NCBI GenBank assembly: GCA_029204225.1
Contig: CM055095.1
Location: forward strand, 44,689,446-44,753,445
Source of the DNA: Diphasiastrum complanatum
Lineage: Eukaryota; Streptophyta; Lycopodiopsida; Lycopodiales; Lycopodiaceae
Length of the DNA stretch: 64,000 nucleotides
Reading direction: 5' to 3'
The position numbers were made by a program, and so were the translations under genes. This document shows positions 1-64,000 of the stretch, piece after piece. Each line of letters starts with the position of its first letter. Positions within the stretch are counted from its first letter, which is position 1. Under the pieces are notes generated by a model. That model made no database searches, was not told where the DNA came from, and saw nothing but the letters and a program-made list of their open reading frames with translations.

Positions 1-520
1 TGAGATGCAAACACTAATAGAACTTGATCAAACATGAATGAAATGATAAAGTATTGTTGCTGTCCGTACAAAACCAGAAAGCTACTATATTCCACACGTG
101 TGGATCCAATCAAATATAGATATTTCTACACATAAAATTGCATGCAATCACACCAATGGATAGTAGAACCCAAGAGAACCATGTATAAGCATGAAATGAG
201 ATAGAGAAGAGAGAAGATCACTCTCTCCACATGTTACATCCTTTTATAACATGTCCAAACCCTATTTGCCCACTTGGCTTTCCCTCCAAAATGCTAACCC
301 TACTATTATTTGGTCTAGATTCAAAGTACCCAACATTCAAATTTGAATCTACTCAAACTCGCCTTCTAACTTTTCCACACTTTCAAAAAGTGATTATTCA
401 AGTGACACTTAAACTAATGAACTGTGAAAAGTCAACCTCTAAGTCTAAAAACAAAGTTGGCCTCAATATGCCAAATATGAAAATATAGCAAATATGATCA
501 AACTAGTTGAATATTTCACA
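1..520 (-). mobile_element. Copia 3' LTR, partial (runs off the window)
   Basis: Read on the minus strand, a purine tract GAAGAGGGAG (complement of 521-530) is followed directly by TGTGAAATATTC, the expected order of polypurine tract then LTR start. The LTR therefore begins at 520 and extends left past position 1. It has the ACACGTG-rich, A/T-rich composition of the other LTRs in this window. It belongs with the RNase H remnant immediately to its right. The other end of the LTR is outside the window, so its length is unknown. Confidence 0.6.
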
Positions 521-521
521 C

Positions 522-705
522 TCCCTCTTCAACTAGTTTTAGCATGGACTTTGATAACACTCCAAGTGATGTCCTATGATTCATGAACAAGTCATTTCCC
601 AATGCTTTGGTGAAGATAGCAGCTACACATTCCCTTGAGGACACATGTTGAAGCTCCATCTCCTTTGCAATGACTTGCTCCCTCAAAAAATGTTGCAATA
701 CCACT
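522..705 (-). pseudogene. Copia polyprotein C-terminus (end of RNase H), fragment
   Basis: The minus-strand reading contains EMELQHVSS, then IFTKALGNDLF, then LGVLSKSMLKLVEEGV. This is the typical end of a Ty1/Copia polyprotein, where RNase H is followed by a DIFTKAL-type motif and a short tail ending just before the polypurine tract. Only about 60 residues remain. The usual KHIEV motif upstream is replaced by unrelated sequence at about 705, so the fragment is truncated on its N-terminal side. Its stop lies a few bases from the LTR, as in intact elements. The homology is clear, but the piece is inactive. Confidence 0.75.
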
Positions 706-1130
706 TCAATGACTAATGAAGAATTACATAGAATGTAAATGAAATGATTCCACCATGCTTTCAACTCTGAACTCTCTGGAAAAATACAACAAACAAACAA
801 TAAATGTGAGTGGTCTCCTCCTTCTTTGTCCTTTGTTGCCTTCTATCCACCATCAAACTCCATAAATGAGCCTCCATCTCCATCTTGCCATAAGTTGCCA
901 CCATCACTTGATGACTTGGCCATGAATGAGTGACATAATGAACCTCCAATAGCTTCATTTCCATCAAAAAAACCATCCAAGAATGCTAGTACAAATCCAA
1001 CATCAAAACAATGCTCACCAATGTAGCTAGTTTTACCATATCTTGACAATTTGCACACATCCACATGAAAATGCTCAAACATGAGATAGAACAAGTAAAG
1101 TAGACTTGAATTTCGATTTTTTATTTCACA
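706..1130. other. No recognisable gene
   Basis: Short open frames exist on the minus strand, but none shows a domain I recognise. The stretch separates a minus-strand Copia remnant from the leader of a plus-strand one. It ends in TTTATTTCACA at about 1131, which resembles a Copia LTR end. Confidence 0.4.
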
Positions 1131-1520
1131 TACTGGATTTGGCCGATTTTTGGATCTAAGTGGCGGCTAATAGATTGCATATCAAATTTTCAACATTTGC
1201 ATGTAGATTTGGAATTGTCAATTTTTTGTGATTTTGTCAAAACCCTATTTTTGATTGGATCTCTAGATAGTGAGGTTGTTGTACTTCATTTGAGTGTGTT
1301 TCAATCTTAGTAAGTGGGATAATCCATTAGATTGAGGATAGATCATAGGTTGATCAAGATTCCATGATTCTATGTGTTGATTTGTTTTGTATAAGTGCTA
1401 GAAGAGAATTTTTGAGATAGTTTTAAATCTTGGTGATTTTTTTTGAAAGCATTTGTTGTGGTTCAAAGGAGTGCTTTGTGCATTGAAACAGGTTGAAAGA
1501 GAAGATCAGATCATTGCTAC

Positions 1521-2690
1521 ATGGAAACCTCAAGTGGAGTCACGTTGGAAGCCAATGATAGGCTTACCTCAAGTAACTATTCATTGTGGAAAGTGGGAAT
1601 GGAATCACTTCTTGCGACGAATGATGTTTTGGATATTGTTGTAGGTTTGGAGGAGAGACTAGCAATAAAACAAGATCAAATGAGGTATGATAAGAGGGCC
1701 AAAATGGCTCTAGACACGATCAAGATGAATGTGACCAATGAGCTTCTCAAGGAGGTTGGTAAGAGTACTTCATCTCAAGATGCTTGGGATTCATTGAAGA
1801 AGCTTTATGGATCCAAGTCTACTTCTAGAGTGTTGACTCTAAGAAGTCAAATCTTTTCTTGTTTGCAAAAGAATGAAGAAAGTCCAAGTACTTTTGTTTT
1901 GAGGATGAAAGCATTGAATGATGAGTTGGCTTGCATTGATGAGAGCATTAAGGAAGGAGAGCTTGTTCAAGTGATTCTTAATGGATTGTTGGATGCTCAT
2001 GCTAACATTGTTCAAAGTATTGTTATTCAAAAGACTTTGTCAAGTTTGATGGATCTTCAAGAGATCTTGATCAATGAAGAATATAGGGTTCAAGCAAGAG
2101 GTGGATCTACATCTACACTTCAAGAAGAGGCTATGTTTACAAAGGGCAAAACCAAAAGTAAGTGGTCTAAAGGGCAACATCAAGTGGATGTTTCTTCAAA
2201 TGGCAAAAAGAAGGATAGCTCAAAGCTCAAGTGCTTCTATTGTGGCATCAAAGGACACTTTGCAAGTGAGTGCTACAGGAAGAAGAGAGATCAAGGAGAC
2301 AAGCAAGGTAATCTTATTCTTGATGAGGATGGTTTGGATATTCAAGATGCAAATGATGATGCTTTTGTGATGTCTTCATGTATGCATGCTAATGATGGAA
2401 ATCTAGATTCTTGGTGGATTGATAGTGGATCAAGTTCACACATGGCTTTTCACAAAGAGTACTTCACTTCTTTGTTGGCATATGGAGATGACAAGAGGGT
2501 GATATACATGGCCAATGATGGTGAGTGTGCAATCAAAGGGATTGGCACAATTCCTATTTCTCTCTCTAAAAATAGGAATGTTAATTTGTAGGATGTCTTG
2601 TTTATTCCATCTATTACCAAGAATTTGGTCAATGTGAGTCAAATGCTAAGTAAAGGCCTCAAGGTTGAGTCTAATGGAGATGTTGTATGA
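1521..2690 (+). pseudogene. Copia gag and protease, broken
   Basis: The frame opens at 1521 and gives a UBN2-type gag of about 240 residues. A zinc knuckle CFYCGIKGHFASEC follows, then the aspartic protease signature WWIDSGSSSHM. A TAG stop ends the frame at about 2591; sequence beyond it in the same frame (LFIPSITKNLVNVSQML) continues the protease. It is one base change from a CAG sense codon. A second stop occurs at about 2688. Gag would form the particle and protease would mature the polyprotein. The start follows the element's leader, and the N-terminus matches the gag at 57249-57539 on the minus strand (EANDRLTS against EGNDRLTS). Confidence 0.85.
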
Positions 2691-3560
2691 TCAAAAGGAA
2701 GGATGTCTTGATTGGAAAAGGTAAAAGGCAAGGGAAGTTGTTCAAACTAGATGCTTGTGTTATTGCTAACCAAGTTGGATGTGTTGCAAGAGAGCAAATA
2801 CCTATTCAAGAGGTTTGGCATAAAAGGATGGGACACCTCAACTTCAAGTCGTTGGAGGTAATGGCTAGAAAGAAGGTTGTGATAGGTCTTCCAAGTTTCT
2901 TAAGTGGCATCAAACATGTTTTGAGTCTTGTGCTTTGTCTAAGTCACATAGAATACCTTATACTAGATCTACATCTAGATCTACAAAGCCTTTTAAACTT
3001 GTACATTCGAATATTCATGGATTTACTACAATTAGCAATAGTGGAGCTAAGATGTATGTAACATTTATTGATGGTTTTAGTAGATTTTGTTGGATCTATC
3101 TACTAAAGAGCAAGGATAAAATGTATGATGTCTTTATCAAGTTCAAGAATGCAAGGGAGAACCAATTTTTCACAAAGATCAAGTGCTTAAGGAGTGACAT
3201 GGTGGTGAGTACATATCTACCAAGTTTAAGGCCTTTTGTAATGAGCATGGGATCAAGAGAGAGTATACAACATCCCACAACAAAATGGAGTCGCTGAAAG
3301 GAAGAAAAGGTCTTTATGTGAAAGTGCTAAAGCTATGAGGTTAAGTGTTAATCTTGACAAACCATTTTGGGATCAAACTTTGTTGTGTGCCAATTGGATG
3401 CACATGCTATGTCAACATTACTCTTGATGATAGGACCAAAGAGGATCCATCTTCAAGAAGAGGTATTTTGGTTGGATATAGTAATCTGAATAAAGCCTAC
3501 AAGGTTTACCTTCATTCTACTAACAAAGTGATTGTTGGTAGAGATGTCATCTTTGGATGA
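2691..3560 (+). pseudogene. Copia pre-integrase and integrase, frameshifted
   Basis: The GAG-pre-integrase module is visible as KRMGHLNFKSLEV. The integrase zinc-binding part is damaged by a frameshift near 2920, after which the second frame reads SKSHRIPYTRSTSRST. The catalytic core keeps YVTFIDGFSRFCW, while the usual CDNGGEY-type block is altered to RSDMVV near 3195. A further frameshift lies near 3290, at the block that should read QQNGVAERKNR. The linker into reverse transcriptase reads RRGILVGYSNLNKAYKVY, as in Copia elements. The segment shows at least three breaks. Confidence 0.75.
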
Positions 3561-3561
3561 G

Positions 3562-4845
3562 GGGAACATTCCAAAAGTGTCTTCAAGCATGATTGATAAA
3601 GGTGTGGATGGATCTAACATTCTTGATGTTGGTGTAAAGGATCCTACTTTGGATGGTGATGATGATGGACCTTCATTAAGTCAAAAGCCAAGGAGAACAT
3701 CAAGGGAAAGACAAGTACCTTCAAGGCTCACATATGATGACAAGGGTAAGCAAGTAGTTTCTAGAAATTATATTGCTTTCCTAACCTCTTTTGATGAAAC
3801 TACAAGGGTAGATGAAGCAAGGAGAGAAGAGGAGTGGATCCAAGCAATGGATCTTGAGTATCAAGCTCTTATGGACAATGGAACATGGAGATTGGTGGAG
3901 TTGCCTAAGGATAAGAAAGCTATTGGATGCAAATGGATCTTCAAGGTGAAGACAAACCAAGATGGATCTATCAACAAGTACAAGGCAAGGTTAGTGGCAA
4001 AAGGATATGTTGAAGAACAAGGGATTGACTATGATGAGACCCTTGCACCCGTGGCAAAGATGGTAAGCATTCGAGTCATCATCACACTTGCTACACTTTA
4101 TGGATGGGATCTATGGCAAATGGACATTTCAAATGCATTCTTGAATGGTGATCTTGAGGAGGAAGTGTACATGGAGCAACCTGAGAGCTACATTTTATCA
4201 ACAAAGCCAAATCATGTGTGTCTACTACAAATGAGTTTGTATGGCCTTAAGCAAACACCAAGGAGTTGGTATGCTAAGCTCAACACTTTTCTACTCTCTC
4301 AAGGCTTTGTTATGAGTGAGTATGATCATTCACTTTATTATAGGTTTGTTGGAAATGATGTTACCATCTTGCTAATCTATGTGGATGATATCATCTTGAG
4401 TGGTGGAGACAATCAAGATGTGGAGGATATCAAGAGTGCTCTTAAGAAGGAGTTTGAAGTCCATGATCTTGGTAACTTGCATGACATTTTGGGAACAGAA
4501 GTAATTAGATCTTTTCAATCTACTTTCATTTGTCAAGAGAAGTATGCTAATTCTATTCTAGAAAGATTTCATATGGTAGATGCAAAAGCTAGTGATACAC
4601 CAATGGAGACTCATGTAAAGCTAACTATAAGAGGTAATGAAAGATCCTTCAAGGACATTACTCTCTATAGAAAGCTAGTTGGTTCACTCATCTATCTAAC
4701 TATTACTATTAGACCATATCTAAGCTATTGTGTTGGAAGATTGAGTCAATTCATGCAAGATCCTAGTGAGGAGCATTGGAAGCTAGGAAAGCGAGTTTTG
4801 AGGTACATCATTGGAACTCGAGATTTTGGCATATTGCATCCACAA
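3562..4845 (+). pseudogene. Copia reverse transcriptase, nearly complete
   Basis: The long frame covers the Copia RT domain (RVT_2). It begins near EEEWIQAMDLEYQALM, continues through IGCKWIFKVK and YKARLVAKGY, and reaches the polymerase motif LLIYVDDIILSG at about 4375-4410. It then runs through the connection region GSLIYLTI and KLGKRVLRYIIGTRDFG. Homology ends at about 4845; the last 30 or so codons of the open frame are foreign sequence. The YVDD catalytic pair is intact, so this part may be relatively young, but RNase H is missing. RT would copy element RNA into DNA in cytoplasmic particles. Confidence 0.88.
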
Positions 4846-5232
4846 TTCATTTTGTCTATTCTCTATTTTCATTTGTCCATTTTGGTGGTGTCGGACCAAC
4901 TGAAAAGTTTCAACCATGGGGTTGTTCATCCTCTTAAGTCAATTTGATTGATCTAGATCAATTGATGAAAATCTAGTATAGTACTTAGTCTCTCCTCAGG
5001 TCTAGAGCTATATATTCGATCACCATTTTACTTTTAACTCCTTGATGCCTATTTGGGATAATCACATCATCAAAGCAAGTAGCTTTGATCAAGCTCTGAC
5101 GATAGGAGAATTTTCTATCAGATCATCTTTTTTTTTTGACCAACAAAACCCATAAAAAGAAAAATAGATTTGAAAATTACAAAAATAGTATATATCAGAA
5201 AATCAAAAAAAAAAAAACTCGAGTATCAGAGA
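4846..5232. other. No gene seen; A/T-rich spacer
   Basis: Unrelated A/T-rich DNA follows the broken end of Copia A. It contains short homopolymer runs near 5130 and 5208. No conserved protein reading was found in any frame. Confidence 0.4.
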
Positions 5233-5336
5233 GTTAAAGCTTTGAGTGATGAACTAGCATGCATTAGTGAAAGCATTAAGGATGTGGAGGTTGTTCAAGT
5301 TGTTGTTAGTGGCTTGTTGGATGATCATGCTTGTTA
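5233..5336 (+). pseudogene. Copia gag scrap
   Basis: One frame reads KALSDELACISESIKD and then VSGLLDDHAC before a stop. This aligns with KALNDELACIDESIKE and LNGLLDAHAN in the gag at 1900-2000. It is a 104-bp remnant of the same family, with no neighbouring gag sequence. Confidence 0.7.
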
Positions 5337-5402
5337 GGGGTGGGATTGAAACTTAAGACCTTTGGGATACAACACATACTTCATAACTTCTAACCACAAA
5401 TT

Positions 5403-5526
5403 ATCGATTGCAAATGGGTCTTCAAGATCAAATATTAAGCTGACGGGCTAGTAGCCAGAGGATGTTCTCAGATCCCAAACATCAACAACAATGAGACTTT
5501 CAATCCAGTAGTCAAATATTCATCAA
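5403..5526 (+). pseudogene. Copia RT fragment, 5' piece (interrupted by an LTR)
   Basis: The frame reads IDCKWVFKIK, a stop, then GLVARGCSQ and NETFNPVVKYSS, the N-terminal part of a Copia RT. It breaks off at 5526 where an LTR-like block begins, and it resumes in the same domain at about 6150. The family matches the minus-strand RT at 34299-34889. Confidence 0.7.
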
Positions 5527-6137
5527 TGTTGAAAATACAACAAATAAACTCTGATAAACCTTTGAAATGATAGAGGAAGCACTTTGAATGAATCCAATTG
5601 AGATCATATAGCTAAAACGCCAACCAATTTAGTGTTTCATAGTTTCACCTTGGCTTGAATTCCACTTGAAGGCTCAAATTCATGCAATTCCCTTCACGTA
5701 TGAAAGTATAGACTACCACAGGCAGAGTACAGTACATGAACTTCCAAATGAATCTCACAAATCCAAATTACTCAACACAAATAACAAATATCAAACATCT
5801 AAGTCACCAACAACATGAAAACCAATTTTTTACTCATAAATTGATGGAGAAACCATCACATATTTATACATCAGTAGCTCGAATATGAGCATTTTAGGGA
5901 TTTTATGTACTTTTCATAATCTAACCCTAACATCCAACCTAATTGATCATTGGATCCACCATAATTAGGGTCCTTGATCTTTATTTCAAAGGTGCCTTTA
6001 CAATGTAGGATGTAGAATAAGACTTTGGAAAAGCATCCTATGCTATTTGGCACGTGTGGCATCTATTTACATGGCCGTCTTGCCAATTACAATGCATGTG
6101 ACCAAAAATGGTTCAAACTAGCTTGTGAATTTTAACA
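5527..6137 (-). mobile_element. Solo LTR inserted in a Copia RT
   Basis: The 611-bp block starts TGTTGAAAAT and ends AATTTTAACA, an imperfect terminal inverted pair with TG...CA ends. It splits a Copia RT reading: SSM before it and LLSFDVAVDLEVHQLDVQT after it. The flanking five bases are ATCAA (5522-5526) and ATCGA (6138-6142), a target duplication with one mismatch. A TATA-like string reads on the minus strand near 5870, so minus orientation is likely. No coding sequence lies inside it. Confidence 0.65.
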
Positions 6138-6460
6138 ATCGATCCAAATCCTCTTATCATTTGATGTTGCGGTCGACCTTGAAGTACATCAACTCGATGT
6201 ACAAACAACTTATCTGAATGGAGTTATAGAAAAAGACATCTACATGATACAGCTTGTAGTTCTTGAAGGTATGAAGAATCATGTCTATAAACTCCATAAG
6301 GCACTTTATGGCTTGAAACAATCAGCAAGAGCTTGGTTTTAGAGGATTAACACATTCCTCATCCAACATGCTTTCAAACCAAGCACTGCCAATACTAAAC
6401 GTCTATTTCAAGTCTATGTAGTATTTTTTCATTATTATCACTTTGTATGTCGACGATACA
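6138..6460 (+). pseudogene. Copia RT fragment, 3' piece
   Basis: It reads VHQLDVQTTYLNGVI, then KNHVYKLHKALYGLKQSAR, then a TAG where RT normally has a glutamine, then RINTFLIQH and finally TLYVDDTL. This continues the RT domain cut by the LTR at 5527-6137. Two stops and one frameshift (near 6400) are present. Confidence 0.75.
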
Positions 6461-6674
6461 TTGACTCTCTCTATATAATGAGATAGGGATTCTCTCGTCA
6501 ACATATTGGATTCAGGTTACTAGATTCTCTCTTCTCCTCTAGCTTTCACATGGCATGGCTTGGGGGCTAGATCCAGGTTTGATCTAGGTTTGGTTGAGCG
6601 GTTTGGCTCCATAGTCTTTCTTATTGTGTTCTCATATCCTCATCTTAGGGGTTATCCCTTAGGATCTTTACAAT

Positions 6675-6686
6675 TGGTATCAGAGC
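6675..6686 (+). other. LTR-retrotransposon primer-binding site
   Basis: TGGTATCAGAGC is the usual complement of the 3' end of initiator methionine tRNA in plant Copia elements. It follows a short TTTACA that could be an LTR end. No gag reading follows, so the element is otherwise eroded. Confidence 0.5.
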
Positions 6687-7955
6687 TTGGCTAAGATGCG
6701 GTCTTGGATAGGATGGATACAAGTTCTACACCGAATTGGAATTGGAGAGCACTTGGATTTACATCCCGAATGGAGTGCTGATTTCTCAAGGAAAGTTTAG
6801 AATTGGAGTTGCTAACTCATTGAGCTTTTCAAAGTCCGTGGTAGAGTGCTCTTCTATAGATTCACTTTTGACAATGATGTTGAGAATTAGTATAGAGTTC
6901 ATTCTTAAATTTCTGGTGCTTTGAGAAAAGTTTCAATTGATGTAGAATGTTCTGCATGTTGGAATCCACTTGATTGTTTAGCTGTCTAATTTTGCTTGGT
7001 TTGAGGTTTGAACAACTTCCATTGAGTCCATAATGTTATCGGCAAATTAGGTTCATGCATAACTTTCCAGAATTTATTGAAAGGTTGGTTTGGAATTAAT
7101 CTTTCCGAAATAAACTAATCGAGGCTATAAATCTTGAATTTAAATGGTTGCATGCATTAAACGGAAAGGGATGATCGAGTGCCCATTATGTCTAACATGG
7201 GAATAGTTGATGCATGTAGCCAGAAATTCCTTAGTAAGCCTTTCTCTGTTGAATAGCTTGAAGCCTCAGTTGAGGGATGAGCCATTAGAGCAAGCTACAG
7301 ATCCTCTTTCTAACATGTTCTTGAACTTCTGAGGGTTCGAGATAGCTGTCAGAAGTATTTGTCAGCTGAATCTTATATAAAAGTTGTCTCCACAATGGAT
7401 TTACCTGTGACTGATTACTGCTACTAGATGCTTGTTACTTATAGAACTGTTGAGAGGGCTTGCATGTGGAACCTTCAAATATGGTAGGAAGTTGCGATTT
7501 CTGCTTGAGGTTCTATTGAAGACTGCACCTTAGATCCCTCTGCCAGCTCACAGACCAAAGATTGAACCTATTTTTCTAGTTCCAAGATAGCTATCCTTCC
7601 CTAGTAGGCCAGACTAGCGTTTTTTGCTAAAATCAAGAATGAATTATATAGTAAATCAAGAGGCAAAAGTAAGAGAAAAATATAATGGCCTCAAAAAGTG
7701 CAAAAATGTGAGGAAATAGGAAATGTAGAATGACTTCAAGATCACACCAGCCTTAGCCTATAACGCAATGGAATGAGTAGGAGTGACATGCCCATTTTGC
7801 ACTGTTTACTACTTGGCCTTGATTATGGGCTTGTTGAAATTCTTGGTTGGACAACTTATGAGACAAAATATGTCTGCCTTGGCCATTTCACAGCATATTA
7901 ATTGAGACGTGATCAATTAGTGTATTATGCCTAAGTTGGGCTCACTCACTTAAAT
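6687..7955. other. No gene seen
   Basis: About 1.3 kb follows the primer-binding site. It may be the eroded internal region of a retrotransposon. The open frame at 6736-6924 shows no domain I recognise. No RNA gene was found. Confidence 0.35.
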
Positions 7956-7963
7956 TTGATTCT

Positions 7964-8125
7964 CGGGGGAGCGTATTTTTCACCCTGTCTGACATGATAG
8001 AGGTGGGCTGCAACGCATCCAAGGGTGATGAGAGTGGGATGCATCCTATGGCATCCCACTTTTTTTACCCTTATCATCTCTTCCCCACCTCGGTCATGTC
8101 AAACAGGGTGAGGAATACGCTCCCC
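7964..8125. mobile_element. Foldback MITE, about 160 bp
   Basis: The left end GGGGAGCGTATTTTTCACCC (from 7966) is matched by the reverse complement of the right end, GGGGAGCGTATTCCTCACCC (to 8125). The complementarity continues inward through most of the element (GACATGA, GAGGTGGG, AGTGGGATGC). The flanking sequence TTGATTC occurs at 7956-7962 and again at 8126-8132. The duplication is 8 bp if one mismatch is allowed, which would suit a hAT-type MITE. No coding capacity is present. Confidence 0.7.
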
Positions 8126-8258
8126 TTGATTCCCTATGATCCCAAATGTTGATAATAACAAGAAGCATTCTGTAGCATCTATATAAGTAAAACTATTTTA
8201 GAGAGATTGTATACAAACCTATAGCCTACTGTCACACCTAGACTCTCCCTCACCCACC

Positions 8259-8640
8259 ATGCTCCTCTCTTTCTTACCTATGTCACTCCTACTCCCCCCA
8301 TATGTCACAACTACTCTCTCTCTCTCTCACCATTCTCCTTTGTCTCTCCCTATGTCACGCCTACTCTCTCTCTCTCTCTTTGTGTGCCAAGGAGGGCGCG
8401 CAGGGAGGGCACGCGAGGAGGATGTAGGGAGGGCGTGGGGAGGGGGGCCAAGGAGGGCGTGTGGGGAGGACACAAGGGTGGGCGTGCGGGGAGGGCACAG
8501 GGAGGCGTGCAAGGTAGGGGGCATAGGGAGGGTGTTATATCTATATATATATCTCTTTGCTCTCTCTCTTTGCGTCGCACACTTGCACGCGCACACACAC
8601 CATCGGCCGCACGTCATCGACGGTAGCTAAAAAATGTTTA
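8259..8640. repeat. CT-rich tract and G-rich minisatellite upstream of the CCHC gene
   Basis: Runs of CTCTCTC near 8310-8385 are followed by a G-rich array of short GAGGGCGTG-like units at about 8388-8535. The stretch lies about 1.3 kb upstream of the CCHC protein start and may be part of its promoter or leader. The open frames here on both strands are low-complexity artefacts. Confidence 0.5.
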
Positions 8641-8845
8641 GCATTGCATTGGAGATTGCAAAAGGCCAAGCTCCATAGCACGTTGCAAAAGCGTAAAAAA
8701 AATTCCAAGGGAGGGAGGGGCCCAGAGCGGATGGCCGGCCACCCAAGTCTGATCGTCACGTGTCCAGCCTGGTGGCCTCCAAAAAGAAGAAGAAGGAGGG
8801 TTAGGGCTCCGCCAAGAAACGGAGGAGCTGAGCTCGCCTGCGTGC

Positions 8846-8848
8846 GAG

Positions 8849-8881
<33 letters not shown>
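8846..8881. repeat. (GA)n microsatellite
   Basis: About 18 GA units lie in the probable 5' leader region of the CCHC gene. GA tracts are common in plant 5' leaders. A (GAT)n run follows at about 9115-9141. Confidence 0.8.
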
Positions 8882-8883
<2 letters not shown>

Positions 8884-9899
8884 GAGCAGGCTACGATCAT
8901 CGATCTGGATCTGGTGATAGAAGAGAAGAGGAGATGGTAAGGTGAAGGAAAAGAGAAGGAAGTTGGCGAAGAAGAAGAGGAAGAAGAAGATCTGGTGTTG
9001 TGGTGAGAAGTGAAGAAGCGAAGGTGTGCAGGAGGAGGCAGCATAGAGGTACACCACACAACACATCAGAACAGGCGGTTGCAATGAAATGAAGCAAGCA
9101 AGGGTGCAAGTGATTGATGATGATGATGATGATGATGATGCCTGTTGCTGAGTGTTTAGTTTTTGGGAAGGAAGAATCGGCTGATGGAAGTCGGATGTGT
9201 TGTTCTTTTGCGTTGTTTCGTGATCTCGTTGTAGATTATATCTAAGAGGTTGCCGATCTGCGTTCTAGTGTTGTTATTGTTAGGATGCTTTCTTTCCCTT
9301 TTCCTTCCGCCTGCTTTAGGGCATTCCTTTAGCATATGGAAGATATTAGTCTAACATAATAATGAATGGAATGATTTGTTTTCGTAAAGAAGAAATTAAT
9401 GTTCTGGTGAATGTGAGAAGAAGGCTGATAATAAGGTGAGTGAGAGGCTATAATCAGTTACACTCACTTCGGTAATGCTCCATTCAAAAGACTAATACTG
9501 CCTTTCTTTTGCTTTACTCCAAGACTTTTAGTTTTTACTATTCCGTGAACTTCTTGCGAGGTGTGGTCAAAGAAGGCTGATCTGAAGTAGAAATGTTATT
9601 TCTGGGTGTAGCGAAAAGTTATCACATCCCTTTGGCTAGTATTAAGATGTGTATGTCGCTTATGGCTTATTATGAAAGAAAATGGATGAAGACAGTCAAT
9701 ACGAGAACTTTTGACTCCAATCTTGAGCATACAAGAAACCATATTAGAACTTTCTTTGGGAGTTGGAGATGTGAAGGTTTTCACTATGCAGATATTATAC
9801 AAATTAAATTTGTTTCTATTTGTGTCTTGGCTTTGAGGGGGAGTGTAGGAGGGAAGATTTGGAGTTTTATATCTATCGGAACCAACGCAAGCTGGAAGA

Positions 9900-12484
9900 A
9901 TGAGCCTCGATGATGATATGCCATCTCCAAGAGGACGCCGTGTCCAGAGCAGGATCACAGAAAAGCGGGCAACTAGACGGAATCGCCCTTATAAGAGTGA
10001 GCGCAGTAGGAACGGTTCCTCCCGAGGTTTTTCAAGGTGATAAATTTGTTAATTTCATTGTTTTTTGAGTTATATAAATGTAGCTGTAGCATTCAAATTT
10101 TAGTTGGTTTTGGAGATGTATAAGCTATTCATGAGTCACAGATGGCAATTCCATATTTATGTGTATTTTTATGTGAATTTCTTGGAATATTTCTTTGTAT
10201 TTTGGAAGATTCGGGGACATTAAATGGGAGGCTTTGGGTTTTGGTCGATTTAATTGATTGAGTATGTTTTTTGTTGGTAACTGTACTTCAATCAAAGGCT
10301 AATTTTTACTCGGAGCCAGGTAATGCAGCATGTAGATGTTGAAAAGGTTTTGGATGATACATTCGCTTCGTTTTTATCAGCTTTATGGAGAAAAACAGTA
10401 TGAAATCAAGAAAAAAATTTGTATTGTTTTCAAAACTTGATGTCATGCCAGAGGTTATTGTTTGTTTCTGACACATTAATGCACATCTTCTTTGGTCACT
10501 GCCTTGCATATTTCCATGGTGTTCTTTTATTATTGGAAAATGTGTTCAAAGGATCAAAGCAGGATAGGATGTTTACTGGTATAAACTGTTTATTTTTCTC
10601 TTAAGCCTGTCGTCCTCCATTTCTGCATGCCAACTATGATGGATTGCTGTTCGCCTTTGATCAAATTATTAGCCTGTCTTGTTGTCTTTGGTTTTTGCCA
10701 ACTTGCTTGCTTGTCTATGAATCGTGTCTTGTTTACAGATCAAGTGAACTGTGTAACAATTGCAAGAGGCCGGGACATTTTTCTCGAGACTGCCCTTATG
10801 AAGCTGTTTGCAACAACTGTGGGGTATCTGGGTAAGCCTAATCTCAATTTTGTAGTGAAGCAAAGTTGTCTCTAGTTAGGAAATTCAAGTCTCAAGTATA
10901 ACTAGTTTTTTGGATGGCGATACTTTTGGCTTCCTTGCAGCCTATTTATGCTCTTTTTGCATGTCCCTTTTCTCTACAGCTCCTCTGTGGTGGTCGTCTC
11001 TGTTTTGGATGTTGAATTTTCTTCGTGTTATTTCTCCTTCGTGGTCTATCTTTATCATCTTCTATCGCTTGTCAGGTTCTTACAGATTTTTTGTTAATTT
11101 TCCGGGTCATTTTTTCAAGCACATGTCTTTCATTTGGAATTCAGTAGGAGCTTTACATTTTTTAACATATTGATTGGAAGTCTATTGCCCATATACAATT
11201 TTGTTTGCCTGTCCATGCTGTAAACAAGGCTGAAATCTTTTCCAAGGGCAAGAACAGCTGCATGTCCATGCTTCTCTTTCATGGTACCTTGCTCTTTTTT
11301 TGTGAGGAAGGCTATAGGTTGCACTCCAATTTTCCTGTTGAGACTGGCGTATTTCAGCCTTCCCTTAATCCTCCAGCCCATGATCGACATGCCTTTATTT
11401 CGTTTGTATGTCTGATTAGTCTCTTAAAAAAGGTCTCTGATGAGTTTTTGAAGATTTTTTAGATCTTGGGGGAGTGACCTAAATTGGATGGATGTTGCCA
11501 ATATCTTCTCTCTGCTTGTCTTTATGTTTTTTTTTCTCTCTTCAGCATCTTCTTTGCATAGTTCATTGCATGATTACCTTTTCTTCTAGGAATCTAGGCT
11601 TCAATCAGGACTTGTTCCATCTTTTAACATTTACTTCTTGTTGATTTCGGCTATTATTATACTTTGATGAATCTCAACTTAAACTATTTGAATCTTGCCA
11701 CATTGATGTGAAGATCTGATCTTTTTCCACTCCTATTGTCAACTAAGGATACATTGTTGGATGCTAAGGAGTGTATGCGAGATATATAATGTGTTCTCTT
11801 CACCATTTTTCTCTCCACATTGTTTTGATTTTCTTGTTAGTGAACAGGTCTTTCTCATAGAGTGACTTTTATAGTAAGAATGCCATGCTCTTAGGACCTT
11901 CCAGAATTTGAACGTTTTTTACACGTGCTTTTATGTGACTTTTTGTATGATATTTTGCCAGGCACATCGCAATAGAGTGCCCGTCAGAGCCTCTTTGTCG
12001 CAATTGTCGTAAGCCAGGTCATATTGCAAGTGAATGCCGAAATGAAGCTGTTTGCAACATTTGTGGAAAACCTGGTCACATTGCAAAAGGGTGCACTTCA
12101 AAGGACACTGCTGGCCTGCCAAAGTCGCAGCTGTGTAAGAATTGCTACAGACCAGGCCATGTGTCTGCTGATTGCCCAAATGAGAAAGCATGCAACAATT
12201 GCCGTGAATCAGGTCACTTGGCCCGTGACTGTCGCAATAGCCCTGTTTGCAATGGCTGTGGAATGGCAGGTCATATTGCACGGGAGTGTCCTCGACTTGC
12301 CATAGCTCCAAGACCCATTGTTCCATTGCCAGAATTGTGCCATATCTGCAATCAACCTGGTCACAGAAGTAGGGATTGTTTGCTAGTTATTTTATGCAAT
12401 ATCTGTGGTGGTCGTGGTCACATGGCTTTTGAATGTCCTTCAGATCCTATGTTGGTACGACTTGGGATGCTGAATCGATATTAA
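9900..12484 (+). CDS. CCHC zinc-knuckle protein with nine knuckles (GIS2/CNBP-like)
   Basis: The coding exons are 9900-10036, 10739-10831 and 11962-12484, giving 250 residues. Both introns have GT-AG ends, and the phases join cleanly (AG|A and GG|G). The first 46 residues are basic and Arg/Ser-rich (PSPRGRRVQSR), followed by nine CX2CX4HX4C knuckles at about 51-64, 70-83, 89-102, 108-121, 135-148, 154-167, 173-186, 203-216 and 222-235. The first is CNNCKRPGHFSRDC and the last CNICGGRGHMAFEC. This is the architecture of the conserved plant zinc-knuckle family related to cellular nucleic acid-binding proteins; members bind single-stranded nucleic acid, but the targets here are not evident. The start is the first ATG in frame with the basic head. 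A non-coding 5' exon may exist, but I cannot place it securely. The gene appears intact. Confidence 0.93.
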
Positions 12485-13060
12485 AAGTATCTGTTATACG
12501 TTGAAGTACATTTTGACGGTGTCTGAGTTACCATTACAGCACTAGCTAATGTGGACATGTAGCGTAGTTTTAGCCTGTGTAAGTTCAGTTGGACAAAATT
12601 CTGTTTTTTTCAGACAGCTTGCTTTCAATGACAAATCTATGCTTTGTGTTTGATTTTGTAACACGATGCCACAATGCCAGAGTATTTGTTTTGTACTGGA
12701 CATGGGTATTGAGTGTGGGAATCTTTAATTTGAATTCTTGTGCGTCGTATTCACTTCAGCGAAATTGATCTCCAGATCTTGAGGGGTGAGGAAAGTTGCT
12801 CTCAAGCAATGGCCACAGTTTCCATGGACATTAATCCTAAAATTTCCTAATCGGTGCATTTTTGTCTTTAATGCCTGCAGCATCAGACAAAATAACAACA
12901 TTCAGATTCACCCAATAAAACATCGTGAGATGCGTATATAATACCAAAGAAATTTAGTAGATGAAAATAAAAAAAAGTGGCTTGAGAGTAGAGACTTGCC
13001 TAACAGTAATGCGAAGTGCTCAGTTTTTCTTTCCATTCTGACCATGGGAGGCAGAGTAAA
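12485..13060. other. 3' flank of the CCHC gene
   Basis: Probable 3' untranslated sequence follows the TAA stop, then spacer. No further gene is seen before the Copia fragment at 13062. Confidence 0.4.
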
Positions 13061-13061
13061 A

Positions 13062-13650
13062 TAACTATAGGAAGCTAGTTTGTTCACTCATGTATATCTA
13101 ACCATCTCAAGACCTGATCTTAGCTATTGTGTTGGTAGATTAAGTCAATTTATGCATGATCTTAGTGCGGAGCATTGAAAGCTAGGCAAGAGAGTATTGA
13201 GGTACATCTTGGGTTCTATAGATTTTGGCATTGTTTATGGAAGATTATCACTATCTTGTATGGATTTTCAGATTTAGACTTTTTTGGAGATCAAATGGAT
13301 AGGAAATCCATAAGTTCAAATGCTATTTTCATAGGTGATAAAGTTATTTCTTAGATGTCGAAGAAACAAGCAACAACTCATTGTCATCTAGTGAGGTTGA
13401 GTACAAAGCTCTTACATTTTGTATGAAAGAGATGCTACGGATCAAAATGATGGTCATGGATTTTCACTTGCTGGATTTTTCAGAGAGTCCAATCATATTT
13501 TTTGATAACCTTTCAACCCAAATATTGGCAAGCAATCCTATTTTTCATGCAAGGAGCAAGCATATTGAAGTGGCTTATCATTTTGTGAGAGAACAAGTCA
13601 TGGCAAAGGACGTGGAGCTTCAACATCCCATGTCTCTTTCTGAGTGCTAG
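13062..13650 (+). pseudogene. Copia RT end and RNase H fragment
   Basis: The reading starts in the RT connection region (KLVCSLM, then RPDLSYCVGRLSQFMHD across frameshifts) and continues into RNase H. Clear pieces are SSSEVEYKALTFCMKEML, ASNPIFHARSKHIEVAYHF and DVELQHPMS, followed by a stop. The family matches Copia A, and it covers roughly the part that Copia A lacks. Several frameshifts and stops are present. Confidence 0.8.
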
Positions 13651-14359
13651 GATCTTGTCCTATCGATTATTTTACATTGATCTAATTCGGATTCTACTTT
13701 GTGTTCTAAATCTGTAATTCTGCTAATAGAGAGCATATTTGTAGAAAGAATTGGTACATCAAAGACACTTGAAAATAGTTTGGATTGATCATTTGCAAAG
13801 CTTAATCTTGCTGTACCTTCACCTTTGATGGCTTGTGTGCTATTGTCGTCCAGGTGAATATACTTCTTGGTACTGTAAGGTGCATAGAATGCATCTTGAT
13901 CCTCTTCTTGATTCGGTTGAGGTGCCTCTGCAGTTACATTTGCCATCTGATTCCCTTTTTTGTTCTTGGCTTGTAGTATATGAAAACCTTAAATCTTACA
14001 AAACAGCTTCTTCTTTTTCAGCGGATTCGACTACTCTTGATGTTGTGTCGGCTTTTGAATCGACTTCGATTGTTTTGGGTCTTTTGTCTTTTGCTTATTC
14101 GAGCTTCTATTGGTGTATAAGATGTGAGAGTTTACTGTTGAGAAACTGGAGGGTTAGTTGCTTTTGGTGTCTTCTGGCAGCAACATCGTGATGACTCGTG
14201 ATAGAGTCAACTTTGGGTGTGTTGTGATGATCATCACCCAGTTGTTGTATGAGCTTGGCAAGCTTGATAGCAGTGTCATTACTGTGTCTTGATCATCTAT
14301 GACTGATCCGACAACAATCATTTGTTGCAACAAATTCTTGAAGTGATTGATGTGATTAT
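13651..14359 (-). pseudogene. Copia gag-protease fragment
   Basis: On the minus strand, from about 14359 down, one reading gives gag-like LLSSLPSSYNNWVM. It then reaches a protease region with THL-type blocks (IHLDDNSTQAIKGEGTARL, VPILSTNMLSISRITD). The latter matches the Copia protease-to-pre-integrase stretch. Stops and a frameshift lie near 13960-14180. The fragment is interrupted on its gag side by an LTR beginning at 14360. Confidence 0.7.
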
Positions 14360-15325
14360 TGTCGAAGAATAGAATATAAGAATCCAGAATAGATGGATGA
14401 ATAGGTTTAATAATTGAATCGAAACAATCCTGCTACTGCGCGAAGGTAGTGGTCGACTAATTTCTTCGGTGCGTGCACTACTATAATAGTAGGCGAATAC
14501 AAAATAAAGCTTAATTACATTTATGCGGAAGTGGAAGAGCAGATAGTCAGACAAATCAATTAGAGAGTAAAAAAAACATGAAACATTGACAAAAATATGA
14601 ACGCAAAACCAATAGTAATTTATTCAGATTGAATGTATAGAAATACAAGTTAGATGTTGTTGGTGAGCACAAATCAATAGCGGATGAAACTGCGTGCTCA
14701 CAAAGCTAACAACGATATGTAATAGCTATGATCTTATTTTGACAATCAGTCTGAAAGAAAGAAACGATGTTTGAAGGCATCTACTATGTCTGTCTCTAAT
14801 AAGCTGTCACCTTGGCGTCTATGAGCGCTCGAGTGCATATAGAATTAGCCTATAATGCCTGGTTATAGTCAGTATTAGCATTATTAATTGATTATAATGA
14901 TCAACTATATACAATTTACAGTTGTGCAGATGTATGGACAAGAAGATGGCATGGAGCCGTTGCGTCGTCTGTAGTAGACCGTGGCTGCTACTGTCATTGT
15001 CCAAGTAGTTGAACATTATAGGAAGTGGTGTGAGAGGGCTTTGCTTGTTCGGAGTCGAGCATGTTGCTACCGACAATCAATTAAGTCGAGATAGTCATTT
15101 GACGGTCCTTGATGATAGTCGGTCGACTCGACAAGTTAGGCTTTTCCGATAAGTCGACCAACTCCGAAAAGACGGGTAACTTCGACATGTCAGACTGCCA
15201 CTCTCTTGCCTGTCTTTGATAATAGAGTATTTCTACAAACTGTGTGACAATGCGTGTAAAACTGTAGCAATATTAATGAAACTAGATTAACATGGGATTT
15301 AGGAAGTAGAGGTATAAATCCAACA
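14360..15325 (-). mobile_element. Copia LTR inserted into the neighbouring gag
   Basis: The block is bounded by TGTCGAAG at 14360 and TCCAACA at 15325. On the minus strand, TTAAGGGGGG (complement of 15326-15335) is the polypurine tract that precedes it. It is therefore the 3' LTR of the minus-strand element at 15326-16235. It shares internal sequence (GAGCACAAATCAATAGCG near 14672) with the LTR at 32874-33586, so the two are one family. The 966-bp length rests on the outer boundary, which is less certain. Confidence 0.65.
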
Positions 15326-16235
15326 ACCCCCCTTAATCTGGATCCATGAATGTCTTGATCTTTAGACTAAGCAATGCACAAAATTTGTTGTGTGCATTAA
15401 TGCTCAAAGCCTTGATAAACACATTTGCGATCATGTTTTACATCCGACAATATGTTAAGCTTACCTCTCTCTCGAGAATCTTATTCCTTAAATAGTGATA
15501 TCGAATCTCAATGTGCTTACTCCTAGAGTGAAATTTAGGGTTGGTCGATAAGACAATGGCACTTTGATTATCAGAAAACATAATTGTAGGAGTGTACTGA
15601 TTCAAACTAATATTTGACAGTAAATTTTTCAACCAAATGAAAGAGCAATAGAGGTCTTCTTACGACTGTTCCAGGAGAAAAGACCACTATTGCAAAAGAA
15701 TGTAAATCCAGATGTGGATTTACGAGTATCTACATCTCCTCCCTAGCTCGCATCTGAATATCCACTTAGCTGATGAAGATTATCGTTGTCGACTTCTCTA
15801 GTATAGCAGATGCACTGGTCCATTGTAGCTCGAATATATCTCATGAATTTGATAAGAGACTTCTAATGTATGATGTCAGGATTAGCCATGAATTGGCTTA
15901 GTAAGCTACTTACAAAAGCAATGTCAGGTTTTGTATAGACCATTGCATACATAAGAGAGCCGAGTATCGACTATTACAGATACTCTCTCATGCGCTCCTT
16001 TGTTTGAGGACATTGATCCTTCGACAGTCATAGGCCTGGATCCGTTGGTGAGTGAGCTTCTTTGCAATTAATCAGATTATATCCGATAAGAGTATTATGA
16101 AGATATCTTTGTTGAGTAATGTAAATCAGTCATCTCTCTCTGTCTCTGTGGATTTGAATTCCTAGACAGTAGTGAGCCTCACCCAGATCGGTCATGTTGA
16201 ATTCGGAAGACAACATCTATTTACCATCCTTCAGT
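15326..16235 (-). pseudogene. Copia RT/RNase H remnant of the same element
   Basis: The minus-strand reading from 16235 to 15440 shows SSEFNMTDLGEAHY, then PTDPGL, then RNase H pieces MFSDNQSAIVLSTNPKFHSR and SKHIEIRYHYLRNK. It ends near the polypurine tract at 15326. Many stops and shifts are present. Gag, protease, integrase and the 5' LTR are missing, so the copy is 5'-truncated. Confidence 0.75.
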
Positions 16236-16540
16236 CTACAACAAATCTTGCTAGAACAAATCATGCATGATAGAATCCTTGCTGTTTGTTGGTTCTGCTT
16301 TGTGAATAGGGCATGCATGCATGGAAATCTGTGTCTGGGAGAAAGTGTAGGTGAAGTGCATGTGAATGGAAAGATTTACCCTCTGCTGGGTTGTAAGGAA
16401 TCTAGTAGCAGCAAGATGGCTGTTGGGCGGCCGTGGTGATATGATCACACCTACTTCTTCTTTAGCTCAAACCTATTATGAACCTATATGTAAGAAAACC
16501 CTATTTGGGAAGCAGAAATCCATGCATTCAAGGATCCAGA
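16236..16540. other. No gene recognised
   Basis: An open frame overlaps here, but no domain was recognised. The stretch separates two retrotransposon remnants. Confidence 0.3.
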
Positions 16541-16570
16541 TTAAGGGGGGTGTTGATTTCTATCTTCTCC
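16541..16570 (+). other. Polypurine tract and LTR edge
   Basis: TTAAGGGGGG followed immediately by TGTTGATTTC has the form of a plus-strand polypurine tract and LTR start, like the tracts at 15326 and 33587 on the other strand. The far end of this LTR was not found, but it could extend to about 17000-17100. Confidence 0.45.
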
Positions 16571-17301
16571 ATCCCTTATCTCTGGCTGAAACTTCTTGTT
16601 ACAGTAGTAAACAAGCTTTGGTGGTTGTGGCGAGCTAGTGGAGACGAGGTGCGCCACTGTAAACTTGTTTTTTGGAGAAATGGGAGAGGCTGATCCGTCC
16701 TAATGGAGGCCATGATGCAGGAGTGTAACCAACAAGGGCAGTTGGTGGCCGAGTAGCGGATCTGGAGGCTATTGCGACTGTGGAGAGCTTTTGAGTATTT
16801 GGAAATCTCTATTAGGGCTTGTGGTCAAATGTCTTCCTTGGAAACCCTTTCATGATTAAGGTTGTGGCCTAAAAGTTGCATTTTATGCATGGGCTTTTTT
16901 TTTTGTTACCTAAGTAAACCTGTGTGGGGTTTAGGTAGGCTTTGGCTTGTTTTGCATATGAGGAGAGCCTTATGTATTTTTAGACACTGGCTACTCTTCC
17001 AGTAATTGTATGTAGAATGGCTAGACCTACTACTTAGTAACCATGAGTAAAACTTATATCGATTCAAGAAGACAATTTATAGGAATCTGACTAGATCGAT
17101 GAGGGAGTGAGTTTTTGATTCTCTAGGCCATACCCAAGAATGAGTGGGACAGTATAAATTTTGCTATCCTAACATGCTGTCTATGAATTTGGTTCATAGA
17201 TTTAGGATTGACAGTAACATATTCGTTCCTCATGGGTTACCTTTTCCAAGACAATACTCGGTTCAAGAAAATTTAATTTCTCGTGTTGGAAAGTTGCTTG
17301 A

Positions 17302-18376
17302 TTGTGGTTGTCATGTGAAATTAAGAAAGGTGATAAGGTCCTAGCTAATGGATCTAGATATGGTGGCATCTTCAAGTTAAATTCTTATGAACATGCAAAT
17401 TATTGTGAAATTGCTTTTATGTCTAAGGAGGAGTTATGGCAGAGGAGGTTGGGACATCCCGACTACAAATCTATGCTTTCTATGATCAAGAATGATAAGG
17501 CTATTGGCCTACCAAGATCACTTTCCAAAGATATCAAGCCATGTGAGGCTTGTGCTATTGCAAAATCACATAGAAAGCCATATCAAAGGTCTTCTATTAA
17601 GAGTCTTCATACTTTGGAATAAATTCACTCAGCTGTTCACTTTTCTTCCTAAAAAAGTATTGGTGGTGCTACTTGTTTTGTTATCTTCATTGATGATTTT
17701 ACAAGATATACTTGGTTGTACCTTCTTTCTTCAAAAGAAATGGTATTTGAACACTTCCTAGTTTTCAAAGCTTATGTTGAGAAGCAGTTTTCTTTCAAAG
17801 TTAAAGCTTTGAGATGTGATGGAGGAGGTGAGTACATCTCCAACAAGTTCTATGATTATTGTGAGGTTGAAGGGATTAAGAGAGAATTTTCTTGTGGTTA
17901 TTCCCCATCTCAAAATGGGTTGCCAAAAGAAAAAATCGATCTCTATGTGAATGTGCTAAAGCAATTCGAGTCGAAGCCTCTTTGCCTATTGAATATTGGG
18001 GAGAAGCAATTAATTGTGCAATATATTACCTCACAATACACTTGCAAGAAGATCATCATATGAAGTCTTATTCAAGAAGAAACCTAAGGTTGATCATCTT
18101 AGAGTTTTTGGATGTGCTTGCTTTGTTCATGTACTCTTAAAAACAAGGAAAAGAGATGATCCAAATTCAACCAAAGGGATCATGGTTGGATACTCATCCA
18201 ACAAGAAGGCATACAAAATTTATGTTCCTTCTATCTCAATTATAATTGAGAGTAGAGATGTTATTTTTCATGAGAATAAAAAATACATCTTTGATGAGGC
18301 CGAGATCAAAGATTCTCCTATCATCACCCTTGAAGACTATCATGGAGGGATGGGGCCGAGAATTAAGGAGGAGTAA
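17302..18376 (+). pseudogene. Copia pre-integrase and integrase, frameshifted
   Basis: The GAG-pre-integrase part reads ELWQRRLGHPDYKSML, and the zinc-binding part CEACAIAKSHRKPYQRS. The catalytic core shows FVIFIDDFTRYTWLYLL, LRCDGGGEYISNKF and GIKREFS. The block that should read QNGVAERKN is altered to QNGLPKEK. The C-terminal part is VDHLRVFGCACFVHV and KGIMVGYSSNKKAYKIY. At least three frameshifts (near 17620, 17715 and 18010) break the frame. Confidence 0.82.
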
Positions 18377-18457
18377 CCTCGAGTCTTCTCACCAAGGAGA
18401 TCACAAAGGAAAAGATCCGAGCCTAAGAGGCTCTCATATGGAGATAAAGGCAAACAA

Positions 18458-19654
18458 GTGGAACTCAACTCCACTAATTATGCATATTTTGTTTTGACAC
18501 ATGAAGAGCCAAAGGATGTACATGAAGCACTCAACTCAAGAGAATGGTTTCTAGCCATGAAGGAGGCGTATGATGCATTGATTACCAACAAGACATGGGA
18601 GCTTGTGGATCTTCCATCCAACAAGCACACTATTGGTTGCAAATGGGTTTTTCGAGTCAAATATAATCAAGATGGCACAATCAACAAATACAAGGCAAGA
18701 CTTTGTGCAAAGGGCTTTGCCCAGGTTTATGGACTTGATTATGAGGAGACTTTTGCTCATGTTGCAAAGATGGTATCAATAAGAATCATCATATCTATTG
18801 CTTGTTTTTTCAAATGGCAAGTTTTTCAACTAGATGTCTCAAATGCTTTCATATCTAGAAGAAGAGATTTATATGGAACAACTTCCTGGGTTTATCCAAG
18901 ACAAGACCAAAGTTTGCTTGCTCTTCAAAAGTCTCTATGGACTAAAGCAAGCACCAAGATCATGGTATTCTCGACTTAACACTTTCCTTATCTCACTAGG
19001 ATTCAATCTTAGCAACTTTGATCCTTCCTTGTATATCAAGTTCTATGCTAGTGATATTGTCATTCTTCTAATTTATGTTGATGATATTATCCTAAGTGGG
19101 AGTTGTATCAATTTAGTTGAGGAAACTAAAATTGCACTTGGAGGAGAATTCAAGATGCAACATCTTGATTAGAATTAAAGATTGACTTCCATAATGAAAA
19201 AGCTTTTATTTGTCAATCTAAGTATGCTCTTTCAATGTTGAAAAAGTTTAATATGCTAGATTGGAAGAGTATTGATACTCCTATGGAGCGAATTGTAAAA
19301 GACCCTAATAAAGGTGATGAAAGATCCTTTGAGGACATCACTCTTTTTAGGAGTCTTATAGGCTCCTTAATTTGGCTTACCATAACTAGGCCTGATTTAA
19401 GTTTTAGTGTCCATAAGTTGAGCCAAGCTATGCAAAAACCTATTATTCATCATTGGAAAATGGCCAAAAGGGTACTTAGGTACATATCTTCAACCTGTGA
19501 TTATGGTTTGTTATACAAAAGTGAAGATCTTTCTATTGTTGGCTATTATGACTCGGATTTTGCTAGTGATAAAGTAGATCGAAAATCTACAAGTGCATAT
19601 CTCATATACCTTGGAGGAAACTTAATATCTTGGCTTTCTTCATTTTTAAGTTAA
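18458..19654 (+). pseudogene. Copia RT and N-terminal RNase H, frameshifted
   Basis: RT begins with NSREWFLAMKEAYDALI and continues through IGCKWVFRVKYNQDGT and YKARLCAKGFAQ. A shift lies near 18850. The second frame carries QAPRSWYSRLNTFLI and the catalytic LLIYVDDIILSG. After a short gap near 19175 the connection domain (SLIGSLIWLTITRPDLS) and early RNase H (YYDSDFASDKVDRKSTS) follow. RNase H stops after LISWLS. YVDD is intact, but the coding frame is not. Confidence 0.85.
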
Positions 19655-22427
19655 CCCATAAATCTTCCACTGAAAGATCCGTTAACTTTGCAAGTATCAG
19701 TCTCAACAATAATTGATCATATGCCTATGTTCACCGACTAGGTTAAGTGCACCAATAACTCTAGTAACTAAGAATACATAGTAGATTCGTACAAGATTAA
19801 TTGTGCACATGTGAATAGTCTCACTATGACCAAGTACATAAACACATTGTTATCTAGTAGATTCCTCCAGAATCCACATATGTTACTCACATATTTCACC
19901 GAGAATCTTGTAACTCAACTACTAAAATTTTTCTATTTCTCATGAGTAAATAACATATCCGGAAAATCTCCGAGATGAATAACATTCACTCTCAGCAGCT
20001 TTCCAATCCAACTTACCTCTAGTTACATAATTTCTTCCACTCAATCAACCGCTCTCTGATCCTAGTACTCACACTAAGATTAGGTTGAAGATCCAAGACA
20101 TAACTCTCAAACTTAACTTCTGATCAAACTTACTCCTATTCCAATATAAATGGAATTAGCAACCTTTGACCTTTCATTGTACTACTTATAGATGATGATT
20201 TCAAATTTCAAACATGTTTCAGATCCATATTGTCCACGCAATCCCTAGAGAATTTCTCTTATTCGAAATGTTTTAATTAGGTATCTTACTTTGAATCTAT
20301 TTGAAATCACTTTCAGAAAAATCTCATTTCTATACCACAGCTGGTTCTCTTCCAAAAACTACGCATCCCACATATTCCCAAATAGAATTTTATTCCATCA
20401 CTTCACCCTTCCTTTTACAGAAATTATCAATTTCAATGAAAGTTAACTGAAAAAATGATATATGAAAATATCAAAATCCATGAAAAGTGATTGCCTTTTT
20501 TTGAGCTTGTAAGTGTAAGCTACACCAAAACAAAAAAGTGATAAGAATCTCAACAATTAACATAAATTTTTTTAAGATATTTACATTCATCAAAATCTAT
20601 CAAAATGACAAACGGTGCGACAATAGCTTGTGTTTGATCCCTAAACTTAATTTTCAAATTCTATACATATGTAGATCAATGGGTTTATGATTTTCCATGG
20701 GTCTATCATTAGTTTCAAGGTCATGACTGCTAGCCCGTCACATTGATTGATATCCAATATTATTGTTGTATTTCTTATTTGTTTGGCTTCATGAATTTGA
20801 TTTCTTTTTTTAAAAGTCTGCGTAAACTTTAAAAGAAAATTTAATAATATCCTTTTTTTTTTAAATTCTATCAAAATTGGGATACTCCTAGGTCTTGTAG
20901 TAGTAGTTAGGGTGACTCTTAGGATTCTCCTTTTCTACTATGGTGTCCTTGACCCAGAACAAATTTTGAATTACGAACAGAAAATAAAGGGTCTTTCCTT
21001 TGGGACAACAACTTGACAAGATACTTGACGCATTCTTTCAAACTCTGAAAAATAAAATTGAGAATGAAAGAGCATTAGAAATTTGTACTATGCTAAGCAC
21101 AACTTACAAAAATAGCAATAATGAAATAGAAATCATTTATGAAAGCAAAAGAGATATACTTATTTTAAATTTTTTGAATTTTGGATCATAAATGGATCTA
21201 CAATTGATCCTCAAGAGGTGTTGGATGCTAGTTACATTGATCTTCCATAAATCTAAAGATTAGATCTTGATCTACATCAAAAACATCGCAAGAACAACTA
21301 CGAATTTGATCAATTTAGTGGATGAGCGGCCTCACACATGTAAAAAGATGTCACTGTTTGGATAGTGGACAGAGAGTGAAGTACATTACCTATTGATAGT
21401 ATTCAATGCATAAAATCACAACACAAATGGTAGAAACAACATGGATTTGCCTCAAAATCAAGATCTCTCATCAAATTTGATATTCACAATGATGATCTAT
21501 ATATAGATCAAGTACATTTCAACCTGATATGCTAACTCAGCAGGCCTGGCACATGTGAGAAATGCCACATCACTTCAGATCCACCAATCAATGCTAGATA
21601 AGCACCCGCCTCTTTGATTCCTAGATTGATGCCATTGCCTCACCATGATTTTCCTTGATTTGAGGTAGTTTCCCCAACTTTTAGGAACTTACAAAATCAA
21701 CTCCTATGATCATCTACTAATGTTTTCCATATATGTACACACGTGAGAACGCCTCTCACACGTGTGCATACAAAAATGAGACTTTAAAAAAAAAAAACAA
21801 AGTACCTTGTACTCTGCAATAGAAAATGCATAATGCAATAGGTCAAATGCTCACAGAGAATACCTTCACTCTAATAACATAAAGCAAGCACACAAGTAAA
21901 CATAGCATGTTATCCTTTGGATGTCGTCCTTAAGTAACTTTTTTAACAAGGGCTTGTGTCCCATGACATACCTTAGATGAGCGTGTCGCAAGGGCATGGG
22001 CTACATGGGCTCATCACCATTGGGTGAAACATCCTACATGCATCAAACTTGACATGCACTGACTTTTTCAAAAATGATACAGTCAAACTAGTTATGACAC
22101 TCATTTCAACTGGAAAGTGAATCGAATTTAATCAAAATATTAATAGACATTTGTCTTATTTTTTCAAGTGATAAAGCTCTACAGTTCCCTTTTTTTTTTC
22201 AAATTAAAGTTCTTCGAGTTGTTTTCAATAGGTTTATTCAGACTTTCGAAAAAAAAACTCCTGATTTGAATGATTGGCAACTCTGATGCTAGTACAAACT
22301 ACATAGCTACAGAATGCTGGTAGCACCTAAGCCAAACAACCCACTTAAACATTACAACTAAGCGACCACTGACCAGAAACACACATGAACTAGACCATAC
22401 CAGATACAATCCAAGGCCCGAATAATT
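19655..22427. other. Gene-poor stretch
   Basis: No coding region with a recognisable domain was found on either strand over about 2.8 kb. The part at about 21190-21790 has the composition of a minus-oriented Copia LTR (TATA-like CTATATATAGATC, ACACGTG motifs), but I could not define its ends. Nothing RNA-like is evident. Confidence 0.35.
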
Positions 22428-23749
22428 GTGTCAACTATAACCAGCTTTTCTCGCTCTGGGCATTTGGAGCCAAATATTGAGGGTTACAGCTCACAGAAAC
22501 ATTTGCATTCTAAAAACAGCCTATTCTCAGCAAGGGGAGGAAAAGTAACTGAAGACTTGCAATACTTTTTAGTTGCAACTTGTCCACATAATCATGAAGC
22601 ATGCATCAAAAAGGCTGTGAAGTGAAGTCAATAATAAATATAAGCTTAATAATAGCTCAAAGGTAAGCTGCAGCTGAAGAGCGCAATATTGCGACAATAT
22701 GTTGTGAAAATTAGATCATTTTGTGGAAGGTATGTGGTGTGATGACACAAAAACTGGCAAGCTTGACTGAAAACTGCATAGCATTCAGATTGAAACTTCT
22801 GGAAGCATCGACGAAGAAAAACACAGGCAGAAGATAAGCTTCAGGGGACAGGAGTGGCTTATGTGACCACTCACAGATGAATTGATAAAAGAAAATGCAA
22901 AGACTGGCTGTCGAAAAATCCCAGCAATATCTCCTGGGGTGCTGTTTCTTTTGCAGTGTAATATTGTCAACTTGTAAGGTTTCCAGTTTGCAGAAAGTTG
23001 CCGGTAGGGGTAGTTGATGTTATTACAGTTCCAAATTCATATTACAAATCAAAGTTTGTGCCAATAATCTGATTTTTCACGAAACAAAAAAATGTGACAA
23101 TGTAAGCTCTGTATGGAACGTGTTCTGTACGTCGAATGGAATGAGGTTATTACAAATCAACATACAATTGTGAAGCAAGAATCTTCCTTTAAGTACTATG
23201 TAGGAATGTCATATAAAAACAAAAAACGGCTCCAGCACACCCAACCATAATCAAGATTCAAAAGTAAAGATTTCATAACTGTGAACAAGATTAACATGTA
23301 CAAAATGATAACATTGATTTTTTTTTTATTAAAGTTGAAGATTACAAAAAGAGCACTACTTGCAAAGGGTGCATTGTGATTGCAAATTCCCACCCAACCT
23401 GCCTTTTTTGGAAAGGCTTGATAGGGCACACCTGAGTAGCAGTAAATCAGGGTCCAGACGAACTAAAACTCCAAATAAATTCCAGGTCAAAATGACGAAT
23501 TATCTTTTAAAGCTCCACCCGAGAACAGAACTATATGCGACAAAGAAACTAATGACATCTAACTTGGCATACTACACCAGAGAAAAGATCATCGGAGACT
23601 AAATACAACCTGAAGTAAATAGCCCTTGCTTACTCAGGATGCTAAAACATCAGTGAAATGCCAGCATTTCTTTGAAGCAGAAGTTCCTCAATAGTAGCAT
23701 TTGCAAATGGGGTATCACAACTTAGTCAGAGATGTAGATTTTAAATCTT
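22428..23749. other. 3' flank of the BES1/BZR1-like gene
   Basis: This stretch lies downstream of the minus-strand regulator. It probably includes its 3' untranslated region. I see no other gene. Confidence 0.35.
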
Positions 23750-25163
23750 TCAGGGTGAAGAAACAGGTGTCGCCAAAGTTAGCTCCAGGTGATTTTCCAT
23801 TTTTCTTCTGTGTCGATCTTGTCCAGATGTTCCTCCTTCCAGTGAACTAAGATTGCATCCGCTTGGCTGCGTTAAGTTTGGATTAATTTCTACTTCGAAT
23901 GCCAAGCCTGCATGATCGCGAGAATTGCTGTGCTTTTCGACCATGCCGCATACGCTAGAGCAAGGAGAAATTTGAGTCTGACCAGGTCGCCATAACCGGG
24001 CCGACATTGTTTCAGAGATAGCATCCGCCACCGCAACAGGAAAGGCCCCAAAGCTCAGATCATCAGACATTTGTGCAGTGTTTCCAGAAATGCCAATGGT
24101 AGATCCACCTGGATCACTATGCACTCTCATGCCATTCACCCACCTCCCACTCTTGAGACTGCTACATTTATTCAAAATTTCCAACACGTATGGCTCTGAA
24201 TCTCCGATATCCGATGAAGGAGTTCGACAGCCATCTGGTGCTTCACCTATTGTCGCCAGGCGCACATTCGAAGCTGCAAGTGAACCATTACCTCCGGAGC
24301 CAAAGGGGCTATGGTGAGACCACATCCCAGCCGCAGCACAGAAAGCAGAGGCTGGACAGTCGGGCAATCCGTCAGGTCTACATATAGTGTCCCAATCAGA
24401 TTTTACATTCGCTTTTGCTCGCGGAGAGCTGATGGGCGGGGTAACAGGCGCACTCGAAGAGCCGCCATGACCCATATGCAAGGGAGGCAATCCAGAACTG
24501 CTACTGGTACTGCCTGTTGCACCACCCACACCTCTAGCCACAGTGGAAAGCCCCTTCAGCCATGGAATCAAAGAAGTACCTTCTACTGATGCTCTGTAGG
24601 AAGTAGGACTTGCAGGAGCAGACGCACATATTTCCATTCTCTCCACAGGCTTGGCTCCCTGAACGCACAAAATTCCATTTAGAACAGTAGCGGGATTAAA
24701 CAGTAAAGGGCTGATTTTTCTATGAAATGTACAAAGTCAGCTCCAAGGAAGGATCTTTGTTGATATTTTATTAACCATGCACAGCACAGAACAGCAAAAG
24801 CGTTGATTGCATGAATGCATCCACAATAGAAAACAGAGCCACAGACAGGCCCAGAAAAGAGGGCATTGCTTCAAAGATCCATGTTGACATGTAACAAAGA
24901 GATAGATGCAGCACAGAGAGGCATGGCAGATTTGAGTGGGGTCTAACCTTTCTGTAGGTGGTGCCATCTTCCTCCACAGTCCACCCTGCCTCCGCACAAA
25001 GGGCCTTGAGAACCTCATTGTTATCACAATGCTTAGGCAGCTTGTAGTTGCCGTACTGGCGCAGTCCAGTGAATATCCTGGCAGCTATGGCACGCCGCCT
25101 GCGCTCCCTCTTCTTATTGTTCTCCCTTTCCTTCCAGGTAGGGAGCCTCGATCCAGAAGTCAT
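23750..25163 (-). CDS. BES1/BZR1-type brassinosteroid-response transcription factor
   Basis: Two minus-strand exons, 25163-24948 and 24658-23750, join at K|G (donor AAG|GTTAGA, acceptor TTCAG|GGA) to give 374 residues. The conserved N-terminal DNA-binding region begins [16 protein letters not shown] and includes [28 protein letters not shown] and [10 protein letters not shown]. The exon junction falls right after YRK, as in the family. Downstream come the phosphorylation-rich Ser region with [10 protein letters not shown] (about 101-110), [11 protein letters not shown] (about 141-151) and a C-terminal LELTL EAR-type repressor motif (363-367). Family members are nuclear factors controlled by BIN2-type kinases in brassinosteroid signalling; that role is inferred here. 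An in-frame ATG at 25211 could add 16 residues, but the 25163 start matches the family N-terminus. Confidence 0.94.
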
Positions 25164-25295
25164 TGCTCCTTGCCAATCCGGATCACTCGCAATCAGACGC
25201 AAAAGCTGCAATGCGCAAAGAGGATCTAAGGCCTGAGGTTTATCTTATCTGGACAGGAGCAACCCACCAAGCTTAGTTTCCGTTTTACAAAAACA

Positions 25296-25298
<3 letters not shown>

Positions 25299-25326
<28 letters not shown>
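25299..25326. repeat. (GA)n microsatellite in the leader of the BES1/BZR1-like gene
   Basis: About 14 GA units lie 135-165 bp upstream of the start codon; the transcribed strand reads (CT)n. This is typical of a plant 5' leader. Confidence 0.8.
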
Positions 25327-25332
<6 letters not shown>

Positions 25333-25439
25333 CTGGAGTTCTCACGAGAGAAGAAAAAGGTCTTCGCTTCGGGTTTGGTGTCTTTATTTCTCAGGATCTG
25401 TCTGTGTCCGCGCGTGTGTCAGCGCTCGCTAATTTTGTC

Positions 25440-27228
25440 CAAACTATGAAGTTTACTGTTTGAAGGAGACAAAGAGAGGAGTGCTCGGAAACCTCTTTTA
25501 ATCTTTCCTAAAAAACTTTGCATTTTATAGAACACCTCATTTGTTTCAAGACTTTTACTTACAAAAAAAGGTCTATATATGCTTCTATAAAAAATCATCA
25601 CACATTTTATGATGCCGATTTTTGAGAAAACTTCTCCACTTTTATTCTTATAGTTTATTGATTTTCTAGAGCATTGAAACATAGGTTGCCTGAGGCGCCA
25701 TGGTGGAATCAAGGATTTTTGGACGCTCGCTCCATTTCTTAACTTATTCAAGACTCCCTTTACCAAGAAGCATTTCTTACATCCTATGTGGAACTCATCT
25801 TTTTAATTTTTAAGGGGGGGTGGTGGGAGGGGGTGTCGGCCTCCGAGCATTTTGCCCAAGAAGGGCAGGAGAGGAAGGATGCCCTTCCCCAGAGGCGTTC
25901 TTCCTCGGCTTGAAATCCGTTTTTGCATTTATTTATTTTTATGTAACTTTTTCTTAAACGCACCTTCCAGGCAAAAAGTGTGTAAATCAAGGCAAATTTT
26001 GCTACATGCACCTTCTGGCACTTGGAAGGTGCATGTAAAAAATAATTGTCACAAAAAGATTTGCCCCACATATTCGTTCTATGAGGCTCCACCATTTTTG
26101 GCCCTGGGTTGCTTTGCAAGAAGGACTTAGCATTCATTTACTAGTCATTTTCAAGTTTGATTTTTAATCCATAGAACATAAATAAATCTCTGTTATTTTC
26201 AAATTTTGTGAGTTGGACATGTGGCTTTTTTTGGCAGGAGGATTGGTTATTTTTTCCTGCGCATACTGGTTTCTCGTTTTTTGTTTTTATTTTATTACTA
26301 TTTTTGGATTCAATATTTACGTGGCTATTCAGGCCGTAAACATTATTGCGAGCTTTAGAATTGGGCGGGGATTTGGTGGTTTATGTCCGTCACGTTTCTG
26401 CTCTCTGCTCTGAGACGGATTTCAGTTTCTGATTCTTGTTGCTTGCGAAATGGCTGGATTCTGCCACGGTGCTTGCTGGAGATTGTACATTATGAACAGC
26501 TACAGTTTCTCAATCATTTTCATTGCTCTGTTTCAGGCTCCTTGCTTCAAATCGCATACACTCAATCCGGATTGCTGCAGCTACAATGGTGTACTTCAAT
26601 CTCGTGGCTTGAAATCGTGAACCTGAGGTCGGGTGGCTACGAATACCTAAAATTTTGGTTGATTCACATAATTGCTGATCTAATCGAAGTGAAGGTTTTC
26701 TGACAGGTCTTAGTCTTTCTAACAGGTGCAAGAGCTTTGTGCTTCTAAATTCGTTTTCAGAGATTTCACACTTTGTTTTTTGAAAGACAACTATGAACAA
26801 ATCCATGTTTCCATGGAAGTAATATTGAGCTGTTTATTGATGTTAGTCAATCATTGTTTATATGTAACAATAACCTTGTTGTTTGTTTTGTTCATTCATT
26901 TCAAACTCTGCTTCTGTGTCCCCTGCGCTGGTCCCTACCTCTTTCTAAAACTTAGAGCTTGGTATGTATTTTCTGGTCATTATTTCTTTAGAAAGAGAGA
27001 AACAGAGAGAGAGACCTGTCATGTTCCGTTGCAAGATTGATTGTAAAGATTGCCTTATGCAGATAGCCTGGGAAAGAGTTGAAAATCATAGTGAGAACCT
27101 CCATAACTACTGTCAAAAAGCTTAGTGATGTGTGTGTCATACAGGTTCAAAGATTGAGAGTGCACCGTTCTGAGTCTAGAGTAGCAAGCTTTGCTTGTAG
27201 CCCAGAGAGCCTAAGCCTATCGTTCATC
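25440..27228. other. No gene seen; contains a stem-loop
   Basis: No recognisable protein domain was found over about 1.8 kb. A perfect 12-bp inverted repeat, ACATGCACCTTC at 26004-26015 and GAAGGTGCATGT at 26025-26036, surrounds a 9-base loop. Confidence 0.4.
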
Positions 27229-27344
27229 CATAACGCCTTTCCGACCCAACGGGGTTGGCTCAACTGGTTAGCTTGGCATCCAAAGTTTCTTTGGTCCCAG
27301 GTTCGAACCTCCCCTTGGAAACCAAGAAGCATAACGCCTTTCCG
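27229..27344 (+). mobile_element. Short tRNA-derived SINE with 15-bp target duplication
   Basis: An 86-bp insert (27244-27329) is flanked by two perfect copies of CATAACGCCTTTCCG (27229-27243 and 27330-27344). The insert has an A-box-like TGGCTCAACTGG and a perfect B box GGTTCGAACC, the internal RNA polymerase III promoter of tRNA-derived SINEs. There is no poly(A) tail and no non-tRNA body, so it is either a very short SINE or a tRNA-like retrocopy. It does not fold as a normal tRNA by eye. Confidence 0.75.
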
Positions 27345-27717
27345 GTACCCTTCTGTTTGAAATAGGGGCCTTTCAGATGTCCCTATGAAACCAGGCGGGC
27401 GCATCAAGCTCAGCTCGTGAGAAATATGATTTAAAGCATCGTTTCAAATTGAATGTCCCTCACTCTATTTACCGTGCGTATTAGGATTGCAAGCTATATG
27501 TATATCTTCCAGAAACCAAAAGAAAGTCAAATTACCTTACCTGGATTATACCCACCCATCTGGTAGTAAGGTCCAACATCATCTCACAAAAATGAACATT
27601 ATATCCTGAAATCGTAAGCTAAGCAAATTGGTGAGATTAGATATGTTGAAATTTGACACATTTGAATTTCTTAATAATAAAGATTGCAGGTCCATACATA
27701 CATGCAAATAGGAAATC

Positions 27718-28010
27718 AAAACGAGCGTACCTTTGAGCGGGGACGACGTGCTTCGAATCATTCAACGTCCGATCAAAGAGCGAGCTAGCTTTCTAGAGAT
27801 TATAATTTTCTCACCTTCCAAAATATCGTTCTCTTAATTTTATGAAATGTTTCTAGTTATCTTGCAGGTCTACAATCAGCTCCTTGTTGAGAAGGATGAT
27901 CCCTCCTAAAATTGGTAAGCTAAGCAAATGCGAAACCAAAAATCAGTGTACCTTTGAGCCTGAACGACATGCTTTGATTCATTCGCCTTCCGATCAGAGA
28001 GACAGAGAGA
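27718..28010. repeat. Two diverged direct copies of about 65 bp
   Basis: The stretch at about 27730-27785 (GTACCTTTGAGCGGGGACGA and on) is repeated at about 27950-28005 (GTACCTTTGAGCCTGAACGA and on). Short shared strings such as AAGCTAAGCAAAT also precede both. This looks like an old local duplication. Confidence 0.55.
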
Positions 28011-28435
28011 GAATGTATGTTGTTTTGGAGAAAAGATGAATCCTACATTTTCATTGGGCCACGTGTGCCCTAAAACATCAATGACAAGCAGTTGAAGGGC
28101 ATAGTTGAAGGGCGACGGGCTGTTTTTTGGAACTTTCCAAAAAAGAGGCTGAAATTTCTTAGAGAGATAAAGATCTAGAAGTTTCATTTCGTAGAGAGAA
28201 GGAGATATATATGCATGGAGAGAGAAAGAGAGAGAGAGAGCGCTGAAACACAAGCATGATCCAGAGTGATGGAGAGATTTTTTTCAAAAAAATTAGTGTT
28301 TTTTTTGGGGTTACACTTTTTTTAGGATTTTAGATTGAGAAATAGCCATAATGTGAGGTGTCAAGAATTCGATATGCAACATCAAGCATTCACCATAAGC
28401 AATTACCACAAGAAGGCGGAAGAAGAACACGCACT

Positions 28436-29348
28436 CATCGTATTGATGTTGATCAGTATAATTGTCTTCATAATAATAGTCATCAAATTGATGTTGATCA
28501 GCATAATTTCCTGTTTGCCATTTGTCTTTTCTTTGTTCCATCTCCTTCTGTTTCTTGAAGCATTCACGCTCCCAGTGACCAGGTTTGTTGCAGTACCTAC
28601 AATTTTCAGGTTTATTTTATCTTGAATAGCCGCGTCCTTGACCTCGGTCTTGATTCCAATTACCTCAATTCGGACTATCATTGACTTGCTCATGAAATTG
28701 TTGAAATGATCCTCGGCTTGAGTTTCCTCCTCTCGATTGATACTTTCCACGGCCAAATCTTCCACCTCGTCTTCTAACTGCAAGAGCTTGATCATAGCTC
28801 CTGTTACGATAATTCAAGTTCTCTTGACATTGCTCTTCTTGCAAAAGCAATCCACCTAGTTCTTCATAGGTTGGAAGATTTTCTCTTGTGGCTATACTCG
28901 TCACAAACATCTGATGTGACTCACTCAGACTATTCAATGTCAATTGCATGATCTCACGATCTTGTACTCGCTCTCCAACTGCTGCTAATTGATCATGGAT
29001 CTCTTTGATCTTCAGTATGTGATCGGCAATAGTTGCACCATCATCCATCCGCAATGTATGCAACTTTGTCTTTAAAAATAGTATTCGAGATGTATTTGTC
29101 GTTTCAAACAATGCCTTCAATGTATCCCACGCTTCTTTTGGTCATTCTGAATCGGAAATATAGGAAATAATTGCATCTCTAATTGATAAGTTGATGACAT
29201 TTTGGGCTTTCCGTCTTCTCCTATCAAATGCCCGCTGATCTTCTTCAATCACGGGCCTTGTCTCTTCACCTATCACGATCTCCCATAGCTCCTTTTCCAT
29301 CAAAATGTTCTTCAAATTTGAATTTCCAAACTGCATAGTTGCCGGCAC
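28436..29348 (-). pseudogene. Copia gag of the deleted element
   Basis: The minus-strand frames show LWEIVIGEETRPVI and FDRRRRKAQNVINLSI, the N-terminal gag. Then come LKTKLHTLRMDDGATIADHI, SLSESHQMFVTSI and LGGLLLQEEQ, followed by a Gly/Arg-rich linker and the zinc knuckle CRYCNKPGHWEREC. The downstream tail has short repeats rich in Asp, Tyr, Gln and His. A stop near 29141 and a shift near 28700 break the frame. Gag is the particle protein; the copy is defective. Confidence 0.82.
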
Positions 29349-30155
29349 CTTTCAATTTGCTTGACTCACTAAGAACACTCTCGCTTAGAGTCTGGATCAC
29401 AAAATTTATTCACACCACAGAACTGTAAATTTTTGGTTGTACACCTGATATCAGTACGACGCGCGGGTGCATGATTGCTCGGGATTCTCTTTACCTCTGG
29501 CGCGTCGATCCGATATTGGTACGGATATGCTATATTTGTATGACGCGCGGATGTACGACTGCTCAAGATTTTTTCTACCTCTTGCGCGTCGATCCAATAT
29601 TGGTACGGAAAAGATTAAAAATAGAGAGAATATAAGAACTTTCTGAGGGAATATTCTAGATTCCCCACTTCGGCACGGCGGCTACGCCGCCTCCTCTTTG
29701 CAAAGATTTTGAAATGTGTGATCATTCAAAAGACAGAGATTAGTAATGTGAAAAGTATAAAGCCTTCTAACTCTGAATGGTAGTACTAGACACTGTCTAG
29801 TGTGATTTGCGATACTCCAAACAGACAAATGAGAGATTTCTTAGCAAACCTCTCACACAAATAGCACTTTCCACAATAACTAGGAAGCATTGTAAAAATC
29901 TCTCCCACTCAACAGATTTTCAATCTGTCTGATGCTGCCCTGGTCTTTCTGATGCCTCCGGGACTGTGCTTTCATTTCCCACTAATGATTCTGAGCTCCA
30001 ACCCTACAAAATACACCAAAGAAGAATTTCTTCCAGCCGTTTTTGTCTCTCCAAGCTTTCACCTCCCGTGAAGGACTTTCTCACTTCGTTGTGGAGCTTG
30101 TGACAAGCTGTATCCACTGATCAGGCATGCATGACTATCGCTGGCTCTGATACCA

Positions 30156-30417
30156 TGTCAAGAATTCGATAGGCAACATCAAGCATTCACCATAAGCAAT
30201 CACCACAAGAAGGCGGAAGAAGAACACGCACTGTCACTCTATCACACTAACTCATACAGAATGTAAAATGTACAAATAAATCCTGAACCCTGATAGAGAG
30301 AGAAAACCTACGAGTAGACTAATAGACTAGCCTACGGCTATTGACAACTGGTCACAACTGTCAACATTAATGTGCATCGTAAACAGTAACAATGAAGTTT
30401 ATCATTGATTTCTAACA
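30156..30417 (-). mobile_element. 5' LTR of the deleted Copia element
   Basis: This is a complete 262-bp LTR with TG...CA ends, next to the primer-binding site at 30143-30155. Its outer end abuts the TGAGG target duplication. Confidence 0.85.
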
Positions 30418-30428
30418 TGAGGTGTTGG

Positions 30429-30429
<1 letters not shown>

Positions 30430-30512
<83 letters not shown>
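30430..30512. repeat. (GA)n microsatellite, about 83 bp
   Basis: This is a long uninterrupted GA run starting 8 bp beyond the target duplication of the Copia copy on its left. The apparent reading frame through it is an artefact. Confidence 0.9.
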
Positions 30513-30514
<2 letters not shown>

Positions 30515-31400
30515 TGTATGTATGTATATTGCTAGTTTAAATATGCTAAATGAAATAGGAAGGATTTGCTTATGCAAATGATAATAGCTTTAGCTTTTTG
30601 CTCATGCAATGTAAATTACATGACTTCATACTAATTTTGAGATGGCATCAATGCATGTTACCTTAGCCCTCAACTAATGTTTCAGCCTTAAAAATTAGGA
30701 CCACTATCGCATAAGATCCGTTAACATTGAATTTTTATCAAATTCCATTGACCAACCTCAACACATCGTATTGCCCTTGCAAGGCAAGGCAAACACTTGA
30801 TTTGATTAGGCTCACAAGTGACTCACATTGTTTTTTTGGGTCTAATATAGGACTTGTATTTTAGATGGTCTGCAACCTGGTGTTGGTAAGAAATTGCATA
30901 GTATTAAAATGGAACTAACACATTTTTCCGAAACCCAACTTGCCAAAAAATGCAAAGGAATGTTAGCTTTCCAAAAAATGACACTTGTTTTTTATATAAT
31001 ATGCTCAACAAAGTTACTTGGTTTTAAACCTCAGGTGCTCTAGTACACAGGGGTAGGATTGACTAGTTTGAATCAAATAATATGAAATCATAGAAAACTT
31101 TAACATTGTTATGAATGCATGCAAATAAAGTTGGCAAGGTTGGAGGAAAAGGAAGTGCTATAAGAAACAATAGAATCTAGAAAAAAAAGAAAGCATTACA
31201 AACATTTAAGTTCTTATACAACTACTCTAAGTTATATAGCCAAGGTAAGTTTATGGCTTGCTCCAACTAAAGCCCTTTGTGTTTAAGGATACATAATTCA
31301 CAAGCAAAATTTAATTTTGGGTTATAAGATTTAGAAGTCAACACAATCTTTAAAAGTAAACATCCATTAAATCAGTTTTAACATTTTAATAAAAAAAACA
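30513..31400. other. No gene seen
   Basis: A/T-rich sequence without a recognisable domain on either strand. Confidence 0.35.
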
Positions 31401-31407
31401 AGGACAT

Positions 31408-31421
31408 TGTGGCAAGCCACA
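31408..31421. other. Stem-loop beside the endonuclease fragment
   Basis: TGTGGC-AA-GCCACA is a perfect 6-bp stem. It is preceded by ACAAGGACATTGTGG, which recurs with one mismatch at a larger palindrome at 50927-50943 next to the second endonuclease fragment. It may be an element terminus. Confidence 0.45.
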
Positions 31422-31487
31422 GGGCCATACCTTTGCAAGATGTAGCAAATTGGATTTTATTTTTGGGAAAACAAATAGTGTTTATTT

Positions 31488-32030
31488 TTAAGCACATATA
31501 TAATATATTGGTGAATGATCTGACCAGTAAGCGTACGTAGATTCAGATAAATTTTCTGAATTCTGGATGTTTGTGTCCAAACATGATCTAATTGTGTGCC
31601 ATATATAGTAGTCAAGTTTTTGGAAATTTTTATTTATGTTTAATGCATTAATATTTAAGTCACCGATTATAATAATTGGTGCGGCTTTGGGAATGTTGTT
31701 AAGTATTATGTTTAGTTGTTCAATAAACATGGAAATAATAGAATTTGGTTGTCTGTATATTGCAATTATATGTAGGTTGTCAATTTTGTATGTAAATGTA
31801 GCATGAATAATTTCGGTGTGTCGTGTGTTATATAATTGGACATGGTCAACGTGTTGAGTTTCATGATATAATATTGTTGATCCTGTAAAGGCATAATTGT
31901 CAATGGCTTTGAAGGTTGTTGGAAAATGATCACGAGTTTGTGTTTCTTGTAAACATAATATGTGTGATGTCATTAGATTATAATCATTTTCAATATTATG
32001 TTTGTATTTAGATAACACATGATTTCCCAC
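31488..32030 (-). pseudogene. Endonuclease/exonuclease/phosphatase domain, Helentron-like fragment
   Basis: The 180-residue minus-strand frame shows blocks in the order of the EEP fold. These are SHILCLQETQ (metal-binding Glu), IIAIYRQPNS, IIIIGDLNIN (the GDxN block), and a terminal YWSDHSPIYY (the SDH block). The starting HVLSKYKHNIENDYN resembles the region that precedes EEP in Helentron-type rolling-circle elements. LINE endonucleases share the fold but not this preceding block. No Rep or helicase sequence is next to it, and the N-terminal side breaks at about 32030. A stop replaces part of the stretch between the GDxN and SDH blocks. Confidence 0.6.
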
Positions 32031-32225
32031 TACAAACTCCCAGATTCAGAAAGTCCGCACGTGTCAACGTCATCAGGCAAAGATCTTTCCGTGATTAAAG
32101 ATAGACCTCTCCTATTGAAGATCCTAGCTTGTCTATTTCAGACGACGAATCCGAAGAAGATGATGTTGCAGTCTAGCAACTACAGCATGAAAAAGCCAAT
32201 TTCTCAGTAATCCAAGAGAAGAGCA

Positions 32226-32700
32226 TTGGCAAGCCACAAAGCGGGTAATAAGGTACTTGAAAGAAACAGCTAGCTTGGGGCTCACGTATAACGATAATCA
32301 GAGGTGTTTGTTTCTCAGCAGGAACGCTGGATTTCACAATTAAAGCAAACACATAGCCATACAATACCACTTTGTCAGAGACCTGCTGCAGGAGATGGTG
32401 ATGTGGTAGCAACTGGAACTAGATGTGGGAATCTTTTCAAGTTGGAATCTAATCCATGTGTGGTCAAGAGGAGCTTGGATCATATCAAGGAGGAGAAGGC
32501 AATTGGAGTATCTCAACCTATGTTTCATGATGGTAAGGCTCATGAAGATGGTGCTATGGCAAAAGCACTTGGAGAGTTATTGCCAAGGTGTTCTACTTCA
32601 CATCAATTTTTTTATCTTGTTCATGTGGATGATCTTGTTTCATCAAGTAGAAACAAAGATGGTGTTTTTTCATGTGACTTTTGGAAGAAGGAATGACGAT
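32226..32700 (+). pseudogene. Scrambled Copia fragments
   Basis: One reading at 32226-32320 gives HWQATKRVIRYLKE and ASLGLTY, the Copia connection region. Another at 32390-32690 gives VVATGTRCGNLFKLE, a pre-integrase-like stretch, followed by LVHVDDLVSS. The order is reversed relative to a normal element, so these are joined remnants. Confidence 0.5.
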
Positions 32701-32873
32701 TCGAAAGTTTGAAGTTTATGAACGAACTATTGAGCGCAACGGAATGAGCCTTCTTGACTACGCCTATCAATAATTGAACAAAGCTATAATGACAGAAGTC
32801 ACGTTCAATCTTTTAGCAACTAACTTTGAAATCATTAGTACTAAAGTGGTTTCATAGCTAAACAATTTTAGAG

Positions 32874-33586
32874 TGCGAAGTGATGTATATAATATTGCAG
32901 CGTTGGAGTATTCAACAAAACAAATGAAACAATAAGAGATTTATTAGCTACAAATGATTACAGAGAATCATACAATCAAATATGATACTGAACATAGTAA
33001 GAAAATAGATTGATTCAGTAAGTAGCATGTATAAATTAGATGATGAGAGCACAAATCAATAGCGAATGAAAACCACGTACTCTAAACTATCTCTGAGTAA
33101 CTAAAAACTTGTCTAATGCACTTCCGCTGATAAGTAGTTAGCGCTAATAGCAATATTCAAATAGAGCCCTGAAAAAGAAACTTTCTAGAGACTTTAGAAG
33201 TCTTTAACGATTAGCTATTTATACTAAAGCAAGTTAAGTTAATCCAATAGAATAGCTAATCAGGTCGTAGATCGCAATTGGCAATTAGCCGTAATGCGTT
33301 GTCATCCATCCAGTTAGGACTTCCCAAAAATTACTTACAAAGCAGTTAAGGCAAGTCTTTAGCTTCATATGAAGCGAAACAATAACTATCATCCTTCGAC
33401 ATGTTCGACTCCTTTGACTTTTGTCGGAGTCATCCGATATATCGGAGCCACTCGTTGAGCGATTCCTAAGTATTTTTGCAGACTGTGTAGAAAAACAAAT
33501 GAAATTGCAAAGTTGGATAATAAAATGGATGAAGATTAAAGATCGATTATTCAGATAAATCACTCCGATAGTAGAATAATCCAACA
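32874..33586 (-). mobile_element. Copia LTR of element F
   Basis: On the minus strand, TTAAGGGGGAG (complement of 33587-33597) is followed by TGTTGGATTATTC. The block shares GAGCACAAATCAATAGCG with the LTR at 14360-15325, so it belongs to the same family. The left edge at TGCGAAG (32874) is tentative. Confidence 0.6.
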
Positions 33587-35382
33587 CTCCCCCTTAATCT
33601 GAATCAATGAATGCTTTGACCTTTTTTGTGTGCATCCAAGCTTAGCACCTTAGTAAAAATATCCGATGTCATATCTTGTGTTTAATATTACTGCAAGTTT
33701 ACCTCTTTGTCGAGAACTTTGCTTCTGACATAGTGATACTTAATTTCAATGTGCTTACTCCTTAAATGAAATCTAGGGTTGGCTGATAAAGCAATAGCAA
33801 TTTTATTATCACAAAATAAAGTTGTCGGAGCATATTGTTTCAGACAAACATTTGAAAGTAAGTTTTTCAACTATATGGCTTCCTTTGCAGCTTGAGAGGC
33901 TGTGATATACTCTGATTCAATAGAAGATGGAGCAATCAAAGTTTGCTCCTGCCCAACTTGCAATTGAATAACCACTGAAAGTATTGAGTTTGTTGTTGTC
34001 GACTGCTCCATAACAAATGCATAAGTCCATAGTAGCTCGAATGTATCTCACAACTCTGATAAGAGCCTTCCAATGTATAACATCAAGATTAATCATAAAC
34101 TGACTTAAGGAACTGCAAAAGCTATGTATGGTCTGATATAGATCATCACGTATATAAGAGGTCCTATTATCAAATGATAAGGATACTCACACATTTGCTC
34201 TTTCTCTTCGATCGTTTGAGGACATTTGTCCTTCGACAATGTGAGTCCTAGGTCCATCGGTGAGTGAGCTAATTTTGAATTAATCAGATTATATCTGATT
34301 AACATATAATGTATTTTTGCTGAGTAATGTAGATTAACTTTTGTTTTTTGTCTCTTTGGATTTGAATACTTAGATAGTAATGAGTTTTGCCCAGATCAGT
34401 CATGTCAAATTCTGATGATAGCATTGATTTAGCTTCTTTTATTAGATCAATACTGTTGTTGAAAAGCAGTGTGTCGTCCACATATAAAGTGATAATAATA
34501 AAAGAATGCTGCACCGACTTGAAGTAAACATTAGAATCTGAAGTGCTTGGTTTATAGCCGTGATCAATAAGAAAAGTGTTGATCTTTTGAAACCATACTC
34601 GAGCAGATTGCTTCAAGCCATTAAGTGTTTTGTGGAGTTTACATACATGATTATGTTTGCCTACAATATTATAACCTTCGGAATGCATCATATAAATATC
34701 TTCTTTGATAACTCCATTAAGATATGTTGTTTGTACATCCATTTGATGTATCTCTAAATCTTGAGCACAAGCAAATGACAATAGAAGTCTGATTGAAGAA
34801 TGCTTAACTACTGGGCTGAAAGTCTCAATGTAGTCAACATTATGTACTTGAGAAAATCCTTGTATTTGATTTTGAATATCCATTTGCAATTAACTACATT
34901 TCTGTTGACAGACAATTTGACAATGGTTCAAGTCTGGTTCTTGATAAGAGATGAATACTCTTTATTCATAGCTTCCTTCCAAAGATCGGAATCAGGCTGA
35001 CTGAGTGCCTCTTCGACAAAAGTCGGCTCGTGAACAAGGCAGGATGCAGACTCGTCGATATACCTTATAGGTAGTCTGCATTCTCTTGTCGATCTTTTGG
35101 GTAATGAGTGAAGTTGATTCTTAACCAAGCAAGCATCTTTTCCAAAATCAATTTGGAAACCATCATCTAGCATTTTGCCAACACTAAGGAGATTCATAGT
35201 GAGATTAGGCACAAAAAGTACTTCATAAAGTGTCATAGTGGATTCAACACCAATTGGTACACTACCAATTTCTTCTATCTTACATTCACCATCAATAGAA
35301 ATGAAAACAAACTTTTTAGAACTATTGTAAGGTGCAAGATGAGTGAAAGATTTTCTTGAACTAGTCATATGAGAACTAGATC
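33587..35382 (-). mobile_element. Copia element F lacking integrase
   Basis: In minus orientation the order is protease (35382 to about 35090), RT (about 34960 to 34120) and RNase H (about 33960 to 33688). The protease part reads CKIEEIGSVPIGVEST and LTMNLLSVGKMLDDG. It runs within about 40 codons into EALSQPDSDLWKEAMNKEY, the start of RT. The pre-integrase and integrase domains are therefore gone, although the frame stays open across the join. RT has MDVQTTYLNGVI and LYVDDTLLF. RNase H has LFCDNKIAIALSANPRFHL and SKHIEIKYHYVRSK. The element is cut at 35382 by another insertion. Confidence 0.8.
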
Positions 35383-36745
35383 TGTTGGGGATATGGTATA
35401 ATACGCTGATACCACTCTGATGGAATGGACACGGGTTCCTAAGGCCATAGCAGAAATGAAGGCCGTTGGCCCAACAAATACAATAATATGATTTAATAGG
35501 ATCTAGATTACTTAGAAAACGGAATGATAGAGTAGTTATGATTTGGTTAAATGTCAGTATAGGTGTTGTAGACAACCATAAAGAGAATGTAAATGATTAG
35601 TCATCTGATACAGCCGTCCTCTTTTCTATTACTAATTGAAAGAAATGTAAAACATTTAGGCGTCTATGATAGCCATACATTTCTTCATTAATGGGTTCTG
35701 ATAATAGAGGTGAAAGAGCGAGAGACATTCAAGCATTCAACATTAATACAACTGATAGAAAAATAGCGATTTTGTATAATAAGTGTTGTAGTAACAACGA
35801 TCAGATCACAAAAAAATAGCGCTAAGCGCGTGATGCTACTTACAAAATTAGATAATTGCTATCTTTCAAAATACTTTACTTTCTCTCTCTATGATCACTA
35901 ACTCTGAGGAGTCAGTTACTGAAAACTAGTTTTGGCTGTTTGATCTCTATTAACAAATGGACTGATCTTGATTGATCTGTATCTCACCCCATGTTCTTGT
36001 AACACTCAGTTGCTTATATAACTGTCAAATGATCTTGTATTATTCCAATCTTACAGTTTAAAAGATTATTAATAGTTCTGAGAGTAGATCCGCAGATCGG
36101 TTATTGGTGGAGCATGAAGACGTGAACAGGTTTAATGAGAAATCTCCTTCGTATGCGAGTGGGAGCGTGAAATTGCGGTGCGATAGCAAGCATGTTGACC
36201 GCAATCGTTGACTTGCAGTATCCTTCGGTTCTCTTACACTTTCGTCCACTTCACATTGTGACCACAGGCTAGACTCGGGCGGTGCCTTGACGCGGTCCCT
36301 CAATGATGTTCCTTTGGTGAGCTGTGCTGTCGCATAAGACCGCATATGCACCGCAGAAGAGACTCTTGTGGTGCAGTTGCGGTTTCTTAGTTGGAACTTT
36401 GTGTGTATTTCTGCATTAAGCTTACTACTACAAATCTGAATTTAAATTGAGACTTAACAAACATACCAGAGTATAATGTTTTGCCCTTGACAAAGGTTTT
36501 GTCAAAATATCAACCAACATACTATCTGTATGATGGTGACTTAGTACAACTTCTTTATTTTGAACTTTATCTCTAAAAAATTGAAACTAAACTTCTATGT
36601 GTTTAGTTCTAGAATGAGTTCATGGGTTCAGAGATAGAGCTATACAGCTCTGATTGTCGCACTGGAGTATAGTTGGACTGATATGTGGAAATTGCAGATC
36701 TTATAGTAACCTTCTGAGCCAAATAATCTCCTAACATGTAGATTT
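35383..36745 (-). mobile_element. Copia 3' end nested in element F
   Basis: The protease of element F stops at 35382, and TGTTGGGGATATGG begins at 35383, as an LTR edge would. The minus-strand reading at 36745-36485 is a Copia RNase H end: QCDNQSCIALSLNP, SRTKHIEV, FFRDKVQNKEVVLSHHHTDS and LVDILTKPLS. So this is the 3' part of a further minus-strand Copia copy, with an LTR of roughly 1 kb between. The exact LTR start is not clear because I see no obvious polypurine tract. Confidence 0.6.
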
Positions 36746-36761
36746 ATGGTCATCAGGAACA

Positions 36762-39700
36762 TTGTATCCTATTGATCCATGTTCATTGCAGCACTCGGAT
36801 TTTCATTCGGTGAGTAAGTTAATAATCTATATGTGTCATGGTAAAAATGGCCTTTTGGGTTACTGTGAGAATTTGATGCTCTATGGGAATGCACATTCAA
36901 TGCAAAGAATACATTATTTGGAAGAGGAATCAAGGAAAATATCAAAGGAGTGCGAAGAAAAATCTACAAAGATGAAAACTTGTTTGGATGAAAATGAGAT
37001 GCTCAAGGAGGAGATCCAAATATTGAAATCTTCTTTGCATCATTATACAACTAGTAATGATGAGATAAAAATTGCATTTCAATCCATGCGTATCTCATAT
37101 TTGTCTCTTGTTAATGATATGGATGTGCTCAACAGAAAGGTTCGAAGCAACAAGAGAAAAAGACTGGTAAACAAGGATATATGTGATCTATCATCCAGAG
37201 GAGGTCATAGAAAAAGACGAATCCGTGCATTCAAGTAAGTTATAGCTTATTTGGTACTAAAAATTCATTAGAGGAGTTCTAAATCCAAAAAAGACCCTTT
37301 GTAAAGATTCTTTTTATATTTTTTTTCAATTTCTTCTTACACATGGACCAATCAAAACACTCAAATTTGAAATCTACGTAACGTAACTTTTTGAGACCAC
37401 ATTTTGATTCCACACTAAAAATGGCATAACTTTTTAGTGGCAAGTCCAAATTTAGCGGAGTTTGGTGCATTGGAAAGCGCTCAACAAGGGCTTTCCAATG
37501 ATATGTTAGACGACATACTTTCGAGCTACGAATAATAAATTATGGCAAATCAAAAGTATTAGTGTTATAATATTTTAATAATATAAACTACATCTTGCAC
37601 GAATTCTTAAAGGGTCTTTTTGGAGCTCAAAACTCCTCTAATGGCTTGAACTTTTTGATTTATTCATAATCACTAATTTTGTTATTTATTCATTTCAACT
37701 TTCTGTTGATTTGTTTATTATATATTGTTGTGAATACTATGAGTGTCCTAATTTCTACTGACATTTTCATGAACATTATCTTTGCAATGCAGATCAACAT
37801 TGGTTGTTGAAGACCATTTGGCCGATGAGATTTCAATTGGAAACTCACTAGGCTCTATCTGCACTTCTAAATCTATGAAATCAATGTTAAATAATAACAA
37901 AATGAAAAAGATTAAGGCTTCAGTTACTGATAACATTATGGATGAAGTTGGAAAAATATTAGACACTACGTTGCTTCAGGGGGCATGTGACTTTTCTAGC
38001 ATCAGTAGGGAAGCATATGCAACAATGTTTAATATGATAAAGGAGGCATTTGCATAGGTAAACATTAAAAAGTTTCCAATCCCACGACCATTTCATCTTT
38101 TAAAAAAAAGAGACATGTTAAACCATGGTATGCAGACAATAGTTGGTAATCCATCTCATATCAATGAAGTGTATTGCTCGAAAGGAGAAAGTCTAGCATA
38201 TAACAATTCCAACAATTTATTGATTGACATTAATCAGTTATTAACATTCATCATAAATTTTTACGGTATTACGAATGAGAATGTCAATAACAAGTTGATA
38301 GTTGTTCTCAGGTTAGATGAGTCTGAAATTATAAAAGGACAAAAAATAGAAAGAGTCAGTCTCACGATCATGAATGGAGCACTTTCAAATTCTGAAGACT
38401 CAGAAGGCCTCAATTTCAATGTTCAATCTAAAAATGATATTTGGTGGTTGGCAACATTTCAGATATAGCAGTTCCTTTGCTAATAAATAGGGACAATCAT
38501 TTGAATATGGATTTCATATCTAAAATCTTCTCTGTGTTAATATTATGAGGCTAATCACATTATTGTATTCTCTTATAGGTGCTGAAAGAAGACCATAACA
38601 TTCTCTCATGAATATTTAATAGAACATCATATCCTGCCACCATAAAAAATCACATGGAGGGAGTTCCACTCAATATTCCTGGAATTGGCACTTTCAACAT
38701 TGAATGGCATTTAGCAGGAGATCTGAAGACATTAAAATATATGTTCAATGTATTTCATGGCGCTAACTCTAAACACCCTTGTTTGTACTGCATGAAAACA
38801 ACAAAAGACATGACAAGGAGTACCTGAATATCAAGAGATCGAGAAGATCCTAATTGGAAACCTGTACTACCGATTCCTCTACGAAATGTTCATATCTGTA
38901 CATTGCATGCGGAGGTGCGTATTATAGAAAAAATAATATATCTTCACATCTTGTTTGCATAGGATTCCGAGCCAGAGTCCTCTGCAAAGGAAGCTATTTC
39001 CAGATTAGAAGATGTGTTGTCCAAAGTAGGCTTACATAAAGGCCACGTTAAAATAAAAAAAGATGACAAGTAGGTAAAATATGAAATATTCCATGCAAGC
39101 CGAGCATTGGAGGATCTAAAGCTCGAAGATTTTTATCAAATTATTCTGGCAAACAATCTAAGGTCCAATACACGGTTTGGAAAGAAATTATTGCAGCAAC
39201 TCAAGATTTTGAAGAAAAAGGTTCTACTTGTATACACAAAGTAAGTTTAGAAAAAGTTAGACAACATGGTGAAATACTTGAGAAAAGATTAATTTTCAAA
39301 TACTGATGTTCAAATGATACAGAAAACAACCAATGAATTTGTGGATGCAATTCAGAGTGCATGGGGTGTTAATCATATAACACATTATATGGTAAGATTT
39401 TGATTTTACACTACGATAGACAAATATGTGCAATTAAATTAGATACTTTTGGTATTGATTTAGATTATGTTTTTATGACATGCAGCACATATTACGACAT
39501 CATTCGACATTCTTTGCAAGAAATAGTGAAAGTTTTAGCATATGGTCATCGCAAGGAATGAAAAATTCTCATTGGCAAGCAAGAGCGACATTTCATAAAA
39601 GTACACAACATGGCGGGACTAGCACAAAAAACAGCTATATATAGCAACTTTTCCAATGGTTTTACAGAAGAATCCAAATTCGTCATAATACAAAATCGAC

Positions 39701-39780
39701 GGATTATAAAAAATTTCAAAAAGCATGCAAATTTATACAAGCCAGTAGGCTATTGACACACAATAAAATTTTGTATATTA
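36762..39780 (+). pseudogene. Transposase-like gene with HPCLYC motif, multi-exon, decayed
   Basis: A coiled-coil-like, basic-ended N-terminal part is at 36762-37236. Its GTAAGT donor joins an acceptor at 37793, and the frame continues to 38468 with one TAG at 38055. Further blocks read LRLDESEIIKGQKIE (about 38300), then EWHLAGDLKTLKYMF and SKHPCLYCMK (about 38700-38800). The final blocks are FSIWSSQGMKNSHWQARA and STQHGGTSTKNS (39530-39620). This spacing (Asp block, GDLKxLK block with Cys pair, then QG-x-x-xSH block) resembles a DDE-type transposase with an inserted zinc site. Similar blocks occur in poorly characterised animal proteins. The superfamily is not certain, and a RAG1/Transib-like fold is only one possibility. 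Stops and shifts at 38610, 38825 and elsewhere mean it is dead. Confidence 0.5.
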
Positions 39781-39815
39781 AATAAAAATATTTACAAAGT
39801 ACAATTCAGCAGTAT

Positions 39816-41142
39816 CTAATCTGCTTCCGATAATTTTTCCAATGAAAGTTGCAACTTAGAATTATGCAACAATTTCCTTCTTTCATATGGATCCAATAGT
39901 TCATAGTTTTTATGCTTACTCAGATCAACGTAAGCAGCATACACTGCAAAATGAGATAATCTGAACATGGAATTCCTTGGTCCGTATCAAAAAATTTTAA
40001 CCGCAATAGTTTTCTTTACAAAAATTATTTTATGCACCTTATTAAAACTATGTCCTCCAAGAAAATGAGACAGTGCCTTGATTGCCATAATCATAGTTTC
40101 ACCATGTTGATGAAACTTTGAATGGACAACACTTATCTCATTAACACGAATTGCAAAATCATCAAGGAAAATTGTTTTCTGAAATGATAAAAAACAAAGT
40201 AAGCTCCAGTATATAATCTGATATAATAAATCTACTAGTACTTGATAAGAGACAAAAACTTACGCATTTAGCTTTGTCTTCTCTGATTATTGTCTCTCCA
40301 TCAATATAATGTCTACCTTTCGATATCAATATTGTTGGTGAATAGACAGTTGGCTGTGGAAAACCAAGTTGACTTTGGATTCTAAGAAACTCCTCCTCAG
40401 AAGGTAGATCATCTTCTTTGTTGCGCATTTCCTCCACAGCCATTTTCAAGCAATCTTTCCTTGAATAAAACTTATCATTATGTACAGTGTCAACACCAGG
40501 GAGAAGATCATCAGCATCAAAATCAATTATATCCGAAAATTCATCAAGCTCTTTGCTTAAAATGCAAAGAGTCTCAACTTCAGTGAAGTAAAAAAGATCC
40601 GATATATCCAATATTGTTAAAAAAAAATTATTATCTATAATATAAGTAGGCAAAGTGATGAAAGATTTATCAGAAGGAGAAAGGGTAGTGGGTGTTCTAG
40701 GGCCTATAAAAGTAGCCCTATTTCGAACAGGATCAAAATCAAAACAATCATCTAAATGAACACTCGTGTCAATAAAAAAGATATCTATATCTACAATCTT
40801 TGACTTTTCAGACTTTGTACCACTAGAAGAAGCTGCTTTAGAAGTGGACGGCACAGAGTCTGAATCATCAGAAATATTTAACAAAAGCAGACTGAAAATC
40901 AACAAATTTACATTTTTTGTGAACTGGACACTCATCTATAGACTTGAAATCATTATGTAACTTGGTAAACATTCTGTCAAGCTTAGCTTTGTAGATATGC
41001 TTGTCGAGTGCCACCAGGTCCTGATAATGAATCATGTCTTTATTCTGAGACCTGAATAACGGAGTACTGAGCAGGGACTTGAATCTGAGATATATCCCAG
41101 AAAATGCCTCCACACCAAGGCCCTCAGTTATAGAAGGTAGCA
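39816..41142 (-). pseudogene. Unrecognised spliced gene, acidic protein
   Basis: A minus-strand frame from about 41142 gives MLPSITEGLGVEAFSG and LDRMFTKLHNDFKSIDECPV. A shift near 40900 leads into a long second frame with a Ser/Asp-rich stretch (DDSDSVPSTSKAASSSGTKS), an acidic middle (DIIDFDADDLLPGVD) and ILISKGRHYIDGETI. A clean donor TGC|GTAAGT at about 40262 and acceptor at 40179 join it to KTIFLDDFAIRVNEI. The last part ends near 39816, with a further intron likely. I do not recognise the family. It converges with the transposase-like gene on its left and diverges from the histone-like unit on its right. Confidence 0.45.
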
Positions 41143-41326
41143 TAAAAAGAAAAGGAGAAAACAAAGATTTGAAATAGTCCAATCTATTAGTAATACCAAA
41201 TTCATTAAAAAAAAAAAAACAAACTGGATTCAAAATAAGAAATTTTAAACAAAAATATAGAACTGAAGTTCCAAATATCACTCTCAGACGCAAACCCCAG
41301 GTCAAACAAGCACGTCAAGGCAACGT

Positions 41327-41371
41327 GCGCTCGAGAGAGATATTGGAAGCTGGAGTATCGGATCCGAGCGC
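41327..41371. promoter_or_regulatory. Palindromic dyad, copy 1
   Basis: GCGCTCGAG at the left and CCGAGCGC at the right are inverted, with inner GATAT and GTATC pairs about 10 bases apart. The same pattern occurs six times between 41327 and 43336. Confidence 0.65.
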
Positions 41372-41407
41372 AAGAACAACGAGCAGGAAAGAAAAGGGAT
41401 ACGAAAC

Positions 41408-41452
41408 GCACTTGAATGCGATACCGGAGGATGCAGTATCGGATCCAGATGC
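41408..41452. promoter_or_regulatory. Palindromic dyad, copy 2
   Basis: GCACTTGAATGCGATACC faces GTATCGGATCCAGATGC. The inner GATAC/GTATC pair is perfect, and the outer arms are decayed. Confidence 0.6.
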
Positions 41453-41700
41453 ATAATAGTCAACGAGACGTAATGAGAGAAAGCGGTGTGCTTGAAATCG
41501 ATATCTGGCAAAACAATCATAAATTTGCGTGAAAATTCGAGCCGGAAAAGACCTATTTATATAAAAAATTTTGCACGTGTGGCGGAGTGGTGAAGGAACA
41601 CGTGTCGACATGTGATCGGCCAAAATAAATGCGCCGTACCTTGAATGATTGATCTGACATATGTCATGTGCGAGAATGACACGTGTCGATAAGAGATTCG

Positions 41701-42355
41701 TGTGAAAAATACAGATCCTAAGTGGATCTAAACTCCAAGATCATTGGCTTGAATGCTTGCACTCCAAACTACATAAGCTAGGAATTGGCAACACATTCTA
41801 TGCTACCTAGAATGCAAAGAACTTGATCAAAAAGCATTTATCACAAATGGAAACTTCCATAAACATCAAGTGCGGCCCAAAATAGCATTATACAGTCCAT
41901 AATACATCAGCCTACCACTTTTGGAAAGCACCTAAGATCATACACAATAGCTTGAAGACAATACACACAACAATGCTCTCAATGGAGGAAGAAACAATGA
42001 CAATGATCTATTGATCTCAATGAAGCATACAAAAGGTTTCTCCAACCTGTTCTCCACGACTTCCCTACTATTTATGGATGAGGAAGATGACTCTCTCTCC
42101 TCTCTCTAGAAGGTACTTGACCCTAGATATTCCCTATATAGGAAAAATAGCTAAAAATGGCTTATATGACCAAAATACATCAAAATGGTCTCATTTTGAA
42201 GGGTATGAAGTTTGACACTTCATCATACTGAAAAAATACAGTAAATAAAAACATTGTGGCCTGGTTCACACGTGTGAAACTCCAGAACCAAAACTATTTA
42301 CAATTTTAGCCAATTTAGGCCTCAAACTAGCTAGGAAATGTTGACAATTTTCACA
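41701..42355 (-). mobile_element. Solo LTR with ATTCG target duplication
   Basis: The 655-bp block begins TGTGAAAAAT and ends ATTTTCACA and is flanked by ATTCG (41696-41700 and 42356-42360). It interrupts repeat unit 1, and the intact unit 2 (42959 region) shows the empty site. Its ends match the LTR of the minus-strand Copia at 58141 (TGTGAAAATTACAGAT), so it is in minus orientation and of that family. No internal region remains, so the two LTRs of a full element have probably recombined. Confidence 0.9.
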
Positions 42356-42602
42356 ATTCGTGCATGTGTCTCAGCCCACGTGTCCCCATAAGTGGGTCAT
42401 AATTATCAGTACAGAATTTTCACGTGGTCTAGTCATCTAATGACACGTGTCTAGGCCGTCTTTTCACACGTGCAAAAATTCATAAAAAAAAAAACAAACT
42501 GGATTCAAAATTAGATATTTTAAATAAAAATAACAGAACTGAAGTTCCAAATATCGCTCTCAGATGCAAACCCCAGGTCCGACAAGCACGTCAAATCAAC
42601 GT

Positions 42603-42647
42603 GCGCTCGAGAGAGATATTTGTAGTTGGAGTATCGGATCTGAGCGC
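42603..42647. promoter_or_regulatory. Palindromic dyad, copy 3
   Basis: This is the unit-2 counterpart of the dyad at 41327: GCGCTCGAG to TGAGCGC with inner GATAT and GTATC. Confidence 0.65.
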
Positions 42648-42683
42648 AAGGAAAACGAGCAAAAAAGAAAAGATTTGCGAGAC

Positions 42684-42728
42684 GCGCTCGAATGTGATAC
42701 CGGACGATGCAGTATCGGATCCAAGCGC
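42684..42728. promoter_or_regulatory. Palindromic dyad, copy 4
   Basis: GCGCTCGAATGTGATACC faces GTATCGGATCCAAGCGC. It is better preserved than its counterpart at 41408. Confidence 0.7.
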
Positions 42729-43100
42729 ATATTAGCCAACGAGATGTAATGAGAGCAAGCGGCGCGCTTGAAATCGATATCCGGCAAAGTAATCGTGAAT
42801 TTGCATGAAAATCCGAGTCCAAAAAGACATATTTATAAAAAAAAATTTGCACGTGTGGAGGACTGGCAAAGGAACACGTGTCGACTTGTGATTAGCCAAA
42901 TTAAATGCGTCGTACCTAGTATGATTGATCTGACATCTGTCACGTGCGAGAATGACACGCGTCGATTAGGGATTCGCACACGTGTCTCAGCCCACGTGGC
43001 CTCATAATTGGCTCATCATTATCAGTATGGACATTCCACGTGGTCTAATCATCTAACGACATGTGTCTCGGCCATTTTTTCACACGTGCAAAAATTTCGT

Positions 43101-43110
43101 ATATATAAGT
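43101..43110 (+). promoter_or_regulatory. TATA-like element of the histone-like unit
   Basis: ATATATAAGT lies about 310 bp upstream of the histone-like start, just after a CACACGTGCAAAA block. The same block (CACGTGCAAAATTTTT followed by TATATAAA) occurs inverted near 41560 for the opposite gene. Confidence 0.5.
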
Positions 43111-43211
43111 CCTCGGAATTTTTATTTTTTTTCGCAAAATTTTCGCTTTTAGCTCCCGATATAGCTCTCAAACGCGCTCTTTCATCTTTCAAGCTTCCGC
43201 CCTCTCTCAGT

Positions 43212-43258
43212 GCGCTCGAGTCCGATACCGCCTACTGTGCAATATCGCTTTCGAGCAC
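43212..43258. promoter_or_regulatory. Palindromic dyad, copy 5, in the leader
   Basis: GCGCTCGAGTCCGATACC faces ATATCGCTTTCGAGCAC. It lies downstream of the TATA-like box, so it would be part of the transcript. Confidence 0.65.
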
Positions 43259-43293
43259 GCATCTCTATCCTGCGAATAATCTTTGTAGGTCTT

Positions 43294-43336
43294 GCGCTTG
43301 AAACCGATATTCAGTGTTGGTATCGATCTCAAGCAC
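43294..43336. promoter_or_regulatory. Palindromic dyad, copy 6, in the leader
   Basis: GCGCTTGAAACCGATATT faces GGTATCGATCTCAAGCAC. It is the closest dyad to the start codon, about 80 bp upstream. Confidence 0.65.
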
Positions 43337-43414
43337 CCTTTCATCGCAATTTTTTTGTTTTGATCCACTTTTGTTTTGTTCAAACTTCTTTTTGTTAACT
43401 TTTTTCTTCCAAGA

Positions 43415-43984
43415 ATGATGGTCAGGACCAAATTCACCACCCGTGCCATCACCACTGTATAGCCATCCCATTCCCGTGTTCAACCTGGTACTGGCCGTAG
43501 GCGTGGCAGGAAGCAGGTCTGGCTGAGAGAGATCAGAAAACTCCAGAGATCAACTGAGTTGTTGATCCCTAGAACTCCTTTTGGCCGATCTGTATGGAAT
43601 GTCACTCTGTCACTTGGGCTGGATGTTCGTTTTGCCCTGACAGCCATGCAGGCCTTGCAGGGTTCTGTAGAAGATTTTCTATCCTAGTTTTTTGAGGATA
43701 CTTGTCTTTTGGCAATGCATGGTAAGCGTGTCATCATTATGCCAAAGGATTTTGTCATTCTCAAAAGGCTTCGGGACAGATATTTTGGTCTGCATGTTGA
43801 TAATGCCATCACCTCTAGAGACCTGCCTCTGGATAGAACCAACGTGTCTACTACCTCTAGGAGGAAGAGAAAGCAGGCTGTTCCCAAGAAGGCTGGATCT
43901 CGAGGGCCAGCTGCTTCCCTTCCTCCTAGACGTATCCTGGCCAAGAGACCCCGTGTCTTCCTGAGCTTTGAGTCAGATGCCTGA
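43415..43984 (+). pseudogene. Histone H3-like domain, with two in-frame stops
   Basis: One frame of 190 codons reads through two TAG codons (43460 and 43685) to a TGA at 43982. The start VRTKFTTRAITT resembles the canonical H3 tail ARTKQTARKST. The alpha-N and core match H3 well: LREIRKLQRSTELLIP, then PFGRSV, DVRFALTAMQALQ, FEDTCLLAMHGKRV and IIMPKD. The tail is shortened, and the Loop 1 length equals ordinary H3, not the longer CENP-A type. After the fold come about 65 basic residues (RRKRKQAVPKKAGSR, RRILAKRPRV), unlike cellular H3. A frameshift at the TGA would lead on into an acidic/Pro-rich linker (ESSPSPPPVIRPAP) and then the protease-like part. There are no introns. It could be captured by a transposon or be a diverged H3 retrocopy. 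Confidence 0.75.
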
Positions 43985-44069
43985 CTCAGATCAAGAATCT
44001 TCACCCAGTCCTCCTCCTGTTATTCGTCCAGCTCCTCTGCAGGTTTCATCACCAAAAGTGTTGATTACC

Positions 44070-45480
44070 CAAGAGGACTAGACAGAATAACAGAGAAATC
44101 TGTAAATATTCTTTCCACTTCTGTTTCTGCTCCTGTACATAATGTTTTTGTGAAAATTCCATACGATCCAGCCCAATTTTTTTTATTTATTCTGACCATT
44201 ATAATCAATACGAGGCCTACCTAGCTAGCAAAATTGATCTTCTCGGCAACTTTTTTTGATTTTTTCTTTCAGATACACGTAGAAGCTTTAGATTAGGTCC
44301 CAAATTTTGTGCCGAGCTAAAAGATAAGACCTCAAAAATTTCAGATGCAATAGTAGAGGTTGGAGTTTCTTTTTTGTAGAATAGTATTAGTTTCGATTCC
44401 CATGGTACAGTTTTTGTAGTTAGTCCATTTTTCATGGGAGCGGTAAAGGCAAATGAAGCCAATTTTGAGAAGGCTGTCTATTTTATCGAGTGCAATCCTA
44501 TGACAAAATTTTATTTGATTCCATATGAAAATAAGTAAGGATTACTCTTTTCTTTTTGTTGCTTTAATTTGTATTGTTGCATGCCTCATTGCTTTAATAA
44601 GAACAAATTTTTTTCATGAATATGAATTTAACGATATTTGTATCTTGGCTATTGCAGTCGGCATTGGAGCCTAAACATTCTTTTTGTAAAGATAAATAAG
44701 GAGAGAGTATCAAATTTTCTATGTGTAAAATTAAACTCAGCTGCAAATACACATAGAGAATTTGATTCTCTACTTCATGATGTAGTTCGGGAAATACCGA
44801 CAACGGCAACTTCAATTGGAGATATAACCATTAAATCTCTCAAGGTATATTCAATTTATCTCTGATATGCATGTATTTCTTTTTTAATTCAAATGTATTG
44901 TCATAGCATAAATAAAATTTCTATCATAATATTATTAATTTTCGTTCTATATATGCAGTGTGTACAACAAAATGACGCTTTTAGTTGTGCATGGTTCGTC
45001 CTGTACAATACGAAGCTATTTTTTGAATGGTATAATTTACAAACGGATGTAGATATTGAAAAGATAATATTCTATTCATTTGTAGTTCATTTCATTCTGA
45101 TTTATATATTATTACTATCATTGTTTGTAATTTGTTGATTCTCATGTTTTTTCATGACATTCTTGAGTCGTATACTCCTGATGATGTATATAGATTTCGG
45201 CAAGAGTTGATCAAAACCTTTGCCCAGTACAGTGTAAGCGTTGCACCTGCAATCGAGGGCCCTCAAAAAAAAGTTGCTCCTGCCTTAACAGCCTTTCAGC
45301 TTGTTTAGAATGCAGATCTTATTTTATATGATAAAAAAGGAATAAAAGTCCTTCCTATTACAAAGGAAGGCAATTTTGTAGCAGATATTCCTCTTACCTT
45401 AAAAGGCATTGAGGCCCTCCCCGAAACAGAGGAGGGCGAGATTATAGAAGGAGCTGTTGCTTTATCAGTTCTTTATCAGT
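44070..45480 (+). pseudogene. C48/Ulp1-like cysteine protease, decayed, probably fused to the H3-like part
   Basis: The upstream segment (KISDAIVEVGVSF, then NFEKAVYFIECNP and FYLIPYEN) is followed by a GT-AG intron (44535-44657). The next exon starts RHWSLNILFV (catalytic His). Another intron (44845-44958) leads to VQQNDAFSCAWFVLYNTKLF, which supplies the oxyanion Gln and catalytic Cys. The usual Asp appears replaced by Asn (VKLNS). This is the layout of the Ulp1/adenain clan. Such proteases occur in several plant and animal DNA transposons. After it, a further segment (RFRQELIKTFAQYSV and on) is present to about 45480. In-frame stops occur at about 44250 and 44379. Cleavage targets are unknown. 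Confidence 0.55.
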
Positions 45481-45891
45481 TCCTAATATTGATATAGAAA
45501 ATATAAAAAAATTGATTGAATAGAGATCTATTTGTAGATAGAGAGACATAAAAAAAAAGATACAATCATTTTACTTGTAAACAACCCGTTTATGGGTTTT
45601 TTTTATTGATATCACAATAGATTCTTACAATCAGCTTGTGTCCATAGTCTAATAATGGAATGTAATTTTTCTATGATTATAAAAAGACATTGGCATGTAT
45701 TTGCTAATAGTGAATCTCAATATTCTTCCATAAGTTAGATTGTTTCGTCAATATCTCTGCATTTGATCTCGAGCTCATGTCTTTTACGTACTTGCATAAA
45801 ATTAATACAAAGTTAGTTAGAATTAGTACAGAGTTTGTATTAGAAAGTTTTGATTGAACCTATTCATAAAAGATCGAGTGTTTATAGTTAC
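45481..45891. other. No gene seen
   Basis: A/T-rich spacer between the protease-like unit and the minus-strand gene on its right. CCCGTTTATGGG at 45588-45599 is a short palindrome. Confidence 0.35.
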
Positions 45892-47100
45892 TTACGAGTT
45901 TACAATTGAGAATGAATCTGAAGTCTGAAAGTACATCATCTTGTAGGAGCAATAGTTCCCGCCGGATGTAGTTTCAACACATGTCAAAACGACATCATTG
46001 TATATAATTTCAATATTTTTTTGTTTTGAATGTCCACTAACTTCCAAGTCTTGATCGAGTGGCACCCATTTAACTTTATTTTTTTTCCATCTTTGATAAT
46101 GGAGACATAAGCTCAACATTTGTTTTTCAATTTGATAATGGAAGCATATGGAAGACATTTTAATTTTGCATTCTATTTCTCCATCTGATCTTTTGTCCCA
46201 GCCTTCATCCATAAGTTCAGATAATAAACTATCTGATAAATTTTTGCATACAAACATTGTTGGAGTTTTGTGTACATTGACACTTGAAAAGAAATCCACA
46301 AATATATTCAAGGAAATAAACAAACTCAATTTGACTGTTTTTTATCTCGTGCTCATTTTTAATGAATTTTTTACATCATTATATATCTTGCAACGAAATG
46401 ATTCTGAAACTGTAGCATCTGGTGCAATCCATTTATCACTTTCAAAGCTAGGTAATGGAATTGGTACTTTTTGTCCAAAATTTTCTTTTGTATCAGGAAT
46501 GTACATTGATTCATTAAAAAAAATTCCACCATCAACTAGATCTTTTGCAGTTCTACCTTGATATTGCAGCTGTCCAATATCAGTGTGAATAACATCTAAC
46601 ACACCTGCTAAAGATCCACTCAGCTCCCATTCATTTATGTTGGATGGATATAAATCTGCAAGAGAAAAATGATCAGATGGCAAGTTTACTATTAGATATT
46701 TATGAATGACAAAATCAAAGTATCAAAAAAATTAATACTCACAGTTGCTTTTTTTGTGATCCTGATGGTTGAATCCTTGCACATTTATCTCTGAATGCAT
46801 ATATACATGCTGGACTAGAATTTCAAAAATAGATTTTCCTCCTGATGATGTTCTAAAATCCAAAATTCTGGCCTTCCAATAAGATCAAAATGATAGTTTT
46901 GACCTTTTACTTTTTCGAAATGCTCCTCTTGATGACGGATGCATCAAAACGCAAGAGTTTTTTGAATATTTTCTTGGCACCCATACTCCATTATCATTTG
47001 TCTCGTTGAATAGAAGCACAGAGTCAATTGAGGAGCACGGCTTTCTTGATGGCGCCATTTGTAATTTGCATGCAAAAATCTAAAACAATGAACTATGAAT
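45892..47100 (-). pseudogene. Unrecognised spliced gene
   Basis: The minus-strand reading begins near 46900 with WKARILDFRTSSGGKSIFE and VQHVYMHSEINVQGF. A GTGAGT donor (complement of 46737-46742) and a TCTTGCAG acceptor (exon from 46655) join it to DLYPSNINEWELSGSLAG. It continues through QYQGRTAKDLVDGGIFF and FESDKWIAPDATV to a stop at 46342. A shifted frame then gives SDSLLSELMDEGWDKRS and IIYNDVVLTCVETTSG to about 45892. I do not recognise the family. It may be another gene of the transposon proposed for this region. Confidence 0.4.
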
Positions 47101-47280
47101 CTGAAAATTTGCATAGACAAAAAGCCATGAATCTGAGAAAAAGTGTTAACAAAAATTTGAAACACTGATCTATTTGGCGCCACAAATTAACTTTGGTTAT
47201 CCCTGTTAACCATGGTTTGACAATGCATATACATTAATGGTAGATCGATTTTCTCATCTCAACCATATGTCATATTCATT

Positions 47281-47885
47281 TTCAATATTTTTGGGTCTCT
47301 TTGGACAGTGATGAGCTAGAAGGGCAGGCCTCATCTACCGATAGCATTTCCACATGTTGCCCGACAGAATATACATCATTGAAACAAGCCATGTCTGATG
47401 CCATTCGAGAGAAAGACGAGGGCTCTGATGTCGATGAACCACGTGAACGGAGAGCACAACGTGCTGTCCAAGAAGCTCGACCAACCGACGAAACTTGAGA
47501 ACAGTTGTGGAAAACACAAATGGAGTTTCTTAACCAGCAACAAGAACAACAGATGGAGAAACTCACGAAAGAGTTTCAAAACACTCTTAAGTCTATCCAG
47601 AGTTCGATGTCGGGTCAATTACCCACTGGCCAAATGCACCATAAACGAGAGAACATGTGGTGCCCTCACTATCGAGGTGCACACACTGGCAATGAGTGCA
47701 CTTCATACCAACCGGTCCCAGATACTTCCTTGATCAAATGTGACATCTGCAACTTTATGGGGCATACCTCTCTTTATTGCTATTATAACCCGAGGAACCA
47801 GCCTCACAACCAGTCAGGAGGACATACTCAACCTCCTCGACAACCGTTTGTTTCACAAAACCAATACACGCACTACCAACCATGA
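47281..47885 (+). pseudogene. Gypsy-like gag fragment with zinc knuckle
   Basis: The reading has Ser/Asp-rich head SDELEGQASSTDS, a TGA at about 47498, then a Gln-rich coiled stretch (FLNQQQEQQMEKLTKEFQN). It continues with WCPHYRGAHTGNEC and a knuckle CDICNFMGHTSLYC. A Gln/Pro/His-rich tail ends at 47885. This layout fits a Gypsy gag C-terminal half. No pol follows. Confidence 0.6.
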
Positions 47886-48359
47886 AACAACCAAGTCCAT
47901 ATACAAGAGTTGCCTAAACAACCTAGACATGAACCTCAACCACATTTGGCGCTCTTAGGACCACCTCCAAGAGGACAACCAGATCTAGGACCACAAAAAC
48001 ATCGCAATCCTTGAGAGTCTGCACAGACACATCTTGCTGAAAACTCTTATGATCACTCCTATCATCCAGGCTTTCCCTGAGCTTTCCTTTGCAGCTCCTA
48101 ACTGGCTGAGGTCGTCCTACTGTAGGTTATCTTTTGCTCCAAACCGCTCTTCAAACGGTATTCGATTGAATTCAAACCAATCACAAACGCCAAGCAACCC
48201 TCCAGAAGAATTTCTCAGCTTCAAACTTTGCTTGCTTTCTGATTCAACCAACAATTCCTTGTCTCTGAATCCTTTTTACAGTTTTGAGTCATTCCTAGCC
48301 AACAAACCGTCGTGAATTCGCAGCTCTCTATTTTTGTCCGATGATTCCAGCCACCAAGG
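47886..48359. other. No gene seen
   Basis: The sequence continues the style of the gag tail for about 150 bp and then becomes unrelated. It ends at a primer-binding site belonging to an element on the other strand. Confidence 0.35.
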
Positions 48360-48371
48360 GCTCTGATACCA
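48360..48371 (-). other. Primer-binding site of a minus-strand LTR element
   Basis: The complement reads TGGTATCAGAGC, matching initiator methionine tRNA. The LTR should lie to the right, from about 48372 (GTTAAGAAAACAC), but I could not find its far end. Confidence 0.5.
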
Positions 48372-48783
48372 AGTTAAGAAAACACAATTGAAAATGCCTG
48401 ACCGGATCAATCACCACAGCACAACGTCAAGTGCAACAAGAATACAGAATTGTTCTCTTCAAACTGTATATTCAACTACTTCATAAGTACAAAGATGAGT
48501 TTTTTAAAAACACTCAAAGGGCTCGTAAAAGAAAGATGGTCCGATAACTCTAGAACTAAGCACGTGGTGCCGTCAAAATAAGAAAGCACTGTATAAGTCG
48601 ATCATTGCTATTTTAACTTGTACATGAAGAAGAGAATGCATAGAAAGTACATAAGTAGTGGTATGAAGTATAAACAAGGAACGAGGTGAAAAACAGGCAT
48701 GCAAAACTAGAACTACAAGCAAGAACATTAGAAAAATAGATAGAAAGAATAAAAAATGCAAAATATATACTAGGGAAAAGATG

Positions 48784-49345
48784 TTAAATTGGGTCAACAA
48801 AAAACAACTCTTCGTAATACCGCCTTAGACGACCATCGTTTACGACAGTGTCTAGGAGGATTTTGTCAAGTGTTTGCAACTGGACTGCACCATTAGGAAA
48901 GATTTTATTAATAACATACGGCCCCTCACTTCCGAATTTCAATTTGTTGGGGTGCTTCTTGGATGTATAAAGAAGCACCTGGTCACCTAAATGTAGATCT
49001 TTATTGCGTAGGTGACGGTCATGCCAGGCCTTTTTGGCGTCGTTTGTTAACCAGTTGTGCGTGGTAAGATATAAGTCTTGTCTCGCATAACTGGGTTAAC
49101 GTAAAGAGCCTGGTTTTGACTTGTTGTTCGATTGCAACTTTTTCACATAGATCTGTTGAAAAAGCTTCCATGACTCGTAATGATGGGACTAAGAATTTTA
49201 CTGGCATTATCGCCTCTTGACCATATACTAAGTGGAAAGGGGTTACCCACCCAGTGGCTTTCTTCGGGGTGATGCGGTAAGCCCAAACAGCTGAGAAAAG
49301 TTTTGTTTCCCAATCGGAACGACTGGTTTCAACTATCTTGGTCAA
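48784..49345 (-). pseudogene. Gypsy integrase C-terminal half
   Basis: The minus-strand reading starts at 49345 with SRSDWETKLFSAVWAYR, then GWVTPFHLVYGQEAIMP and FLVPSLRVM. This is the typical Gypsy integrase core end. A frameshift near 49020 leads into YTSKKHPNKLKFGSEGPYVI and LDTVVNDGRLRRYY, the C-terminal DNA-binding part. The catalytic core upstream is missing because the sequence joins a Copia RNase H fragment at about 49346. Confidence 0.8.
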
Positions 49346-49700
49346 AAATACATGATTTCTATATGTTTGCTTCGAGAGTGAAATCTCGGATTGAGAGATA
49401 GTGCTATTGTGCTTTGATTTTCACAATAGATTGTTGTAGGAAGTGGTTGTGCAAGGTTCAGGTCTGCAAGCAGTTGCCTTAGCCAGATCGCCTCTTTGGT
49501 TGCAATGGTGCCAACTATGTATTTGGATTCTGTTGACCATAATGCAACTGAGGTCTGCTTCTGGCTGTTCCATGAGATTGGGCCTTGATTGTATAAAAAT
49601 ACAAATCCATAAGTTGATTTTCTGGTGTCGACATCTCCTGCCCAATCTGCATCTGTGTAGGCTTCAAGAACGATAGGCCGCCAATGTGTGTGACATTGAT
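49346..49700 (-). pseudogene. Copia RNase H fragment joined to Gypsy integrase
   Basis: The minus-strand reading has EAYTDADWAGDVDTRKST, GFVFLYNQGPISW, LWSTESKYIV and SLNPRFHSRSKHIEIM. All are standard Copia RNase H blocks, including the catalytic Asp and Glu. It then passes at 49346 into Gypsy integrase sequence on the same strand. Confidence 0.85.
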
Positions 49701-49907
49701 CGACTCACTCGGAAGGAAAAAAAACATAAATACAAATGCTCTCAACTCTTCCATCTTTGATTGTCATGTCATCTTCACTGATTGGATGTTTCGAAGTCTG
49801 TGATCTATAGTCATTTGCTTAGGATCCTACAAAATTCCACAAGCTAGCAACACATAAAGGAGCAAACAAGAAGAACTCCTCCCAAACAATCGATAATCTA
49901 CAACCTT

Positions 49908-50510
49908 ACACTCTTTGAACATAATATCTTTAGAAAAATACCACGATGACCTAAAATCTAGTGACCACTTAATGAATTCCAATATAGTTTGCTTACAAAA
50001 AACACATAAAAAACAAACAACCACCTTAGTTCCACTCATGTTTCAAAGCTATGATAACTTTTCATTTGTTGGAAATACAATATCATACAAGTCGACACAA
50101 ATACTCCACAAAGCCACAACATTTAACACCAATGACATTGAAATAGCACATGTGATATCCAACAAAGGCACACGATTTCACATGCACATAATCGCTACAT
50201 ACAAGCATCCAAAGGCAAACATTGAATCACTGCTGCAAATGCTTCACAACATGCTACAAACAACACCCACAAATGCTCCTACGACAATAATAAACAACTT
50301 AAATATTGATATTTTAAAGCCCAACTTGCCTGCACAATTACTTCATAATTTCATGGCCAACCATGGGCTACAAATACTTTTCAAGGAAGCAACAACTCTA
50401 TACAACTCCCAACTTGATGACATATGAACAAATTGCAACAACCATGAATGCCAATCTGGTTTCGACTTATGCATATTAGTCTAATCACTCTCCAATATAC
50501 CTCTATTACA
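49908..50510 (+). pseudogene. Second endonuclease/exonuclease/phosphatase fragment, Helentron-like
   Basis: The plus-strand frame reads NIISLEKYHDDLKSSDH and NIVCLQKTHKK, where Glu of the LQET block is changed to Lys. HIIATYKHPKAN and TIINNLNIDIL follow, where the GDxN block has become NNLN. Then come TTLYNSQLDDI and, after a TGA at 50425, CQSGF, LCIL and SLSNIPLLQ with the SDH block degraded. The order and spacing match the fragment at 31488-32030, so both come from one element type. At least two catalytic residues are altered. Confidence 0.6.
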
Positions 50511-50926
50511 ACATGAAAATCCACCAAGCAACATTTATTGCTCATGAATGAAGAACATATATTTGAAGTCTATGTTGTAACTCCAACTATCTTTGACAAA
50601 ATATATACAATCAAATATAATATAATATTGATCAAACTAAATTTCAAGTATATGTTAAAACTTCAACTGTGTTTCACATTTTCTAACATCTAACATCCTT
50701 CCATCTAATATAAAAACAATTTGTTGCTTTGAGAAGCCAGCTAACATATTAACCTTCTTATGTCACAACGTCAATCACAAACGCAATAATCTCACCTATA
50801 ATCCATCATGGATTATGTTGTCCAATACAACATAAATATAATTGATATCAAATTGTATAGATCAAAACCAAAACATAAATCCATTTCATAAACTTAAAAT
50901 ATGGCATTATGACATGACAAGGACTT

Positions 50927-50943
50927 TGTGGTATAATACCACA
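50927..50943. other. Stem-loop beside the second endonuclease fragment
   Basis: TGTGGTAT-A-ATACCACA is a perfect 8-bp inverted repeat. ACAAGGACTTTGTGG covers its left side and matches 14 of 15 bases at 31399-31413, next to the other endonuclease fragment. Confidence 0.5.
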
Positions 50944-53728
50944 TCGTTCCCACTTGGTCTCTGACAAAGGTTCTTGTTCACCAAAAATAGGAATTTGCCA
51001 TCACAACCCTCGCCAACTTCAATATCTACAAAAGTACTTACTGCCAACCTTTGCCAATTTGCCAGTAGCTACTTTTCCATGTTTTTTAGCATCAATGAAG
51101 TTGGTGAAGGTTAATATTGAGAAAAAGTGGTCAGGTGAACGTTTTCAGTGTTCAGCCAGACCATCTCTCACCAACGAGAATCTTCGCCTAGCCCTCGTCA
51201 ACCCTCTGATCATCAATCTATACTTCTCTACAAGTCAACGAAGGTTATTCTCCATCAGAAGAAAAGTCATAAGGTTCTCAGTCCAAATCATGTCCAAACT
51301 GCTTTCAAAACTCTCGTCGAATCATCCTTCGCCAACAATAACCCTCGTCGAGCTCCCTCAAGTCTCACAGGCGAAGAAAAGATGAAAAATATGACATTGT
51401 ATTTTTACATGTGATTTGTGACAGGCGAAAAAGGCGACACTGCCTTACAAAATGCCAAAGGTGTCCTAGGAAAAGCGAAGGCACCATGTAAATCAAATCC
51501 TAAGGCATTTCATCAGAGTGACGCATTTTTCACATCTTCGCCAACGTTCATTTCAGCAAAGGTTGACGTCGCGGCCTTTTCACACTCATTCCATACAACT
51601 ATGCTAACAGATTTGACAACGACAACAGCCACCCACGATCTCCTACAGACAACACATCCACTTTGTACTTTCTTCATTTGCACACCTGTAAAATTGTGTA
51701 TATATATTGAATACCATTTGCGTATTCAACAACAACAAGAGAACAAGCGTGTGTAAAATAATAGCATCAGAAGCTTATCAGAGATAGACGAAGTAGATGC
51801 CTTGCACATTGATTCTTTATTGTCAATAATAGATTCATTCCTTTTATAGATTGAATTAGCTTTGCAGAGCACGCGATTTTGTCTGCTATTGTCTTGTGCT
51901 CTACCGCATTATTGACATGTATATTTTGCTATACTTAATCTGATAATAGCTCTTTTGTTCTGCGTTCAGATTAGTGCCGATATTGTAATGCTTTTCTTCA
52001 TTCTGTCTGAGTTTCTTGTTGCTCAATCTGGTAATATGTTCTTAGCGAGTTATTATTAGTCTAGTTGTTGACGACTAATATTTAGTCTTGCCTTTCGCGA
52101 ATCATTCGAGACTGATTATCAGTCGAGCTCTTCGCGAATCATTCGCGACAAATAATTTGTCTAGCTATTCGCGACAAATTATTCTTTTGATGTTTTGTTA
52201 ATGTTTGGCTACGTAATCATAATGTTCTGTTTGTTTTTGATAGGCGTAGTCATGCTTAGGGAAAGAGTAATATAGCTTATTTCGCTGCGCACGAACACTT
52301 TCTGTTCGAGTTCGTTTCTCGTTCGAGTTTCAAGTTCGCTTCTTTTTTGTGTTCGTTTTCTTTTCAAGCTATTTGCGTTTCTCACCCATGACACACCCTC
52401 TTTCTCCAACAATACTCTCCAAACAGGATTCCTTAACTAAAGTGCGAGATATTCAAGTTCTATAAACCACTAGTAATCAAAGACAAATAGCATACCAAAA
52501 TGATAATGACAATCATCTTCAACTACAAAAAAATTTAGATTACTGTCTAGAATCACATCTAGATACCCAAAGTCATACTGATAATCAATTCAGTTATTCT
52601 TCTCGGATTCATTATGATTTGTTATCCAATTGAATGCTCTGGGATATAATCACTATTCCTTAGCTAAGGAATACTCTACCCCAAGAATGCTGTATATCCA
52701 ATGCACATAATTTTAACTGATAAACCCAAATGATTCATTAATCATGTGTCTTACAAGCAATATAAATTAAAACTACCAATTTTTGGATAAATTTTCATCA
52801 CACTGATCATTTTACCAATTAACTTCATCCTGGAGTAATAAACTACTCAAGTCGCTAGACAGTACCGATGGCGGGTGTGACTAGTGTGACTAGTGTGACG
52901 CTTAACCAAGGCGGTGTATTTCAACCGAGGATGGTGGACGGCCCGCTCTGGTGTTTCACAGAGGTCGGGTTTAGTTGATACGTTTCATAATTGACAAAAC
53001 CTGAAAACCCGTTTCACAAATTGACGATTCCGCATGGTAGTTTAACTAACAAACCTAACTCAACAAACCGTAAAACACATTCTAAATCTGTACGACTCTT
53101 GGCTACAATTTTTGTGCTTTCACTAAACAAGTCGAAGAATAGTAAACAATCATCGTCTACTTTCTCACATCGCATTTGTTCATGAAGTGTTAAGCTTCTA
53201 AATAGATTTCTAAGTTGTATTTGTATGCTTCACTACCAAACTGTAACTGATTTGCTTGAACGCAACTACAAAATTCAAGTCTTAAATCAGCACTCAAGTA
53301 AACTAAATAGGCTAGAATAGTGGTATAGATCTTGCATACTTTCTTACATTCCAGTTCTTGATTGTTCTTGAGCAATCTAGGCATCAAGAAATGAGTGTTT
53401 CTTGATTCTTAGACTGTTAAAATGCTGTTAGGAATCTAGTTACTTGTTTCTTGTTCCTTGTTTTAGTAGTTAATCTTGTTCTTGCTCGCTTTCTGATTTA
53501 GTAAATAGTGGTAGGATTGCTCCCTGTTTCAAAACGTTGATCTTCTGGTTACATGGCTGGTTTATGCATGTAGCTGAGTATCGGATTTGTGACTCCCACT
53601 GACAGGCTAGAAAATACACGCTGCAATCTAAGTAACGCTTCTGTTTTTTAACTATTCTAATAAGAGGAAGAACCGTAAGAACCGTAACTACAGAATAATG
53701 AAGAAGAAGTAAAGAAACAACAAAACTG
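50944..53728. other. No gene recognised; LTR-like and repeat sequence
   Basis: No protein domain was recognised. On the minus strand, GGAGAAAGAGGG before TGTGTCATGGG (complement of about 52387-52409) looks like a polypurine tract and LTR start, so part of 51750-52397 may be an LTR. A small array with TTCGCGAATCATTCG lies at about 52108-52180. The right part probably includes a Gypsy LTR ending at 53757. Confidence 0.4.
52105..52185. repeat. Short array of TCGCGAATCATTCGCGA units
   Basis: Near-palindromic units TTCGCGAATCATTCGAGACTG, TTCGCGAATCATTCGCGACA and TTCGCGACAAATTATTC follow one another, spaced about 35-38 bp. No function is evident. Confidence 0.6.
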
Positions 53729-53770
53729 TGTTCACAGATTCAGAGAATCTGTGAACATTTGGCGTCATTC
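53729..53770 (+). mobile_element. Gypsy 5' LTR end and primer-binding site
   Basis: TGTTCACAGATTC-AGA-GAATCTGTGAACA (53729-53757) is a perfect 13-bp inverted repeat ending in CA. It is followed by TTTGGCGTCATTCC, which resembles the TTTGGCGCC-type primer-binding site of plant Gypsy elements. The gag at 55368 follows on the same strand. The LTR start upstream was not located. Confidence 0.5.
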
Positions 53771-53999
53771 CATAGGTACACAGACATTAAACCAAGCCAT
53801 ATCTTTTTAATATGTGATGTCAAACAATCGCTCTGTGACCTCCCACACGTTCGTTGCAGAGCTCGCCACTTTGGTCCTGACCGACGTGCAGCTCCTTTAT
53901 CAGCCGGACTTCACGATCCTTACCAAGTCAAGCTCCACGACTCATGTCTGGACCGGACCACTACCTACTAACTCTCGACCGAGCCACTGTTCCAATATC

Positions 54000-55330
54000 C
54001 TCAAATGTCCTGAGTTTCACCTCAACAGACGCTCATCGTTCAAATCTCGATCGGAGCCATAAGTCCAGATTTCGACCAAAGGCTTCTTTAACATCTCGAC
54101 CGAAGCCATCGTTCAAATCTCGATCGGAGCCATAAGTCCAGATTTTGACCAAAGGCCTCTTTAACATCTCGACCGAAGGCAACCTTCAAATCTCAACCAG
54201 AGCCTTTAGTCTTGATCTCAGCTGAAGCGATCCTTCACATCTCAATCGGAGCCGAAGGCAACCTTCAAATCTCAACCGGAGCCGAAGTGCTCTATTCAAT
54301 CTCAGCCGAAACCCAATGCTTAAATCTCAACCGAAGAGATTCTCAATCTCAACCGAAGCAATTTCTCAACTCTCGATCGACGACATCTTATCACGTCTCG
54401 ACCGAAGAGTTTTTGCTCAACTCTCGACTAGAGGGTCTGGGTCCAATCTTGACCGAACGGATTTCTTCCAATCTCAACCAGACCAGTTTCATGCTCGACC
54501 ACCAGCCTTTTCAACGACAATCTTTCTGTCAAACCAAACGACATACAAGCTGCACCGCTATAAACGAGAGCCATGACAAGGGCTTGTATCTACCTTGATC
54601 CGTAGCCATCGTAAACCACTACGTGATCGCCTTGAGCCGAAGCCATCACCAACACCAGCACCACCGCTCTCGTCAGAACCATAGTCACACACCTCCACTC
54701 TTCCAACGGTAGAAACCGCATTCTAGATATTGCACCAGCCGTCTTGAACCGTAGCGACCACAATCCACTCACGTCATTCCTTCACCTGTAATAATCCGCA
54801 TACATCCATTCCACTGCAACCAATCGCCAACCATCACAAACTGTGAGGACCGCAACCCATCGCACACTGTACGGACCGTCATCCATCATAACCCGTAGGC
54901 ATCGTAATCTACCGTACCGTACGGATCGTAAACCACCGCAAACCACGCTCATCCTTCGCAAACAGTTCAGACCACAATACACTGCAATTGCCCGCAAACC
55001 ATCGCAACTCGTAGGGACCGCAATCCATCACAAACTATATGGACCGCAAACCATCTCCACCCACTGCAATCCAATCATCTCCATTCTCACACTGTAGAAA
55101 TTGCACCAATGCTCACACACATTCAACCACATCCACCGTTCAGCCATAGCGGCCTTAGTCACCTCCAACCTGAGCGTCTTCACACCACAATCAACAGTAA
55201 CACCCACATTCAATCATTCCGCCGCATTCATACGTATCAACTGCCAACTGATTGATTTGCACTCGCATCAACCTGGACCCGTAGCAACCGCATTCCAACA
55301 CCCGTATCCCCCGTAACAAAAATCCAAGAG
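54000..55330 (+). repeat. Minisatellite-rich leader of the Gypsy element
   Basis: At about 54030-54480 units built on ATCTCGACCGAAGCC are repeated, with a higher-order copy of about 75 bp (TCGATCGGAGCCATAAGTCC occurs at 54050 and again at 54122). From about 54600 to 55330 a second array uses CGTAGGGACCGCAATCCATC-like units. The open frames here are a result of the repetition. The array lies between the primer-binding site and the gag start. Confidence 0.6.
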
Positions 55331-55367
55331 CCTATTTACACAATCCTATAGTACTGTACAAGTTGTT

Positions 55368-56050
55368 ATGGATCGCCCTTACGATCCGAATTCTACGGAG
55401 GACTATCCACCAGAGATGGTCTCTCCATCCACCGAACATGCTCGACTTAATAGATATTCCCGGATGAAATTCCAAGTCCAAGAGCCATCCACCAACCCAT
55501 TCGACAGATGGGAACCCATGCATAATGAAGCTCCATATAAATGACCACATTTTCATGCTGCCGAATCTTCACATTCACGAGCTCACTTAAACAGAGCTTT
55601 TGCTAACGTACCCCAAATCTAGATATACCTAAGTACGATGGTAACACTGATCCTCAAAGATTTCTTCAAGTCTTTGAGAATGCATGTGACATCTATGGTG
55701 AGACATCACCGAAAGCCATGGTACAGCTCTTTTCGATGACCATGATCGATCGAGCATGAGAGTGGTTTTTTAACCTTGATCGTGAAGATAAACATGACTG
55801 GTCACTCTTGAAGGAGGCCTTTATCAAACGCCTCAAGCCATTTCACTTGATAGAAAGTCCTTTTGTCAAGCTAAGTAACATCAAAATGACAAAAGACGAG
55901 AAAGTACGTGACTATATTGAACGATTTAAAAGATTAAAAAGTTAGGTACAAGAATAACCCACTGAGTCTATGCTCATAATTTGGTTCCTCGTTGGACTCC
56001 CACGATGGATAAGACGTGAACTTTGTTCCAATGACCAATTACCATAGATC
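55368..56050 (+). pseudogene. Gypsy gag, broken
   Basis: An ATG at 55368 opens MDRPYDPNSTEDYPP and leads to a stop at about 55542. After frameshifts the capsid region is plain: IPKYDGNTDPQRFLQVFENA, EWFFNLDREDKHDWSLLKEA, FIKRLKPFHLIESPF and YIERFKRLK. This is the Retrotrans_gag domain of Gypsy elements. A TGA at 55757 and several other stops are present. It ends at about 56050, where a minus-strand Copia copy begins. Confidence 0.75.
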
Positions 56051-56083
56051 CCATCCAAAAAGTGTAGCAAGTGAAATAATGAC

Positions 56084-56470
56084 TCAAATGCTCACCATCT
56101 TTGCCATGGGTGGAAAGGTCTCATCATAGTCAATTCCATACTCGTGTGCATATCCTTTTGCCACTAACCTTGCCTTGTACTTGTTGATTGATCCATCTTG
56201 GTTTGTCTTCACCTTGAAAATCCATTTGCATCCAATAGCTTTCTTGTCCTTTGGAAGTTCCACCAATCTCCATGTTTTATTCTTCATAAGAGCTTGATAT
56301 TCAAGATCCATTGCTTGGATCCACTCCTCTTTGTTCCTTGCTTCATCTACACATGTAGGTTCATCAAAAGAGGTTAGTAAAGAAAAACTTGTACCACCAG
56401 CAATTTGCTTACCCTTTTCATCATATGTGAGTCTCAAAGGTTGTTGTCTTTCCCTTGATGTCCTCCTTGG
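56084..56470 (-). pseudogene. Copia RT, N-terminal part
   Basis: The minus-strand frame reads EEWIQAMDLEYQALMKNKTW, then KKAIGCKWIFKVK and YKARLVAKGYAHEYG, ending near PPMAKMVSI. It is close to the RT of Copia A at 3830-4070. The catalytic YVDD region is absent because of truncation. Confidence 0.85.
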
Positions 56471-56473
56471 CTT

Positions 56474-57539
56474 TTAACTTGAAGTAGGCCCTTCACCATC
56501 AACATCCAAAGTACCATCAATCACATCATCAACATCAAGAATGCTAGATCCAATGTCCACACCACCACTTGAAGAAAATTTTGGAATTTTTCCTTCATAA
56601 AAAATGACATCTCTTCCAATGATCACTTTATTGGTTGAAGGAATGTAGATCTTGTAAGTCTTGCTTACCTCACTATAGCCAAAAAACACACCTATTTTTG
56701 AAGAAGGATCCTCCTTGGTTCTATCATCAAGAGTGATGTTGATATAGTAAATACAACCAAAAGTTTTAAAAAACTTGACACTCGGCCTCCTACCAAACAA
56801 TAGTTCAAAATGAGTTTTTCCATCCAATATCACTTGGCCATCTATTGAAAAGAAAATTAGCACACAACAAAGCTTGATTCCAAAAGGGTTAAGGAAGATT
56901 AGCACCTATCCTCATGGCTTTGGCACCTTCACATAAAGTTCTATTCTTCCTCTCGGCCACTCCATTTTGTTGTGGTGTCGTTGGGCTTGTGTACTCCCTC
57001 TTGATCCCATGTTCTTCACAAAAGGCCTTGAACTTGGTAGATATGTACTCTCCACCATTGTCACACCTCAAGCACTTGATTTTTGTGGAAAATTGAATCT
57101 CTCTTGCAATCTTGAACTTGACAAAGACATCAAACACCTCACCTTTGCTTTTTAGTAGATAGACACAACAAAATCTACTAAAATCATCAATGAATGTAAT
57201 AGACATCTTGGCTTTAGTGATGCCAATTGTAGATAAACCATGAATATCTCAATGCACAAGATGGAAAGGCTTACTTGATCTTGATGTAGATCTCTTGTAA
57301 GGTAACATCTTGAGAAGCTCATTGGTAATATTCAATTTAATCATGTGTAGAGCTCTTTTAGCTCTCTTATTATACCTCAACTGATCTTGGGGTGCTTGAG
57401 GCCTCTCCTCCACACCTGCAAGAATCTCCATCAACTCATTCATCTCCAACAAGGATTCCATCCTCACCTTCCAAGTAAAATAGTTGATTGAGGTAAGCCT
57501 ATCATTGCCTTCCAACATGTAGCCACTTGAGGTTGCCAT
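56474..57539 (-). pseudogene. Copia gag start fused to integrase
   Basis: From the ATG at 57539 the frame reads SSGYMLEGNDRLTSINYFTW and KMKLNITNELLK-like gag. It then passes at about 57310 into PYKRSTSRSSKPFHLVH of the integrase. The next frame carries FIDDFSRFCCVYLLKS, LRCDNGGEYISTKF, HGIKREYTSPTTPQQNG and VAERKNRTLCEGA, so the DDE core is well kept. The C-terminal part reads FKTFGCIYYINITLD and KTYKIYIPSTNKVIIG. Frameshifts lie near 57245 and 56890. Confidence 0.85.
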
Positions 57540-58140
57540 GTTGCAATGATTTGATCTTCATTTTGAACCTGTTCCAATGCACAAAGCAATCCCTTGAAAT
57601 TAACAAATGAAACTCAAGAAGAAATCACAAAGATATGGAACAATCTATCCTCTCCTTTTTCTCTTCTTTCTAGCAATTCCTAGCACATAGAATCTTGATT
57701 TCTTAATCACAATATATCTAAACACAATGTGATGAAATTTTTCCAACACCTAAGATTGAAATGCACTCTTGAACAGTCCAGCAACCTGAAAATCAAGAGA
57801 TCCTACCAAATTTGGAGTTTCTCAAAAAATGCAAAATATTGAATCAAGAAGAATCTAGATGCAAAAGCTAGAATCTTGATATGACATCTACTAGAATGTA
57901 TGATTCTCTACCATAGGCAATTTTTGTCTCAAAATTCCAATAATTGGATTAAAAAATCGGCCTACTACAAGTGATTTGACATAAAATGGTGATAGATCAC
58001 AAAGATCCACTTTCTATGCTTCCAACAACTTAATTTGAGTGTGTAGAGCTCCAAATCCACAAAAAATTTATGGCACTCTCAAATCCACCACTAGATATGG
58101 TTCATTATCCAAATTTGACTTGCAACCTACTTTGATACCA

Positions 58141-58365
58141 TGTGAAAATTACAGATTCAAAATGCACTTAATGGATCTTTGATCTTGGGTCAATCTGATC
58201 AACACCACTAGAACTAGTTAGAAGGGAGAAATCAACAATTTTAGCATGCTGGTCTTGCATAAATCACATAGATCTGATCATGAACATAAAAATACAGTAA
58301 GGTACTATCCATGTCCATACTATAGTAGAATCCTACTGTCCTTCACACATGCAGATTCACGATCT
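58141..58365 (-). mobile_element. Copia LTR, inner part
   Basis: It starts TGTGAAAATTACAGATTC directly beside the primer-binding site, and its end matches the solo LTR at 41701. The far boundary is unclear; Copia gag sequence of another copy appears by about 58440, so the LTR may be truncated. Confidence 0.6.
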
Positions 58366-58649
58366 ACAAGAAAATCAACATTATACACATAGAAACTCAA
58401 GATACATGAGAAAATGACATAAGATGGACATAGAATCAACAAAGCCGAGTTCTCCATGTATAATAAGAGAACAAAGCAGTCTTTGATGTCGTGATTGGAT
58501 CTCTTGCAGTATATGCAAAGGAGTTTGGTCTTGGCAGGTTGTTGTTGTCTGTTGTGCTGTTGTTGTGGTTGCGTTGAATCTTTCTGCTCAGCTTTTGTCT
58601 TCTTATCCTTGAAGTTCTTCTTCTTGGAATGCTGCTTATTAGAGTACAA
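58366..58649 (-). pseudogene. Copia gag C-terminal fragment with zinc knuckle
   Basis: The minus-strand frame has a Lys-rich stretch (KKKNFKDKKTKAEQKD), a Gln-rich stretch and the knuckle CIYCKRSNHDIKDC. About 50 residues later it reads FLVDRESACV, a degraded form of the LDSGAS-type protease start. Confidence 0.6.
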
Positions 58650-59109
58650 GGCATTGTCTTGTTACTCTCCAAGCATTTATAATTGGCAAGTCAAGATGAG
58701 ACTTTTATTTATTAAAGGTCGTTGGAGCATAGTTAGTGGCATTTAATTGTCACCATGAGATCCAACTACCTTAAGTGAAAAATGAACGATAAGAGGGGAA
58801 CCACCTGCATTGGGCTTGTTTTGACAATTTTCACATACTTTGTAGGAAATTTGAGAAAATTTGTCCACCTTGTGTGTTACACAAGCCAAGAATCGCCAAT
58901 TCCTATTATTGCAAAGGCTCTTTGCCCTTAAGTATTATATAAGTACATCATTAACTACTCATATTAATCTAGTTAAGTCCATCATAAATTAGTTGGTTGA
59001 CGTTGGTGGTCCAAATCTAGGAGAAAAAACAAATTTGGTGGTTTCATTGAGTTTAGCAATATCATTTGCACAGTTAGCATGTTCTTGGTAAGTAACTTTC
59101 TAGTATGTT

Positions 59110-59300
59110 AGTTTCTTTAGTTGCTTTGCTTGAGGAGGAGAGGCATACAAATCTTACATCAATTATCACAACCAAGAGAGCTAAGTTTACTAGGACTAGA
59201 GTGGCTAATGCAAGGAGGTATATTGATGATTCTAAGTAAAAGAACGCCAAGTGCTTCTATTGTGGCAAGATGGGCCACTTCTTGAACCAATGTACATAAT
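59110..59300 (+). pseudogene. Copia gag fragment with zinc knuckle
   Basis: One reading gives LLEEERH-like and KRAKFTRTRVANARRYI, a stop, then AKCFYCGKMGHFLNQC, a CX2CX4HX4C knuckle. It stands alone. Confidence 0.6.
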
Positions 59301-61516
59301 GGAAGTCAGATATGGAGATGAAATAGGGCATGGAGAAGGGAAAATGGAAGCCTGAGAGAAAGCAGATTTTGTAAGTCAAACTAGCCTCATTGCCCATGTC
59401 ATAACCATTTAGTTCATTGCACGGACCCTCTATGGATTTTGTGCGAGAAGTAAATCTTTTACTAGAATAAGTTGTTACATAAATGATTTAGTTTTGATTT
59501 TTTCACTAGTTGTTGGATGATGAAGTATGGAGGTTTCTCATTAATCTAGATAAGGTACTTTTATTTCTTGTCATCAAGTACTTTGGGTATATGCATGGAT
59601 GTGCATTCAAGAGGGAATTTGAAAATTAACCTTTATCAATGAGCAACACAATCCACTATCATGTTATGACAATAACTTTCAACATTACCATTGAGTATCC
59701 ACATTTAAATAAGACTTAAGATATTCATGTGATATCAAAAGGTCCCATCAAAGTTATCTCAAGAGTCCAAGTGCCAATCTAGATCAAAGACTTCCAATGT
59801 CTTGGCATGCTGAATATTTCTTGTAAACTCGTAGTCAAAGTCCTTGCTAAAGGCTCTCTCTTGTCCTCAAAAAAGTTGTCTTTAGGAAACAATATAAATA
59901 TGGTTAGTCAAATGTAGAAACATAATGGACAATGTTTCAAATGTTTGGTCGACTATTTGGCATATTGATTACCACAATGCTAGAGCTATGATAAGAATAT
60001 ACCATAATATATGTTTTGATGGAATAAACTTGAACTACATCGCCCTAGGTGAAATGTGGCCACAATAGAAAGAAAACAAAGTGACTTAAAATATTACTAT
60101 AAGCTTTGTTGGCATTGCCTTGCAAAAGGCAACAATACTCTGTGTTCAAGTTGGTCAATGGAGTTTATAAAAAGGTCAACATTGAGGTCAATGCCTTAAA
60201 TTATAAGGGTATGTGCACACAAAAGTTTGTCACATTGCTAAGGACTTTATTGTAAGAACATGGAACTTTATATGCAAGTTGTATATAACAAAAACTCATG
60301 TCCCTCTTGTCTTTTTTATGCATGCATGGATGCTCACACTCTAGACGCACCTTCATATGCAAGTCATGGATAGCAAAAAATTCATGTGCCTCTCTTTTTC
60401 TTGCATGCATCCATAGGTTCTCCAACCTACATGATGTGCCAACATCATCAACACCAACAATAATCATCAAATATTATCTATTTGTAATTCTAAAATCATT
60501 TCATATATGTTTTTTATTGTCGTCATATATCTACTCATGCACACACTTTTGATTAAAATTCAATCTTATGAGGCAAGACAAGGAAATGCTAATCATTTAT
60601 GCCATGGTTCCAAGACAACTAGGATTTGAGAGTAGCTAATTACCTTCCATACAGTCTTACACAATCACATCTTTTAATATTTGAAATTTTTTTGGCAATG
60701 CCTTTGTGATATACCACATCTTTTTTGTTTTTGAACAGTTTGGCTTGATTTTTTCTAAAATGTTAAAAGATTATAAAAAGAATTGCCTTTTTAAAAAAAT
60801 TAGAAAATTTGAAAGAGCGCATTTTTGTGCTTAAACTCACCTTGGGAGCAACACCACAACAATTAGCAAATCACCATGATAGCTTCATGACAAAGCTAAA
60901 AGTTGGCATTTGGTATCAAGAGAACTAAATTGCCATTTTTTGGCATATTCATCTCTTAAAATAAATGATTCTCAAAGCCTAGTATTTTTAGCATAAAACA
61001 AACATGTATCACAATAAGTGGTGAAGATTTAGTTCCTTAGAGTTCACCCCACCAATGAGGACAGACACAAGAGATAAAGTGACTCATATATTAAGACAAG
61101 CTTGGAGGATTAGAATCGAGAAAAAGTTAAAAACCAGAGATTGCAATTTTGAAGGATCAAATCTAATAGAACAAAACTTATTTTATTGCTCAAACTCACC
61201 TACAATTGACCTTTCATCTTTTTTAGCTAATCTTAACACATGCAAAAACAACAAGGATGTTTTTACATGGCAGAATATGAGGCATATGCTTTGGAAGGAC
61301 AATTTCTCGCCCCATTCTGCCCAATGTAATGCTCGCCCTACCAGGCTCGCGGAAATTCACTGCCATGCACAATGGGTTGCGCTGCAGGTTCCATACTCAA
61401 AAGCAGGGAACTTCCAAGATACGTGTTACAATAAGAAGGGGTCTCGATAAATGGTCAGGTGGGTTCTCTTTCTCTCGTTCTCTAGTCTCAATCTCGATCT
61501 CGATCTCGATCTATCG
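59301..61516. other. No gene recognised; includes a local duplication
   Basis: No domain was recognised. A segment of about 70 bp near 60262-60330 (ATATGCAAGTTGTATATAAC and on, through GCATGCATGGATGC) is repeated, diverged, at about 60356-60415. Just before the EG45-like start, (ATCTCG)n units occur at 61488-61512. Confidence 0.4.
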
Positions 61517-62556
61517 ATGGGAGAAGCGATGACGATTAGTCCCTATCCAAGACTACTGCTCTTACTGGTCTTGCTCTCCTGTCTGATGACCACTGTGGTA
61601 TCGCTCCGAGGATCAGGTTCGGCTGCACCCTGGCTGAGCATAGGAGGTGAATGCTTGACCCTTTTTTTCCTCCAGCATGTCCTCGAAGTGTGTGCTATTT
61701 TGACTCAATTTATTGTGTGTAATCTAATATGGTATCAGGCCTTTGGGAATTGAGCTTGGGAGCTCAAACGTTGCAGTGATCTGGTTATAGTGTGGTAATA
61801 AGTTACAGATTCAGAAAGTAATGTAAATTTTTTAAAGCTTTAGCCTGTCATATATAACAATATTATTAGCTACGAATTACAGAATGGTAGATGATTGTTT
61901 GAAATTTTTTATAGAATTCTATCCGTAGAGCTGAGAGTTTCAGGAAAGGAACACAGTACATATATGAGGTTGCTTTTGATGGATAAGAATATCGTTTGCA
62001 GACACTACATGCTTTCAATCAAATCGCACCGAGTTCCCTGTTGTATCTGTAAGATGGAGCATTTTTTCACCAGACTTATGCGGGCAGTGTTTGAATGTGA
62101 CATGCTTGGGAGAATATTGTAAATCAAACAATTCGTCCACAGTTGTGAAAATCGTGGACAGTTGCTCCAGCGCTACTTGCAGTATACTGACCCTTTCATC
62201 CTTCGACGTTATGGCAGATATAACTACTGGAGGTATTTATGTATCTTATGAAAGGTTAGTTTCTGTCCAGCTGTTAACAACATCTGTGACATATAAAAGC
62301 TGCCAGTTGTTCTATTGGTTTTTTTAGCTCCTCTGCTTGGACACGATCTCTTTCTAACTACGGTGTTTCGTTTGGTCCCATTTGTATGATCACTTCTACA
62401 TAAGTTCTAAAGCAGTCTGATTCGTCAACGTTGCTGCTGCTAGCGAATGTCTGTAACAAGATTCATATGCCATATTTATCTTTAAAGCTTTCTCCTTCTG
62501 AGAGATCTACACTTTTTTATGTTTGTTACAGCGTGGATTGCCCAGATTCATCGTGA
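61517..62556 (+). CDS. EG45/plant natriuretic peptide-like secreted protein
   Basis: The exons 61517-61646, 62002-62254 and 62532-62556 join with matching phases (G|AC, AG|C) and GT-AG introns to give 135 residues. Residues 1-30 form a signal peptide with the core RLLLLLVLLSCLMTTVVS. The mature part has TTCFQSNRTEFP, LCGQCLNVTC, then TVVKIVDSCSSATC and GGIYVSYE. This is the double-psi beta-barrel (RlpA-like) pattern of EG45-like and PNP-like proteins, relatives of expansins without the binding domain. It should be secreted to the apoplast. The part between the first Cys and LCGQC is shorter than usual, so an extra small exon may be missed in the 355-bp first intron. No coding disruption is seen. 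Confidence 0.85.
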
Positions 62557-63128
62557 AAAGCTCTATCGACCAAATCGAGGCTAATCATTGGTTGCGAATC
62601 CGAACGGTTTAGGATTTTTTTATTTAAGCAGCTAAGCAGCTACGCTTATTAGTAATTACTGCTGCTGTAAGCTAGACAAATCTAGAGTTTCTGTTTTATC
62701 GATGTACTTAAGCAGCCAGTTTGACTCACTTATCGTAGTTTCTTATTTATCTCTTATCGTCTACGCTTTTCTTCTTCTCTTTGTATGTTGCATGTATTGG
62801 TTTTAGTACCGGTCTTGGTGTTTCAAGTTCTACCATAGTATGAGAGCCATAGTACCAGCCACAGGTTACTTGAAATATGAAAATCATGATGTGTTAAGAG
62901 CACGTTTAGCTCCCTAATCTTAAGATTTGACACATTATGTGTCCCACGCACTGTTCATAGAATGGGATGCTCCCACACTTTGACATATTTGCAATTATTG
63001 AGCCCATGATCATGTAGAATTCCATACATCATAAAGACAATCATCACGGTGAAAGAGAAACAAGTGTGGACGTCCTCAAGGCTGTGTCTATGTGTGTGCG
63101 CTTTTGTGTGTGTGTGTGTGTGTGTATG

Positions 63129-63162
<34 letters not shown>

Positions 63163-64000
63163 CAACCACATAATATATATTTCTTCAAGCACCTTAAGGG
63201 CCATGTGTCTTGAGTGTTGCAACTTCATGCACTCCCTCTAGATATGCACTATTGTGTGATAACACATGATCTCTTGTTGGAAGATGCTTAGGGTATCCAC
63301 ATGACACAACATTAATCATTGGAATGTCATGAGAGTGTGCTTCTTTCAAGGGAGACTAACATCAAAATTGCTAAAAGGAAAACAATTTGATGTAACATTT
63401 GTAAAAGGTTTACTCACCCTAGCTAGAATGGTAGCTAAAAATTGGAAGTGGGCTTCATTCCTTGTAATATAAAGCCACATGATCCACATAGACTTATTGT
63501 CCTTCTATTGTTGAAAGAGCATTAATGATATACACTACTTGCAAGCTAAGATCGGATTATTATTACAAAACTAACACTACCACTATTCTTAATAGGCATT
63601 TTCTAGCACTACCAATAATACTACCCACAATTTTAAACATAGACAAGCTCACATTTAGCAAAACATCAAAATGAAAGAAGCATACGCCATATCTCACAAA
63701 ACCCTTTAAAGTGGATATGGAAATGTTACTCAAATCTCACTACTTTAAAGGTTGAAAGAGCAGGGAGGGAAGAGCATAGTGTGTCAAGGTGCCTTGCATC
63801 ATGATCATCTTGCATCTTCCTCAATATCATATCTTACTTGAAGAAGACTCAATAAATAAAATAGCACGCAGCCACCATGGCCTTCTAGGCAACCATCTCG
63901 TCAACATGTTGACCTTGTTCTCTCGCGTGAGGGAATTTGCACTCTTGGAGATGTTCTTATTGCTAATTCCTCTTGATAGGACCTTCTTCATCATTATTCC
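62557..64000. other. No gene seen; two microsatellites
   Basis: (TG)n lies at 63106-63125 and (GA)n at 63132-63160. No domain was recognised in the open frames of this stretch. Confidence 0.4.

Follow-up and report, generated by a model that had tools for sequence, protein, structure and literature searches.

The locus described here raises two questions: whether a histone H3 found in a plant mobile element is truly joined to the protease lying beside it, and what use an element could make of such a protein. The window, a stretch of 64,000 nucleotides from the lycopod Diphasiastrum complanatum, holds at positions 43415-45308 a decayed copy of one spliced gene, comprising an H3 histone fold, a basic and Pro-rich linker and a C48 (Ulp1-like) protease. 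The analysis indicates that this is almost certainly a fusion gene within a high-copy, four-gene element, with an H3 that has no Lys at position 9. The parts of the gene are as follows, exon 4 being placed approximately through alignment by eye with exon 4 of a related element copy, e6.

43415..44535, + strand: exon 1 of the H3-C48 gene (decayed), with H3 tail, H3 core, basic/Pro linker and protease start
43418..43456, + strand: H3-like tail MVRTKFTTRAITT, with R2, T3, K4, T6 and R8 present and A at position 9
43520..43783, + strand: H3 histone-fold core, PF00125 found on two pieces
44658..44844, + strand: exon 2, with RHWSLN in the catalytic His region and VKLNSA at the acidic-residue position
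44959..45063, + strand: exon 3, with CVQQNDAFSC holding the active-site Gln and Cys of C48
45155..45308, + strand: exon 4 (approximate), the C-terminus

A preliminary description of this stretch had reported an H3-like tail start, a core and an extra basic stretch from 43415, and all three were confirmed. The frame that opens there is divided by two in-frame TAG stops. The Pfam Histone family matches the piece after the first stop (43463-43687) at E = 4.1e-11 and the next piece (43688-43984) at E = 0.0042, the latter under the curated cut-off. Copies of the window's lineage, termed A2, mostly read MARTKSTARAITT at the tail. The spliced, C48-like protease proposed downstream was borne out by tblastn with e6, which matches the protease start (44182-44535, 31% identity, E = 1.9e-10), exon 2 (44662-44844, E = 7.7e-9) and exon 3 (44965-45063, E = 3.3e-13); window exon 4 was not recovered by this search. 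Exon 1 ends at the donor AA^gtaagg, compared with AA^gtaaga in e6, and the first intron is phase-2 in both. The PF02902 profile gives a weak match, under the cut-off, to the window piece with exon 3 (0.031) and none to the pieces with exon 2 and the protease start. As had also been stated, both parts are broken in the window: two TAGs interrupt the H3 part, the frame shifts at least once, and exon 3 is followed by AT in place of GT.

The e6 gene has four exons by reading, and its spliced protease matches PF02902 at 1.5e-10 (41.7 bits against a cut-off of 20.7). The His, Gln and Cys of this protease align with those of yeast Ulp1 (PDB 1euv, 0.0013; 6dg4, 0.00076). A1 and A2 copies, like the window, have Asn where the active site calls for an acidic residue (VKMNSA/VKLNSA), and C48 activity is uncertain for this reason.

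That histone and protease form one protein is seen in the copies elsewhere in the host genome. With exon 1 of e6 as the query (331 aa: H3, linker and protease start), each of the 121 scored matches, the best of 9699 candidates, covers at least 314 of the 331 residues in one frame, and 23 are stop-free; incomplete copies are under-represented because the best candidates alone were scored. Since H3, linker and protease start lie in one exon and one frame in the stop-free copies, the fusion is a true one. The joining of H3 to protease suggested earlier therefore stands, whereas the frameshift placed between them is decay of the window copy. A repeated open frame with both parts, the check set beforehand, was found for exon 1, with the remaining protease in spliced exons. 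Two separate neighbouring genes are ruled out by the frame that all 121 scored matches share. The broken state of the window copy could also suggest misassembly or chance, with a decayed H3 pseudogene lying next to an unrelated protease fragment; this is virtually impossible, being refuted by those same matches.

The H3 part is likewise no single-copy host gene, pseudogene or retrocopy, one half of the case named as refuting the claim; this was excluded by copy number and by the spread of H3-C48 matches over many contigs. The Pfam Histone search of the host genome scored 150 of 6325 first-look candidates. Among the 150, 13 matches at ~164 bits represent the host's own H3 type, and the other matches listed are mostly at ~95-110 bits, many in frames of 200-400 aa. 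The 189-aa window reading, with TAG taken as Gln, gave 150 scored matches at 78-99% identity. A genome search with PF02902, which is a weak search, gave 3 matches among 150 scored of 520 candidates. TAG accounts for 161 of the 189 stops in the exon-1 matches, and a footprint of CHG methylation was considered; this reading was dropped because CAG is also the main codon that a single C-to-T change turns into a stop.

The mobile-element setting was upheld by terminal inverted repeats (TIRs) and dispersed high-copy matches. In e6 (L011+L006), the sole complete copy, an inverted repeat of ~35 bp (CATTAGAGGAGTT...) stands at both ends, 9.3 kb apart, and one TIR end is present in each of e4 and e8. 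The gene order in e6 is transposase-like, “RRGG” (opposite strand), H3-C48 and “DLYPS” (opposite strand). Relatives of all four genes, colinear and decayed, occupy 36735-47049 of the window. The features around the H3-C48 gene are:

36735..39406, + strand: gene 1, transposase-like (decayed); tblastn with e6 ORFs, 38-75% identity, E 1.5e-28 to 1.5e-76
37262..37643, no strand: MITE-like 0.38-kb insert with ends resembling the TIR of H3-C48 elements (inverted pair I1)
39858..41212, - strand: gene 2, “RRGG” protein (decayed); tblastn with e4/e6 ORFs, 33-42% identity, E 2e-17 to 3e-22
41208..43096, no strand: sequence ahead of the H3 gene, containing large direct repeats
45890..47049, - strand: gene 4, conserved “DLYPS” protein (decayed); tblastn with e6 exons, 50-58% identity, E 8e-25 to 5e-56

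A search for TIRs at the ends of the element in the window found none. The MITE-like insert, which carries TIRs of the H3-C48 element family, sits inside gene 1; its ends agree with the 35-bp TIR at 31/35 and 29/35 positions, against 21-24 for the best of three shuffled windows. Upstream of the H3 gene, 41208-41507 is repeated directly at 42484-42783 (82%) and 42356-42480 at 42972-43096 (85%). These repeats are perhaps promoter blocks or binding arrays.

The label “transposon” is based on the TIRs, dispersal and copy number. Place and conservation are the basis on which gene 1 is taken as the putative transposase. It matched no Pfam family and no MULE domain (three A1 and two B ORFs, E up to 1), no PDB entry and no relative in viral contigs; a virus origin was set aside on this last comparison, which was made with gene 1 alone. 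Target duplications of Mutator-like and VANDAL elements are 8-11 bp long, and none was seen by eye in the flanks of e6. A BAH domain in gene 4 appeared likely by eye and received no support from Pfam or PDB profiles.

The four-gene arrangement extends to a more distant lineage, B. In tblastn against three B stretches, relatives of all four genes were found in e7 (L009+L007) and, with gene 4 represented by one piece, in e5 (L005); e3 (L010+L003) has all except gene 1. Protein identity in these matches is 27-45%, gene 2 being matched by its C-terminal part alone. The transposase-like half of B is inverted between L005:5676-9487 and L007:4874-8690, where the copies are 95-97% identical.

Eight lineages of the H3 part (A1, A2, B, C, D, E, F and G) were named from alignments of 60 loci; further start and core types appear in pattern lists outside these loci. 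PF00125 matches the H3 part at 3e-27 in A1 and at 2.7e-28 in B. The 60 PDB matches listed, of 176, are all named H3, H3 type or histone-domain protein. The element proteins share with host H3 (plant H3.1 type) the core, at 42-58% identity across lineages, and most of residues 1-8; they differ from it in having no K9, unrelated residues 9-18 and either a C-terminal fusion or a long N-terminal insertion. The segment FED...H.KRVT.[ML]P is found in all lineage representatives, lacking only the P in one D copy. A single-sequence fold prediction of the H3 part gave an uninformative model (mean pLDDT 39.8).

CENH3/CENP-A is a fast-evolving H3 relative, and CENH3s are usually without an ARTKQT start. 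An origin from CENH3 is not favoured, since the 60 PDB rows listed are H3, with no CENP-A among them. A markedly longer loop 1 is found in lineage G alone. In G the H3 was seen on its own. Dozens of G-type 26-mer starts (MARTKQTAR) lie at ~18.5-21.1 Mb of G000:C3, some of them 0.6-3 kb apart. In the two G copies that were read (L057:1513 and L057:4696), L follows MARTKQTAR. The crowding on G000:C3 could reflect targeted insertion, a centromere or segmental duplication.

The protease was seen in fewer lineages than the histone. H3 is joined to a C48 protease in A1, A2 and E, the protease pieces of E being recognised by eye; in E copy L055 a single frame holds the latter half of the core, the linker and the beginning of the protease. 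In the F copy, H3 and linker are followed by a protease start that lies in a different frame (by eye). In copies read from B, C and D, the H3 frame stops directly after the core or a little beyond it, and in B the H3 makes up the C-terminus of a longer, Pro-rich protein. An RS-rich stretch follows the H3 tail start in B and C (L043, L001), and in B the core is also preceded by a long run of Pro. Of these three lineages, B was searched with profiles of C48 exons 2 and 3, which gave no match above chance level in five stretches (E 0.57 and 0.88, in e3), whereas on the window the same profiles gave 7e-32 and 5e-24. As B has relatives of all four genes and the H3, with no protease found, the H3 looks like a core gene of the element. 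So the H3 entered the element before the A/B split, or was gained twice. The host LLIRKLPF has become LLIP-R/K-A in most lineages, with Pro for Arg, and a single H3 origin is favoured because this change is common to most of them.

The tail of the element H3 departs from that of the host, which begins MARTKQTARK. The lineages begin MARTKSTARA (A2), MDRRKQTRRD (A1), MARTKQTARD (B), MARTKQTGRR (C), MARTKQTARE (D), MARTKHTARP-K (E), MARAKQTTRT (F) and MARTKQTARL (G). When eight tails, one hand-picked representative per lineage, were compared ungapped with the host tail, residues 1-8 gave 56/64 matches, with R2, K4, T6 and R8 in 8/8, and residues 9-18 gave 2/80. None of the eight representatives has K at position 9. 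In E a Pro precedes K-S-T (ARP-KST) and the Lys is out of register; as K-S-T is kept with a one-residue gap, K9 may have been displaced in this lineage rather than lost. Two decayed D copies, L058 and L059, have K at 9, where L035 has E. The A1 start and the two Mets with which most A2 copies begin imply that the true N-terminus of the protein may differ from that of H3. With the K4 context kept, K9 lacking and residues 9-18 unmatched, the protein is thus an H3-derived variant and not an ordinary H3.

Genome-wide, there are 836 exact MARTKxTAR starts, with K next in 26 of them, and reversed-pattern controls gave 0. These 26 include 13 that are the 164-bit host H3 genes, one truncated host H3 (L060) and the D copies L058 and L059; the other 10 include 3 near H3 exon matches. 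The remaining 810 of the 836 starts were classed by pattern rather than one by one, and the starts of A1, C and F do not fit MARTKxTAR and lie outside the 836. When codon 4 was left free and Gln required at 5, the count was 523 places, and the ~100 listed all have Lys at 4 (by eye).

Selection was estimated as dN/dS (Nei-Gojobori, with codon bootstrap) on stop-free copies of common ancestry. The A1 set held 10 of 11 copies, L029 being left out for a core frameshift, and the A2 set held 12. CpG decay could inflate dS, and the linker of the same copies served as the control. In A1, dN/dS is 0.05 (0-0.17) for tail residues 1-10, 0.65 (0.24-2.13) for tail 11-37, 0.23 (0.14-0.38) for the core, 0.79 (0.50-1.31) for the linker and 0.40 (0.23-0.70) for the protease start. 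The corresponding values in A2 are 0.24 (0.06-0.73), 0.53 (0.22-1.57), 0.46 (0.28-0.83), 0.85 (0.56-1.37) and 0.63 (0.45-0.90). The tail 1-10 and core intervals are clear of the linker in A1, whereas in A2 the intervals overlap it. Protease exon 2 of A1 gives 0.66 (0.37-1.27) for 6 of 9 matching copies, which is not clearly below 1.

These values bear on two alternatives. The first is passive gene capture (transduplication), in which the gene would be a functionless passenger amplified along with the element. Plant elements often take up pieces of host genes, Ulp1 among them, according to the portions available of two surveys (PMC13317346, PMC2528002). However, the A1 tail and core have dN/dS well under the value for the linker in these copies, more weakly so in A2, and the gene is common to lineages with 27-45% protein identity in four genes; passive capture is accordingly very unlikely. 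In the second, the C48 domain would cut the fusion itself and free the histone, with SUMO not its substrate. The long, near-neutral linker could be a cuttable spacer in such a polyprotein, but lineage B, in which no protease was found, and the lack of any known cleavage motif speak against it and make it decidedly unlikely.

The preliminary description had also guessed at a role in host chromatin, and the kept K4 context together with the missing K9 sharpen that guess. It is plausible, with confidence a little short of even, that the self-encoded, K9-less H3 or its fusion counters silencing based on H3K9me2 and is an element-encoded anti-silencing factor. The H3-derived protein would enter nucleosomes or bind sites on them, whether confined to the element or spread more broadly. 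A tail without K9 could not be methylated there, and K4 methylation would still be possible. CMT3 binds H3K9me2 in a loop with SUVH4-6, and SHH1 recognises unmethylated H3K4 together with methylated H3K9, according to the sections consulted of a review (PMC7617993). In this way the H3K9me2-CMT3/SUVH loop may be left without its substrate, and so may the SHH1-type step that recruits RNA-directed DNA methylation. In the fused lineages, the protease might strip SUMO, or a like modifier, from nearby silencing factors. The role would be analogous to that of VANC/KIU of the Arabidopsis VANDAL elements, but built on a histone. Each step past the missing Lys at position 9 is an inference.

Position 9 may merely be unconstrained, an explanation of the tails that is almost as good as selection against the Lys. 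Once the Lys has gone, eight K-less lineages are by themselves no evidence of selection against it. The sharp edge of conservation also fits a decoy, a free K4-tail lure that titrates readers and writers of the H3 N-terminus (e.g., ZMP or SHH1, helpers of Pol IV), with the core serving for stability or nuclear import. The tail is conserved at residues 1-8 only, the same review (PMC7617993) counts ZMP and SHH1 among the proteins that read unmethylated H3K4 and links them to Pol IV, and titration suits a high copy number. A mere lure would not need the core, yet the core is conserved too (FED...H.KRVT.[ML]P), and a decoy is unlikely. It has further been considered that the histone domain docks an element protein on nucleosomes or H4, steering transposition or shielding excised DNA, with the missing K9 incidental. 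Such a tether would agree with an H3 that belongs to the four-gene element across deep lineages and with the crowding of G-type starts on C3, as targeted insertion might give. It is nevertheless quite unlikely, as the C3 cluster may be a segmental duplication and the conservation edge after residue 8 is left unexplained.

The anti-silencing reading has its closest precedent in the KIU/VANC genes of VANDAL elements (non-TIR MULEs) in Arabidopsis, which likewise place an element-encoded Ulp1 domain in a non-transposase gene (PMC13317346, PMC10398659). VANC proteins remove methylation from their own elements, in the account available (PMC10398659), and hypomethylation of related copies is reported for KIU-carrying VANDALs with the Ulp1 domain in VANC (PMC13317346). 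No histone part is mentioned for KIU/VANC in the accounts available, and VANDALs are non-TIR, whereas the H3-C48 elements have TIRs and no MULE domain was found in them. ULP1 (C48) domains also occur in plant CACTA and MULE elements, those of grapevine among them, as given in part of a survey (PMC2528002). The word “histone” has 0 occurrences in that survey and 0 in a 2026 review of gene capture by plant elements (PMC13317346).

A parasite core histone is better known from viruses. Singlet viral histones, such as the bracovirus H4 and the single H3s of some DNA viruses, are thought to enter host nucleosomes, and the bracovirus H4 keeps the tail lysines known to be modified, in the sections available of the source (PMC9145170). 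The element H3 differs from these in having a tail replaced beyond residue 8, in lacking K9 and, in some lineages, in carrying a fused protease. The open-access literature searched gave no precedent for a transposon-encoded H3 or an H3-Ulp1 fusion, which is not proof that none exists.

In the broadest form of the anti-silencing reading, which is possible but doubtful, the elements would represent an ancient class of plant transposon with a standing core-histone gene. This gene would provide the K4 module and the fold with K9 stripped away, making chromatin that is invisible to the H3K9me2/DNA-methylation loop, with some lineages armed with a SUMO protease. It would be the first known case of selection maintaining a core-histone gene that belongs to a family of transposons. 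The element H3 points to the minimal tail, residues 1-8, that a parasite needs. As a natural K9-less H3, it offers a test of the need for nucleosomal H3K9 methylation in the silencing of plant transposons, and the fusion of histone and SUMO protease could serve as a ready chromatin tool. If the proposal is true, this would be a transposon with self-made, silencing-proof chromatin.
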